Source of the DNA: Nannochloris sp. 'desiccata'
Taxonomy: Eukaryota; Chlorophyta; Trebouxiophyceae; Chlorellales; Chlorellaceae
Direction of reading: 5' to 3'
NCBI GenBank assembly: GCA_019044685.2
Contig: JAGTXX020000006.1
Span: forward strand, 2,127,501 to 2,191,500
Length of the DNA stretch: 64,000 nucleotides
Part shown: piece by piece, positions 1 through 64,000 of the stretch
How the letters are laid out: each line of letters starts with the position of its first letter
How positions within the stretch are numbered: position 1 is the first letter of the stretch
Position numbers and translations under genes: made by a program
The notes under the pieces: generated by a model
Database searches by the model: none
Seen by the model: only the letters and a program-made list of their open reading frames with translations
What the model was told of the DNA's origin: nothing

Positions 1-539
1 CTTAGAAGGTCTGGCCAAAGGATGTCGTCCAAAGACCGAGGGCCTCATCAGAGAAGTATTATCCCACATAGTGGCTTAATCAACCCCTGCCGCTGTCCTG
101 ATCAATTTATATAGACTGCAATGGTTGGCAAGCTTTCCTACAAGCCGAAAAGACCTGGTTTGTAAATACTTCTTTTGTTGCGGAATTCAATTTCCAAACA
201 CTTTAGCGAGTAAACTGCAAGAAAATCTCTTTCGGCACCGCCATATTATATTTATGAATTTTATGATTGGAGTGAATAAGGGTTAGGATCGCGGGGAGTA
301 GGTTGGAAAAACGCAATATTTCTCAACTTTTTAAGCTGGCGCGAAAGTGATCTATTTGGGGGTATGATAGGCAGCTCTAAAATCTCCCCGCTGCTCCCAC
401 TTGGGCAGCTCTAATATTTTAAAACCCACCACTGACTTTAGGTTAGTAGCCCTCCTAGGGCAGGTAGGCTTTGGGCAAGTTGGTGCCCCTTGCAAACTTG
501 GAATTGAGCCTTTCAATTGTTGGCGTTTGAAAAGCCAAA
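1..539. other. Upstream region, no gene seen
   Basis: No convincing reading frame or splice-linked exon was found. The last 200 bases are the likely promoter of the RINGv gene that starts at 540. A GGCGCGAAA word at 338-346 resembles half of an E2F site. No TATA box stands out. Confidence 0.4.
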
Positions 540-1828
540 ATGGACAGCTTTAGCAAAATATACCAACAGGGAAATGATATTCAAGCTGTAGCAGCAAGTT
601 TAGTAGAGCGGAGTTGCCCTAGCGCTGCTATGAGCGAGGTAAGGATGTAACATTCCCCTTGGCAAATTGAAATATGGCGGCCTAGATGGAGCCTTTTTGG
701 CGTGCTCTGCGCGTCTAGGTTACTTAGTATGCTATCGTATTTTGGAGTATTTGCCATTTCTGGGTTAGCGCCTCTCCTCACAGGTTGAGAAGCTGATGGC
801 ATCGCTGGAAACAATTTGAATTTTTAGCTTAAAGTCGTTTCGTTTGTCTCCTTTTCTATTTACAGGACGATCAGGTGTGCTGGATTTGCCTAGATTGTGG
901 CGGAGAGCTTGTCTTTCCCTGCAAGTGTCCAAGGTAGGAATGATTTAACTTGCAACCAAAGCTTTTCAGCCCTCATTCGCTCATTTTTACCTCTCATTTC
1001 TCTTTTACTCACTATCTCAATACTCTATGCAGATCTGCACACCAAAAGTGCTTAGCTCGCTGGCAGCTCCAATCTGCCGGCACTAGGTGAGCAACTCATC
1101 TTCCCTCTCATGTTACTTTTGATCAGTATGACCCCTTTATTTTTAACTCCATTTTTAACCATTCAAACCTATTAACTCTTGTTCTATTACTCTATACTCG
1201 CAGGAAGGAACAGTATTGCGAATTTTGCGACACGGCGTTACCTGACTGGAAATCTGCTCTAACCCCTACGAGCGGCTCCAATGCTCCCGCCGTCATGAAC
1301 GTTAATTTCGATGGACGCACCTATAGCTTTGAAGTTAAACCCGGACCTGATGGATATAAACTATTTACAGAAGCAATCCGTCGGGCATTTAGTCTCCCAG
1401 ATGACTCTGAGCTGAATATTACATTCACATGCGATGAGCCAACTGTCCCTGACGCGGGCTCTTTGCTTACTTTACAAGGGCCAGGCGCTTATGATGCTGC
1501 TGTCCACTGCGCGTCAGTCTCTGCTGCACGTCGTATGACAACTCCAACCCCTTCACGTACTGTTTCCGGTGCTTCTGAAATCGTTAATGGCAATGCGCCT
1601 CACACCCCTCGATCACCGCTGGGCGGAGGCTTAGGCATGGGCTCCTTCGAAACTCCATCCCCTTTTGACAACGTGGCTCTGCCCATGAGTCCTGATGGTG
1701 GTGGATCTGGAGCATCGATTTCTCGTGGGAGTGATGGCGTGCCTGGGTCAATTGGGAAAAGGAGACTCTCTGGATTTGGGCGGAAAATACGAACAGCCCT
1801 GAATGACCTCCTGAGCACACGGCAATAG
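540..1828 (+). CDS. RINGv (C4HC3) zinc-finger protein with PB1-like region
   Basis: Four exons join in frame: 540-638, 866-933, 1033-1086 and 1204-1828, giving 281 residues. The start ATG at 540 opens MDSFSKIYQQ. Residues about 34-85 form a RING-variant finger: CWIC, then PCKC, then a His-x2-Cys and a final CEFC, which is the C4HC3 order. Proteins with this finger are usually E3 ubiquitin ligases, many of them membrane-bound (MARCH type), but no membrane segment is seen here. After the finger, residues about 100-180 (VNFDGRTYSFEV onward) look like a PB1-type interaction domain; this is a weaker call. The tail is Ser/Gly/Pro-rich and ends basic. Family function is known; the substrate is not. 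All introns have GT-AG ends and the phases agree. Confidence 0.75.
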
Positions 1829-2195
1829 AAAATTAAAAGAAAAAAGATAGTAGTAGCCTTGGTGCTCCCTTCCTCTCATTTCTTGCACTGCAATTTCCAA
1901 AATAAAAACAAAATATCAAAGCAAAATAAATCCATACAATAAAGGAGGAGGAGGATATGCTGAACTAGCTTCTTGGGGAAGAAAGAAAACAATCCACATC
2001 ATTGCCAACGTTGTCGAGCATGTGTGCTGCTTTCTTCTTCTTTTTTCTTCAATTTGGCTTTTTTTTTTGTACGTATCTTCTCTTCCTTGTCGATCGACGT
2101 ACCTTTTCTTCTTTCTGTGTATGGAATCCAATACAAAAAACTTTCTTATTATCTACCATTTATTATTTTTCGAGTCAATAAAGACGTTTAGATCC
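1829..2195. other. 3' flank of the RINGv gene
   Basis: This stretch is T-rich on the plus strand with no supported gene. It probably holds the 3' UTR of the RINGv gene and of the possible minus-strand gene next to it. Confidence 0.4.
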
Positions 2196-2648
2196 TCAAA
2201 TTCGAAAGGCGTTTAAGAAATTGGCTGCAGCTTGTTTGGCAGCAAGTTTTCTAGTAAGTTCCTCTTCACTTCCAATGAAACTTCTCGTCTTTTTGTTCTC
2301 CCTTCTTTCCTTTCATCCCTTGAGTGGTATAAAGCCAGCTTTGCATATAATTTATTTCGTCCTTTTCGGTCGATTTTAGAGGCACACCAACTTGAAGTGT
2401 TCTGATGGAAACTATATGCTATCTTTTTTACTATATCAGTGGTAGCAGTGGTTTTATCAGTGCTTTGTCCGCTGTTGCTTACTATTCAAGATACGCAGGT
2501 GGCATGTCTTATGTAAATTTCTATCAGTTCCAGAAGAAGAAAAAATAGCAGAGAGGGCTCCGGGCGCTGCGGGGGTCATTTCTTTCTTCAAACTAGCAAC
2601 AGCAAAATAAACCCTGGAAAAGACGCGTTCAAACGCTGCGTACGGCAT
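2196..2648 (-). CDS. Possible small spliced minus-strand gene, structure uncertain
   Basis: An ATG at 2648-2646 opens a frame that begins MPYAAFERVFSRVYFAVASL and looks like a small organellar or membrane-associated protein start. Further downstream on the same strand, a frame ending at a TGA (2198-2196) reads EELTRKLAAKQAAANFLNAF, which has a strongly coding, helix-rich composition. I suspect these are the first and last exons of one small gene. I could not find a single donor/acceptor pair that joins them cleanly: candidate donors lie near 2490 and 2470. No family was recognised. Transcript evidence is needed to accept it. Confidence 0.3.
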
Positions 2649-2770
2649 ACAGTAAACATAAAAATTTTGAAAATTGTATCTTAATACTGGGAACTTAGTA
2701 CCACGCTTTATTAGTTAATTTCAGTTAGTTAATTCATTCGCAACCAACTTCTTTAATCAAGTCGAACGCC

Positions 2771-5700
2771 ATGGTCGTTGAAACATATGGCAAGCTCTTG
2801 ATTGTCGGCAAGGATGGGAAGTCTGAGCTGGAGTTTCCGCTCGATAAACAAAATATATTAATTGGACGGCAAGTGGGGATTAGACTGCTCAAACCTGATT
2901 ATCTAACAGCTCGCCCACTCTGACATTAGGAAAAGTTAATTAATTTTCGTGATTATTTTGGATGCAGGGATCATGCGTGCGATATCCGTATTGTCAACAA
3001 GGAGATTTCTCGCAAACATGCTGAACTTTATACTGAGAGCAATGGCAGTGTAAGCTCACTTTCTACTTGTCATAACATTAAACAAATTATTTAAACTAGA
3101 ATTAATGACTTGGATTAATATTTCGTCTCACATTTTCGCAACTAACTAATTTCCCCAACTGTCATTGCTAATGAACAGGTTTTCATCAACAGCATGGGTC
3201 GCGAGCCTGTCAGCGTGAACGGTGTCCCCGTCGTGTCTCCAGTCGAATTATCTACTGGTGATAAGATTGAGGTGCACTTGGAAGGCCGTACTCGCATCTT
3301 CTATTTCCACAGCAACGAAGACACCCTGCAAGTTGCTGGCCGGAAGCCTCTTAAGGACCTGAACGCTGCTTCTATGAAAGTAACTTCCCCTCTCAAGCCT
3401 GCAATGTCTTCAAAAAGGAACGATGTCGACGAAGATGAAGGTGCTATGCCTTCTTCCCCTCCTCAAGACAACGCCCAGAAGGCTGTCGAGGAGCCCTCTG
3501 CCCCCGCTGCTGAAGCCGCAATTCAAGAGGAAATGGCTGTCGAGGAGCCTATTGCTCCTGTTTCTGTGGTTCAAGAAGAAGACCCTTCTGCTGGTGGTGG
3601 TGGTGCTGCTCCTTTGGATAAAACTGAAAAGCTCCCTGCCTTTGAAGCAATGGACCAGGCGCAAGACGACGAGAATGAGGATGAACAGCCTTTGATTGAC
3701 GCAACTGAAAAAGTCGAGTTCCCTATGGAAGAAGAAATCATGGAAGCTGAACCCATGATGATGGATACCACTGAGGAAGAAATCTTTGAAGAAGAAGACG
3801 AAAAGAGCGAAGAAGAAAACACAGCTCAGTTGGTTTCCTGTATCGTCTCCAAGGCCATTGCTGCTGCTGCCGTTCTCGCTGAGAACCCCAGTAACGTCTC
3901 TTCTGAGCCTGAAATTGGCAACGATGTTGGTGAAATGATGGTTGACGAAGAAGAAAATGAAAATGTTCAAGAAGTTGAAGCTGACAACCCTGCATTAGTT
4001 CAAAATGAGGGGTGTGTACCTCCCAGCACTTCGCAAAAGGCCAAGAAGAGTGTTCGCTTCACTGCTGCTGCTACTGGTACTCCTGAAGGGGCTGCTTATG
4101 ACGTTGCAGGCGCCTTGTCTTTTAATTTGACGGCTAATAGCGCGGGAGACGGCGTTGGTGCTGTTGTTGTCGTTGATGATAATACAATAGCCTTTGCACA
4201 GTGGGCTGGACTTGCTTCTGCTTTTGGTGATGCTGAAGAGGAACAAGCTACGAGCCCTGCTGCAAACAAGCGAGCAACACCTAATGCCTCTGCTAGAGCT
4301 CCTGATACCTTGATCAAGGCTAAAGCTCAGGTTGGTCAGTTTGTTCAAAAAGCCATTGCCGCTGCAGTAGATGCTTCTGCTTCTCCTGCCCCTGCTGGTG
4401 GTCGTCGTCAATCTACTGCCCCTGATACTTTACTCAAGGCCAAGGCACAGGTCTCCAAGTTTGTTTCTGACGCAATTGCTGCTGCTGCAGACGCAGCTGC
4501 TACCCCTGCCTCTGCTGGTCGTCGTCAATCTACTGCCCCTGATACTTTACTCAAGGCCAAGGCACAGGTCTCCAAGTTTGTTTCTGAAGCAATTGCTGCT
4601 GCTACTGCCGCTTCCCCTGCCTCTGCTTACCGCCGTCAGTCTGGAGCTCCCAATACTCTTGTTAAAGCCAAGGCACATGTTGCTCAGTTTGTTTCAGAAG
4701 CTATCGAAGCTGCTGTCGCTGGCTGTGCTACCCCTCAAACTGGCGCCCTCGCTGCAAAATTAACCGAGCTTGAGCAAGAACACGATATTACTTTTGAATT
4801 GCCTGCTGATTTCATGCGCTGGACCCCTGCTCCTGCTACCTCCAAGAAGATTTTATCTATTGCTGTCGCTATCAACCCTCGTGGAGAGGAAGTACACAAA
4901 AATGCAGCAGCAACTACCCCTGCTGTTGCCACATGCACCACTCTTGCTCCCCAACAGCTGGCTGCCAAGCTTGCTGAGCTTCAACAAGAGCACGATATCA
5001 CCTTTGAGCTTCCTGTGGACTTCATGCGCTGGACTCCTGCCCCTGCTGCTGTTGGTAGAAAAGCCATTGCTGTTGGTGTGACCCCTCGCTCAGCTGTCGC
5101 TGTTGCTGCCGCAAAGGCAGCCACCCCCGCCATGGCCGGCATGACCCCTGCTGGACCTGGAGCTCAGGCACCTGCACCGACTCCCAATACTGCTATCACT
5201 GCCAATAAATCTGCTGCAAGAGCGAAAAGAACGATGAGTTTGGATCCAACCTCTCTTGCGGCCAAACTCTCCGAGCTTGCCGATGAGCACGATGTCGATT
5301 TTGAGCTTCCTGCTGACTTCATGCGTTGGACCCCCGCTGCTAAGAGAACTGTCAGTATTTCCGTAACTCCCCGTACAGTGAAAGCGCCTTCCTCTGTGGC
5401 TAAGAGTCAGCGCAGTGTGCCCCGCAGCGCTGCCAGAGGCCCCGCTGTGACTCCAGCAAAGGGCATGACCCCTGCTGGTCCTGGTGCTCAAGCCCCTGCC
5501 ACGACCCCTGCCACCGCTGCCAAGAGTATTGGAAGGGTGACTATGCCCGGTGCTTTTAATCTCCCAGTAGATACTACTGCTTTAGCTACGAAACTCGCTG
5601 CACTGGCCGAGCAGCACGAGGTCACCTTTGAGTTGCCTGCCGATTTTATGCGTTGGACCCCTGCTCCTGGCAACAAAACTTCTGGCAATGTGATCATCGC

Positions 5701-7570
5701 TCCTGTTTCTGCTATGAAGAGCCAGCAGCGCAGCGCTGGTCGTTCTCGTATGGCTCAGGCGGTTGACTATGCTGACAACAATGAAGTGTTCCCCGAGGAT
5801 GCCATGCATCCAGTTGCTGAAGAGAACGATAACAGCGGTGAAGGTTTTGGTAGTGATTTGGCTGCTTCTTTAGAAGCTGTTGCTTCCGCTCGCAAGACCA
5901 CTCCTATGTCTAAAAGTACTGCTCCTGGCAGCTTGAGCTGTCGTCGTCGCTCCAGCATCCGCACCCCCGGCACTAAGATTGCCATCATTGGTCGTAGCAC
6001 CCCTCGTAGCGCTGCACCTAGCAGTGTGAAGAACGTTCGCACTACTGCTGAAAAGAAACGCCAGCAAGAGTATCAAGAAGAACAAAAGGACATCATGATG
6101 GATATCGAGGCCGCTGAGGTTGCTCCTCCTCCCGCAGCGGCTGAAGTTATTGAAAAGGAAGCCAGTGGCGAAACTCTGGAGAAGAAGGAGAGTCCTGAAA
6201 TTGAGATTGATAACGCTGATATACTAGTAGAAGAGATGGTTGGTCAGGCTGAGGAGGTTGAAGAAGATGACGATGATGAAGACTTTGATTTTGTGGAAGA
6301 ACAAGGCGCCGAGGAGGAAGCTGCTGGTCTTCGTCGTGTTGCTTTCGTTTCATTGGCTGATTACCGTAGAGCCGTTGTTCAAGTCAGAATTCATCGTTCC
6401 AAAGCGACTGGTCTTGCAACTCAGCTCCGTGGTGTCTCTGCCCGTGCTCTCCGCTTGAAACGCGCAGCTTCTGGTCTTGCTAAAGCTCTGGAAGAAGAGC
6501 GTGCTAAAAGACAAGAGCTCCAAGCGACTCTTCAGCGCATTGTTGCCAACCGCGAGGCTGAAGAAGATGAAGACGTAATGGACTGTGAGGATGATGATGA
6601 TCAGGAAGAGGCCTCTTTGGTGAGCCCTGTGCAGGCCAAGGTGGTGGTAATAGGTTACAACCCTGCCCCCCAGCCTTGTCACATTGAACTGGCCGGAAAC
6701 GTCGTTGTTGTTCGCCCTACACGAAATATTAATACTACCACCACCCCTGCCAAGTCTCCTACGAAGGCTTCTGTTGGTTTCACTGCTGGTACCATCGCCA
6801 AAACTCCTACTGGTGGCAACAAAACTGCGACGAAATCCAAGACTCCAGGTACTTTGAAGAAAACAGTGGGTAAAACACCTGCTGGTGGCCGCGTTCTTGA
6901 TGATGTTGAAGTGCCCAGCTGGGTATTTGAGACAGAAACTGCTGGAGTTCCTGCTGTTGATGTTTCCGCAGAGCTTGCCGAGGTTGCTGCTGCAGAAGGT
7001 GCTGAAGCGCGCGATGCTGCTGCGCTGAAAAAGCTTCAAGCTGACGTTGCTGCACAAGCTGAGGCTGCCGACAGTGAGGAAGAGGAGGTCGAAGAAGAGG
7101 AGGCCGAAGGTGCTGATTTTTGTCACAAGTGCAATGAAGGTGAAGAGGGTGATGTTTTATTGCTATGCGATGGGTGTGAGAATGCTTGCCATTTAAGTTG
7201 CTGCAATCCTCCTTTAAGGAGAGTACCCAAGGGAGACTGGTTCTGTGTTGATTGCAAAAAGGCTAAAAAGGCAGAAGAAGCTGCTGCAAAGAACGCTCCT
7301 GCTGCTGGTGGTGGACGTGGTAAGAAGCGCGCTGCTGCCTCTGAGCCTGATGTAGCTGAAGAGAAAAAGGCTGCTCCTGCCCGTGGCAAGAAGGCTCCTC
7401 CTGCTGAGAAGCCTGCTGCAGGAACCAAGCGTGGACGTGGAGCGGCGGCTTCTACTTCTCAAGATGAGAAGGCCCCTGCAGCGAAGAGAACCCGTGGTGG
7501 CCGTCAAGCTGCACCTGCTTCTAATGAGAAGCCTGCTGCTACCAAGCCTACTACTCGTACCAGAAAATAA
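2771..7570 (+). CDS. Large FHA - repeat - PHD finger nuclear protein, Ki-67-like layout
   Basis: Three exons, 2771-2868, 2968-3049 and 3179-7570, give 1,523 residues. The first intron is GC-AG (donor GCAAGT). Residues 1-110 are an FHA domain: LIGR, the phosphothreonine-binding SRKHAEL, and VNGVPV are all in place. An acidic region follows. Residues about 430-575 hold four copies of a 36-40-residue repeat (APDTLLKAKAQVSKFVS). Residues about 580-890 hold four copies of a second repeat (LAAKLxEL...FELPADFMRWTPAPA). A PHD finger lies near 1372-1418 (CHKC, CDGC, His, WFCVDC). The tail is basic, rich in KK, RG and Ala. Two RVxF-type PP1-docking words occur: KSVRF near 355 and RRVAF near 1118. FHA domains bind phosphothreonine and PHD fingers bind histone tails, so a chromatin scaffold is a fair inference. 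Gene identity is unknown. Confidence 0.85.
4284..5675 (+). repeat. Two families of internal coding repeats
   Basis: Within the FHA-PHD gene, four type-A units (about 4284-4725) share the core TLLKAKAQVSKFV with APDT or APNT in front. Four type-B units (about 4741-5675) share FELPADFMRWTPAP. A linker, GMTPAGPGAQAPA, occurs twice. Nucleotide identity between type-A units 2 and 3 is very high, which points to recent tandem copying or gene conversion. Confidence 0.85.
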
Positions 7571-7952
7571 AATAAAAAAGACAGCAGAAGTTTTCCTGCC
7601 TCGCTGAAATGAAAGTCTGGTAGTATTTTGTTTCCTTTCTTTTTAATTTAATCCAAAGAAACTATGTGAAGTGAAACAAAATACACGCTAATTGCAATGT
7701 CTGACTTGTTTTTTAACCTATTTCAACATATTTTATGACGATCAAATTCCACTTTTTATTTCCCCGCATGCGGCCGCATATGATACTTTCTTTCTCACCC
7801 CGGTCCATTATATATCACACCAGGATTTCAAACCATAATCGTTTAAGTGAGGATATCATCAATTTGATTACATAAAAGCATTTTAATCTCTCAGTAACCA
7901 AATAAGAATCTCGCAAAAAATATTACGTAAAGCCGCTTGCTTACTTTTATAT
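7571..7952. other. Convergent 3' intergenic region
   Basis: This AT-rich space lies between two gene 3' ends. It carries a GCATGCGGCCGCATATG palindrome-rich word near 7767-7783 but no gene. Confidence 0.5.
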
Positions 7953-9530
7953 CTACGCCACTGCCATGGCCTTGACCAAAGCATCTTCAGCTTCTCTCTT
8001 CATAATTTCTTCTCTTACTTCCTGACTCCTCTCTTGATTTAATTTCCACGCATCCATATCATCTGTACTTTCATCTAGACTCACCCTCTTTGCCTTATCT
8101 AGTATCGCTTCCCTTAAAACCAACCTCGCCTCTCTTCTTGCCACTGCGCCCTTGTATCTCAGCTCTTCTTCTCTCGTCTGAGGTACAATTTCAAAGGGAA
8201 TATTCATCGGTTGCCCTTGAGAATTCACCGAAACTATTGTCGCATAGGCATCGCCACAGTGGAATGGCTTCCCCTCTTCTGGAACCTCCCCCCACACCGA
8301 GATCATGACCTCGACACTGCTACCAAACACTGCAGTTGCCTGTGCCTCTAAATATACAGTATCACCCACCCTAGTCGGCCTTAGAAACGTCACTTCGTCC
8401 ATCGTTGCAGTCAGAACGTGCCCCCCGCGGGACAGTCGGGTGGCAACTACAAATGCAGCTTCCTCGACCCAGCGTAAAATTTGTCCGCCGAATGTGACTC
8501 CAATGGAATTGGCGGCGTTGGGCATTACAATGTGAGTTGAGTGAGCGGTGGTTAAAAAAGGAGGGATGCTATGCCGGAGAGGGGTGGTTGTAGTGGTGGG
8601 AGTTATTTTATCTGTACCATTTCGTATATTTGTACTACCGCTAATGGAGGTATTGTTCTTGTTATCTACGGTACTGGTAGTTGTACTGGTGCTACGTAGA
8701 GAAGGTGGCATAGTAGGAGTTCCTACTCGATGCGTCACCGGGATCAAACGACATGCCGCAGCTGCTGCACTAGCTTCTGGATCGTTTCGGAGATGTTGTC
8801 GTCGTTCTAATCGCCATTCACGTCGTTTCCCAGCTTCAGAATAAGTGAGTTGGAGGCGTCTAGAAGGACCAGGGATGACACGAGGGAGTTCTCTACGACC
8901 GCCTGTAGGACTGCTCGCTAAGCTGGTGGCAGAAGAAGACGAGGTGTTGTTGCCGTTGAAAAAAGATAAAGACGGTGGGGGAGAAATGGCAACAAAAGTA
9001 AGATACGCTGAGCAGCAGTGATGTCGTACACCTGTTAAGGGGCACTCTTCTTCTACACGGACTCCTACTTCCATACTTGACTTAAAAGTTCTATTCACCA
9101 TGGCAGCGACAATAACAACAGAGCCCACACGACATGGTTTTAAAAAATGGACGGCATCGACTGAAGCAGTGACACAGGGACCACGAGCTAGTGTTTTAGC
9201 AGCTAGACCAGCACAAACATCAATCCAGCTAAGAACGACGCCACCCATGCAGATTCCCAGGCCATTGCCGTCAGCGGGGGAGACCATCTGAGCGGTGACC
9301 ATTCTTGTAGCTGGCATGAGGGTTTCTAAGGAGCCAAGATTTGCGGGAGGGGAAAAAGTACGCCTTGCAAGAGTTGTAGCCATTCCTTGATTATTTCCTG
9401 AGCGCCCATTTGCTCTTTGCAATCTGCTGAGATTATTAATTTGATTTTGCAAATCTGTCACTTGCAGCGTTAAAGCAGCCAGCGCAGCTTGCATCTGCGC
9501 ACGCTCATCATCTTGAGTAGGAGCACTCAT
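7953..9530 (-). CDS. Acyl-CoA thioesterase with two hotdog domains
   Basis: A single-exon frame of 525 residues starts at an ATG (9530-9528). Residues about 10-45 form a short coiled coil. Hotdog domain 1 spans about 80-185 (GGVVLSWIDVCAGLAAKT, FLKPCRVG). Hotdog domain 2 spans about 315-425 (GVTFGGQILRWVEEAA, FLRPTRVGD). Each has the typical helix with Asp or Glu and the following FLxPxRVG strand of BFIT/ACOT-type thioesterases, which hydrolyse acyl-CoA to free fatty acid and CoA. The two domains are joined by about 130 residues of low-complexity Ser/Thr/Asn linker, longer than usual. The tail is a charged helix. No clear targeting peptide is visible. Substrate chain length cannot be told. 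Confidence 0.85.
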   Translation of the reverse strand: MSAPTQDDERAQMQAALAALTLQVTDLQNQINNLSRLQRANGRSGNNQGMATTLARRTFSPPANLGSLETLMPATRMVTAQMVSPADGNGLGICMGGVVLSWIDVCAGLAAKTLARGPCVTASVDAVHFLKPCRVGSVVIVAAMVNRTFKSSMEVGVRVEEECPLTGVRHHCCSAYLTFVAISPPPSLSFFNGNNTSSSSATSLASSPTGGRRELPRVIPGPSRRLQLTYSEAGKRREWRLERRQHLRNDPEASAAAAACRLIPVTHRVGTPTMPPSLRSTSTTTSTVDNKNNTSISGSTNIRNGTDKITPTTTTTPLRHSIPPFLTTAHSTHIVMPNAANSIGVTFGGQILRWVEEAAFVVATRLSRGGHVLTATMDEVTFLRPTRVGDTVYLEAQATAVFGSSVEVMISVWGEVPEEGKPFHCGDAYATIVSVNSQGQPMNIPFEIVPQTREEELRYKGAVARREARLVLREAILDKAKRVSLDESTDDMDAWKLNQERSQEVREEIMKREAEDALVKAMAVA

Positions 9531-10223
9531 CTACAAAAAAAAAACTCGCTCTGTTGGTGGAGTAGGTTTGCGGGTCTATTTGCATGACTAAAGCTCTGGT
9601 TCCGGAAAAAATGTGTTTTGACTTCAGTTGCTGTAGGTCCGAAAGAATTTCTATTACCGGTAACTTTAATAAGGCAATATAGTAATTACTTCTAGACACA
9701 TAAATAACGCAAACTGTATTAAATAATAAGTAAACACTTCAATACACAGCTAGCTAAGATGATAAATTTATTTTTATCTTTTTCAATTCATACCGCTCCT
9801 CGGTTGTCTATGGAATAGTCAGCCTGAGGATGACTATTCCATAGACCGCTCAGGTGGAGAACTCCCCCAGCGGTGTTGTTCGCTGGTGTGAGAGGCTATT
9901 CACCCTGTCTGTCGCTGGTGCTGTTCGCTGTTTGTCCTGCCCTCGCAGTCTTGCCTGCCCTGATGCATTCTTGTCCTACGCTGCTGCTTTGCTTCTCCTG
10001 CTTTGCTGCCTTCCTTCCACGTGTTCAAAACTATTACATGAGGGTGTTTATCCGAGTCGCCTTGCGGCTCCGAGTGAGCGATCTACATTAGGAGACTATA
10101 AAGTACTTCATAAATTCGTACAAAATCTGTCGAGGGCAATCCCTGGTGTTATACATATGTTATTAGAGAGACCACTTGTTTTTTAGCACCAGAAGCTCAA
10201 AATTTCCTTACTATTTATTTCTT
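9531..10223. other. Intergenic region with hairpin and GC-rich insert
   Basis: The region lies upstream of the thioesterase and downstream of the first GH16 gene. The part from about 9790 to 10080 is more GC-rich than its surroundings and begins with a perfect hairpin. A 110-codon frame at 9854-10186 has no recognisable domain and is Cys/Leu/Ser-rich, so I do not call it a gene. Confidence 0.5.
9806..9846. repeat. Perfect 16-bp inverted repeat, 9-base loop
   Basis: The arm GTCTATGGAATAGTCA (9806-9821) and its exact reverse complement (9831-9846) flank the loop GCCTGAGGA. Such a perfect stem is unlikely by chance in this short spacer. It could be a mobile-element end, a non-coding RNA stem or a transcription terminator for one of the flanking genes. 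Confidence 0.8.
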
Positions 10224-11447
10224 CTATAAATGCGTTTCTGAAGGCGTCGCTGCTTTCCCACATACTCGTATATAATCTACTTCCATCTTTTTCGCGCCTA
10301 AACTCAAATCAGCCAACGTTGCTGCTGGGTCGGCATTGGGATAGTTACCGCCCACGGCTAGATTCAAAATAAGATAAAAAGCAGCATCAAACGGTGCATT
10401 CCCTTGCCCAGTTTTAGTATACCACCCTCCAGGTATGCCCATAGAGTTCAATTTCGCTGCTGAATCAGCTTGCATGAATTGTCGATCGTCTATAAACCAT
10501 CGCATCTGCTCATAGTCCCATTCTAATGCGATGGTTTGAAATACATCTACAGGCGCAGGTCCGCCATTACCAGAATACTGTTGTACCTCACCTTCAGCTC
10601 CGTAGAAGAGAGTACCTTGAATGTTAGACATATCGTTGGCAGCCTCAAAAATATCAATCTCGCCACTCGCTGGCCATTTACCGTACCGACCACAGCCAGA
10701 GCAATTGCTTGGAGATTGTTCAGGAAGCATCCAAAATGCAGGCCATAATCCTACACCGCGGGGCAGTTTGACAGAAGCTTCTATTCTGACTGAAGGATAG
10801 TCTTCAGATGGCACAACTGCCAATTTGCCAAATGTTCTAATTCGAGCGCTTGTTGCTCCAGTGGCCTTGATTTCGTCACAGCGCGGTACAGAGCAAGTTT
10901 GTACGCATCCTGAAATATCATCAGTTTTTGTTTTTCCTTCTAGATTGCACCGATATTCGCATTCATTTAAGCATTTTTTATACATCCAATCAGAATTTTC
11001 CCCGCTCTCTCTTTGTGCTTGGATAATTAATTTTCCATCTTGAACATACAGATTTGAAGATCTTTCGGTGTAGTATTGAAGCTCGTCGTTCCCCCAACCA
11101 GGTATACCGTACTGAGATCCATCACCAGTCTGGTAAGACCATTTGGCGGGGTCGACAGCAGCGCTGGCATAGTCATTGAACTCGTCGCTCCACAACAATT
11201 CCCAATTGACACCGAGACAGGGGCTAAAGCTTGCAATTTTGGCATCCATGAGTTCAATGGTCTGGTTGGGGAGAGTTCGCAAAGTTGTATCCTGCTGTAA
11301 TGATCTATGGTGCCTAGAACTCTCCGATTCTAAAGTAGCTGCTTGTGCCCCTCCTGAAGCAACGTCTGAGGCTGAATCTGGTCTACCTGGTAGCCTCGCT
11401 GCTGATATCGTAGAATGCAGCAGCACTATGATCAGCACCCACTTCAT
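10224..11447 (-). CDS. Secreted GH16 beta-glucanase (laminarinase-like), paralog A
   Basis: A single-exon protein of 407 residues with an N-terminal signal peptide (MKWVLIIVLLHSTISA). The GH16 jelly-roll domain runs from about residue 80 to the C-terminus. The catalytic motif is GEIDIFEAAND, matching the family pattern ExDxxE, where the first Glu is the nucleophile and the last the acid/base. Other family words are LWSDEFND, GWGNDELQYY and GLWPAFWMLPE. GH16 enzymes of this type cut beta-1,3 or mixed beta-glucans. Residues about 160-195 contain a six-cysteine insertion (C-x3-C-x3-C-x13-C-x3-C-x4-C) not usual for GH16. It is the most distal of three tandem paralogs on the same strand. Confidence 0.9.
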   Translation of the reverse strand: MKWVLIIVLLHSTISAARLPGRPDSASDVASGGAQAATLESESSRHHRSLQQDTTLRTLPNQTIELMDAKIASFSPCLGVNWELLWSDEFNDYASAAVDPAKWSYQTGDGSQYGIPGWGNDELQYYTERSSNLYVQDGKLIIQAQRESGENSDWMYKKCLNECEYRCNLEGKTKTDDISGCVQTCSVPRCDEIKATGATSARIRTFGKLAVVPSEDYPSVRIEASVKLPRGVGLWPAFWMLPEQSPSNCSGCGRYGKWPASGEIDIFEAANDMSNIQGTLFYGAEGEVQQYSGNGGPAPVDVFQTIALEWDYEQMRWFIDDRQFMQADSAAKLNSMGIPGGWYTKTGQGNAPFDAAFYLILNLAVGGNYPNADPAATLADLSLGAKKMEVDYIRVCGKAATPSETHL

Positions 11448-12088
11448 TTCAGAATGTTTTTAGGAGTTTGCGTGCGAACCAAGTAATTTTAGGAGCAATT
11501 TGCAAGAAGAATTCAGGACCCTGCAGGATTGAAATATCAATTCGAATGCGATTTCAGCAGCGTAAGATGGCCTATGCCCTTACAGAGCAAGTATACATCG
11601 TGATTAATGTTTGAAAATGAGAATTTTATAAGATTGCTTGAATATTATGCCACTGGGCGTCAACATGTCAGCTGCGGCAGTGCAAGAAGAGAACTTCTCT
11701 GGAACTTCCAAATTTCGGAAATTCGATGCTTTCCCAAATTCGACCTAGGTAGGTACGATCGCTGGTTTAAACCCATGGAATCTAGGATAGCAGAAAAAGT
11801 AGGCAGCATTGCCAAAGGTATAGGTTAACATTGACCACGTCATATAAAAGAGTATGCATTAAAGCTATATAAATTATTCGTTTACTCAATTATTTTATTG
11901 AAAGAAGAAGAAGAAGCGTTTTGAAGGAAATACAAAAAGAGTTTAAAGAGAGTATAAACCTGTACATCGTGATTTTTTCTAAATAAACAGTAAAATGCCA
12001 CCGAGAAAGAATAGCTAGCTAATACCTCCTGGGAAAAAGAGGGCCAAAAGGAAGGAGCATCGGCGGAGGCTTTTTATTATTTGAACCT
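11448..12088. other. Spacer between GH16 paralogs A and B
   Basis: This holds the promoter of paralog A (just above 11447) and the 3' end of paralog B. A 73-codon frame at 11607-11828 has no family features. No gene is called. Confidence 0.5.
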
Positions 12089-13555
12089 CTATTGGCCACA
12101 GACGCGCACCCAGTCAACCATCATCTTCTTCCCATCTGGCCTTAAAGCATCTTGCACCATTTTTAAATCCGGAATTTGCCCATTATGTGTTGCTTGATAC
12201 ACTGCATTCGGTAACGTACCTCCTACAGCAAGATTCAAAATCAAATGGAAAGTATCACCGACTCCAAACGGAGCATTTGTCCCAGGAGCGCCGCCACTAA
12301 ACCACCCAGAACCATCAGGGGTCGCAGCACTACTACTACTAGATCCATATTCATATCCATCCATGGCCCACGTCATCATGGTAGGTGTCCACTCTAATGC
12401 AAAAGTATGCCATCCCTCAGGGTCGAGCGATGGGGTGAAGTAACTAGAATACTTATGTTCGCCTTCTCTACCATAATGGACACTCCCAATGATTCTATCC
12501 ATAGAATTAACCGCTTCCATGACATCAATCTCACCGCTTGATGGCCATATACCGTACTGACCACAGCCAGAGCAAGTTGTCCTGGCGCCTGCTTCAGGCA
12601 AAAGCCAAAACGCCGGCCAAAGGCCGGTTCCAGTAGGCAGTTTCATGCGCCCTTCTATTCTAATTTTGTTGGTTTGTTCTGTAGGAGATACTGAAAATTT
12701 CTGGAATGTACGAATACGACCAGACGTAATCTGACGTTTACGGATAAAGTCACATCGAGGCCAACCACATGGATCAATGCACCAGGCGAATTCTTGAGAC
12801 CCTGGTACGTATCCGAGATTTGTACAGCGTTGTCTACATTCATCCCAGCAATCGTTCCAAAGAACTTCGGGGTCTGGCTCTAATCGAGCGTTAATTATAA
12901 GATTACCATCAGCAGTGTAGACGTTGTTGGTGGAATTAGACATCCACTCAAGCTGTTGATTGCCCCAATCACCGATGCCGTATTGGTACCCGTCATAGAG
13001 CTGATACGACCATTTTGAAGCATCAAAAGTATTGAAATTGTCTTCAAAAAGCATGTTCCAGCCTGCGCTGGTGCAGCGATCGGCTGGTGGCGTGGGTGGG
13101 GGTGACGGAGGGGAAGGGGAAGGGGAGGGAGGAGGCGGGCTAGGATTTGGTCTAGGCGGAGGAGGTGCTTTGCTGCGTGGTGGACGACGAGGACGGCGTT
13201 TAGGAGGGGGTGGTCGTCTGCAGGTCCAAAATTATTAAAATATCATTAATTTTGGGTACAGTTCATTCCAAGCATTTCTCAACAACATACAAGCAAAGGT
13301 GCAGTCTTCAATGTATATCATGTCTCTACAACGAACAGATCACACTTACCGACGACGAGGGGGTGGGGGTGACTTGCGTCTGGGCCTCCACACATATCTC
13401 TTTTGGCCTTTCAGTGGAATGCCGCTAATTGTGTTCGTCATATTCACCGATTTCAACTTTCTAGCCACTGCTGGGCGGCTATCAATAAATTCTTGGCCTA
13501 CAGCGAGTGTTCCAGCCATGCCAAGCGCCACAAAGACGAAAAGTGACTTAATCAT
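12089..13555 (-). CDS. Secreted GH16 beta-glucanase with proline-rich linker, paralog B
   Basis: Two exons, 13555-13350 and 13217-12089, give 444 residues. The ATG at 13555 was chosen over one eight codons upstream because it gives a clean signal peptide (MIKSLFVFVALGMAGTLAVG). Residues about 55-115 are a basic then proline/serine-rich linker (PPPRPNPSPPPPSPSPS), as seen in algal wall proteins. The GH16 domain follows, with GWNMLFEDNF, DWGNQQLEW, GLWPAFWLLPE and the catalytic GEIDVMEAVN. It carries the same six-cysteine insertion as paralogs A and C. The linker suggests a wall-attached or extended modular enzyme. No carbohydrate-binding module is seen. Confidence 0.9.
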
Positions 13556-14091
13556 TTTGAACGCGTCCAAATTGAGCAATCAATCCTCACCAAAAATCGC
13601 CTTAACAAAATTACTGTCACATGGAATGCGTTGTAATTTTTGTAATTATACGTATGTAATGGGGAGAGGGGGCATATGCAGCCTTTATTCGCCTTTAGCA
13701 GCTGGTTACATGGTAGTACTTACAGCTTCTTTTGTATTCAGAAGCTGCAGTTGCTCCCCCTATATTTAAAATTGAAGCTATCGATAGTTAGATAGTCTCG
13801 TAGATAGTACAGATACACAGGATATAGTAGTAAATAGGTTTTTAGAACATATATACAAAGTAGAAGAAAAGTAGTTGTCTGAAAGAAAAAAGGCACTTTG
13901 CTGGCCGGGGATAGGTGGTGGGCGACGAGAGGTAAGCTTTTTTACCAATGATGCTATCCTCCCATCTTTACTATTATGAAAATGCCGCCCTAGTCATCAG
14001 GTCAAGTAAGAAACAGAAAAATAAATAGTCGCGTAATCATTTATTCAAAATATTGGAAGAAAAGTACATCAATATAAAGTCAGCAAGTCTT
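13556..14091. other. Spacer between GH16 paralogs B and C
   Basis: AT-rich, with no open frame of interest. It holds the promoter of paralog B and the 3' end of paralog C. Confidence 0.5.
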
Positions 14092-15198
14092 TCAACGTCC
14101 AAACACTCGGACATAGTCAACGACCATCTGTTTCGGCCCCTCAGCCATAGACTGAGCAATAGAGTCCGAAGAAGGGAATCCAGGGTAGGCACCTCCTACA
14201 GCCATATTCAACAGCAAGTAGAAATTATCCCCTGCGCCAAAAGGAGCAGTGGGAGAGCCAGAGGCGCCGGCGCTATACCAACCTTTATTATTGCCTGTAT
14301 TCGCCACAGTGCCATAAAGCATATGATCAAGATACCATCTCATCTCTTTTTCACTCCAATCTACCCTAAAAACGTGGAAACCAGGGCTGAGGGATCTTGC
14401 TACTGTAGTATGCCTCCACTGGTCTCCAGAACCACCATAATGAATAGTGCCATTCACAGCCAGCATTGCTGTATGGCTTTCCATAATGTCAATTTCACCA
14501 GAACTAGGCCAAATTCCATACTTGCTGTCTTGTGGAAGCATCCAAAAGGCGGGCCAAAGACCTGTTCCTGGTGTTAATTGAATTCTCGCTTCGACACGGA
14601 TAGTTGAAAATTTAGCGGAAGGGGAGATGCTAAACTTATTGACAGTAGAAATACGAGCAGAGGTGAACCTAATTTCGGGGCAACGTCCGTTACCACAAGA
14701 AAGGACGCACGTGTGCAATTCAGGGGTCCCGTCGATGTACCCTTCAGTGACACAGCGACGGCCGCATTCATCCCAGCACTCTTGTTGCACCGCTGCCTGC
14801 TCAGTTCCTGCGACTTCTTTGGCTTCAATGACGAGATTACCGTCGACTATACGAGAATTATTGGGATTATTGGTGTAGAATTCAAGCTCTTGGTTACCCC
14901 AACCACACAGACCAATCTGGCAGCCATCTCACCAGTGATGTTGCCATCTTTCACCATCCCAAGAGTCGAATTCATCAGCCCACAAAGGCGTCCAATCACT
15001 CTTTACTGCCATTAGCTTTCTATTTGATCTAGTATGTTCAGACGAAATAGCATCAGCAGTGTGCTGCAAGGAGGGGCTGGAATCTCTGATCTTATAATCA
15101 TGTCCACTGGAACTTGCATGGCATGTAGCCGCAAAAAGTGCGCATGTCAACGCAAAACATATAGTATTAGCACTGTTGGCAGTTATTAAGACCGCCAT
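14092..15198 (-). pseudogene. GH16 beta-glucanase paralog C interrupted by one in-frame TGA
   Basis: A single uninterrupted frame would give 368 codons, but codon 90 (14931-14929) is TGA. The upstream part starts at an ATG (15198) with a signal peptide (MAVLITANSANTICFALTC) and reaches WADEFDSWDGERWQHHW. Immediately after the stop the same frame goes on with DGCQIGLCGWGNQELEFY, the six-cysteine insertion, GLWPAFWMLPQ, the catalytic GEIDIMESHT and a normal C-terminus. Paralogs A and B have Gly or Tyr near this place, so the stop is probably a point mutation (for example GGA to TGA). No other damage is seen, so it is either a very young pseudogene, a read-through gene or a sequencing error. Confidence 0.8.
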
Positions 15199-15695
15199 AG
15201 TAGTTATTGTTAGATTGAATTTCAAAATCGAGTCTTGTTTCCCCTCGAGGTGAAAAGTGCGCACCAACCCAAATCTACAGGATGCAGGTCTTATCAGATA
15301 CCATAAATGTATACTGTTAATAAAGATACATGGCTTGAGCAGCCGTCCAATCGCATTTAAGGCTATTTCAGCGCAAGTGGTAGGTGCCACCTAGTTCCCC
15401 CCGAACTACTTTGGTTTGGGGCTGTGGGTATAACCAGAAAACTTTCTTTTCAAGTGGTGGGAAGTCAACAGAGTTGCAGATGAGGCTTTAACTACAAGCT
15501 AGTTTCGCTGCCAGATGTTACTTACGCGAAGGCAAAATTCTTTTGGGCCAGTAAACTCCTGGAAGGATTTGCCGCCTTTCCTAGACAGCCCTCTGCTGTT
15601 CCACCTCCCGTCTCTACATTAACTCCTAACCATAATTAAACATGCATAGTTGAACTTTCTTACATATATTATTAAGTATACAGAAATAACATTCG
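15199..15695. other. Spacer upstream of GH16 paralog C
   Basis: This is the promoter side of paralog C and the 3' side of the URM1 gene. The GH16 frame stays open upstream to 15390, but that stretch has no signal-peptide logic and is taken as 5' leader. Confidence 0.5.
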
Positions 15696-16256
15696 TTAGC
15701 CACCGTGTAAAGTAGAAATGAATGCAACTCGGTCACCATCTGCCAAAGGGCTCTCATCTAATCCACTTAATTCCCAATCAGCATCATTAACCAACACTAA
15801 GACACCTGGTCTCCTGTAAAAAAATGTAAGGAAATATAGGTTGGAAACAGCGTTTAGATTTTATGTAGGAGCAGAAAACAAGAAGGAATAGGGGCGACAA
15901 GGAAGCAACATTAGTCAACAAGTCCTTTGGCGGGAAGTCGGCTTTTCACGAAGAATAAAAAATTTTTGAACATCAATTTCTTACACTGTATTTCCCTTCA
16001 TGAACATCTCTGGTCGCTCTGTTAGTATATTATCTCTTGCCCAGGCCATAACTTCTCCTAAAGTCAGCTCAGAGCCATCCTTTACAGGAACGTCGACAGT
16101 GAGCATCTTTTCATTTCCAAACAACAACTCCATTCCTCCACTGCAGAAAGAATTGGGCATGATGGGTGAGTTTTGACTGTGCTACAAGGTCCATATTGCT
16201 TGCCAGATGTAGGAAAGCTACAGGAAAACTTGCCTAAATTCAAATGAGATTTTCAT
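15696..16256 (-). CDS. URM1: Ubiquitin-related modifier 1
   Basis: Three exons, 16256-16234, 16140-15985 and 15813-15696, give 98 residues, the normal URM1 length. The first exon codes only MKISFEF and ends at a GC-AG intron (donor GCAAGT). The second gives GGMELLFGN and [11 protein letters not shown], the third [15 protein letters not shown] and the C-terminal ISTLHGG. The terminal Gly-Gly is the activated end: URM1 is thiocarboxylated by an MOCS3/Uba4 enzyme, donates sulfur for 2-thiolation of wobble uridine in tRNAs for Lys, Gln and Glu, and can also be conjugated to proteins. The gene was assembled by hand because every exon is short; family match is unambiguous. Confidence 0.95.
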
Positions 16257-16583
16257 GGTCGATCCCTAATTGCTACTAAAATTCGGAGTCTTAGGATATT
16301 TCTGCGTTTTCTAGTTCTCCAACAAAATATATTAAATGCAGTCAATGGGTCTAAAACATTTGAACTGCTGAAAAATGGAGCTCCTTGCGAGCTTGTATAC
16401 GGTATGAAACCAACGCTCAGCGGTTAAGATTCAAAGATTAAAACCTTTTCAAGTTGTGATCATGAACGTTTGCTTTTAAGACGCTAAACATTCTGCCGCA
16501 ATCATGATATGTTGAGGTTTAGGACGAAAATATAGGAGATTTATTTTTAATAATCGGATTTTCAATTCTTTTAAAATAGTTAT
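16257..16583. promoter_or_regulatory. Divergent promoter of URM1 and phosphopantetheinyl transferase
   Basis: The two start codons face away from each other across 327 bases, so both promoters must lie here. The space is AT-rich and no specific motif was identified. Confidence 0.5.
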
Positions 16584-17750
16584 ATGCGCACTGCTTGCGC
16601 CAGGATGGTGCAATCCTGCTTTTACCACGTTGCATCACCACTATACAGCGTTAGTACTGCACAATGGACAGTGCTTCCTTCCTTGAGGCAGTTACATTTG
16701 CACCATTCCTTCCCTGCCCCCAAGCCCCCCGCCTCTCGCTCCAAGTTTGCTTGGCTTTCAGCAGCCGTGCCTGCTTCTTCAGCTTCAACCGAACAAAACA
16801 ACGCATTCTTAATCAGTACTGCACCGCTGCCTGCGTTTCTCTCTTCCTGTTCAGACCAAGCAGCGGCTTCTTTGCTCACCCTTCAAACAGGCGACGTCCA
16901 CATTTGGTGGCTTCGGCACCATTTACAACAAAATCAAAATCAAACCTTCCCTGATGGAAACGTCACCAATCTAGGAGCTACCTGTGCTACACTCCTTAGT
17001 GCTGAAGAGGCAGCAGAGTGTGCTACATCATCAGATCCTGCCTCCCAAGAACTTCGCCTTGTCGCTCGGGCGTTTTCAAGAATTGTATTGTCACGATATA
17101 TAAACAGCCAAACATTGCCTTCTTCCCTTGTTTTTGAGCGAAATGAACACGGCAAACCTGAAATAGCTCACCCTAAAGCTTCCCTGCGGTTTAATTTAAC
17201 ACATACCCCTGGACTAATAGGCGTTGCTGTTACCAGTGGAGCTGCTGTTGGGCTTGATGCCGAGTCAATAAACAGAAAAACCAAAGGAAATCCGTTAAAA
17301 TTAGCTCAAAGACGTTTTGCTACCCTAGAGATTGAGCAGTTAGACCGTTTACAAGGTGATACAGAGACTCAGGCAGCGTTATTTATTAAATTATGGACCT
17401 TGAAAGAAGCTTATGTGAAAGCGATTGGGAAAGGCATTGGAGCGCCGCCGGGGTTACGAGGATTTAGTTTTTTATTAAATGAACCTTCTTGTGAGCTATT
17501 ATTTGACCAAAACATGGGCCATCACCTAGAGACAAATAACACTGGTGAGGCTAGGTGGCAGTTTGCTTTGATGCAACCAGTGGATGGTCACTTGGCCGCC
17601 ATCTGTTGCGAGAAATATGGCCAAGGCGGTGATGGTGATATTGATGCGGGTTCTGAGCTGCGGATAACTTCCTTCTTAGCCGAAACGGATAGTGCTACTG
17701 GATCAGAGCTAATGATGCCTCGCATTCTTGCTACTGGAAGCTCTAAATGA
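16584..17750 (+). CDS. 4'-phosphopantetheinyl transferase, Sfp type
   Basis: A single-exon protein of 388 residues. The two hallmark motifs are present: GLDAESI near residue 222 (GxDxE, magnesium binding) and WTLKEAYVKAIGKG near 272 (WxxKEAxxKxxG). The enzyme transfers phosphopantetheine from CoA to a serine of acyl carrier proteins or polyketide synthases. The N-terminal 60 residues are rich in Ser, Ala and Arg/Lys with few acids and may be an organelle-targeting peptide. That would suit activation of plastid or mitochondrial acyl carrier protein. The ATG at 16584 is the first in frame; a second Met eight codons later is an alternative. Confidence 0.9.
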   Translation: MRTACARMVQSCFYHVASPLYSVSTAQWTVLPSLRQLHLHHSFPAPKPPASRSKFAWLSAAVPASSASTEQNNAFLISTAPLPAFLSSCSDQAAASLLTLQTGDVHIWWLRHHLQQNQNQTFPDGNVTNLGATCATLLSAEEAAECATSSDPASQELRLVARAFSRIVLSRYINSQTLPSSLVFERNEHGKPEIAHPKASLRFNLTHTPGLIGVAVTSGAAVGLDAESINRKTKGNPLKLAQRRFATLEIEQLDRLQGDTETQAALFIKLWTLKEAYVKAIGKGIGAPPGLRGFSFLLNEPSCELLFDQNMGHHLETNNTGEARWQFALMQPVDGHLAAICCEKYGQGGDGDIDAGSELRITSFLAETDSATGSELMMPRILATGSSK

Positions 17751-18052
17751 TTCAAATATATTGGTTTGTAATTTTTCATCAAGGTATTTATTTGTGTTTT
17801 TTTACTTGCGGTATTGAAGCAATAGAAATGTTGAAATGAAAAAGCAAATTAGTGTGAAAGAGTCATGGCGGGGATAGAAACACATCCATTAGGTCATAAG
17901 AGTTGCGGAAAAGTAAGTAGATTAAGCAATCAAAGAAAGTTGTATAATGGTTCAATTAAACTATCTGGCCTCAGCCAACGATTAACACCGAGGGTTTAGT
18001 TTTGCTTTTCTTTTGAGATTTATGCAGATTTTAATTCCCATCCTTGTCATTA
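17751..18052. other. Convergent 3' region
   Basis: Short AT-rich spacer between two 3' ends. No gene is seen. Confidence 0.5.
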
Positions 18053-18775
18053 TCAAACAGCGCTGGCAGCATATTGCGCAAGCGCGTTACGTGGCTTAAA
18101 CATCGATAGAAGACCAGTCAAGGTGCCCTCCTCACCGGGCACCTCGTCGGCAAAGAGAGTGGCATCATCTGGCATTCTGAGGGATGCATGGATACCAATC
18201 ATAATCATAGAAAGACCCAACGCATAGAAAATAGTCGATCCTACACTTGTCAAGAAAAATACAGTGAATAAAGACCCGCCAGAAAGTACCAAGAACTTTT
18301 CTTTATCTGAAAGTTCACGGCCTCCGAGAATTAGTGGCGTTGTTTTCATAATATACGCATAAAACCAGACAGCTGCGAGGATTGCGAGAACGATAAGGCT
18401 CCAAGGGTTCATAAGCATGACCAGGGCTGTGGTACCTACGGTAGCGATGGCGTAATTGGTGCGGAAGTAGCTAATATTTTTGCGGACACGGCCAGTAACC
18501 TCGCCAAGATTGGCCGGCTTGGAGACAGCAGTGACGTCAAACACCTCGGCGATAGGCTTGGCCTGTGGAGGAAATATGTTAGAAACACATGTGAAATGTA
18601 TGAAATAACGGTAGAATCAAAGGCAATGTGAGGGAGATAAGTTGCTGCTGACCTCGCTAAATGTTTGAGCTGCATTTTCCTTGAGTTTTCCGACAAATCC
18701 TGTTAAGATGCTTAACCTCGAAGTGGTTGCTGTATCCAAACTAGTGTCTGCTGTCGAGAGAGGAAGAGCAGCCAT
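18053..18775 (-). CDS. PRA1 family protein (Rab acceptor / YIP3)
   Basis: Two exons, 18775-18653 and 18562-18053, give 210 residues. The second exon begins AKPIAEVFDVTAVSKP. The PRA1 domain covers about 60-190: NISYFRTNYAI, followed by paired hydrophobic hairpins (VMLMNPWSLIVLAILAAVWFY and a second pair near LTSVGSTIFYALGLSMIMIG). PRA1 proteins sit in ER, Golgi or endosome membranes and help Rab GTPases move between membrane and cytosol. Length and topology are typical. It is divergent with the pTAC5-like gene across 325 bases. Confidence 0.9.
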
Positions 18776-19100
18776 TTTAAAACGACAAGAGTTTTTAACT
18801 GTAAAGCAACAAAAAAATCACTGAGTCAACACGTTTCTGTGTGATGTCCTTTAGGGAGCCTTTTTGATGCTGTTATTGATATCTCAGAATTTAGTAATGG
18901 AGGATAGGAGCTCCTGTGGGCTGTTTATGCGAGGTGATTGCGCAGCATGCCATGCGTTGCGAGCCGCTCGCTGAGCGAAAATTTTGCGTGCCATAATGCT
19001 CGCCGTGCTCGCCTTGAAAGTTGGTCGACTTGGGGAAAAAAGTCCCCATTGATCAGGAAATTTTGAATTACTATATATCTGATAATCAAAAATTGGCATC
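18776..19100. promoter_or_regulatory. Divergent promoter of PRA1 and pTAC5-like genes
   Basis: 325 bases separate the two start codons. A run of CpG-containing words lies near 18930-19010. No specific element was identified. Confidence 0.45.
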
Positions 19101-21016
19101 ATGATGGCGAGTAATGCCCTCACAGTCGCCAAACCTCGAACGCTAGGCTGCATTCATCCACAAGTTGCCTTGGCTCACCAGAACAGCGTGCAGGTTGGGA
19201 TCTTCCGCTGCTCCGAGAAATCGTTACGATCCATAATTCCACATGTGAGAATGCATAGATTTGTTATCCTCTCTTAATGCTCGGGTTTAGTTGATCTTGC
19301 TTGAATTTGTTTTTGTGATCACCAGGCTCGTAAGAAGGATGAACCAGAGACTCCTAGGTAAGATTTTGTAAATATTTCAAGCTTTTGTAACTGTCTATGG
19401 ACTTATTTTAGATTCATTCCTGCATATTCGTTGGCCAAACTAATCCTAAACCACCGCTCTTGGCTTCTTCTTATTTTATTTTCAGGTCCTATGAAGACGT
19501 TTTACAGCAGCGTGAGCAACAGCTTTGGGACCGCCAATATCAGATGATGGATGCAGGAGCAAAGGAAGCTCGTAACAATTACGAAACTCTCCTTAGAGCC
19601 CATGCACAACTTCAATCACAATTCTTGGCAGAACGCGAACTTTGGGCACAGCAAGAGGACGCTTTACGCAAAGAAAATGCAGAATTACGGTCCCAAATTT
19701 TATACACAGCTGCAAAATTAGCTTCATCAGGTCCTCGAATTAGTTCAAGCGTTAGAAATAACGGAATTGATAGCGATGTTGTGGATGGAAGAGCTGCTGC
19801 CGGAGAGCTCCCCGGCCCTGCTGCTCAACCTACCTCTCAACCTTTTGCTGCCCCATCTAGAAGTAGCCAAAGTGATATTTCTGCTGCATTTGAAGCAGCA
19901 TCAGCTGCTGCTGCAGACCAAGAAGTTCCTTCTTGGGCATCGGAAATCGAAGCTGCAATGGAGGCGGTTGACGAAATGGATATCTTAACACAAGACGTAG
20001 ACTATGCTGCTCTGGCTGCTAGAAATAAACAACCACTAACACATACACATCCCTTAGAAAATGGTTCCTCTACTACTACAGCTGCTCCTACCAGCGCAGC
20101 AGCTGCCGCTGAAGATAATACAGAGGGAATATCGGCAGGGGCTTCTCCCACAGGTCCTCCCCCGGACCTTGCCGTCGGCTCTGACGATATTTTCTGGGTA
20201 AATCAGCTCCACACCGCCATGGTCGATGCTGGGTTCTACCCTGGAGATGATGAAATTGATGCTTTCTTCTTTGGAGATTCTACTCTATGTGCCTTGATGA
20301 CTTTCCAAGCGTGTGAGGGTCTCCCAGAAACAGGAGCTGTAGATGAAAATACTTGGAAGGCGCTTCTAGGCCCTGAATTGACGCTAAAACCTTCTAGAGA
20401 TCTTACAGCTGATCAGTCAGCAAACTTACCTGGAATTACTGATGAACAGAATATTACCGACAAAGGGGAAACTGAAAGTAAGCCCTTTGCAGAGTTGTTT
20501 GCTGCCTCATCTGAACAGTCTGTAGGTTCTCATGGAGAAATTGAGTCGGAAACAAACCGAACAATCTTCAGCGAGACTGATATTTATCCAGATGGTCACG
20601 TTGTCCAAGATTCTGTCGAAACAACAGTAACACATGCCGAAACAAAAAGCACAGCGGCACCGCCATTAACCAAATGGCCTTCTTTGATCGATGGGGATGG
20701 TGGTAAGTATGTCCATGCTTTGCATGTTTTGCTTGATAATGCCGGTTATTGTGCTGGAGAAGATGATGTCAGGTGGTGGCAGTACGGCGATAGTACAGTC
20801 ACTGCAGTCAAAACTTTCCAAGCGTGTTCCGGGATCCCCGAAAGTGGTGCTACCTGCGTGCGAACATGGCAAGCATTAATGCCTCCGGGTTCGGTTCCAA
20901 ATGATCTTTTGAGTGTCCAGAGTGGACATAGTGATGATGATGATTTAGCTGAGCCTGGAGAAGGCAGGGTGTGGTTGTTGGGAGAGCAGCGGTGGGAAAT
21001 CATAAAAAAATATTGA
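19101..21016 (+). CDS. pTAC5-like plastid protein with two peptidoglycan-binding-type domains
   Basis: Three exons, 19101-19193, 19326-19357 and 19486-21016, give 551 residues. The N-terminus (MMASNALTVAKPRTLG) looks like a chloroplast transit peptide. Residues about 45-125 are a coiled coil. Two PGBD1-type domains follow, near 285-345 (VNQLHTAMVDAGFYPGDDE ... TFQACEGLPETG) and 455-510 (VHALHVLLDNAGYCAGED ... TFQACSGIPESG). The tail RVWLLGEQRWEI resembles plant pTAC5, a component of plastid transcriptionally active chromosome. Plant pTAC5 has one such domain and a DnaJ-type zinc finger; here the domain is duplicated and I see no zinc finger before the stop. The function is inferred from resemblance only. 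Confidence 0.75.
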
Positions 21017-21423
21017 ATTCAATTCGGCGGGTAAAAATTGAATATGATAGATTGATGAATTTTATTATGTGTTCGTTTATGGTGTAATATAAAGAGCGTT
21101 GTGTTTGCTGCGTGTACGTATGCTGTAAATAGAAAGTTATATGCCCGCGATATTGACGAGTTGAGAACGATAGAAGGTGCTGAGTCTGAGAGTGACGAAG
21201 AAGCCAGCAAGGCTATAAAGAGTCAAGTTTGGATGATTAAATGCTGCTTTAGAAACATTTGGTTAATTCGAAGTGATATATTAGAACGTTAGATCTATGT
21301 TGGGCCACGCAGATACCTCCAAAGCTCCGACATCGAGGCATGTAATTTGTTAGCACGAACACAATGTATAATTATTTCAAGCGCATTTATATCGAAAATC
21401 ACTGACACAGTCTTATTTAATCT
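21017..21423. other. Intergenic region
   Basis: Holds the 3' end of the pTAC5-like gene, including a TGTAA word at 21123-21127 of the kind used as a poly(A) signal in green algae, and the promoter of the sulfate-binding protein gene. Confidence 0.4.
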
Positions 21424-23145
21424 ATGTTCAGGGAATATGGCTCGTCTAGAAGCCTCGTCATCGCAGGATCAGAGCCTTCTTCTGTTCCCCACCGCCCCCG
21501 GCCTTCTCGCCGCCAGCTTATAGACTTATTTTGGTGAGCTTTAATTCGTATTTTCTATCTCTTTTCACCCCGTCAACGCGTTTTACTATCACTCACTGAC
21601 GTTAATTTCTAATGATTTTTAATGAATACTTTCAAACTGTGCAGGAGGTACTCCGCTGGAATAGCGCTAACATCTCCGCTGTCAAGTTCCACTCTTCACG
21701 GCTTTGCAACTGTGGCAGGAGTAGAAGCCCTAGCAGGAGGGCCCCCTCCCCCTTTTGGACCAGGAAGTAATGGAGGCGATTATAATGGTGGATGGGGTGG
21801 CAATGGTGGCAGTACAGGTGGCTCTTCTCGGCAGTACATACCCAATGAACTCGCTGAGCTAGCGGCAGCGGCAAAGCCAATCATCCTCACCCTTGCCTCT
21901 TTTGCAGTCACTAGAAAAGCATACGGAAAGATCGTTCGAAAATTCGGCCATGAATATGAAGAAGCGACTGGCCGTCCGGTGAAATTCCGCCTTGCCTTTG
22001 GTGGCAGTGGCACCCAAGCACGTGCTGTGATCGATGGCCTGCCTGCCGACATAGTTTCTCTTGCGCTTCCGTTGGACGTCTTTAAAATTGAACAGGCAGG
22101 ACTGATCGAAACAGGATGGGAAGAGAAATTTCCAAATAGATCAGCAGTGTGTGAGTCTGTAGTGTCTATTGTTACCAGAAGAGGGAATCCTAAGAAGATT
22201 ATGGGATGGGAAGACTTGGCTAGGTAAAGAAAAGAAGTACTACAAGAGAAAAAAATTGGAGACGTCGTTAATTTTTTAATTTTTTTAATCATCCATATAT
22301 AACTAGCAGTGATCTTTCTTAGTTCTGTATGTCTAATTCTCCTTTCTTTTTCTTTCTTTCCGTAGGGATGATATCGAGGTTGTAGTTGCTAATCCTAAGA
22401 CAGCTGGCGTAGCTCGATGGATCTTCCTAGCCCTGTGGGGTCATAAAATGTCAAAAGGCGAGACGGCAGCTAAACAGTTCGTTACGAAAGTATTTGATAA
22501 CGTAGAAGTGATGCCACGTGATGCCCGTGAAGCGTCTGATGTATTCTATACCCAAGGATTTGGAGATGCGCTGCTTACCTATGAAAATGAAGCTGTGTTT
22601 ACAAATTTAGTGGTTTCTCCAAAAGCACCGCTGCCATATATATCTCCTGATAACAATATCCGTATTACTTGCCCCGCTGCACTGGTAGATCGCAATATAG
22701 ATACATCTCCACCGGAAGTACGTGAAGCTGCGGAAGCGTTCATTAATTATTTGTATACACCAACAGCCCAAAAAGAATTTGTTGCTTGTGGTTTTAGAAC
22801 TACAAATAAAATTGCCGCCGCTGATGGGAATGCTCCGAGAGTGAAATATGTGTGGGAGGTGGAGAAGAAGTTGGGGAATTGGCTGACTGTACAAAAGAAA
22901 TTTTTTGATGAAGGCGTAAGTTTTTCTTGTTGTTATTTTGTTTTATTCTCTCAATTGTCATTTATTTTTGGCTGGTGAGCGGGAAAAGAGGAGAAGGCGC
23001 TTCTTTTTGGAAATTAATTTATAATCAAAGTCCTTATTTTGGTTTTTTTTGCTCTCAACTGCAGGGCATATTGACTGAGATTATGAATGATGTGTCGAAG
23101 CGTAAATTGGAGCAGCGGTTGAGGGATAGAGCTGCAAAGAGATGA
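21424..23145 (+). CDS. Chloroplast sulfate-binding protein of the sulfate ABC transporter
   Basis: Four exons, 21424-21533, 21645-22223, 22366-22915 and 23065-23145, give 439 residues. The first 70-80 residues (MFREYGSSRSLVIAGSEPSS onward) are Ser/Arg-rich, as expected for a transit peptide, followed by a glycine-rich stretch. The mature part matches bacterial sulfate-binding proteins: FGGSGTQARAVIDGLPADIV, ANPKTAGVARW and GFGDALLTYENEA, all substrate-binding regions. In green algae the chloroplast envelope sulfate permease is an ABC system with nuclear-encoded binding protein, and this gene fits that role. The last exon ends in a basic helix (SKRKLEQRLRDRAAKR). The short third intron was placed by frame and GT-AG ends. 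Confidence 0.9.
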
Positions 23146-23920
23146 GGAGGAGGTGATGGCGGTGTTCTGCAAAACCAAGAATATATTTTGCTAGTATGCT
23201 CCTTCGAATAGTTGGGTAGCGTTTCTTTAGGAGTCTATTAAATTACTTTACTGTAAGACCTAAATAGCTTTGAGTGCAACAACAATCAGTATCAATATTT
23301 ATGCTCAAAAAGCCCAGCTGGCGGAAATCAATTGAGCAAGGGACACCAAACAGCGATCCGATGATGATCCATCGAGTCGACGAAAGAAAGAACTTGCTGG
23401 TGACGGCGGTCTTCGCAGACTGCCGGCAGGCCACTCAAAAAGCCAACCCTGGACTAATTCGGCATTAAAAGGATCGGAAGGCGGGATTTGGTGCTAGAGA
23501 AGGAACGAGGAGAGGGTCCTGTATCGCTCATGTCCTCATTGTAGCAATCGAACCCAAGAGGCCAGCTGTAGTAAATATCTGAAAAGGCAAGCCTTAAGAT
23601 CATTGTAAACATTGGATTGAACTTATTGAACATGATTGTCGATATCAACTCATCTAATTACTCTATATCCATGAGTCGGATATGGATGCATGCGAATGCC
23701 AGCCCCATGGACGAAATCAATATTTTTAATGCAAATATTTCTTAATGCAGATAAAAACCTGGGAATAATTCTGAATTCAACGTTTCAACCACATCTATTG
23801 ACCAAATACCTCCTACGAGTGGATTTTTTCTCTCAACTCATCACCTGGCATATAATTTGACGGAGGCAATCTATTGACTGACAATACTTAGAAACCTTTG
23901 CATAAAACAGCGTGGAAACG
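23146..23920. other. Intergenic region, no gene called
   Basis: The 775-base space between two plus-strand genes includes a GC-balanced segment at about 23270-23600 with short minus-strand frames (23243-23434 and 23454-23648). Neither begins or continues in a convincing way, and no domain was recognised. The last 150 bases are the promoter of the RAMA gene. Confidence 0.35.
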
Positions 23921-25750
23921 ATGCAAAGAGAGTTCCCTTGGGGCTATCCCCCGGTACAGCATCAACAGCACCCGCCTATTGCGCTTCCCCAGCAAGGAGC
24001 TCCTGCAGTTGGCCTCATGGCGCCCGCTGCTTGGGGTGCCCCTCCACCAGCAGGTGTAATTGGCCTAGGCCCTCCAGTGTACAAAACTTCCCCATTGGGT
24101 ACACACACTGACCTCCACCTCCTGGAACATGGCACAGAACCTACTTTCCAAGATGAAATGGCAACCCTTTTCACCTCAGACACTTTGCTTTTCAGTGACA
24201 CTGCCGTCGAAGAAGATCAGCCCAGAGGTATAGTAGGCGCTGAAATTGTCGAAAATGGAGTATTAGATCTAGCAACAGCGCCGCTAGGTATGCCTGGATT
24301 AGGAGTTTTGCCAGGAGGGTTGCTACCCCACCCCACCCAGGGAATTAATAGACCGTTAGTAGGAGCAGGCGCTCCGGCACCGATGGTGTCGTCTGCTGCA
24401 GCCCTGGCAATAGCTTTAGCTAGCCCCCCTTTAACAGCCCAAATGACCCAGTCATTGGGTGGTGTGATTCCTGACGCTGCACCAGGGCTTCTTGGAGCTG
24501 GTGATGCACCTACAAAGCTTCCAGAGGAGGTCAGTGTCAGTGGCAGCGGGGAAGCCAGCGCAGATGGTTTCGCTCTGCCACTGTTGAGTAGTGAGCACGC
24601 CTCTGCGTCTCCTATCAAGTCTGTCCTTGGCAGCGAAGTTGATCTTAAGCATATTGTTAATGAAGTTGAAGAAGGAAGCTCTGAAGAAGATGACGATAAG
24701 ATTCCTTCAGTACTTGATCAGCAGCAGCAGCAGCATGTACAGCAACAGCAGCGGCTCAGGTTGGCGGCCTCCCCTCGTGCAGTTGGCGGTGGTGCCGTTG
24801 GCGGCGGCCTTGCCGGCCGACCAACGCCGTTAGCTTCTTCCGGCCATTCTGGAGGTAGATTATCACATCAACGATCATCATCTCGTGGTCAAATCAACCC
24901 GACAGGATCTGCCTTGGGAAAACGACCAGCAGCCGATCTTCATCTCACGGAAGCAACTAAACGTGGCGGAACGAGGCGAAGGATTCCTAGTAAAAGAGCC
25001 GTTTCAGCCGCATTTGACGCGAGTTCCGATGAAGAAGAAGAAGATTTACAGTACCGCAGTGCACGTAGAGCATATGGAAATGGCGCCTTAGGTGTTGGTG
25101 GAGGTCTGGGGCCTGCTGGCGGAGTCCCGGCGAGAACATCATCACGGCTTCAAGGCCGTCCTTCTGGCTACCGTCTCGACTCAGATTACGTAACGTATGA
25201 TGATTTTGAAGAGCCCTCCTCTCCTGGTCGTGGTGGTAGCGGAATCAACGGCTCTGGTGCAGGCTCTGGTGCCGCCCAACAGCGACGGGGAGTAGGTAAC
25301 AGAGGAGGAACAGGTCGTACAATGACCCCTGCCATTGGCGCGGTCACTGCCTCTGGCCGTCGTGCTGCACCTTCACGTGCAGGCCGCCGTACCGTCCCTC
25401 TTGCTGCACAGCGCATTCGTGCGACCTCAGCTCGTCATGAATTGAAAGGCCGTCCCAGTTTTGCGGAAATTGTTGAAGCCGGCTTTATGCGCCCTGGCCC
25501 TCATCGCTTCAACGTAGGCAATGTTGAAGTTGCCGCTGCTGTAGGCGAAGATGGGGCTATTATGTATGCTGGTACCAGGTATAGAGCCATCTCTAAATTT
25601 GCATTAGTAGTATTAAGAGAACGAAATCCAACCCGCCAGTCCTGTGATGGGTGGAAAGAAGTCGCTTGGAATGGAGAGAAATTGGATGCGTTAAGGGTGA
25701 GAGTGCAGGCACATGCTCGGCAAGTTGCTCGCCAACGTGTGATTCAGTAA
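23921..25750 (+). CDS. RAMA-domain nuclear protein
   Basis: A single-exon protein of 609 residues starting at the ATG at 23921 (a GTG three codons upstream is not used). The first 150 residues are rich in Pro, Gly and Gln. The middle is low-complexity and acidic to basic, with a Gln run near 270 and KRGGTRRRIPSKR near 345, which looks like a nuclear localisation signal. Residues about 508-600 form a RAMA domain: FAEIVEAGFMRPGPHRF, YAGTRYRAISKFALVVL and SCDGWKEVAWNGEKL. RAMA domains occur next to DNA adenine methylases in bacteria and in the animal MPND protein, which recognises N6-methyladenine. No MPN or methylase domain is present here. The rest of the protein is probably disordered. Confidence 0.75.
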   Translation: MQREFPWGYPPVQHQQHPPIALPQQGAPAVGLMAPAAWGAPPPAGVIGLGPPVYKTSPLGTHTDLHLLEHGTEPTFQDEMATLFTSDTLLFSDTAVEEDQPRGIVGAEIVENGVLDLATAPLGMPGLGVLPGGLLPHPTQGINRPLVGAGAPAPMVSSAAALAIALASPPLTAQMTQSLGGVIPDAAPGLLGAGDAPTKLPEEVSVSGSGEASADGFALPLLSSEHASASPIKSVLGSEVDLKHIVNEVEEGSSEEDDDKIPSVLDQQQQQHVQQQQRLRLAASPRAVGGGAVGGGLAGRPTPLASSGHSGGRLSHQRSSSRGQINPTGSALGKRPAADLHLTEATKRGGTRRRIPSKRAVSAAFDASSDEEEEDLQYRSARRAYGNGALGVGGGLGPAGGVPARTSSRLQGRPSGYRLDSDYVTYDDFEEPSSPGRGGSGINGSGAGSGAAQQRRGVGNRGGTGRTMTPAIGAVTASGRRAAPSRAGRRTVPLAAQRIRATSARHELKGRPSFAEIVEAGFMRPGPHRFNVGNVEVAAAVGEDGAIMYAGTRYRAISKFALVVLRERNPTRQSCDGWKEVAWNGEKLDALRVRVQAHARQVARQRVIQ

Positions 25751-26494
25751 AAAAAAAAGAATCGACTAAAAGTGGGCGATCAAGATTGAAGGCATGCTCT
25801 TGATTGCGCTCTCTCTTTCTAGACATATTTTTTCCGTTCCCACCTTGTACTACAGGTAGTACCTCACAACACCAACAGCAATAACATTTACAACCTACGA
25901 GCTCCAGAATTTTGCCCAAACTGCATTTCTATATTTTTATTAATATATCACACAATCCGACTTTACCTCTTTACTCTTCAGCGTGCTCGTAGTATATACT
26001 ACTATTCAATTATCGAGAATCTTCTTCCTCGCCCTTTTTTTTCTCCCTTTTGCGACCGGTGTCATAACCCGTCGGTGCCTTTGTTTTGCTTTGTTCTATA
26101 GTTCAGACCCTGGCACTTTGCTGTTTGTTCTATTTCCAATTCTATGCTATCTTTTATCGTTTTGCAATTATCTACCTCTGTTTAAAGTGCATATTTTAAA
26201 AACCAAAAGTACAGTACTTTTCCCAGTTTGTACTAAAAGGAGGATAAAAGAAATTATAAAAATGAAAGGAAAGAGAATGGGAATGATAAGCAAACCATCC
26301 TTACTAGCTAGATAGAAAGAGTACATCGGTATTAGACTGCAATTACGTCGAAGTAAAACTGAACTTGTCCTTTATTTGAAAAAAATGTGGATGGTCATTT
26401 GTGTGTTCAAGGTAAAAAAATTTGGTAAAAATTTCGAGATTCTTCAAGTTTTTCTTTAATTGTTGTTTTGGAGCTGCAGTCATCTCTTCATTCT
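25751..26494. other. Convergent 3' intergenic region
   Basis: AT-rich spacer of 744 bases between two 3' ends. Open frames here are short and low-complexity. No gene, RNA or repeat was recognised. Confidence 0.45.
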
Positions 26495-28459
26495 TCATGC
26501 TCTTCCTCGTCTACGAGCTGATGACCTTGCCCGTTCAAGCCTCCAGGCAAAATATGACGCCGCCGGCGTCGAACAAAACGCCCTCCTTGCTGCATACTCC
26601 AACCAATACATCGCAATCCCCGGCATTAGCAATTGCGCAACCACCACTTTTGCTGCCACCGCCATCCAACACGCCCACGCCGCCGCTGCCGCACCTTCAG
26701 GACACACGTCAGGAGCCACCAGTAAGCTTGCTGTTGCAGCTATAAACAGCATGAGTGTCTGCCAGGGGTGTCGTACATTTAAGATGATGCTTAGTACGGA
26801 GATCCAAATACTATCCATGCTCGACATCATCTCAATCAAGATTGCTGTACTACTCAACAACGCTTGTGGTGCAATATACCCACGATGTTGTAAGTGTTGC
26901 GACTGTTTAGCTACTATATCAAACAAAGAGGAAGAGACAGAGTCTTCGTAATCTCCACTGCATCTAGAAGAAGCAGAAACAGCAGAGGCAGGGCCATCAA
27001 TTCCTGCTCCTGCCGTGATGTGATGCCATGCGAGCAGGATATATAAAAATGCAACTAAGACGTCTCTTCGTTGGCTATACCATCTGTGTGTGAGAGGACA
27101 TAGAGCCAACAGGAGTGGGACAATGATGATAATACATGGGAGATACTCCCATCGTGAGATTTCTGCAATAAAAGGGAACAATCTCGATAGAATAACAGTA
27201 CCGCCCACTCCGCCATCCCCGTCACCCTCACCTCCAATGCTGGTACTATCAGTGCTACTTGTACTATTTCTGTTTGCTAGAGCTCGAGTGAAATGATACG
27301 CTAATAAAGTAGCTAACGCAGCGCCATCTACACGTGCCATACGAACACTTCTCCACTCTTGGTATTGCCTTTCTAAGGAAGCCTGCGGAAAAACCAAAGA
27401 CAACCGGCGGGTGCTTTGTAATAATGCATGTTGAATAGGGTTTAGTACGAGAGATCCACTGAAAGTCTCGGTTATACTTAAATCTTCATCACTGGTATCA
27501 TCAGCTGAATCAAGGCTTTGATTTGAATTATCAATGTAGGTGCTAGCGCTGGCTTGATTGCCATTCATCCGGCTTCCTCCAGCTCCACCGCCTGCTGCAA
27601 CTCGTGCTGCATTTCTTTCTCTTTGAGACGTTCGTAACAGCCCGCCTGCATTGCCCCAACCGGGGTGATTGTTTCGATCATTCCTTGTGGACAATATTGG
27701 CGCTATTCCGGCTATAAGAGACTCTAGACTAGCGTGGTGATTGACTGCAATGTAACGGGCGATTAAGAGTGCTGCCCTGAGGTCTTGCTCTGCGACTTCA
27801 TTTTCAGCTTGAAACCCAATGATAATAGCTCCTAGACAAACAGATTCAGATGATACTGTGCCATTTGAGACTTGTACGCCTACAGAAGGTTGGTAATTGG
27901 TGGGGAGGGGTACGCAGAAGAAGGCTTTACATGCTTCTTGATTTAAGATGACTGTGAGGTCGCTGCTGCGGGATGCACTGCAAGAATTAGTTTAAAAATA
28001 TATATATGGAAATGTTAGTAATTAAATCATGAGATTGATCAGTTAGTTAGTGAACCCGTAGATTTCCCTAGATAGATAGCTTACTTGTTGCCGGTTACAA
28101 AGGAAGGTCTGCACTGAGAGGCCACCTCACGGGCACAGCTCGTCTCCGACTCCACAGGAGCAAACATGACCTCTCCACCAAGAAGTAAATTGCTGCTGAG
28201 AAGAACATTGCTATCAGATAATGCAGTGATGGACAGCCTGCAAGAATAGAGGGGAGGTTGGGGCTCCTAGGTTGAAATTTGCGATCAAAGATAGATAGAT
28301 CCGCATTTGTCACGACATGAAGTGATAAAAACCTGACCTGAAACTCAAGATTGATCTAAATGCGCTATAGAGAGTGGTCTGCCTGCTGTCAGAGACTTCA
28401 CAGGCCAAGATGGAATCAACAGCGGCCTTTGCGGCTAGAAAGGCATCTTCATCGTCCAT
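26495..28459 (-). CDS. GAF-like domain protein with C-terminal membrane segments
   Basis: Three exons, 28459-28338, 28237-28085 and 27977-26495, give 585 residues. The ATG opens MDDEDAFLAAKAAVDSIL. Residues about 35-190 resemble a GAF-type sensor fold (LLLGGEVMFAPVE, KAFFCVPLP, VCLGAIIIGFQAE, LRAALLIARYIAVNHHASLE). A Ser/Asn/Gly-rich linker follows. The second half has about five hydrophobic segments, including EYLPCIIIIVPLLLALCPL, VLVAFLYILLAWHHI and MLFIAATASLLVAPDV. The tail is basic (RARSSARRRGRA). GAF domains bind small molecules or act as dimer modules; here one faces the cytosol or stroma with a membrane anchor. I do not recognise the family, so the GAF call is from pattern only. Splice phases agree throughout. 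Confidence 0.65.
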
Positions 28460-29380
28460 TCAAATTTGTTTCTCGTTATTTGTTTTACTTTTATCCCATC
28501 AGCATTCTGTACAACTCCATAATTTGCTCGTATAGAAGACAACAGTAAAAACAGTAGCAATGGCTGAATTGAAAACGAATTGATATTGGCCTATATTAGA
28601 TTCTAGGGTTTAAAAGGCAAATCTTTGACTCGGTGAGCCTTGCCAAGTTGAGCTCAAGTTGAGCTGGTCCATTGAGCTGGCCCCATGGCTCAAAAACTTT
28701 CCTCAGAATCCTAAACAAATCAATAGCCACCAGTAAAGAGCAGCTCAATTTCTTTACAAGTCGGCTCCAATATGCCTATATTACCTTCCAACACAGTCTT
28801 TTCGCAGAGTATGCAAGAAAAATTCAATTTTCATTTTTTAGCTGCCTTGCCGCCCCGCCCATACTCTGAGAGTCGATACCCACTTTTGTAGTTTCCAAAT
28901 GCCCGCTGTAGATGTAATCCGCGGTAGAATGTTTGCTCTCAGTTTGTCTTGATGTAATTAGCACTTCAAAATGGAAGGAGTCAGTGGCTGCAGCATTTGA
29001 AATTCTACAAGTAGACCCACAGAGTTCATTCCCGTGACGTGTTAATTAATACCTGTTTAGTTTATGTAGGACAGGGGTTTTCAAGTACCTTACGCTTGCA
29101 CTATAATAAATAGTGCATTATTGCCTATGCTGTGTCCTTCTTTGTTTGTTCAAGTGTAATTCGCGTTGAAAAAGTTGGAAAGCAAGAGACAGCGGCGACG
29201 GGCACCAGAAGTCAGCAAGTAAGAAAGCTAAATAAACAAGCATTAAAGACCAGTTTCCCTTAATAAGAGAAAATTGCAAATAGAGAAACTGATATTGCCA
29301 TACATTACCTAGATCACAATGTGCGTCCCAGGCTTCTTTAATCCAACGCGTATTTGATCAAACAATTAATAATTTTGTTC
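28460..29380. other. Divergent intergenic region, no gene called
   Basis: This contains the promoters of the GAF-like gene and UFM1. A possible non-coding 5' exon of UFM1 may end at a GTAAGA donor near 29218, after a GC-rich stretch at 29180-29215. No domain-bearing frame was found. Confidence 0.35.
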
Positions 29381-29917
<537 letters not shown>

Positions 29918-30163
29918 ATCCATTGTTTTTGATTTTTTTTTTTACCTTTTTCTTGTCGCCATTGCTGCGTTGGAATCATGTTATATACTCTCCCAAACAG
30001 AAACCATTTGATAATCTTGTCTACACTACATTTACAAACTTGTATCATACCAAACTCTTTTTGAGATTTAAAAAAACAATTGTCCCCCCCGCCCGCGGGA
30101 ATAAAAGATAAAAAATACAGCGCAATACCGCCATCCAGTGAAATTAATAAAACATTGTCTTTA

Positions 30164-32204
30164 TTATTTCATCAGTGGGAATGCAATCACATCCCTGATA
30201 CTAGCACTATCAGTCAATAACATCACTAATCGATCAATTCCCATACCCATTCCACCTGTCGGCGGCATCCCGTATTCTAACGCTGTTAAGAAATCTTCAT
30301 CAAGCTTAACTTCATAGGGTGCCTCATCGTCATCTTCAGTTCCACTTTCAGTACCATTAGCAGTGGCATTGCTGTTGTTTCCATTGGTGTTTACTGAAGC
30401 AGCTCCATTGGTAGTGGCAGCTTCTTTTGCGGCAGCGGCAATGGCGCTTTGATGCGCAGCCACCTGTGCTTCAAGACGGTTGCGTTGATCTACAGGGTCA
30501 GTCAATTCACTGAAAGAATTAGCCAATTCTCTACCAGCGACAAACAGCTCAAACCGTTCGACAACGCCAGAGCGGGTACGATGGGGTTTTGCCAGCGGTG
30601 ATATTTCAACAGGGTGATCTAAAACAAATGTCGGTTGCTGTAATGTACTTTCTACCAGTGCCTCGAAAACTTCATTTAATACGTGGCCAACTGATGGTGC
30701 AGTGGCTATTTTACCTTGTTCTGCACGTGTATCTTCAGGAGACGCTTGTAATGCTTTGATGGCAGCTTCCTTGGCAGCTTCCAATCCATTCCCTTCGTCT
30801 TTATTAGACGAAGAATTTGAAGAAAATGCCTCGAAATTGACGCCTGTTGCCTCGAGAACCAAAGCATGCATCGTAGCTCTGCGGAATGGTTGTCCAAAAT
30901 CAAGCTCTTGTCCCTGATACTCCACTTTTGTTACCCTCAAGACCGCTTGGGATGCTTCCCTAATTAAAGTTTCGGTCAGCGCCATCATATCATTATAATC
31001 GGCATAGGCTTGATACAGCTCAATTGAAGTAAATTCTGGGTTGTGCCGACTAGACATACCTTCATTTCGAAAAATCCTTCCAATTTCAAACACTTTTTCC
31101 AACCCACCCACAACTAGTCTCTTCAAATGGAGTTCAGTTGCGATCCTTAAAGTGAAATCCCGACGCAGGGTGTTGTGGTAGGTAACGAATGGACGAGCAT
31201 CAGCCCCGCCAGCAGCGGATTCAAGTACAGGAGTCTCTACTTCAAGAAACTCCTTATCTTCCAAGTATCTTCGGATGGTAGAAACTACTTTTGAGCGCGC
31301 TTTGAATGTGTCTATCACCCCCGGGGTCACAATCATATCCAAGTACCGTTTCCGGTACCGTGCCTCCACGTCAGCAAGACCATGCCATTTATCAGGAAGT
31401 GGCAATAAACTCTTCGTCAATACATCCAGTTTACGTACTACAATGGACAATTCTCCCTTATCTGTACGGCGAAGACCTCCTTCAACTCCAACAATGTCGC
31501 CAGTGTCGATTAAATTTTTAAATTCTGCAAAACCGCCTTCGTGTTGCTCATCCAAGGTTTTCTTATCCACGTACAATTGAATAGCACCTGAAGCATCGAC
31601 TAGACGGGCAAAAGCGAGTTTTCCCATTACACGACGGGCCATAATACGTCCTGCAACAGAGACGGAAATGTCATCAAGTTGTTCCCCGTTGGCGAGGTCT
31701 TTGTGAAGGTCTTGAAGTTCCTGAGCAGAGTGGGTACGGTCAAAGGTGTATGCATATGGTTCACGGCCAGCTGTACGGAGCTCTTCTGCTTTTTGGATGC
31801 GGAGTTTGCGGATGTCTTCTTCAGAGGAAGTGCTGTCCACTGCAGCGGCAGCAGCACCGCCACCTTTTCTGTTACCACCTCCTTTGTTGCCCTTGTTATT
31901 TTGCTGTTTTTCGGCCTTTACGGCAGGTTCAGTAGAGGAAGCGTATCTGTAGGAAGAGAAAAACGCAGGAACTAAGTGAGAAATGGACATCAAACCAATT
32001 TACTTTGCAAAGCCACATGCCATGCGAGAGTTCAAGCTGCATTTTCGCGCAAATAACTCACACTTTGCCATCAACGTTGGATGCAGTGTAACGAGAACTT
32101 TTAAATGCACTTAAAGATCGAAGAGGTCGCCCCGATAATGCTAGTCCACGCACATACATGGTGCGATTTGAGATTCCTCGATTGCCTAGAACACTGGCAG
32201 GCAT
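30164..32204 (-). CDS. Lysyl-tRNA synthetase, class II
   Basis: Two exons, 32204-32062 and 31946-30164, give 641 residues. The first exon ([20 protein letters not shown]) is basic and Ser-rich, typical of a mitochondrial or plastid targeting peptide. A Lys/Gly/Asn-rich linker follows. The anticodon-binding OB fold is near 145-230 ([19 protein letters not shown]). Class II motif 1 ([17 protein letters not shown]), motif 2 ([19 protein letters not shown]) and motif 3 ([14 protein letters not shown]) are intact. It charges tRNA-Lys. Two insertions unusual for the family are seen: a Glu/Ala/Lys helix near 440-480 and a Asn/Thr/Gly-rich loop near 555-590 inside the catalytic domain. It may be dual-targeted. 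Confidence 0.95.
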
Positions 32205-32470
32205 AGTGACGCCGATTTAGATGGTCGGCAGCACTGTGTAGAAATGCGAGTCATCAATATTGAATGGTGAATCTTGCTAGATGGCTGAATTTTGAAGCAT
32301 TTTCTAATCTCATATGTTGTATTCCACCACTATCTCGGTTCATCACCATACATTTATAATTCATACTGCATTTGAAATTATAGTTGGCCAATATCAGTAA
32401 GAGATTCCAGTTGGATACAGGCAGTGTTTACTTTAGGGTGTGTTCATCGCTGGCTTACTATTTTAGTAAA

Positions 32471-33587
32471 ATGGCACGAACACCTCTGCGAGTAGTAAGC
32501 CTGCTGCCTAGTGCTACAGATACAGTCGTAGCGTTAGGATTAGAATCATGTTTAGTAGGAAGGTCGCACGAGGTATGTATTTACACACAGAGGATTTCAA
32601 TTTTTTGGATTACTCAACATTTCCAATTTCACCGCCCTTCCTGCCCGCTCTCTCAACTCTTACTCATACTAACCTCCAGTTCCCCCGTCTATGCTACAGT
32701 GCGACTGGGAACAGCTTGCATCGTTACCAGCACTCACATCAAGCAGAGTTGGCAATCTTCCAGTTGAACAAATAGATGCTGCATTTAGTGCCTCTGTAGC
32801 AGCTGTCCAAGAAATGACAATACTGGGTCCAGCCTTGGCAGTACCATTACTCCAATACGGACTATGTGTCTACCATTTAGACACCGATCTTTTAAGCCAA
32901 TTAAAGCCAGATGTAATACTTACGTGTCTACAAACAGCCCATAGTTCTATTTTAGAAGGCGATTTGAGAGACGCTGCTTTGCATGCTGTGTTAGGCTACG
33001 TGCCACGTGTAGTCCACTGCGCTGCAGAAGATCTAAATGGTGTTTGGAAAGATATGCAAGCTGTGGCTGATGCCTTAGGCGTTAGTGACAAAGGCAGGGC
33101 ACTGGTACAGCAACAACAACAAGCGATGAACGGTGCAGCTGCCAGTAGCCGTGGTCGAAGTCACCCTCGTGTTGTCTGCGTTCAATGGCCTCACCCTATG
33201 ATGGCAGCAGGGTCATGGGTCCCAGAAATGATTGCTCTAGCTGGTGCAGAAGACGTTTGCGGTAAAATAAATGAAGCGGCACTTATTTCAGAATCCCAAT
33301 TAGCAGAGGCAAAGCCCGACATCTTAGTTTTTGCCTTATGTGGCCTTCCTTTAGAAAAAGCAATGCAAGCGTCTCAAGCAGCAATACGGCGATTTAAAGA
33401 TGTATTTGCGCAGTTACCAGCTATGAAAAATCATAAAGTAGCGGTGGTTGATGGTGAACACGTGTTTTCTAGACCAGGCCCGTTGTTGACGCCATCGATT
33501 GAATGTCTAGTTGAGATATTACACCCGGAAGCACAGAGATATGGGCATGAAGGCAAACTGTGGAAATGGATGCCTCCTGTAGCTTGA
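32471..33587 (+). CDS. BtuF-like (cobalamin/iron-type) substrate-binding protein
   Basis: Two exons, 32471-32572 and 32700-33587, give 329 residues. The start MARTPLRVVSLLPSATDTVV and GRSHE|CDWEQL, which spans the splice site, are hallmarks of class III periplasmic binding proteins such as BtuF. Later words LKPDVILT, HPMMAAGSWVPEMIALAG and LAEAKPDILVFALCG complete the two-lobe fold. In bacteria these bind vitamin B12, haem or siderophore outside the membrane and feed an ABC importer. Here there is no signal or transit peptide: the binding domain starts at the first residue, so the protein is probably cytosolic. No partner transporter is nearby. The ligand is unknown. Confidence 0.85.
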
Positions 33588-34098
33588 TTATTTATTTATT
33601 TGTTTGTTTGTGTATATACATTGAAGAAAGCAGGAAAATGAATCCTTTGTCGTGAACTACATGAAGATAATCTGGTCTTCTTCTTTCGTAAAAATTTTGG
33701 AAATTCTCTTGAGAACCAATACCATCAAGTGTTTTACAGATGAAGAATAAGCAGAGTGTATAGTGTACACATGGTGCATATATGTAGACAGAGAAAATTG
33801 GAGAATTTAGTTCATGCAAACATTGCCACTGAGATAAAAACATCGACGTAAGAAAGAAAAAAGGAAACGAATATTTCAGGAAATTAGTAAACAGATTGAG
33901 GTCATATTCAAGATAACAAATTATATAGTCGGAAGCTCTAGTAGTAGAGATGGGGCTGTATATCATTCAACCATGCGTTCATGCAAAGTAAAGCAAGGTA
34001 TTGGTTCATTGTATGCAAAATACTCAAAATTTGGTATGATAGTGGAGAAATACAGACATTTTTGATTTACCCGCCGCAATTTTTATATTTAATGGTTT
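33588..34098. other. Convergent 3' intergenic region
   Basis: AT-rich, no gene or repeat seen. It begins with short TTTG/TTTA runs after the stop codon of the BtuF-like gene. Confidence 0.45.
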
Positions 34099-35526
34099 TT
34101 ACCCACCATGTGCCTTGGCCACTTGATCCATCACTAAAATAAAATACGCAGCAGCAATAGAAGCACTATACGCTAAACCTAACCCTGCGCTTCTCCGAGC
34201 TGCCCTCCGTGCCAACCTCTCGGTCTGTTTCTTATAACTTTGACCAGTCAACCTTTCTTCCTCGCTGGGATAGATAGGATTCCCGTCAACATCGAAGAAA
34301 CGACCAAGACGAAATGGAGCACTAGCAAACCGTGTTAACGCTCTAAAGACAGTTAAATACCGAATATGTTGTCCAGATAAACCACGTGCTACTGTACATC
34401 GGATTCTCGGCACTAAAAATGCAGCCACCGTTTCGGGGTGTTCACATAGAATATCAAAAGCTCGTTTATTTTCAAGGGTAGCGCCTTCTAACAGCAAGTC
34501 GGTTAAGACCATACCTGGTGAGAAGTTGTGGATGCCGATTTTGGTTCCAACAGCATCGATGTCAGCAGCTTCATGCTGCATACTTTTACACAGCTGTAAG
34601 AGACCTGCCTTCGTGGCGCCATACGCAGCATAATTGGGAGTTGCCATGCCGTCAGAGCCTGCACCTTCTGTATTGAATATATGATACTGACGGCGACCAG
34701 GGGAAGAAGGCTGAGAAGCCATTACTTTCATTGCTGCTTTCATAGCCAGCAAACTGCCGAGCAAATTCGTTTTCACCACTTGCTGAATAGCTTCATCGGA
34801 TTGTTCAATAAGTGGCTTGAAACTGCCACTATACCCTGCATTATTAATCCACACATCGACAATACCAAGCTGGGAGGCAGCTTCTTCAGCTAGATGAGCT
34901 ACGCTGGTAGAATCTGAGACGTCACAGGCAATGGCAATGATATTCGAAAGCGGGACACCAGTTTCACGAGAAAGCTGCTGTGCTGCAGCAGTAGCGTCAG
35001 TTTGTGAACGGGAAGCGATGAGGACACGGTCTCCTGCACGTAGGAACTCGCGAGCGAGGGCCTTTCCGATACCCTTGGTCCCACCGGTGATGACGATAGA
35101 CAGACTTTTCTCAGGTTGGCGCCAAGTGTACTGAAGGCCTGCTTTGTTGAGCACTACATACCCTGCTCCAAGCGTGCCTCCGAGAACAATCGGCAGCCAG
35201 TAAGGAGAATCACTAGAAGAAAGTTGCAGACTCAAGTTGACTGCAGTAGAGAGGAGAAGACTGGAGAAGGCGACAAGCGCAATTGGCTTGTGTGCACCTT
35301 GGAGCTTCTCAGGGTCGGCATAGATGTAGGGGAAGGCCTTCAAACGTTGCTTCGTTGAGTTCTCGATTCTTCTTGGCTGAGAATCAACGTTATTAGGTTT
35401 TAAAGTGGCCAGAATTGGTGAGACGGTTCTGCGCCTTGGTGCTGCCAAGTAAGGCCTGGCTGTAGACAATGTTAGGGGGGGCTTGTGAGCACATAAGCGG
35501 CTTGCATGAGGTGTGCTAAGCCGCAT
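34099..35526 (-). CDS. Chlorophyll b reductase, NYC1/NOL type (SDR)
   Basis: A single-exon protein of 475 residues. The ATG at 35526 is used; an in-frame GTG lies two codons earlier. The N-terminal 55 residues (MRLSTPHASRLCAHKPPL) are a chloroplast transit peptide. Two membrane helices follow (ALVAFSSLLLSTAVNLSL and LPIVLGGTLGAGYVVL). The short-chain dehydrogenase domain has the NADPH-binding TGGTKGIG, the structural NNAG, and the catalytic Tyr/Lys in YAAYGATKAG. FNTEGAGSDG before the Tyr is characteristic of the NYC1/NOL group, which reduces chlorophyll b to 7-hydroxymethyl chlorophyll a during light-harvesting complex breakdown. A C-terminal helix anchors it in the thylakoid. Confidence 0.88.
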   Translation of the reverse strand: MRLSTPHASRLCAHKPPLTLSTARPYLAAPRRRTVSPILATLKPNNVDSQPRRIENSTKQRLKAFPYIYADPEKLQGAHKPIALVAFSSLLLSTAVNLSLQLSSSDSPYWLPIVLGGTLGAGYVVLNKAGLQYTWRQPEKSLSIVITGGTKGIGKALAREFLRAGDRVLIASRSQTDATAAAQQLSRETGVPLSNIIAIACDVSDSTSVAHLAEEAASQLGIVDVWINNAGYSGSFKPLIEQSDEAIQQVVKTNLLGSLLAMKAAMKVMASQPSSPGRRQYHIFNTEGAGSDGMATPNYAAYGATKAGLLQLCKSMQHEAADIDAVGTKIGIHNFSPGMVLTDLLLEGATLENKRAFDILCEHPETVAAFLVPRIRCTVARGLSGQHIRYLTVFRALTRFASAPFRLGRFFDVDGNPIYPSEEERLTGQSYKKQTERLARRAARRSAGLGLAYSASIAAAYFILVMDQVAKAHGG

Positions 35527-35932
35527 TGTCACTAAAGATGCTACCGCGACAGAAAGCCGAGAGTTTTAGGAGAACAAATTTGAGTGGTGAGGAATCTGGT
35601 TGAGTTGAAGCTCAATCTGGCACGTAAACAGGTACTTGGCAGCTTGCGTCTCGCAGCTGGTATCTCGAGATGTAAGAGAATTATCAATGTAAAGTCTCGT
35701 GAAAATCTTGTCATTTAGAGCAGAATTATGTGCAGAACAACTTGCAAAGCAGCTGCGCTCCAGCTGGGACATTGCTGCTCTCTTCAACGGAAGCTACAGG
35801 GGGGAAATGGAGCTAAAGAATAAATGCCTACGTCCCAAAATATACCTTGACAAGCTTGAACAAGTGCAGCGTAGTATCTTGCCTTGAAAATAATTTAATT
35901 GTTTTTAGATCACTTTGCATCTGTTCAAAGGA
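35527..35932. other. Intergenic region with possible alternative first exon of the UBA gene
   Basis: A frame at 35807-35863 (MELKNKCLRPKIYLDKLEQ) could splice through a 45-base intron to 35909 and add 27 residues to the next gene. This is plausible by frame but unsupported by homology. Confidence 0.35.
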
Positions 35933-36723
35933 ATGTACCCTCAAATAAATCTTGCTGGGGGCTTTACCAACCCGACTCCGGTTAACACAATAGCAGCTCC
36001 TTCTGGTGTGCCTGATTTCCCTGCCCCTGGCTCCCCTACTGATCCCTCTACTTCGCTTCTCCGGGTGGTCGTAGCCGAGAAATTTAGGGTAGCACCACCT
36101 GTGCGTTAAAGCTTTTAGTTTTTACTTTAATTGCCATTAGATGAGAACAATATCAGCAGCGTTTGGCTTCGATATGGCTGTTTTCATCATTCCTTTGCAA
36201 TTTTAATATCTTTTACTCCAGGTTCCTGCCCCGCCATCAGCCTCAGGGACACTCCCTGGAGCCACAGCAGCTGCAGCAGGAGGGAGTGGACCATCTTTGA
36301 ATTTCGACTATGAGAAACAGACTCTTAGAGAATTAGAAGCTCCTAGAAATCTAGATTCGACCATAACAGTAAGTATTTATATAAAACAATTTCTTCTGCT
36401 TCCCCGTCAACAAGACAATCTTAATATTCTCTTCAATTTCTCTAATCTAACCGAAATTTCAGGGCAATGACAACTTAAGAAAGGACGAGCGATGTGAAGC
36501 CTTAATATCACATTGCTGCTCTTCTGGCTATTCTAGAGAAGAAGCAATCTTGGCCTTGTCGGTAGCTCTTGCAATTGCTGGGCCTCGAGCTGATGGAGCT
36601 ACTCTAGCGCAAGCAGCAGGCAGTGTTCGACAAATGATAGGAATGGGATATGCAAAACAAGACGCTGTAGGTGCTTTAGTAGCGAAAAATGGAAATCTAC
36701 AAGCAGCGGTGGAGATGTTTTGA
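35933..36723 (+). CDS. UBA-domain protein
   Basis: Three exons, 35933-36100, 36222-36368 and 36463-36723, give 191 residues. The order is a Pro/Gly-rich start (MYPQINLAGGFTNPTPVN), a short conserved strand RVVVAEKFRVAPPVP, a helix SLNFDYEKQTLRELEAP and a C-terminal UBA domain (SVRQMIGMGYAKQDAVGAL ... NLQAAVEMF). The MGY loop and the terminal helix are the ubiquitin-binding surface. A second, UBA-like segment precedes it (HCCSSGYSREEAILALSVA). The layout resembles a plant family of small UBA proteins with unknown role. The start is the first good Met, but an upstream exon may add residues. Confidence 0.75.
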
Positions 36724-36867
36724 AAATTATTGTATTGACGGTGAATGAAAGATCGTTTCCTCTTCTTTGATATTTGTTGTAGCTGCTGGAACTGCACACT
36801 ATGTTTTACAATACTTAACAATCATCAAATAATAGTGCAGTAATGTAGAAAGTTTTTAAGCAATTAT

Positions 36868-37440
36868 CTATTGCCTGTTTTCTAATTCCGCCTCCACTAT
36901 TGCTTCCCACCTCTTGATAGCTGCTATATCCTTGTCTGAGACACAACAGACCTCGCATCCTAATTTATTCAACATTAGCAATTCTGCCACTTTATTCGCC
37001 ACATCAAAAGGTCCTACAAAACATTCCCGAAAATTAAAAACAAGGAGTTCCGCCCCAAGACCGAGCACAACATCCCCAACTTCAGTTTCAACTCCTTCTT
37101 GCCTGACCTCCATATAAGCACGGGCTGCAGCTTGTCCAAGCTCCCTATGAACTTCTAATGGTGTCCACTCATCATCCAACCAGCAGCGAATCATTCCAGA
37201 GATCCAGAGGCTCTCAATCTCAATATCATCGACGGAATTTAAAGCTGGGAGCGTCGCTGCAGGCACAGGCGCGATGTCATCTAATGATCTGGCACGAGTT
37301 AAATCTATAGATCTCTTCTGTGGGGAGCGTTGAGTGTAGAGTGGTTTCCAAGTGCGCAGACAAGGGAGAGGTTTGAAATTTAATTTCACATGTGATCTGC
37401 TTGCAGGATGCGCTGCAAAAGTGCACTGTAAACTGCCCAT
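36868..37440 (-). CDS. Conserved plastid-targeted protein of unknown function
   Basis: A single-exon protein of 190 residues starting at the ATG at 37440 (MGSLQCTFAAHPASRSHVKL); the frame extends upstream only from a TTG. The first 45 residues are basic and Ser/Pro-rich with no acids, as in a transit peptide. The mature part is acidic and helical: LWISGMIRCWLDDEWTPLEV, HRELGQAAARAYMEVRQEG, and FVGPFDVANKVAELLM. This looks like a conserved soluble domain, but I cannot name the family. It is divergent with the DUF952 gene across 188 bases. Confidence 0.65.
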   Translation of the reverse strand: MGSLQCTFAAHPASRSHVKLNFKPLPCLRTWKPLYTQRSPQKRSIDLTRARSLDDIAPVPAATLPALNSVDDIEIESLWISGMIRCWLDDEWTPLEVHRELGQAAARAYMEVRQEGVETEVGDVVLGLGAELLVFNFRECFVGPFDVANKVAELLMLNKLGCEVCCVSDKDIAAIKRWEAIVEAELENRQ

Positions 37441-37628
37441 CTTCAAGTTGTTATCCTTTAGTATGTTGTGGAATTGTACTTGGCACAAATTAAACGGAAT
37501 TGGAGGCTGTTGAAGTGATTGAAGAAGACAGCAGGCAAAGCAAAGAATTTGACTATATTATACTGTATAACATGCTCTGTAAATGGCGACACATATTGTT
37601 CAAATACTATTCATTTCACATTTGCAAT

Positions 37629-38146
37629 ATGTCCCAGTATATGTTCCACATGTGCTCTGCGGACACATGGACCTCGTTAAAGCAATCATCTACTCCCTAT
37701 TACCCGCCCACATATGAAGCAGACGGCTTCATTCACCTTACTGCTGATCCTTCCCTTCTTCTGCAAGTAGGAAACCATTTCTATAAAGGAGATCCTGGTA
37801 AATGGACCCTCCTCGTCATTGATAGCAGCAAACTGACTTCAGAGGTGGGTTCTCCTTCCCTGCTCACCGACTCCACAAACTCTATTTTTTTATTTCCAAC
37901 ATAAGATCTTAAATTTGCACTATTCTTACCCTATTGTTTCATAATATGTAGGTAAAGTTTGAACCGGCTGCCTCTGTAGGCGAGAGACCTTCCCACGGAC
38001 TCACTTCTAGGAAGACAGATGAACCGCTCTTCCCTCATCTCTATGGCACAATCGATTTTGAATCAATCATAGAAGAACTTGATATAAAGAGAGGAGACGA
38101 TGGTACATTCCTAAGTATTAATGATATTGAAAAGTACTGTAAATAA
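37629..38146 (+). CDS. DUF952 family protein
   Basis: Two exons, 37629-37844 and 37952-38146, give 136 residues. The start MSQYMFHMCSADTW is taken because it aligns the domain with its usual beginning; other Met codons lie upstream without homology. Family words are DGFIHLTADPSLLL, FYKGDPGKWTLLVID and, after the splice, VKFEPAA and FPHLYGTIDFESI. DUF952 proteins are small cytosolic proteins of bacteria and eukaryotes, distantly like ADP-ribosyl-binding folds; the reaction is not established. Confidence 0.85.
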
Positions 38147-38205
38147 GTAATGTAATTTGTAAACCTTAAATTGAAGGGCACATAATAAAAAATAAATAAA
38201 AAATA

Positions 38206-39546
38206 TCACGTGTCACAAACCGGGTGGGACGTGCCCAGCAGCTGCACCAGCATGGATTCTACTGCATTCCAATCTTTGAACTTCAATGCTTTAGCTAGCT
38301 CGCCTTGTGAATCGGCAAAATCATCAACCTCTTTTCCTACGATAATCTCTACTCTGCTATCTTGATACATGCCGTCCAAAGCTTGAAGAAGTACTCCACT
38401 GCCATCACCGTCACCGCTTCCCTGCTCAGTCGTACTGCTATTCCTATGCACTTTTTGATGGCTGGATCCAATTGAAATTAGAACCCATTTGTCTTTTTCT
38501 ATTCTAAATATCCCTTTCAATCGAAGGATATGAGGCAGTGCAGCTGCAGCAAACTTTTCTAGATCAATTGCATTAAAGATGTCCTCTATACAAAATATCC
38601 AGCCGCAGGTGGCGGTGCCTCCAGGGCCAGAAACAAGATCTTTTCTTACCGGATGTCCATGTCTAGGTATGGTCTCTTCCTCTAGCGTTGTTTCACTGCT
38701 AGGGTCATTGGTAAGCCACACTTTTTTTCTTTCCCCTACCTGTCTAGACTTACCGCCGCCCTGCACATCTAAAAAGAGGCCATCAGAAACGAGAGAAGAG
38801 ATCTGCTCTTCTACCTGATCTTTCTTTTCATTCACATTTTTATTAACAGAAGAAGCTAGTTTTGCTTTTGCTTCTTCTAATGCTACGCCCAGATCTTTAA
38901 AATTAATCTCTGAGGTGGTAGTTATTAATATTTTAGCTGGCCTGGGTTGCAAAGCCAATGCCCAAGTAATAAAGTCATCTTGCTGTTGCCGGCTGCAAAT
39001 ATCTGCTTTCGTACCAATTAAAACGTCAGCTAGAGCCACTTGTGCCAGAAAACTACTGCCTTCTTCCTCAAAATTCTCTGAAGAATTAAAAGTACACAAA
39101 TCAACGAGGCAAATAATGGGCTGGAGGCTGAGAGATGAGGCCAAGTGAGGTCCTTGGAGCATCTCTAACAAGGCTTTTGGATGGGCTAGCCCACTCGGTT
39201 CAATGATAAGACGGTCTGGTTTTGAATTTCGTATGAGCTGTACAAGTGATGCAGAGGTTACTGAGGATAATGTGCAGCACAGGCACCCTCCGCCAAGCAT
39301 TTTTATCTTGACTCCGCCGACGGTGGGAGCAGCGGAGTTGTCGTCACCATTGGGATTGCTGGTTTTTGCACCTGACAGAAGAGCTTGATCTATTCCGACC
39401 GCGCCAGCCTCGTTTACTAAAACAGCCCATACCTCATCCTTGGGTTTGGTGGCTATTAGGCGTAGAATTAAAGAGGTTTTGCCACTAGCAAGTTGGCCAC
39501 CGATCATTTGGCATTTGATAGGTAATCGCAACTGGCGCGAAGCCAT
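38206..39546 (-). CDS. CobW/P47K family G3E GTPase (metal chaperone)
   Basis: A single-exon protein of 446 residues. The Walker A loop is GQLASGKTSL near residue 18. The metal-binding CxCC motif is GGGCLCCTL near 88. Switch and base-binding regions are IEPSGLAHPKAL and LIGTKADIC (GTKAD in place of NKxD). The CobW C-terminal domain is near 310-420. COG0523 proteins use GTP to move zinc or cobalt into target enzymes. Subfamily and metal cannot be decided; no His-rich loop is present. A Lys/Glu-rich stretch of about 70 residues separates the two domains, longer than usual. Confidence 0.9.
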   Translation of the reverse strand: MASRQLRLPIKCQMIGGQLASGKTSLILRLIATKPKDEVWAVLVNEAGAVGIDQALLSGAKTSNPNGDDNSAAPTVGGVKIKMLGGGCLCCTLSSVTSASLVQLIRNSKPDRLIIEPSGLAHPKALLEMLQGPHLASSLSLQPIICLVDLCTFNSSENFEEEGSSFLAQVALADVLIGTKADICSRQQQDDFITWALALQPRPAKILITTTSEINFKDLGVALEEAKAKLASSVNKNVNEKKDQVEEQISSLVSDGLFLDVQGGGKSRQVGERKKVWLTNDPSSETTLEEETIPRHGHPVRKDLVSGPGGTATCGWIFCIEDIFNAIDLEKFAAAALPHILRLKGIFRIEKDKWVLISIGSSHQKVHRNSSTTEQGSGDGDGSGVLLQALDGMYQDSRVEIIVGKEVDDFADSQGELAKALKFKDWNAVESMLVQLLGTSHPVCDT

Positions 39547-39753
39547 GACGCTCTGTGCCGGCTCTATCTAGTTGGAAAATATACGATCAACCCTTGGAAT
39601 TATAAATGCGCGTCTCTTAATGCCTAATGATGATAAAGATCGAGCTGCAAAAGAAACTTTTCTTCCATCGGTTTTCCTAGGACCAGGTGTCGATAAAGGA
39701 TGCCTCCTCTACCTTGCTCGCAATATTTATTTATTTTTGAACCCCGGAATAAT

Positions 39754-41227
39754 ATGGAGACTGCGGGATCACAAGGAGCTCCACTGGCGAAGCGGAAAAT
39801 AGCATTCTGTGTTGCCAAGTGGGCAGACACGTCTACAGTGCTCTCGTGGGCATGGCTGCGGCAATATTTTTTCAATGTAAGTTTTGTTAGTAGTATAAGA
39901 ACGGGTGTCGAACGGGTGCCTTATTATTTGAGGCTGTCATACCACCACTTTTTCAAAACATAAATCTGATCTCAGCATTCTCTGATTTTTTCCTTCGCAG
40001 CGTGAGACGGATGAGCTCATCATATTCCACACTGGGAAATCCTCCAACTGGAAAGCCGGAGGTCCCCTTGGTGCGGACCTTGACTCAGCTCTACAGCACT
40101 ACCCACATCAAGTTGTCACCGTCAGCGGAACTTTACAAAGCAGCATTTCAAAACTCGTCAAAGCAGTAGGCATCGATGTTGTTGTTCTAGGCGAAGATTT
40201 CCCACGACAAAGTGGATTCCAAATCGGATCTGTTAGCGATTGGGTGCGAGCGAATATTACATGTCCGTATATTATAATCAGAGCATCTGCCGTGAGAAAT
40301 GATAAGCTTCGCCTGGCATCTCGATCACAAATGGACACAATATCTTCCCCAGGAAGACCTCTCCCTGACGCTCTCTCCCCAAAATCTGCACCTGGACGTA
40401 AAGTAGCGATTGCATACTCTTCTTATTCAGTAGGCGTGCATCTCATGGAGTTGGCTAAGCAATTGGTGCTGTTACCTCAAGACGAAATTTTCGTCGTTCA
40501 TTGCTTTACTGGAGAAAAATACAACGTTATGAAGCAAACAAAATCTTTATTACTACGTACAATTACTCTGGGATTGGCAGATTCTTCTTCTGGATCAGCA
40601 GCAGCGGCGGCATCAGCTGGTGGTGGTGGACCTGCAGATGAGCTGGATCGTCAAAGGACATTGGGAAGAAGAACTTCCCTAGATGAAGTAACGGAGGAAA
40701 GTTCATTAGAGTTCGGCGCCAAGGAGCTTGCTGGCTGGGAAAACCTTCACTTGGGGGTAGTTTTACGAGGCGATCCTCGTACTGCATTAACCACATTCTG
40801 CGAGTCTGAAGGTATCGAGTTGCTGGTCATCAGTACACGTATAGCAGGCTTCATTAGAAAAACATTGACGGGTGGATCCGTGAGCGGGTATTTAATTGAT
40901 AAAGCTCCTTGTCCTTGCTTGGTAGCGCCAATGAAATTGAATATTGGAAGCGAAGAGGAGGAAGGACCATTGAGTTCGTCTGCAAGTGGAGATCATGTGG
41001 AATGGGCTCCTGTTGTTAGCGGTGGTGGTGGTCGTCGTAATACTAGCGGTGGTGGCACTATAGGGACTTCCCCGGAGAGTCCCTTATCGGCACCACAGCA
41101 ACAGATTTTGAATGTGGAGATGTTGCAAGCGCAAATAGCAGAAAAGGACAAGTTGATTGAAGTCCTTCGGGATGAAGTGGCCAAACTGAGACTTGCTGCA
41201 GCAGAGAATAGTATCAGAGGTGCCTGA
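39754..41227 (+). CDS. Tandem universal-stress-protein (USP) domain protein
   Basis: Two exons, 39754-39876 and 40001-41227, give 449 residues. USP-like unit 1 covers about 14-150 (RKIAFCVAKWADTSTVLSW ... VVVLGEDFPRQSG ... CPYIIIRA). Unit 2 covers about 180-345 (GRKVAIAYSSYSVGVHLMEL ... LLVISTRIAGFIRKTLTGG, SVSGYLIDKAPCPCLVAP). The TGGSVSGYLIDKAPCP word is close to the ATP-binding G-x2-G-x9-GS/T pattern. A Ser/Gly/Ala loop interrupts unit 2. The last 40 residues (ILNVEMLQAQIAEKDKLIEV) form a coiled coil, unusual for the family. USP proteins respond to stress in many organisms; the role here is not known. Confidence 0.8.
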
Positions 41228-42020
41228 ATACGGTTCTTTTTGTTTTGGCAAGTCAGGTCTTCAAAGTTTTTGAACTCAATTTATATTTGAAATACTTGAT
41301 CGTTTGTCGGTTTTCTTTTTATAAACAAAATTACATGCTACTCGCATTGTGCTGCATCTTTTCTGTACTCATTCTTCATCTACATCTTCTTTGTAAAACA
41401 TAGATTATGATGCAATTGTAAGCAGACGGTATAGTGTGATTGTATTTTCCTTATTTTGCAACTATTATTGTGCCTAAGTCTGCGGGGCAGGTTCAACCTG
41501 CGGTTGACAAAAAAATGAAGTCTCTTCGGGCAAATGCGATTCTTCGATCGTAACTTCAGCAAATTAAGTAGGTACCATGTCAGAAGATACTAGCCTTATA
41601 GCGTTTATTAAAGGTCAAGGAGCTCTCTCGTCACGCAGCTGCCGATGAACTTCATTCTTAATTCGGCCAGCGACCACAAGTTCACAACCACTCGTCCCAC
41701 TGCCTCAATTCCACACCCTCGGTCACCTCTTTATTTCATAATCTCATTCCATCAATTGGTGTTTGGCATTCTTTTTAGGTCAGAAGGCCTTCAAGGTCAA
41801 GACGCTGTGGTAATACAAACCTCAAACTTGAAATATAATCTGTGTCCTAGGAACACAAGATGCAGCTCGTGAACAAAAGTTCTTCCACACTTAGGAGCCC
41901 CAAGGTCAGGAGTTGGCTTATTTATAGATACTTAATCGACGACAGCACTGTTTAAGTGAGGAACATCACCGATTTTTTAAATGTGAAATCCTTACAAAAT
42001 TCTCAAAATTGTTCTTGCAG
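41228..42020. other. Intergenic region and 5' intron of the methyltransferase gene
   Basis: The ATG at 42021 follows directly on a TTCTTGCAG acceptor, so the gene almost certainly has a 5' UTR exon and intron in this space. No coding frame of interest is present. Confidence 0.5.
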
Positions 42021-43589
42021 ATGGCTGCCTGCCGCGCTGCTTTCGCTGCTCGTCGCAGCACTTCCCGCGTCGGTTACCATCGCAGTGCCCCAGTTCGTGC
42101 TCTCCTTGAGGATGTTGTCACTTACAGTGAAGATCTTAAAACAGAGGCTCTCGCTAACCTTTCTGCCACCACTCAAACCATGCCTCCTTCCCAGACCCCT
42201 GGTGCAGCAGATCGTCAGCGTTTCCGTCTTCACTGGAGTGTAGACATGTGGCGTGATTTTAACCCACGCAACTGGCTGGACGCTATTGATAACGAGGCTG
42301 CCCCAGTGTCAGAACGTCTCCGTGCCTTTGCCGACACTGTAGCCAACGCTGTCTCCACTTCTGGGGTATTTTCTTCCATTCAAGCCGCTCAATATTGGGC
42401 GTACCATGTCGCTCGTTCTAGTTTCTTCGCCGCTCAAGCTATCGCTGGCCTTGCTGTAGCGCGTGCCACTGCTGGACGGGACCTTTCGCCTGACAGTGCC
42501 CTCACCCGCTTTGAGCAAATAGCGCGGAATGGTTGGCAAGGCCCTCTTGCTGAAGCTTTCCTCGCGTATTACCAAGACTATGAAAGCATTAAAGAGGGCA
42601 AATACGGCATGCCTTGGGACGGCGTCTCTTTAACTCACCGTCAATTTAATCCTTTATACATCGCTCGCCGCGCCATCGCCTTTGTCAGCGAAGCCTCTGA
42701 CACCTTACGTCGCCGTGATCGTGGCACTCCTGATGAAGTCTGGATTAAATCTGCCTTTTTACCAGACTATTACCAAAGTACTTTCCACTACCAAAGCGAC
42801 GGGTGGATGAGTACTCGTAGTGCTGACGTGTACGAGACCAGTACTGAGGTATTATTCGTAGGCAGACAAGATTCTATGCAAAGATCAACTCTTGTTCCCA
42901 TGTCCGAGTTCATGGCTGGCAAAGATGCTTCCCAGATTAAAGCACTTGAGATCGCTGCAGGCACTGGTCGGTTTGCCACTTTTGTGAAGGACAACTACCC
43001 CTTGATGGATCTGACGGTGTCAGATTTGAGTCCATATTACCTCCAGGCTGCTAGAAATAACATGAAATATTGGAAACGTCAACGCGCTTCTGAATTAACT
43101 CTTTCTGGGGTTGACGGGAACGGCACTTCTTTCATGCAAGGAGCTGCTGAAGCCCTTCCTGTTGTTGATGCGTCTTTTGACCTTGTATACAGTGTATATC
43201 TCTTCCATGAGTTACCTGAAGATATTAGACGCAAGGCTGTTAAGGAAATGGCACGTGTAGTCAAGCCTGGGGGTATGGTTATCTTAACTGACTCTGTTCA
43301 ATTGGGAGATCGCCCCGCCTATGATGCCACCCTCGGCGGGTTTGGAAAATTCAATGAGCCATATTACGAGAACTATTTAACCACTGATTTAGGTGCTATC
43401 TTTGAAGAAGCTGGGTTAGAATGTGATATGAAGGTGATGAGTTCTACTACCAAGTCTTTAAGTTTTAAAAAGCCTCTTGAAATTCCTTTGGATGCTGCTT
43501 CCAAGACTGAAGCGGAGGAAATGAAGGGGGAAGAAGGGGTGGTAATAACGGTTGAATCTGCTAAAGAAGGCGATCCCATGATGAATTAA
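42021..43589 (+). CDS. SAM-dependent methyltransferase, likely organelle-targeted
   Basis: A protein of 522 residues. The first 40 residues (MAACRAAFAARRSTSRVGYH) are an Arg/Ala/Ser-rich organelle presequence. An N-terminal helical domain of about 250 residues precedes the methyltransferase fold. The SAM-binding motif I is ALEIAAGTGRFATFV near 310, with the acidic end of strand 2 in TVSDLSPYYLQAA, motif II at FDLVYSVYLFHELP and motif III at VKPGGMVILTD. This is the UbiE/methyltransferase-11 type. The large N-terminal domain has no family I recognise. Substrate unknown; similar plastid proteins exist in plants without assigned reactions. Confidence 0.8.
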   Translation: MAACRAAFAARRSTSRVGYHRSAPVRALLEDVVTYSEDLKTEALANLSATTQTMPPSQTPGAADRQRFRLHWSVDMWRDFNPRNWLDAIDNEAAPVSERLRAFADTVANAVSTSGVFSSIQAAQYWAYHVARSSFFAAQAIAGLAVARATAGRDLSPDSALTRFEQIARNGWQGPLAEAFLAYYQDYESIKEGKYGMPWDGVSLTHRQFNPLYIARRAIAFVSEASDTLRRRDRGTPDEVWIKSAFLPDYYQSTFHYQSDGWMSTRSADVYETSTEVLFVGRQDSMQRSTLVPMSEFMAGKDASQIKALEIAAGTGRFATFVKDNYPLMDLTVSDLSPYYLQAARNNMKYWKRQRASELTLSGVDGNGTSFMQGAAEALPVVDASFDLVYSVYLFHELPEDIRRKAVKEMARVVKPGGMVILTDSVQLGDRPAYDATLGGFGKFNEPYYENYLTTDLGAIFEEAGLECDMKVMSSTTKSLSFKKPLEIPLDAASKTEAEEMKGEEGVVITVESAKEGDPMMN

Positions 43590-44274
43590 GAAGGATAACA
43601 ATTAAATATGCTTGTCTTTAGTTGTTGTCAAATTAATAAGAAAGTTCAATCCAAGTATCAACCAAACCGGTCTCATTCTCCTCCAAAGTCCTTTTCTTTA
43701 TTTTTTCTTTAATCACTACTTTCTAACGATTCTTTTGGGTCTTCCTGTGTGACCGATACTATCTCTGTTAATGTTTTTACCCTCATGACCTTTTAAATGT
43801 GTTTTTTTGGCGTGCTAGCGAACAAGATAAAGTAGGACTGGTCTTGCCACCATACCCGCATTCCTTCTGTAATTTCATTTGCATATAAATCTGATAAGAG
43901 CACAGATTGATTGAGGCCAGGACGTCAGAATATGCAGCAAGGACGTTCAGGGAACAAGGACCTTCAGTGAGTTGAATTCTGTTGTACAGGGGCTAGTGAG
44001 CTCACCTGCCGGCGGGGAAGAAAACTTGAGCGTCTGATTAGAAATATAATTTTATTCTGAAAGAGATTCTCTCACTCGCATTTGCCATATATCATTGATC
44101 TTTAATAGTACTGACAATTGACCCATGCAAATTGCAAGCAAACCTGTCAACGCTGTGTGATTATAGTTTAAAAACTTGCAGCAATCTTGTTTTTCTCACT
44201 AGGTTGATGACGCGTGCAGCACAAATCTTATCATTGCCCATGCTTCGCTAGATACATTCTGAAAAGAGATTACG
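43590..44274. other. Intergenic region, no gene called
   Basis: AT-rich between two plus-strand genes. A GC-richer stretch at 43905-44030 carries repeated GGACGT words (AGGACGTCAG, AGGACGTTCA). No gene is seen. Confidence 0.4.
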
Positions 44275-45544
44275 ATGGATCATATGGGCCTAGGTTGGCT
44301 AGTCAGGACGCTCCGTCGCACAGTGACGAGCATTGTAAGCATCGCTCCAGTTCCCCAGCACGTTGCCTTCATCATGGATGGCAATCGCCGCTATGCTGAA
44401 CGACAACAGCTTCAGACTATTCAGGGCCATTCATTTGGATACCAACGTTTGATCCAGGCTTTAGAATGGTGCCTTGATTTAGGAATTACTTGCGTCAGCG
44501 TGTATGCCTTTAGCGTAGACAACTATAAACGCAGCGAAGAAGAAGTCAGAACCCTTATGCACCTCGCAGAAGAGAAGCTTCGGACCATGCTCCAGGAATT
44601 TGATGTCTTAGAAGGACATGGAGTCCAGGTTCGAGTGATTGGGGACTTGTCGTTGGCGCCATTGTCGGTGCAAGAGGCAGCTGAAAATATTGCAACAGCG
44701 ACACAGCATCATAGCAAAGCAGTGCTGAACATCTGCTTTTCATATACGTAAGAAGCATCCATTCTCTTATAGGACCAGCATTCTCGCTTATTTCCATTTC
44801 CACGCATTTATTATTCTTCATTCTTCTTGCCCTGTCGGCCCAACTAACTTTATTATTTTTATATAATACAGAGCATCTAGAGAGATGCAACAAGCACTCG
44901 ACGCAGCATACGTATCACAACAGCAGCAACAAGATTCAATACACAGTCCTATAGATGACTATCTTTATACGTGCGGTTGTCCTCCAGTCGACCTGTTGGT
45001 AAGAACTTCAGGAGAACAACGGCTTAGTGATTTCATGCTCAGACAAAGTAGCCATGCTTTATTAGTATTTACAGGCGTATTATGGCCAGATTTTGGATTT
45101 TTAGACCTCATATCAGCTGTTCTACAATACCAAAAGAAGCATACAACGTTGCAAGCTTCGAGAAAAGCTGGAGCAGCTTCAATAGCTCAACTGTTGCAGC
45201 ACCTGCGACGGGAGGAGCAAGAGAAATCTACTCGTGCACCTAGACTAGCCGAACAGCTCATTAGCTTGAAATTACCGAATACTGCACGCGGTTCCCGTGC
45301 TATTGAAGTTGATTCTCCATGTAGTGTTGCCACGCCAGGTTCAGGAAGTAGCCCTAGTTCTCGATCTGAGGGCAGCAACAGAAGCCCCATCGAATTGTCG
45401 CCGTTTGAAGATGAACAAGTAAGTAGTGCAGTAGAAGACACTGAAAATCATCGTGATGCGTTAGTGGGTGTGGATGTGGCGCCCGCTGCATTCATCATAT
45501 CCCTGGGCACATCGAGCATAACAAAATTGAGACCCATAAACTGA
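44275..45544 (+). CDS. cis-Prenyltransferase, dehydrodolichyl diphosphate synthase type
   Basis: Two exons, 44275-44747 and 44872-45544, give 381 residues. Catalytic motifs are HVAFIMDGNRRYA near 26, VYAFSVDNYKRS near 79, CFSYTASREM across the splice site, and DLLVRTSGEQRLSDFML near 200, followed by TGVLWPDF. These match the eukaryotic DHDDS/Rer2 group that adds isopentenyl units in cis to make dolichyl diphosphate at the ER for N-glycosylation. The N-terminal helix MDHMGLGWLVRTL is typical. After the enzyme domain (about residue 250) comes a 130-residue Ser/Pro/Glu tail not usual in the family. A fragment of this gene is duplicated at 48843-49021. Confidence 0.92.
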
Positions 45545-46379
45545 ATTGCTTACAGGCTTTCTGTTGTGTTATGAAGCAAAATAGAATAAATAAACGTATT
45601 CAACGAGAAAAATCAGAACCCCTGCTACTACACTGCTGCTATCAGAGCTATGCCTGTGATTTTTCTTATGGCGGTGCCCTCGCTCTATTAAGATGGGAGT
45701 GCTGAACGGCGAAGAGTCGCCGAGCATTGAGAAGCTCAGCCCCTCACACCCGGTCAAAATCTCGCCTTGCCGGTAATTGAATTGATCTAGCAGCATAAAT
45801 TCCTGATTTTCAAGCTTAATGCTTTAAAAATGATTCATCTGTGATGCTTGGCTCTGGTAGAAGCATATTTCACACGCTCTTTCTTTCTTTGGAGTTGCTT
45901 GGGCAGATCTGGTGGCCATATGGTGGCATTGGCGGCAGCACCGTTGCCGATGAGCAGATGATATTCACAGCCAGAGGAGAGAGTCTGCATCTCCAAACTG
46001 AACCCAAGACCCCTGAGAAACTCAGTCAAAGGCATATTACATCATAGATAGATTCTAAAAACCCCTAGATTCATAGATAGATGATGAGGAGCAATTAAAA
46101 GAAAACCAAAATACAACTCGCTTGGTTCATTTGCCTTTGGTTCACCAGAGGTTTTTGTTGGCTATTACGGATCAATTTTTCCTTGCCTCGAGACATGATC
46201 GATCATTCTTCACATCTAATAAAAAGAAGAAGGAGTTCGGGCCATCTAAATACCCACTTTAATATAAATGCTCTAAAAATGGGAAATAAAAGCCTGTACA
46301 AAATAAAGTGAAATTCGGTCCTGAAATGAAATGACACTAAATGTCAGTGTCGGCATCTGGATTTTGGGGTTGTGGGAAT

Positions 46380-46990
46380 CTGCGCCTTTTTGTTTGATGA
46401 CAAATCTGTATAACCGGGTGCACCTTCGCTTTTCTGCACTACTACAGCCCGCTCTTTTCTGTGCCTTTCTGCATTGCTGCGGAAAAGCAAAGGGCGAGAT
46501 GCACTGATGCAAATTTGTACCTGTCGGCGGCGGTGCAGAACTGCGCCAGTGTAAAAAGATACTCATTCTGTGAGATAAACGAAAAAGATACAAAAAAAGC
46601 GCCTGTATGTAGTACAATTCACCCTTTCTTTTCGTACTGTTTTCGTACAATTTGGAAGAAAGAAAGAAAAGAGAAGGTAGGAAGAGCCCCGTTTAGAGCT
46701 AGTATTTCTACCCCCCCTACTTTTGCCTGAAACGGCCGAATATGCTATTAGTTTGCTGATATTTTCAATAGAATTTGAATTATAGCCATTTTATTGCTGT
46801 TAATTGAGTTCTGTGTAATTTTGCGCAGATACAGACTATTCTTTTCGGCACTGGTGCAAATTTGCGGTGGAGCAGGGCGGCACTTTTTGCTCTTTTTTGC
46901 ACCGCCGCAAAATAGCACAGGGCGACAAGCAACAGTGCAAATCTGCGCAAGTTGCACTGGCGCTTTTCTGCTGCAATCTGCAACTCTGGA
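46380..46990. repeat. Cluster of imperfect direct and inverted repeats
   Basis: AGGGCGA followed about 15 bases later by TGCAAATTTG or TGCAAATCTG appears at 46490-46516 and again at 46918-46944. TGCAAATTTGCGG also starts at 46855. TTTGCGGTGGAGCA (46861-46874) pairs with TGCACCGCCGCAAA (46898-46911) at 12 of 14 positions. Frames through the cluster are Cys-rich and not protein-like. Confidence 0.55.
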
Positions 46991-47084
46991 AATAAATAAG
47001 TTGCAGAAGGGGGTGTGACTGCTTTTCATGCCATTTTCTGCTTCTGCATAAATCTCACTTTCCACAAAACCCAGATGTGCGATC

Positions 47085-47101
47085 TTTAGGGTTTAGGGTT
47101 A
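47085..47101 (+). repeat. Interstitial telomere-like motif
   Basis: Two exact TTTAGGG units plus TTA, the plant and algal telomere sequence. It lies 127 bases upstream of a start codon, so it could act as a telo-box promoter element, or mark old end-joining. Confidence 0.7.
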
Positions 47102-47227
47102 AAAACGTAAAGGCAACGTAACCCGTAAACGCAAGGCCACGTAAAAGCACTTCCATTGCGACTAAGAGTATTTTTAGATTTAACACATCATAAATTATCA
47201 TTCATTGAATAAAATAAAATAAATACT

Positions 47228-48385
47228 ATGATGCCATCATTGATGGTGTGCCACAGGCTCCTCAAGCTGGCACTTTTTTTGGTTTGCCTCTTCACCCCTT
47301 CTTGGGCATTCTCAGACTCGTGGAACCCTTTCAATACAACTGATGCAGAGATTCAATATATCATAGACACTTACGCGGGCAAAACATTGTACGTCCGATA
47401 GAGCAGGTGCTAATTGTGTGGGATTTTGTCTCCGCGCGGGAATTGAGCTAACTCTTTGTCGTTTCTATGCAGAATTGATTACGCAGAATCTGTTGGCGTG
47501 AACATCACCGTAACAAACAGTCTTCAGACGTCCTTCCGATATGCCCCCTTCATTGAATTGCTGTATGCAAACGGCACTAAGAACTCCGAGGGGAACTTTT
47601 ACGACGTTTGGAACTCTGCTCTGGTGCCCAACCAACTGAATACCAATCAGAACGAGCAGCTGGATTATTCATCTGATGTTCCCGGTATCTTCAACTTGAA
47701 CAAACAGCTTATGTTTGACATGCTTATGATGGCTTTGCCTAGCCAAAATATGATTGCACCCCTGCCAGTTTACAAGTACTTTCCCTTCACGTCAAACCCA
47801 TCTCTAAATGTGACATTTCAATATTTTTCATCTATTCGTGAAAAAGTGCCAGAGGGGGAGTCGAATTCCTTTAATGCCAAATACTCGTCCTCGGTCTACA
47901 GGCAGTCAACATATCTTTACTATCCAAATACCAGGGCCTACATTCTTCTTTACCAAGATCCCGACACAGCGGAGAAACAAATATTCGTCATGCAAGCGTT
48001 TAGCAACCAGGTCAACAACCAAATGACCCCAGATCAATTGATTGTGAACCCGGTTGCTTCCACTGCAACGACCAACCCGTTGACGCCTTCCATTATTCCA
48101 CCTGAGAACTGGACCTTTGCTTACATTGATCTCGACCGGATGCTGATTGTACAGGCTTATGGAGAGGCTCGAATTATCTCTGATAACTTGACCAATGCAT
48201 ATATGTACATCAACCGCGACTCGACAACAGAGTGGTTGTATGCCAAGTATGATTATACTTCTACGATCCCTGTCGCACCCAAGCCAGCTCCAGCCCCGCC
48301 GATTCCTGCCTCTGGGGCCGCTGCTTACGGGCAGATATGCGGTGTATCCGCTGCATCGGCTGTTATTGCTTTCATGTTCGCTTAA
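47228..48385 (+). CDS. Secreted protein of unknown family, possible GPI anchor
   Basis: Two exons, 47228-47388 and 47473-48385, give 357 residues. The start has a signal peptide (LLKLALFLVCLFTPSWA). The ectodomain has several N-glycosylation sites (NTT, NIT, NGT, NVT, NWT, NLT), many aromatic residues and only one cysteine late in the chain, suggesting a beta-rich extracellular fold. A Pro/Ala hinge (APKPAPAPPIPASGA) leads to a hydrophobic C-terminus (SAASAVIAFMFA), as expected for a GPI-anchor signal. A second in-frame ATG follows the first. I do not recognise the family. It lies alone in a gene-poor region. Confidence 0.8.
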
Positions 48386-48842
48386 ACACTGTTGCACTAA
48401 TGATGTCGGTCAATGATTCAGAAAACTCTTTTTTATTATTATTATTTATTGTTATCATTTGTCTTCCTACAAATCGCCTAGAATACGATCTCCTATTCCT
48501 GTGTCGTTCTGTCAGTGTCGATGTATATAAATATAATCTTGAGCCTAGGTTGAGCCTCCTCCCGTTCCCATAGTGATCCTACTCCTCTCTTTCTAATTGA
48601 ATACCTTAATTGCAACCCGTACACTACATAAATATATTAATTGGAGTCTTTTAACAGCGTTGTTGAAGTATCAACTGCTTCTTAGCTCCAGCACTGCTTT
48701 TGTCTGATCAGATATATCGTTCTGTCTAGTTCAATACCTACTCTCACGACCCTGGCACTACAAACCCGCCTCCTATTAAATGCTGAAATGATAATCGCTA
48801 ATTTAACTTTTAATTAATGGAAAATAGTCTATAGAGTTGTAG
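48386..48842. other. 3' flank of the secreted protein gene
   Basis: AT-rich, with no gene seen before the duplicated fragment. Confidence 0.45.
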
Positions 48843-49080
48843 GCTCAACTATTGCAGCACCTGCGACGGGAGGAGCAAGAGACATCTACTCGTGCACCTA
48901 GACTAGCCGAACAGCTCATTAGCTTGAAATTACCGAATACTGCACGCGGTTCTTGTGCTATTGAAGTTGATTCTCCATGTAGTGTTGCCACGCCAGGTTC
49001 AGGAAGTAGCCCTAGTTCTCGGGGGGGGGGGGGGGCGGGGGGGGGGATGTGGCGCCTCTGGATTCGTCGTATCTTGGCGT
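48843..49080 (+). pseudogene. Partial duplicate of the cis-prenyltransferase gene with a poly-G tract
   Basis: 48843-49021 matches 45185-45363 of the cis-prenyltransferase second exon at 175 of 179 positions by eye. The copy then enters a G15-C-G10 tract (49021-49046), where about 108 bases of the parent are missing. It resumes with GGATGTGGCGCC, equal to 45472-45483, after which the match fades. The copy has no start, no catalytic motifs and no promoter of its own, so it is a broken fragment. The high identity of the first part means the copying was recent or corrected by gene conversion. Confidence 0.85.
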
Positions 49081-49328
49081 AAGAAGAAGGATAGTATCTT
49101 AAATACCGTGGTAAAAGAATTTCATTTTATCCATACAACGTTACGTCGATATTCTACAGCTCCCAAGCCGGCAAAAAAAAAATCATCACCCCTGTTTTTT
49201 ATTTTTCATAAGCTATATAGTGTATTACGTTGATATTCTATTCCATTATACATAATTACATCGTAGATCTATTTATTTTTATTGTTAAAGATGAAATTTA
49301 CCAGCTTTCTCAAATCAATAAACTTTCT

Positions 49329-50165
49329 TCAATCAGAATCTCCAGCGCTTGTATCTTCTACTTCACTAGTAGAAGAAGAAGACGGCACGTCCACCACACA
49401 CGGCGCAGCTCTTACCCCTAACGCCCACGCCGCAATCAACAACGCCTCAGCTCGTCCATGGTCTTTCTTCCTTTTCAAATACTTTTCAGCTGCTTGTGGA
49501 AACAGCTGACGTGCCAAAGCTAAACTTCCCTCTTTCCCCGCCCTTGTTAAACCAAGCGACCTTTTCCAGCTTGGAGCAGAAATGCGCTGATATTCTAGAC
49601 TTTCTGCTATAAATAACCCTGTTATCAATCCTGTAGCGAAGCCTGACCCGTACCAGGCGTATTTCCCGCTCAAGTGAGTAGGCGTAGTGAATTCTATGGC
49701 TGCCCGAACAGCAGCCTTTGGATCCTCTGCAGCGATATTTTGAAGGAGTTGTAAGAACGCTGCAGGGCTCGGCTGTTTCTTTTCTCTCGTTGTCATTTTC
49801 CAGATCTCAGTAGGCATGTCGAAGACCACGGGCTGAGCGACAGAGATTAATTGATCTGGCGGTAGGTCCAGAACAGCGTCCGAATTGCTCCAACGTAAGG
49901 TGGATATAGCTCCACTGGAATCTGGATCAACTCCAATGATAACAGAAGAAGTATATGGTTTTAGTAACTCAGGAAAGACGGGTTCTTCGCTACAAATATC
50001 GAATTCCCAGGAGGATGTCGGTGATGGGGTTGGTGGTGTTGCAAAAGTAGTGAATTTAGAGAGGCATCGGCCTAAGTTAGTATCATGATTGATACTTGGG
50101 AATATTCTGTATGCAACGCTGGAAGGGTGGCGTATTATGTTGCCTTGTAACACACGATTCCACAT
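49329..50165 (-). CDS. MOC1: Chloroplast Holliday junction resolvase, MOC1 type
   Basis: A single-exon protein of 278 residues. The N-terminus (MWNRVLQGNIIRHPSSVAYR) is a basic, Ser-rich presequence. The RuvC-like fold starts at SSVIIGVDPDSSGAIS, with the first catalytic Asp. AAIEFTTP carries the second acid; GKYAWYGSGFATGLITGLFI and APSWKRSLGL are typical MOC1 words; KRKKDHGRAEALLIAAWALG supplies the last Asp and Glu. MOC1 cuts four-way DNA junctions so chloroplast nucleoids can separate at division. The central Glu is usually followed by Gln (VEQ); here it is IEF, which may matter little. The acidic Ser/Thr tail is unremarkable. Confidence 0.93.
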   Translation of the reverse strand: MWNRVLQGNIIRHPSSVAYRIFPSINHDTNLGRCLSKFTTFATPPTPSPTSSWEFDICSEEPVFPELLKPYTSSVIIGVDPDSSGAISTLRWSNSDAVLDLPPDQLISVAQPVVFDMPTEIWKMTTREKKQPSPAAFLQLLQNIAAEDPKAAVRAAIEFTTPTHLSGKYAWYGSGFATGLITGLFIAESLEYQRISAPSWKRSLGLTRAGKEGSLALARQLFPQAAEKYLKRKKDHGRAEALLIAAWALGVRAAPCVVDVPSSSSTSEVEDTSAGDSD

Positions 50166-50402
50166 TTTATTAATCGATCACTTTTTTGAAATAATTTAAA
50201 AGGGAGCGTACGCTAAATTCAATGACGCTCCACAGATATTTTAAATAAATTACTGTGCTTATGAATTTATGACAATAAAAAGATATTGTGGGATCTTGTG
50301 GAGGTTTGCTTTATGGACAGATCTTGCACTTTCTTGTCCCCGTCTCGAGCAAGTTCCACTCAACTTACAATTGTAATTCAATAAAATATATAAAATACAT
50401 TA

Positions 50403-53117
50403 TCACGCAGCTTGTTCTGCTACATCAAAGAGTAATCTTAGCCTCTGAGCTCCATTCGCATCACCCAATTTTTCTACAACACCAGCCAGCCCTTTTGCAG
50501 CTGATATTTTGGCATTTCGACTTTCCTCTTTTCCTGCAGCAGGCTCTAGAGCTCTCACAGCCGCCTGCACGACCTCAGAAACACCTTCTAAACCTTTAAC
50601 CAATCTACCTTGCACCCATGCAGCAGGCAAAGCGTCTAATAACCTCCCAGTACGCTCTGTAAGGACCTCTGGATCAACTATCCCCGCTCTTATATAGGGC
50701 AATAAATGTCTCACCGTCAGTTGCTGCACCGCTAAATTCTGCACTTTATCTGCAGGGAGCACTTGATGAAAGGCACAAACACTTTGTAATAACCGTAAAC
50801 CACGGCTAAAAGCTCGCTCCATATACTGCTCCCCACGAGCAGTCGTCGCCAACACCATCGGAGGCCATGACGGGACCACCAAGTTCCCTACAGCTTCTTT
50901 TAAACGACTTTCCGTGGCGCGTACCACCCCTACCAACGCCTCGCTGTCAATATCCAAGTATACCATCAATTCTGCGAGCATGGATGCCACTATCTTACTT
51001 TGACGGGTGCTGAGTACTCTCCAGCAGCGAGTCACTGTTGCTGAAATTAAAGGCAATATCAATGCTCGTACTATTTTAGGTACCAGATCCACGTCAGGGT
51101 CATTTGGTTGTGGAGCACTACCGTCAGATGGCATACCATAGTCGAATAACAATTTATGCCATTCTTGTTGATCGAAACCTTGATAAGCAACAGTTCGAGC
51201 ATTCTCCGCTAGATCTTTATTTGTAGACTCAGGGAAGTTTCCATTGGCCTTGTTTATTGTTGAGCTACTTCCTGTTACTGCGACCATTGGTTTTTCAGTT
51301 GCTTGGTCAAGAGGGTTCCATGATAACAATTCTTGCCGTACAAACGGTGCAAACAATGCAGGTACAGATTCTGCCATGTACGCATCATTATATTGACCCC
51401 GGTACGTGTGCTTCCATTCTTCAAGTCTGGTTTTGACCGCTGTTAATGAACCATACTCATCAGCTGCATCACGGAAAACAGTTTCAGATGCTTCTAATAC
51501 TTCCCCTTTACGGCGATTATAGGTTTCTATTTCATCTTCAGACTCGCTGGTAGTGATATCACCTGGGTATTGCCTTTCTTTTTGGTGCTTGCTTTGATTG
51601 TATCTTTGCTGACGATTTGAGATTCTTGTAGCTACTTTTGAACGTCTAAGGACATTTGAATCACGTCCAAACTCATCTAGTTCAACAGGAATGTGATTTC
51701 CAAGCAATAACCTCTCTTCCTCTTTCTCTGCAGCTTGAGCAGCAGCGGCAGTTGCTTCTTTTGCCCCACAACCACCACCCGATAAAACGCTCAATGCAGC
51801 CGCCACCGCAGCCTCTGCTGGCAACCGCTCCTCAGCTTCTATCTCTACACATCTACGGGAATACGCTGTAAATCGCTCTTCACGAGCACGCTGCAGCTCA
51901 TCTTGCAGCTCCTCTATTAAAGGAGATTTCTCAGCAAGCATTGAACAGATGTCAACAACATAGGCTCGTAATTTTTGAATAAAAATGTATCTCTCTCCAG
52001 CCTCTCCTATCTCCTCTTCCATACGCTTCATCCCCGCAACGCAGTCTTCTAAACCGCGGTCAGTGCGTGCTAAATTCTTCTCTGCTTGGCGTTGAGAAAG
52101 CTGTGCCCTTTGTAAAGCAGCACGGAGGGAAGTGACAACCTCATCTGCTGCAGCAGCAACGGCGGCACTTTGTGAAGGAGGTAAGAAAGCAGCAGCTGTG
52201 CCAATAGCTGTACTAGGTGGCATTTTAGTGTCTGAAACTTTCTTTTTCATAAAAGCAGCACGAGTTCCAAGTTCGGCGCTTCGAATACCTTTTCTAATTT
52301 GCTCTTCTGCCCAAACCTCCTCCTCCTCCTCCTCCTCCTCGTCATTAGGATCAGCTGCAGGCATAACCACGTCCTCCTTTTCTTCAGCTTTCGCAGCAAG
52401 GCCTTGCACTTTTTTGCTGCCATTCCCCTGCATTCCTGTAGCAAATGGCTCTAAGAAAGAACTGCCTCTGCCTTGACCACCACCAACAAGGTCAATGTAG
52501 TCTGGCCGGGGAGCACCCCGTGACCGTAGCTGCTCTCTTTTGGCCTTTACTGCTCTAATTGCCGCTTGATCCGGAATACTCAATCTGAGCCCATCCGTAT
52601 CTTCGACGTCCATATCTTCTTCCTGTATGACGGTAGCTGACGGTGGCGGTAGAAAGGGCATTGAGGTGGCTGCCATTCCCGATGCTGCTGGCGGTGTTGC
52701 TGCCGCTTTCAGACTACGTGGGGCACGTTGCGTCGCACTTTGTAATTCTTTCAACCTTTCTGCTGTATATTCTCCAGCTGCAGCCACTTGTGTGTTGTAT
52801 CCAGTAGAGACTGTAGGCAGGGTGACAGTGCTGCCTGGCGGTGCTCGAAGACTGGGTTTATTTTTTGATTTTCCTTTAAAGATGGACTTTGCAGTCATTG
52901 AAACACCCCCTTGACCTTCCTCATCTTCTCCTCCATCATCAAAGCTTAAGAGCGTAGCAGATTTGTTATCTTTCTTGGCTCTTTCCTTGAGTTGTTTTTG
53001 CTGGGCTGTCTTGACGGTGGCGGGCAGAATGGCAACGACGCCGTTGTCACCGCCTTCCTCGTCTTCTTCATCAGCAAAGCTGAGTTTGGATTTTCTTAAG
53101 CTTCGTTGTTTACTCAT
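50403..53117 (-). CDS. ILP1 / PAXBP1 / GCFC-type splicing factor
   Basis: A single-exon protein of 904 residues. The N-terminal third is acidic and basic low-complexity (KSKLSFADEEDEEGGDNG), typical of this family and including FADEEDEE and LLSFDDGGED short motifs. Coiled coils lie near 330-420. The GCF-C domain covers about 555-900 (YNDAYMAESVPALFAPFVRQ, ELLSWNPL). Plant ILP1 and human PAXBP1 belong to the intron-lariat spliceosome disassembly complex (NTR). A run of GAG/GAA codons (52316-52342) encodes poly-Glu. Intronless despite its size. Confidence 0.9.
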   Translation of the reverse strand: MSKQRSLRKSKLSFADEEDEEGGDNGVVAILPATVKTAQQKQLKERAKKDNKSATLLSFDDGGEDEEGQGGVSMTAKSIFKGKSKNKPSLRAPPGSTVTLPTVSTGYNTQVAAAGEYTAERLKELQSATQRAPRSLKAAATPPAASGMAATSMPFLPPPSATVIQEEDMDVEDTDGLRLSIPDQAAIRAVKAKREQLRSRGAPRPDYIDLVGGGQGRGSSFLEPFATGMQGNGSKKVQGLAAKAEEKEDVVMPAADPNDEEEEEEEEVWAEEQIRKGIRSAELGTRAAFMKKKVSDTKMPPSTAIGTAAAFLPPSQSAAVAAAADEVVTSLRAALQRAQLSQRQAEKNLARTDRGLEDCVAGMKRMEEEIGEAGERYIFIQKLRAYVVDICSMLAEKSPLIEELQDELQRAREERFTAYSRRCVEIEAEERLPAEAAVAAALSVLSGGGCGAKEATAAAAQAAEKEEERLLLGNHIPVELDEFGRDSNVLRRSKVATRISNRQQRYNQSKHQKERQYPGDITTSESEDEIETYNRRKGEVLEASETVFRDAADEYGSLTAVKTRLEEWKHTYRGQYNDAYMAESVPALFAPFVRQELLSWNPLDQATEKPMVAVTGSSSTINKANGNFPESTNKDLAENARTVAYQGFDQQEWHKLLFDYGMPSDGSAPQPNDPDVDLVPKIVRALILPLISATVTRCWRVLSTRQSKIVASMLAELMVYLDIDSEALVGVVRATESRLKEAVGNLVVPSWPPMVLATTARGEQYMERAFSRGLRLLQSVCAFHQVLPADKVQNLAVQQLTVRHLLPYIRAGIVDPEVLTERTGRLLDALPAAWVQGRLVKGLEGVSEVVQAAVRALEPAAGKEESRNAKISAAKGLAGVVEKLGDANGAQRLRLLFDVAEQAA

Positions 53118-53517
53118 TCTGATTTAATTTGGCATGTTTTTAACAATTTATTATATGATCAGAAGAATTTGCATCGGATTTGAAGCTAGGAAGATGCAAT
53201 TAATGCCTTGCATATGCTGTCAATAAGTCGATAACATATCAGAGAAATAGTCTATATCATTTTAATTGGCTCTTAGGAGGGAATATCGTATTATTGTTTT
53301 TCAAAAGTTTGCATTTTCTCTCTCCAATAAATTCGCCACATCCTACAATGCTGCTGTTAGTTAGCATTTCTATCAATTCTAACCTTTGTACATATAACAC
53401 CACCTTCATTTCAGAAACAAATTAATGCTTATTTTCGCGATTTATTTCCCACATTGAAGATTGAACATCGCCAACACATGCAGTTACCTTAGTAGGCGCA
53501 TTTTGAAATTTAATAAC
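53118..53517. promoter_or_regulatory. Divergent promoter of ILP1 and mitochondrial carrier genes
   Basis: 400 bases separate the two start codons. The space is AT-rich; no specific motif was identified. Confidence 0.45.
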
Positions 53518-54534
53518 ATGGGACAGAGCACTTCTGACACCCAGGTAGCTGAATCAGGAGCCGGTGGCTCTAAAACAGTAAAAAAGAGCAAATTGGCTTC
53601 TGTGGTTAGTGGCTCCATGTCTGGCGCCATAGTGAGTAGTTGTGTCCAACCACTAGACGTTATACGGACCAAAATGCAAGCAGATAGCGCTCATGGTGTC
53701 ACTAGATCTACTGCGCAGACAATAGCGTTAATTGCTAAGGATGGAGGTGGATTAATGACTTTTTGGCGAGGGACTCAGCCTACCGTCATTCGCCTTGCCA
53801 TCGGTGCAGGCCTTCACTTTACCTTATTAGAGACTATTAAACCTTGGTTTGAGAAAAAAAAACCAGATGGAACAGTACATATGGATGTATTAGGTGCAGC
53901 ACTTACTGGAGGACTCTCACGAGGCCTTGCTGCGATGATTTCGTGTCCAATTACTCTAGTAAAAACGAGAATGGAATATGTGCCTAGTGCGGGAAGTGGT
54001 ATTAGTACTGCAGCAGTACTACCACAATATCGTAACACAGTGCATGCACTGAATACAATAGCTCGCGAAGAAGGTATTCGAGGTTTATATCGAGGGTTAG
54101 GTCCAACAATCTTAGCAAATGCCCCCTTTTCAGCACTCTATTATACTTTTTATACTCGCCTTCAAGAGCGGCTTAGAAAGGTAGGTAGCGATTTACCCAA
54201 CCCTGCCATCAACTTTGCATCAGGGACGCTAGCAGCAGTAGCAGCAACGTTGCTAACACAGCCTGCGGATGTGGTGAGGACGAGGGTGCAGTTGGGGTTG
54301 GCTAGAGGGTCGGCTACTGGGGCAGGTGGTGGTGTCCGTGGCGGTGCATCAATAGTGAGTGTTTTACAACATATAGCAGCGTCACAAGGGTATAAAGGAA
54401 TGCTTGTTGGCGCAGCACCTAGAATATTGAAACGGACGTTGCAGACTGCGCTTGTATGGACGTTGTATGAAGAGCTAATGCCACGGCTGACTAAGGCTAC
54501 TGACTGGGCGGGTAGGAAAATTAAAGACATGTAG
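53518..54534 (+). CDS. Mitochondrial carrier, SLC25A38/Hem25 type (glycine transport)
   Basis: A single-exon protein of 338 residues from the ATG at 53518 (MGQSTSDTQVAESGAGG). Three mitochondrial carrier repeats carry the signature PxDxxRTKMQ or similar: QPLDVIRTKMQ, CPITLVKTRME and QPADVVRTRVQ. The second and third repeats (ANAPFSALYYTFYTRL and RILKRTLQTALVWTLYEELM) are those of SLC25A38, which brings glycine into mitochondria for haem synthesis in yeast and animals. The middle Pro-Ile in CPITLVKTR and the KRTLQTALVWTLYEE tail support this assignment over other carriers. A Gly-rich loop lies in repeat 3. Confidence 0.85.
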   Translation: MGQSTSDTQVAESGAGGSKTVKKSKLASVVSGSMSGAIVSSCVQPLDVIRTKMQADSAHGVTRSTAQTIALIAKDGGGLMTFWRGTQPTVIRLAIGAGLHFTLLETIKPWFEKKKPDGTVHMDVLGAALTGGLSRGLAAMISCPITLVKTRMEYVPSAGSGISTAAVLPQYRNTVHALNTIAREEGIRGLYRGLGPTILANAPFSALYYTFYTRLQERLRKVGSDLPNPAINFASGTLAAVAATLLTQPADVVRTRVQLGLARGSATGAGGGVRGGASIVSVLQHIAASQGYKGMLVGAAPRILKRTLQTALVWTLYEELMPRLTKATDWAGRKIKDM

Positions 54535-54783
54535 GTTAATATTTAGTGTAAATGAACCCTAATTTTACTGTATTTGTTAGACAATTTTACAACCATCTAA
54601 TCTGATGAGAAAAGTACACAATAGGAGTAAAGCAACGAGTGAATCGATTGGGAAAACCGCTTCAGCTATTAAATAACATGTTGGTTAAAAGCCAGAAAAA
54701 ACTTTGAAAGGGGATTTTACCAACCAAATGAACAACAGGGGATGATGAAAGCGATATAAACAACGACAACATAATGAGCTATT

Positions 54784-55241
54784 CTATCTCATTCTACGCA
54801 ATCTACTAGCGGCAGCAGTGACGTTCTTAGCTAACTCCTCAAGCCCTTGCGGCCGAGATTTTAAAATTTGAATATCCTCCTTGCTCTCAGGCTCAATAAG
54901 AACAGGTGTGGAGTCACCAGGGAATTTGTATGTTACGTCTGCAAGAATAGAGCGCGTCATTACGTGGGATTTGCCCTCGAGACCTTCAGAAGGGTGCCCT
55001 TGATGTCCAGAGGGGGTCCCACATGGTGCCACTGCAAGAACATAAGACAGGCAAACGAGTATTAGAGGGCTATTATACGTTTATTAGATTGGTGGTAAAA
55101 TACACATCAGCCCAGATTGTCAATCGTTAGGCCTTGCTGCTCACCATTCTCTTTATTTTCAAATTGTTCGCTATAGCCTGAGCCGTCGGTTCCACGGGAT
55201 ACAGTAGCCAAGTCCATATCAGGTTGTTGGTATACTTCCAT
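54784..55241 (-). CDS. Small protein of unknown function with KEN and RxxL motifs
   Basis: Two exons, 55241-55145 and 55031-54784, give 114 residues. The start MEVYQQPDMDLATVSRGTD leads to ENKENVAPCGTP at the splice junction. The second half has TRSILADVTYKFPGD and a charged helix ending RLRRMR. NKENV contains a KEN box and RSILADV an RxxL destruction-box-like word, the two signals used by the anaphase-promoting complex. Both are short and can occur by chance. No domain is recognised. The splice phases agree and the second exon has coding character throughout. Confidence 0.6.
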
Positions 55242-56101
55242 AGTGATATCTAAAATAGCCGGGTGAGTTTCCGGTACTTGAAAACTTAAATGAGCGGCTA
55301 TTTAAAATTATTCAAAATTTAGGAAATTTGCAAACGGCAATTAAGAGAGACTATGAATGCCAATGGCGCTGCTGTGATAACGAGATGGATATAAAGAATA
55401 GATGGAATGTGAAGAATGAGCAAAGAGGGACACTTATAATTTTTCAAAAGTATGCGCCTGTTTTTAAAATCATTTGAAGTGCTGGGGAAGAAAGGCAAAA
55501 AGGATTGAAGGCCACAACCCCTATTACCAGTGCTGTTATTCTATGCATCATCGTGATGATCAGTGTTACAATATCTGCAAATGGAGTGTTCAATATTATC
55601 AAGAAATCAAGCGCTGCGAGTGGCAACAGATCCAACTGCCGTGGTTCAACTGAAATCTCCCTTGGCGGCCGAGTACGATTAGAAGATATATTACAACACT
55701 CGATAGCAAGAATATCCAAGTATCCAAGGGAGATAGGAATTCAATCTGATTATTATCACATCAACTAGCGGGGCATTGCTTTTCAGTGGTAGTGTCCTCT
55801 TCAATTTCAAATTAAAAGAGCAGTGACGGCGGTATTTGCCAACAGTCTCCCGTCTTTTATCAATTAGTGTATCATCGATGATGCTAATGCTAATATCAAA
55901 TGCTCAGCTATTCCCCCTCTATGTCCTTGAACGTTGCCGATTACAACTGAAATCGTGTGTTTTTCGTCACTAACGTCCTCCTCCCTGTTTTCAAAGGTGA
56001 CAAGCTAGCGCTTACCGACGATCGATAAAATCGAGTCAAGTTTATTTTCTTTTCAGTGAATCTCTATATTCATTTTTCACATGTAGACGAATATTTTTAT
56101 A
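55242..56101. other. Intergenic region, no gene called
   Basis: AT-rich. A frame at 55505-55768 has a hydrophobic start but opens with TTG, not ATG, and no domain. A conserved look is lacking. The region joins the MITE at 56102. Confidence 0.45.
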
Positions 56102-56625
56102 TACCGGATAGGACTTTTACCAAGAATACTCTAATTAAGACCAAAGGTGCAAGATAATTTCCCAAAAGTTTGATTTTAAGAGAACCTTCACAGCAGAATT
56201 TCCCAGAATTTTTTTATTAAGACCACCAAAAATCAGGGCCAAATATAGCTGCGCAGCCCCCTTCGTGACGAACTCAAACAGCGACTTTTGCCTATCCATA
56301 GCAATTAAAATATATGTTATGTGCAAAGGGTTTCTTAATTTACGTCAAAACTTGGCAACTCTGCCACTGCCAAGAGGTACTTTGCCGCCGGCATAATTTT
56401 CCCATTTTTTTTGCCAAAAAATGAAGCTCAGAGCATCACCAAGCAGCATTGGCGCAGTAGGCTGTGTAGGGCGTGCAATAGACCCCATTTTGGCTGTTTT
56501 CTATATTTTCCCAGTTGTTTACAATTAAGATAAAAATTTGGCAATAATTTCCCAAGTCTCTTTATAAGATAAAATTTTTCAGGAATTAATAAATTTTTTA
56601 TTCTTGGTAAAAAACCTATCCGGTA
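56102..56625. mobile_element. MITE with 27-bp terminal inverted repeats
   Basis: The left end (56102-56128) and the reverse complement of the right end (56599-56625) agree at 25 of 27 positions; the mismatches are adjacent. Both begin TACCGGATAGG and end TTTTACCAAGAATA. The outermost TA on each side may be the target duplication, as in Tc1/mariner-type elements. The 524-base interior is AT-rich with no transposase, so it is non-autonomous. Near both ends the word ATAATTTCCCAA is also present (56153-56165 and 56541-56552), which suggests longer sub-terminal structure. It sits 17 bases from the 3' end of the MRNIP-like gene. Confidence 0.85.
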
Positions 56626-56642
56626 CCATGTTATTAATGTCT

Positions 56643-57472
56643 TTAAAAGACGTCATCAGTATCTATAAAAGATCCCCACTTCGTCCCTACTTGCTGTGGA
56701 GGCGGAGGCGGCTTAAGTACAGGCTCAGTACTGGCTCTTTCTAGCGGCAGTCCCTGCATGGCTGCCACCACCACAGGTGCCGCCAGTGCCGTTACGTTGT
56801 TATCTAACAGTGCTCGCTCGAGCGGGAGGTCCACATGTTGTTTAGGTAGTGCTGCATTTGTTGACTGAGATGGTACATGGGTCCTTGCTGGTGCCAAGGG
56901 TGGTTCTCTCTTGTCAGGTAAAGCATCACCGCCACCTAAAGCTCGAGCCTGCTTGCTAACATTTGAGGGACCTCCTTCGTTACTATAGTCTAGTGAACGC
57001 TTTTGGCTCAGTAGTTTTGGCTTTTTAGGCATCGCCTCAGGTGCTGCTATGGTGAAAACTTCTTCTTGCTGCAAAATTGTTGAGGAGATCACTTTTATAT
57101 ACGTTGGCGGTCCACATTGGTGTTCTGAAATTCGAATTAATATATCCTTTAAAAGCATACCTCATTTGCCGCAAATTCTTTCCACTTTCCAGTTTTAGTA
57201 CGCTGCTCTTCTTCATAGTGATGGTTCTCGCGCTCGGCACTTTCAGGCAGCTCTTCGAGCTGATAATCTTGTTCAGCGATCTCGCCACGAGCAGCGTTGT
57301 AACTCATCGCAACCTGGCGACAATCTCTGGCTTTCGAGCTCTTTCCGTAAATTCTCTGCATTGTCTGTTGGGTGCCACATACTGCACACTTGAATTGAGG
57401 CTTCTTTTTTTCTTGCTGAACTTGAAATGTCAAACAGTTGAAGCATTGAACAGCACAAAATGTCTGCGGCAT
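56643..57472 (-). CDS. MRNIP-like protein (MRN complex-interacting)
   Basis: Two exons, 57472-57161 and 57068-56643, give 245 residues. The N-terminus is a zinc ribbon (FNCLTF... FKCAVCGTQQ) followed by IYGKSSKARDCRQVAM, the family signature of MRNIP (UPF0544). The middle is a charged, Pro-rich region with a basic patch (PKKPKLLSQKRSLD). The C-terminus WGSFIDTDDVF is the short acidic-aromatic motif found at the end of this family. Human MRNIP binds the MRE11-RAD50-NBS1 complex and helps double-strand break signalling. The intron acceptor TTGCAG at 57069 restores frame. A MITE lies just downstream. Confidence 0.88.
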
Positions 57473-57614
57473 TATGCCACGCTCTTTTTTCTAGAATCTA
57501 TACACTATCAGTACTTGATATGAACTTACAAGAAAACTAATAATATACAATACATCAGAAATCAGAACACTTTAAAGTCAAAAATCGCCTTTCTTTTCGA
57601 AAAAGAAATTTCGC

Positions 57615-59382
57615 CTACCAACTTCCACCGGCACCACCCCCACCTCCTCCACCCCCACCTCCAAACGACATAGTATTCCCATAAGACCCTCTCATCTCCT
57701 GATGTGCACGCACTGCAGGATCATTCAACTGAAATTCCCGAGCAGACGCCCAATTAAACGTCCCAGTTGACTGAGCTTCATCTCTCCAAGTATCGAGCAC
57801 AGAATCTGTAAGATACGCTGGATAACGAGTTTGCAGCCGCATAAGCCTAAACATAAGCTCAGCTGTAAGCATATCATCCATAAAATTACGTTCTTGACCT
57901 CTCACTCTACCTGCTGCACCTGATTCTTGATTATTTTGAACATTGGCACCCCCATTGTCGTCCTTGTCAACTCTCTCTCTGCAAATAGGACATGTTGGTG
58001 CTCGTTCCATCCAGGTTTCTAAGCAGGATTCGCAGAATGTGTGGCCACAACGCAAAGTAATAGGTTTTTTCAAACTTGCTGAATCTCCACCTCCATTATG
58101 ATGCTTCTGAGAATGAGAACCAGCACTGCCGCTACCGCCCCCGCTTCCTCCTGCAAGAAAATCTTCACTTTTACCTGAATTTCTTCTCCGTAACCCATCA
58201 GACGATACTCCCTTTGACGTTGAAGCTCCACCACTACCTTCATTTCCACCTTCGTTGGGTAATAGAGGGGCTGTGGGGTCCTCTGAAACGTCCAAATCAA
58301 TCGAGCTTGTTCCCGGCATCATCGGAGGAGAAGGTTCAAGACTTCTTGCTAGTGTTCTGGCGTCTTTCATCTTTGCTGCTGATATCCCATTCAAATCATC
58401 AGCCACTGGCGCTGTTGCCGTTTCCTCTACAGATTCAGGGTTAACTGAAAACTCTTCCAAGCATACCGGGCAGGTCCGGGGCTTGGACCACTCTTTTCTT
58501 CTCAATTTATCTTGCTCTTGTTTCACTTTTTCTAAAGCTGTACGGCAATCTCTGTACTGCCTCCGGTCTTTAAACGTTTTCCAAACACTACGAATCATGA
58601 AGAACCCGATAATTCCAAAGAAAAGGACAGGAAACCATTCCCATTGGTCTTTTGAACGAGGGCGGCCAGACAAGCCAAGCCCAAGATCGATGATTGCCTG
58701 CTCAACTGCCTCATCGTAGCTATGAGCTCTTAATTTCGGTCTCATAGATGAGATAATATCACCTAGAGAGTTATCTGAAAGAGCTTTTTGAGCTCCTACG
58801 CCTGTGGAAATGTAGACTTGGCGGTCGTCGACAGCTAAGAGAAAGAGAACCCCATTGTCGCAGGCGGCGAGGCCCACACCCCATTTGGCGTGGAGAGCTT
58901 TGGCGATGCGGTGGGCTGCTTCAGCAGGTTTTTCTCTTTTCTTGACTTCCATATTTTTCATCAATGCTACACCCACCTGCAGTCCCCGGGGGATAAGAGA
59001 ATAAGAGGAGGGTGGAAGAGGGTTAGTTGATTAGTGAGCTAGCTAGCGGGAAAAAAGAAGATTCTGATCAGCTACACGTTATTTTCCAAACGCGTGAGCT
59101 TACCTGGAACCCAGCAACCCCTTGATCTGCGCAAGGTACACGAACATATGGATCGACACCGTCATAGATGTCTTTTATTATCCCTTCGATGCGGTTGGCT
59201 CCTTTGTATGACAGGATGCCATCTGGGTCGCAGATGTTCGACTGCTTTCCTTTGCGGCCACAGAGCTGCGTGTCACGCTTTGGGTCTGGGTAATTTTCTG
59301 GTCCCCATTGCGCTCCTTGAACGGCGGTCGCTGTCCCCAGGAGCAGCAGAGCTACTCCGAGGATGAGATTGATCCCCTTCAT
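57615..59382 (-). CDS. TPM-domain / RING-finger membrane protein
   Basis: Two exons, 59382-59104 and 58976-57615, give 546 residues. A signal peptide (ILGVALLLLGTATAVQG) leads into a TPM domain (about 40-200): DPDGILSYKGANRIEGIIKD, GVALMKNMEV, LFLLAVDDRQVYISTG, LSDNSLGDIISSMRP. TPM domains (TLP18.3/Psb32/MOLO-1) are lumenal or extracellular. One membrane helix follows (FPVLFFGIIGFFMIRSVW, about 215-235). The cytosolic part has a RING: CPVCLEEF, then about 115 residues of Ser/Gly-rich loop, then LRCGHTFCESCLETWMERAP and CPIC. A TPM receptor-like head joined to an E3 ligase-type RING is unusual, and the RING is split by a very long loop. The C-terminus is poly-Gly. Confidence 0.85.
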
Positions 59383-59684
59383 GAAAATGAACGCTGTACA
59401 GGATAATATAATTTAATATACTGCGGAATAAATCGGATAAGTTGTGTAAATCTTTAAAATAATATTTATTTCCAAAATTATTTATAGACCCAGCAGTAAT
59501 GGTGACGAGCTAAAATGCTCTTTGCTTGCTTGCAGGCGTCAACAACTTAAAGATTTGAAATCTTACAAAGTATTTACTCTAGCAGTAGAAAACATAGCAA
59601 TGTTGAAATCTTATTAAGTATAGCATCTGATCTATATATACAAACCAAAAAAAAAACATCAAGCAAAAACTACACAATTCTCCT
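59383..59684. other. Spacer between TPM-RING and GH1 genes
   Basis: AT-rich. It holds the promoter of the TPM-RING gene and the 3' end of the GH1 gene. No gene is seen. Confidence 0.5.
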
Positions 59685-61177
59685 TTAAGCAAGCTGCAAT
59701 TCCTTCACCGCTGCTCCATTGCTCGCCATCTTCCCCTTTTTCAAACTCTCAGCCATCCTTCTATGCCCGGGAATCCTCTCCACCAGCCTCTTATACCAAT
59801 TCTTTAACAATGCTGCACTTGCATGTAACTTTCTATCTTGATTACCCTCAGGTACGGGATCCCAATAGTACATGCCAAACTTCATTCTGTACCCAAAGGC
59901 CCATTCAAAATTATCTACAAGTGTCCAATACATAACCCCTCGTAAATCGTACCCAAGTCGTACAGCTTCTTCTATCGCTGACATGTACGACTGAATAAAT
60001 TGAGGCCGGACAGAGTCTCCATCATCAGCTACACCAGTTTCCGTGATGTAAATCGGGACACCAAGTTGAGAGACACCATGAACAGCTAATAAAAGACCCT
60101 CAGCATGCAAAGCATACGGCATATCAGTCATAACTTCCCCAGGATTAGGGCAAGGTTGTAATTTCCAGTCAAATAACCCACGGGAGTAGTAATTGAGGCC
60201 AATGTGGTCGCAGCCAGGAGGACCGCCAGGATTTGTATATTGAACACGGCCAAGACCCCAAAGAGGGTTATAATCATACACGCCAGTTTTTAGATATTTC
60301 ATTACGACTTCATTACCCCACATTTTATTTAAAATAGATGCAACCCAACGGACATAGGGGGGAGTACAGCACGCTTGTTTGGGCTCAAACCAAAACCAAT
60401 TGTGAACTAGACCGATTGATGTTTGATCGCCGCCAGGCATCGCCTTGATTGCTGCATAAACATCGGTATGTGCCCGTAACAGATGGAGAATATGACGACC
60501 ACAGCCTGAAATACGAGCCATTTTACCAGGAGGGAAACTTCCATATACAAAGCCTGCAAAGGATGTCACACCTGGCTCATTGAAGGTAGTCCAAAAACGA
60601 GCACGACTGCCAAATTCTGCAAATGCTGCTTTTGCATAATCTACAAAAATTTTGAGATTTTCTTCTTTAATGAAGCCTCCGAGTTTTTCAAACCATAGAG
60701 GGTGGACAAAATGATGCCATGTAACGAAGGGTTCCATCTTCTTGGCGTCAAGAGCATCAAAGATGGAGTGATAGGCGGCAACCGCTTCAGGATCAAATGG
60801 AGTGCCCGGGCCGTGAGGCTGTAATCTGCTCCATTCTAAAGATAAACGGAAGCAATTACCACCCAAAGAGTGAGCACGTTCGATATCATCCTTGTATAAA
60901 TGCCAGAAATCACAGGCTATGTTGCACCTGTCACCATTATCAATGGTGGAGCGGCCGAGGAGGGTGCGTCTTTTTTCAAATTCGCCCCAATTGGTGTTAT
61001 CGTCGCCGCTGTTTTGATAGACTACAGATCAGAATTTGATTAGTTTGTTTAGTGTGTTTGATGTTTAAAAAATGCTGTGCAAAGTGTGGAGTAGGGGGAT
61101 CATGAAAAAAACAAACCTGAAATGGCGAAACCGACAAAGAAAGGGTCTTCCACATCCTGTTGGGCTACGGAACCCAT
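59685..61177 (-). CDS. GH1 beta-glucosidase
   Basis: Two exons, 61177-61117 and 61021-59685, give 465 residues. The start MGSVAQQDVEDPFFVGFAIS joins VYQNSGDDNTNWGEFEKR, the usual GH1 entrance (SAYQ-xEG). The acid/base Glu is in WTTFNEPGVTS and the nucleophile Glu in IYITETGVADDGD. The C-terminal part has LRGVMYWTLVDNFEWAFGY, which lines the sugar pocket. No signal peptide is present, so it is likely cytosolic. GH1 enzymes release glucose from beta-glucosides. With three nearby GH16 enzymes it could finish beta-glucan breakdown, but this is inference. The last 25 residues are Lys/Arg-rich. Confidence 0.93.
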
Positions 61178-61346
61178 ATTTAACGCTTGATAGATTGCAG
61201 CAAAAGTTTTATTTGAGAGAATGTAAGAGCGTGCAAGTTTTTTATAGAGAGAGCACTTCCGAGAGCCGATGGGAACTCGTCTGACGAAAAGCTAAATCAA
61301 AAAGTTCAAAAATATTGGCGCATTTTGCAATTTTAAATTTTGATAA

Positions 61347-62584
61347 ATGGATAGGTCGCTAGCCACACCGCCAGAAAGGGGAGAAAGTGATGTGAGCCTG
61401 CTGCGATTCTGTAACCAATCTTTGAAAACTCTGCAAGTTATTTGGGTTGACTACGACGGCAGAGAAGTCCAGTATGCTACATTAGAACCTGGAGATAGTT
61501 ATGGTCAAGGTAAGCTAGGGTGCTGTGAATAATGCAGCTTGCGCTTGGAGTACCCAATAGTTTTGAGCCCTGCCCCGCTATATCAATCTTTTGCCCTTTG
61601 TTCTGCTATGCAGCAACGTTTATAACGCATCCTTGGAGAATCAAAGACGGCGATAAAGTGCTTTTACAGTACGCAGGCGACTCTGCTACGCTAATAATAA
61701 ATGAAAAGGGAGATTCTGAGTGCCTCGAGCATCATGCTATTGACACCGCTCCCTCTTCTTCTTCTTCTGCCTACCTTGAAGCGGTCCCTCTAGAAGGTAT
61801 TCCACACCCTATTGACCCAGAAGCATACGGTTATTTCCGTCAATGCGGTCAATGCGCCCAAGGCATCCCAATTTGCGCGTTCGATTGTGTCAGCAATTCC
61901 GCTGTTGAGCACGCTGCGGTTACTTTAAGTCACATGCTGGTAGACGTTGACCGTAGCATAGTCCACCGGATGCTGATTCTAGGAGCTGCGGTCGGCATCA
62001 TAGGAAAATACCAAAATACGACTGATATACCTGCACACAGCCACCTAAAGGGCCAAACAAGTTGTGATGGTCGGGATTTTGACAAAGGTACCCGAGGACT
62101 TGGAGGGAGTATCGCTTGTCCCTGGACAACAGTAGGTGAAGAGAATATCACTATGATAGACGACTCTAGATACCCTTATGAATCTATACTAGTACATGAG
62201 TTTGCGCACTGTGTTATGAATGTGGGGCTCGCAGGGCAGCCAACTCAAAGAAGAATAAAAGCCGCCTATGAGGCGGCGATGGATAAAAATTTGTATGATC
62301 CGAGTAGTTATTTGGCGTCGAATGAAGAGGAATATTGGGCTGAAGCGACTCAAGCGTGGTTTGAGGCTACGGTACGGCTAGATGCAACGAGTAAGATGAT
62401 AACGAGAAAGGCTGTGAAAAAACTAGACCCTGAGCTAGCAGGGATTTTGATCGAGGTTTGGGGAAATGGAGATTGGAGGTACCTAGAAACAGCGCCCGTT
62501 TCGGAATTTAAGCGGGACTCTGGTCATAGTGCTGGTGGTGGTGGGGCAAAGCGGTTTTGGAAGCGGCTTGTGCCTTGTCGATAG
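61347..62584 (+). CDS. VHL-beta domain fused to a zinc metallopeptidase-like domain
   Basis: Two exons, 61347-61509 and 61614-62584, give 377 residues. Residues about 15-90 match the VHL beta domain: LLRFCNQSLKTLQVIWVDYD, GREVQYATLEPGDSYGQATF and THPWRIKDGDKVLL. VHL beta domains read hydroxyproline in animals. Residues about 120-340 are a zincin: ESILVHEFAHCVMNVG holds HExxH and EEYWAEATQAWFE the likely third Glu ligand, as in gluzincin-type enzymes. Cys-rich words (QCGQCAQGIPICAFDC, DGRDFDKGTRGLGG) precede the active site. No signal peptide is seen, so it is probably cytosolic. I know no named protein with this pair of domains. The two GT-AG splice sites keep frame. Confidence 0.85.
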
Positions 62585-62770
62585 GAAAGGTGAAGTCTAT
62601 TGAAGACGCCGGCAAAGTCGACAAAGTCGCTGGAGGTAACAACAATGATAACGATGGCTTAAAACCGAAAAAGCTCCTTCAATTGTAATTTAACATACTT
62701 AAGAATTACTAATAATTGATTGTCTTTTCTAGGGTGAGCGAGGTCTTCCTTGTAAGTGAGCCTAGTTACG

Positions 62771-64000
62771 ATGAAATTAACAAGATTGCCTAACTCAAAT
62801 GTGAAACTTCCAACAAAGATTAATGCTGGAAATTCGCAAAGAAATATCAATAAATTCACTGGTTCTCGCACGAGAGCCATGATCACAAACCAAAGATTCT
62901 CTCGCGCCACTAGAGTTAAAACATCGTCATCGAGTGGGGATAAAGAAACAGAACCTGCTTGGTTTGAAGACCGTGGCAACAGAGGAAATAATGGAGGCAA
63001 TGGAGATGGTGGCGATGATGGATGGGGAGAACTTCCCGAGGATGGAGGTAGCAACGGTGGTGGCTATGGCGGCAATATTGTCGTCCTCCTCGCCGCTGCA
63101 GCAGCTTCAGTTGGTGCTTTCAATCTTTACCAAAAGCGTAAGAAAGGCGATGGCATTCTTGATGGATTACCTCTTCCAGATGAATATGACAGTGACGATG
63201 TACGCACTTTAAAACGTCTATTACGTGACGTTTTCTCCGATCTTGTTAAAGTCCGTAGCCGCTTAGATGAGCTGGAAAGCGCTACTGGTGTTGCTTCTTC
63301 TGACTTCGTTGCTGACGCTACTCCTTTGGAGGCAACCAGCACCAAATCCGGAAACAATAACAACAGCAGCAGATCCTCAGCCTCTCCTGCTGGTGGTGGT
63401 TCTTCTTCTGCTTCTTCCTTCTCATCAACAAGATTACATAGCGCTCTTAGTGGAGCTCTTAAAATCGGAGGTGGCTTACTATGGGATCAAGAAGCATCCT
63501 CTTCTGGTGCCGCCACCACCCCTTCTGTATCTCAAACTGCGCCTGGAGATGGCAGCGGCAGTGGTCTTGGCTTGGACTCGGTGCAAGACGCAGGTGTCCG
63601 TCTAGGGACAGATTTGATTTTACGCGTTGGGGGCCCTGTCCGTGGTGGCAAAGACGCCGTTATGGCTGAAGTACGAATTGATCCTGGTGAAGAACAATTC
63701 GCTTTGCAGAAAATTCTTTACAGTTGCAGAGTCGCTCCGGGTCTTCGGGCTATCCTGGCGCCATTTGGAGCTCGAGGGCAAGATGTAGCTTATACTTTAA
63801 ACCCTCTTGCTGGCCAAGGCTTAACTTCCTCTGTAAAGCATGGAAATCCCTTGCATCAAAAGGTATTAGGCTCTGTTCTTGCAGCTGCAGCTGATTTGAA
63901 AAAAGCCTGGCTCAGTTTGGCGTATTTTTCTTCCAGTGGTGCCGGTGGCGGAGACGTTGATGGCGGTGAAGAAATACAAAATGTAGTGATGGCACAGGCT
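62771..64000 (+). CDS. Plastid-targeted protein of unknown function, cut by window end
   Basis: The frame from the ATG at 62771 stays open for 410 codons to the last base, so the gene continues beyond the window. The first 60 residues (MKLTRLPNSNVKLPTKINAG) are basic and Ser/Thr/Asn-rich, a transit peptide. A Gly/Asn/Asp-rich stretch and one hydrophobic segment (GGNIVVLLAAAAASVGAF) follow. A short coiled coil (VRTLKRLLRDVFSDLVKVRS) and a long Ser-rich linker lead to a folded part with GVRLGTDLILRVGGPVRGGK and FALQKILYSCRVAPGLRAIL, which looks strand-rich. It could be an envelope membrane protein. No family was recognised. Confidence 0.75.
   Translation, partial: MKLTRLPNSNVKLPTKINAGNSQRNINKFTGSRTRAMITNQRFSRATRVKTSSSSGDKETEPAWFEDRGNRGNNGGNGDGGDDGWGELPEDGGSNGGGYGGNIVVLLAAAAASVGAFNLYQKRKKGDGILDGLPLPDEYDSDDVRTLKRLLRDVFSDLVKVRSRLDELESATGVASSDFVADATPLEATSTKSGNNNNSSRSSASPAGGGSSSASSFSSTRLHSALSGALKIGGGLLWDQEASSSGAATTPSVSQTAPGDGSGSGLGLDSVQDAGVRLGTDLILRVGGPVRGGKDAVMAEVRIDPGEEQFALQKILYSCRVAPGLRAILAPFGARGQDVAYTLNPLAGQGLTSSVKHGNPLHQKVLGSVLAAAADLKKAWLSLAYFSSSGAGGGDVDGGEEIQNVVMAQA

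What the first reader, a model, noticed from the sequence alone, without database searches (positions are those of the whole stretch)
61347..62584. VHL-beta domain fused to a gluzincin-like peptidase
Seen: a well-matched VHL beta domain followed by HEFAHCVMNVG and EEYWAEATQAWFE. Known: VHL beta binds hydroxyproline targets for ubiquitin ligation in animals; zincins cut proteins. Inference: recognition of hydroxyproline-rich or similar substrates directly coupled to proteolysis, bypassing ubiquitin. Algal walls are rich in hydroxyproline proteins.
Basis: partly seen in the sequence, partly recalled or inferred. Interest (0 to 1): 0.75.

Follow-up and report, generated by a model that had tools for sequence, protein, structure and literature searches.

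The report
Hydroxyproline-reader domain fused to a protease
A small alga carries one protein that joins the domain human VHL uses to recognise hydroxyproline to a zinc protease shaped like bacterial enzymes that cut between prolines, and bacteria have similar joins, which suggests a protease aimed at proteins by a modified proline.

Summary

The five hydroxyproline-pocket residues tested are kept in the window protein (Ser111 as Thr) and in 8 of 11 VHL-first fusions, the window's included. The catalytic set is complete in 93 of 94 rows. Volvox and Gonium have the fusion.

New here: planctomycete bacteria fuse the same peptidase family to VHL in the opposite order, behind signal-like N-termini. 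They also fuse VHL to DPPIV/S9 peptidases, and in two proteins to both.

Hydroxyproline recognition coupled to proteolysis is plausible but untested. The wall reading is disfavoured: about 15 residues precede VHL, no signal peptide is visible, and a stop precedes the ATG. The window protein lacks PPEP's S-loop Trp/Lys, so Pro-Pro specificity is not established. My best reading is an intracellular peptidase recruited by (hydroxy)proline-bearing proteins.

The parts
61347..61509 (+). Exon 1: start codon, short leader and first part of the VHL beta domain (protein residues 1-54 and first base of codon 55)
   Evidence: in-frame TAA at 61344-61346
61510..61613 (+). Phase-1 intron, 104 bases, GTAAGC...TGCAG
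   Evidence: supported by relatives whose predicted proteins run through the junction and by unspliced relatives that begin to match at the same residue
61614..62584 (+). Exon 2: rest of the VHL beta domain, linker, PPEP/ATLF-like peptidase domain, basic C-terminal tail, stop
   Evidence: model m99671a9d20b5 pLDDT 87.1
61407..61654 (+). VHL beta domain core (Pfam match, residues 21-68; interrupted by the intron)
61443..61475 (+). Hyp-pocket residues W33 (61443-61445, human Trp88) and Y43 (61473-61475, human Tyr98)
61616..61636 (+). Hyp-pocket residues T56 (61616-61618, human Ser111), H60 (61628-61630, human His115), W62 (61634-61636, human Trp117)
61847..62467 (+). PPEP/ATLF-like peptidase domain (about residues 133-339)
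62195..62209 (+). HEFAH zinc-binding motif (H249, E250, H253)
62309..62332 (+). Y287 (62309-62311, PPEP-1 Tyr178 oxyanion residue) to E294 (62330-62332, PPEP-1 Glu185, third zinc ligand)
   Evidence: residue roles from passages of PMC12828418

Best explanation
The gene encodes an intracellular (probably cytosolic or nuclear) zinc metallopeptidase. Its catalytic domain has the Pro-Pro-endopeptidase/ATLF fold, and its N-terminal VHL beta domain is the substrate-recognition part. The VHL domain docks on proteins that carry a hydroxylated proline, or a proline-rich motif. This holds them so that the adjacent zinc site can cut them nearby, giving proteolysis chosen by the modification, without ubiquitin. 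Shown by computation: the fusion, both folds, the conserved catalytic set, the conserved pocket, and recurrent fusion of VHL to PPEP-like and DPPIV-type peptidases in bacteria. Inferred: that the pocket binds hydroxyproline in this protein, that the enzyme is active, where it acts, and what it cuts.
Against: No biochemical data. Pfam calls VHL (E <= 0.01) in only 7 of 94 rows, partly because many rows lack exon 1. 3 of 11 fusions have lost one or two pocket residues (P0039, P0051, P0056), and human Ile109 is Gln here. Five planctomycete proteins with a weak VHL-like domain before the peptidase have a changed pocket (Tyr to Asn/Ser, Trp to Phe), and Pfam does not call VHL in the two of them tested. 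One acidobacterial fusion (L184) has lost the HExxH motif. VHL domains also sit on sulfatases and LRR proteins, so the partner is not always a peptidase. The link between peptidase partner and the pocket His rests on one supported independent pair. The window protein lacks the PPEP S-loop Trp103/Lys101.
Confidence: 0.5

Rival explanations
1. The VHL domain is a general docking module that binds a non-hydroxylated partner or a surface; the peptidase is active but hydroxyproline plays no part.
For: VHL also sits on sulfatase-class (25 domains) and LRR-class (8) ORFs, sorted by models built here; there the pocket His is mostly replaced and 0 of 33 keep the full pocket, so the fold serves other purposes. 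Some peptidase fusions have altered pockets.
Against: Among VHL domains with a peptidase partner, VHL-first fusions included, 53 of 55 keep the His and 46 of 55 the full pocket, against 4 and 0 of 33 for sulfatase/LRR, though relatedness inflates this contrast.
Confidence: 0.25
2. A secreted or wall-acting enzyme that processes hydroxyproline-rich wall glycoproteins.
For: Algal walls contain Hyp-rich proteins (general knowledge). PPEPs are extracellular (PMC12828418 introduction). Bacterial relatives often have signal-like N-termini (21 of 36 parsed).
Against: About 15 residues before VHL and a stop before the ATG. 0 of 17 VHL-first fusion N-termini reach the hydropathy threshold. P0039 and P0051 have longer leaders that could be targeting peptides; no signal-peptide program was available.
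Confidence: 0.1
3. A Pro-Pro endopeptidase in the strict sense: the peptidase itself selects proline-proline bonds and VHL only adds affinity for proline-rich chains.
For: Closest solved folds are PPEP-2/3/1, above lethal factor. By my mapping from the alignment, Trp110 is F/Y in 45 of 53 rows, Leu139 is Ile in 52 of 53, and the GLGG strand's first Gly is kept in 53 of 53.
Against: In the window protein the S-loop is shorter and lacks Trp103/Tyr113 and Lys101; His134 is Tyr in 44 of 53 rows; Glu184 is variable.
Confidence: 0.15

Closest known systems
Pro-Pro endopeptidases PPEP-1/2/3 (ATLF, PF07737)
   Different: 12-19% identity in the structural alignments; no S-loop Trp103/Lys101 in the window protein; fused to VHL; no visible signal peptide; Pfam ATLF score below cut-off
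Human VHL, substrate receptor of CRL2
   Different: What follows the beta domain is a peptidase domain, so action would be direct and not through ubiquitin; Ile109 is Gln
Anthrax lethal factor ATLF domains
   Different: Lower Z than the PPEPs; no sign of a toxin setting
Planctomycete VHL-DPPIV/S9, PPEP-VHL and PPEP-DPPIV proteins (among L103-L204)
   Same: Same VHL domain and, in part of them, the same peptidase family
   Different: Signal-like N-terminus by eye in those inspected; VHL C-terminal or next to a serine peptidase

Membership tests
VHL beta domain (PF01847) | Pfam score above curated cut-off | tested here: met
   36 bits vs 21
VHL beta domain (PF01847) | VHL beta fold | tested here: met
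VHL beta domain (PF01847) | Hydroxyproline pocket Trp88, Tyr98, Ser111, His115, Trp117 | tested here: met
   W33, Y43, T56, H60, W62 (Ser to Thr); residue roles from passages of PMC9528729 and PMC6650433. Ile109, also listed in PMC6650433, is Gln
VHL beta domain (PF01847) | Binding of hydroxyproline | not testable with these tools
   needs an assay
VHL-type CRL2 substrate receptor | Elongin-binding alpha domain (BC-box) after the beta domain | tested here: inconclusive
   No VHL alpha match in Pfam or PDB searches; residues after the beta domain model as linker and peptidase. No dedicated motif search was made
ATLF (PF07737) | Pfam score above curated cut-off | tested here: not met
   16.5 bits vs 27.4; 38 of 94 rows match at E <= 0.01
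PPEP (Pro-Pro endopeptidase) | PPEP fold with HExxH, Tyr, Glu | tested here: met
PPEP (Pro-Pro endopeptidase) | S-loop Trp/Tyr (Trp103/Tyr113) | tested here: not met
   Window protein: shorter loop without it, by sequence alignment only; relatives P0043 and P0050 do have a Trp in this loop
PPEP (Pro-Pro endopeptidase) | Cleavage between two prolines | not testable with these tools
   needs an assay
PPEP (Pro-Pro endopeptidase) | Extracellular enzyme | tested here: inconclusive
   No signal-like N-terminus in the window protein, by hydropathy only

The most novel reading that the evidence does not exclude
A ubiquitin-free, hydroxylation-gated proteolysis system. In green algae an intracellular VHL-peptidase cuts proteins only after a prolyl hydroxylase has marked them, making it an oxygen- and 2-oxoglutarate-dependent effector. 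Planctomycetes use the same hydroxyproline reader on secreted endo- and dipeptidyl-peptidases to digest hydroxyproline-rich proteins of algae or animals. VHL would then be, at root, a reader built into proteases and later recruited to a ubiquitin ligase in animals.
Probability: 0.25. Interest if true: 0.92.

Novelty: new variant of a known kind. Interest (0 to 1): 0.72.

Why it matters
VHL is known as the hydroxyproline reader of animal oxygen sensing, tied to ubiquitin ligation. An intact pocket on proteases in algae and bacteria would show an older and more direct use, offer a protease chosen by a protein modification, and make the question of what reads hydroxyproline outside animals directly testable with one recombinant protein. 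In the titles and abstract starts listed by seven literature searches I saw no description of such a fusion. Those lists are partial (20 of 2,397 papers, 10 of 41, 8 of 211), and most subscription papers are not in the library.

Tried and rejected
Chance motif: rejected by the conserved set and the fold.

Two separate genes: disfavoured, because predicted proteins of relatives run through the junction.

Wall enzyme: disfavoured.

Pocket-partner link: Fisher p 1e-15 looked decisive. On a tree of 98 VHL domains with the His column left out, only 1 supported independent pair (3 on the best tree) remains and the sign test cannot be significant. I therefore treat it as a pattern, not as proof. The tree has few columns and its bootstrap had not settled.

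Poly-proline DNA pattern in the own genome: uninformative. The listed hits are largely triplet and single-base repeats, and the reversed-pattern control gives the same counts by design.

A second protein search with a 13-row alignment of fusions gave 44 hits and no new named fusion.

Acidobacteriota: VHL in 1 of 199 genomes; that one (L184) is a PPEP-VHL fusion with a lost HExxH.

PMC11321763, listed for PF01847, shows no such passage in its main text.

Rows dropped. One search used 11 of the rows with a VHL region; near-copies P0040 and P0044-P0049 and partial rows such as P0026, P0027, P0024 were left out. The tree left out P0052, P0071, P0092, P0093 by my choice, P0007, P0014, P0015, P0024 for lack of my motif, 4 of 36 parsed bacterial ORFs by length, and the 44 of 80 loci that my motif did not parse.

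Full report
Observation. The frame starts at 61347, with TAA directly before it, and ends at 62584. A 104-base GT-AG intron lies at 61510-61613, and the spliced product has 377 residues. Pfam finds VHL at 36 bits (cut-off 21) over residues 21-68. The peptidase is found only as a sub-threshold ATLF match, 16.5 bits against 27.4. NCBIfam lists nothing up to E 1. Human VHL is the best PDB match by sequence, E about 8e-4. The host genome is a 21.55 Mb assembly in 18 contigs, named by no tool. Exon 2 matches only itself in it. A second VHL-bearing ORF, without the peptidase, lies on contig C4.

Relatives. 93 proteins match at E <= 1e-3. Named ones with both domains are Volvox africanus P0020 and Gonium pectorale P0051. 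P0023 and P0039 also have both; their source codes Picre1 and Mesen1 I read from memory as Picochlorum renovo and Mesotaenium. Haematococcus P0026 keeps part of VHL, and Dunaliella P0041 as recorded has none. The other full-length fusions (P0019, P0021, P0042-P0050, P0056 and so on) come from unnamed metagenomic sources, so I call the set VHL-first fusions rather than algal. Pfam calls VHL in 7 of 94 rows at E <= 0.01. Several relatives begin within the intron, as unspliced ORFs would, and match from the same residue on. The next gene in the window (62771 on) is 38% identical to the C-terminal part of P0023 (E 1e-32). So gene order seems shared with that alga, the public model probably merges two genes, and the host is likely a related green alga (inference).

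VHL pocket. Passages of PMC9528729 and PMC6650433 name Trp88, Tyr98, Ser111, His115 and Trp117 (and Ile109). Here they are W33, Y43, T56, H60, W62 (and Q54). Across 11 non-redundant VHL-first fusions these five columns rank 2, 8, 3, 9 and 4 of 52, as good in 6e-5 of random draws; 8 of 11 keep all five. The exceptions are P0039 (Ser, Gln), P0051 (His for Tyr) and P0056 (Asp for His).

Location. 0 of 17 VHL-first fusion N-termini reach a 12-residue hydropathy of 2.0 (range 0.40-1.67; several rows are near-copies). Of 80 bacterial loci, 36 were parsed by my motif and 21 of 36 reach it. So the algal protein is probably not secreted. Hyp could come from a TPA1/OGFOD1-type enzyme (PDB 3kt1, E 4e-77) or from others of 15 matches to the 2OG-oxygenase family PF13640. 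In fission yeast, Ofd1 dihydroxylates uS12/Rps23 and regulates hypoxic adaptation (PMC5690285, abstract start in search listing). That is an example of intracellular Hyp signalling, not evidence about this alga.

Bacteria. The tree of 118 rows separates 58 rows, which hold all the named bacteria, from 60 others that hold the algae, with 100/100 support. A VHL model made from the VHL-first fusions then found VHL on the same peptidase in a Planctomycetaceae genome (L084, 431 aa): signal-like N-terminus, peptidase, VHL last. In that class VHL occurs in 129 of 397 genomes and the peptidase in 290 of 397. Of 33 VHL ORFs scanned by Pfam (30 loci, its best-ranked, plus 3), 24 hold DPPIV_N and 22 Peptidase_S9. 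Adding 40 regions, lower-scoring and mostly of unusual ORF length, 77 VHL ORFs with 78 VHL domains were sorted by models built here: DPPIV 32 domains, PPEP-like 3 (L104, L139, L155), both 2 (L168, L171), sulfatase 25, LRR 8, none 8. The sulfatase model rests on one sequence. Pfam confirmed sulfatase for L129 and LRR for L115, L116 and L134 (LRR_4 in 4 of 33); the rest of those two classes was not checked with Pfam. Pfam confirms VHL in L104, L139, L155, L168 and L171 (L171 just, 21.1 against 21), and DPPIV_N plus Peptidase_S9 in L168 and L171. Among 20 further PPEP regions chosen for long or unusual ORFs (three repeat loci) and 8 loci, six are PPEP-DPPIV fusions by my models (L186, L187, L189, L190, L193, L194; Pfam agrees in the three tested). 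Five (L191, L192, L199, L200, L201) carry a weak VHL-like domain before the peptidase. In those five the pocket is changed and Pfam misses it in the two tested. L139 against Volvox P0020 aligns both domains in swapped order. On the VHL tree the bacterial PPEP group needs at least two gains or losses on supported branches. The different order and the VHL-less planctomycete neighbours of L084 argue for separate fusions in alga and bacterium.

Pocket and partner. With the VHL-first fusions and the later loci, the pocket His is kept in 53 of 55 VHL domains with a peptidase partner and in 4 of 33 with sulfatase or LRR partner; the full pocket in 46 of 55 and 0 of 33 (left out: 9 domains with no partner found and the lone algal VHL). 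Shared descent could explain this: only one supported independent pair. It is a lead, not proof.

Mechanism. Shown: architecture, folds, residues, recurrence. Inferred: Hyp binding, zinc, cleavage, place and target. The best single reading is a peptidase whose substrate is chosen by a VHL reader of (hydroxy)proline. DPPIV-family enzymes often remove X-Pro dipeptides (recalled); whether the planctomycete ones do is unknown. Planctomycetes may use the pair against Hyp-rich proteins (inference).

Literature. In the listings I saw no paper on such a fusion. I saw listings, passages and sections as cited, and no whole text.

Noticed in passing
62771-64000 (+), open at the window end: Next gene; 38% identical (E 1e-32) to the C-terminal part of P0023 (source code Picre1), so gene order seems shared and that public model probably merges two adjacent genes.
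   Followed up: partly
L168 719-4852 (-) and L171 667-4824 (-): About 1380-aa planctomycete ORFs joining VHL, DPPIV/S9 and a PPEP-like peptidase, followed by a second, degenerate peptidase copy read by eye.
   Followed up: partly
L186, L187, L189, L190, L193, L194: PPEP-like peptidase fused directly to DPPIV/S9 with no VHL found (Pfam on L186, L193, L194).
   Followed up: partly
L129, L138, L141, L145-L148, L150-L154, L156-L158, L160-L163, L169, L174: Planctomycete sulfatase-class ORFs with a VHL domain in which the pocket His is Ala in 21 of 25 domains (motif around TRPGAVW). Pfam confirmed sulfatase only for L129.
   Followed up: partly
L115, L116, L124, L131, L134, L137, L142, L165: LRR-class ORFs with a C-terminal VHL domain lacking the pocket His in 8 of 8; one supported clade. 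Pfam LRR checked for L115, L116, L134.
   Followed up: partly
L184 610-1737 (+): Only VHL found in 199 Acidobacteriota-phylum genomes; sits on a PPEP-like domain that has lost HExxH, so probably not a peptidase.
   Followed up: partly
L001 1174-1722 (-): Second VHL ORF of the same alga with a full pocket and no peptidase in the ORF.
   Followed up: partly
57618-58976 (-): ORF with a TPM (TPM_phosphatase) domain and a C-terminal RING finger (in which 10 of 39 ORFs of 150 aa or more were scanned).
   Followed up: no
19460-21016 (+): Putative peptidoglycan-binding domain (PG_binding_1) in a eukaryotic ORF.
   Followed up: no
59688-60866 (-) and 10227-11447 (-): GH1 glycosidase next to the finding, and a GH16/KRE6-like ORF elsewhere in the window.
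   Followed up: no
G000:C11:1615522-1615830 (L091 1129-2895): TPA1/OGFOD1-type prolyl hydroxylase in the host genome.
   Followed up: yes
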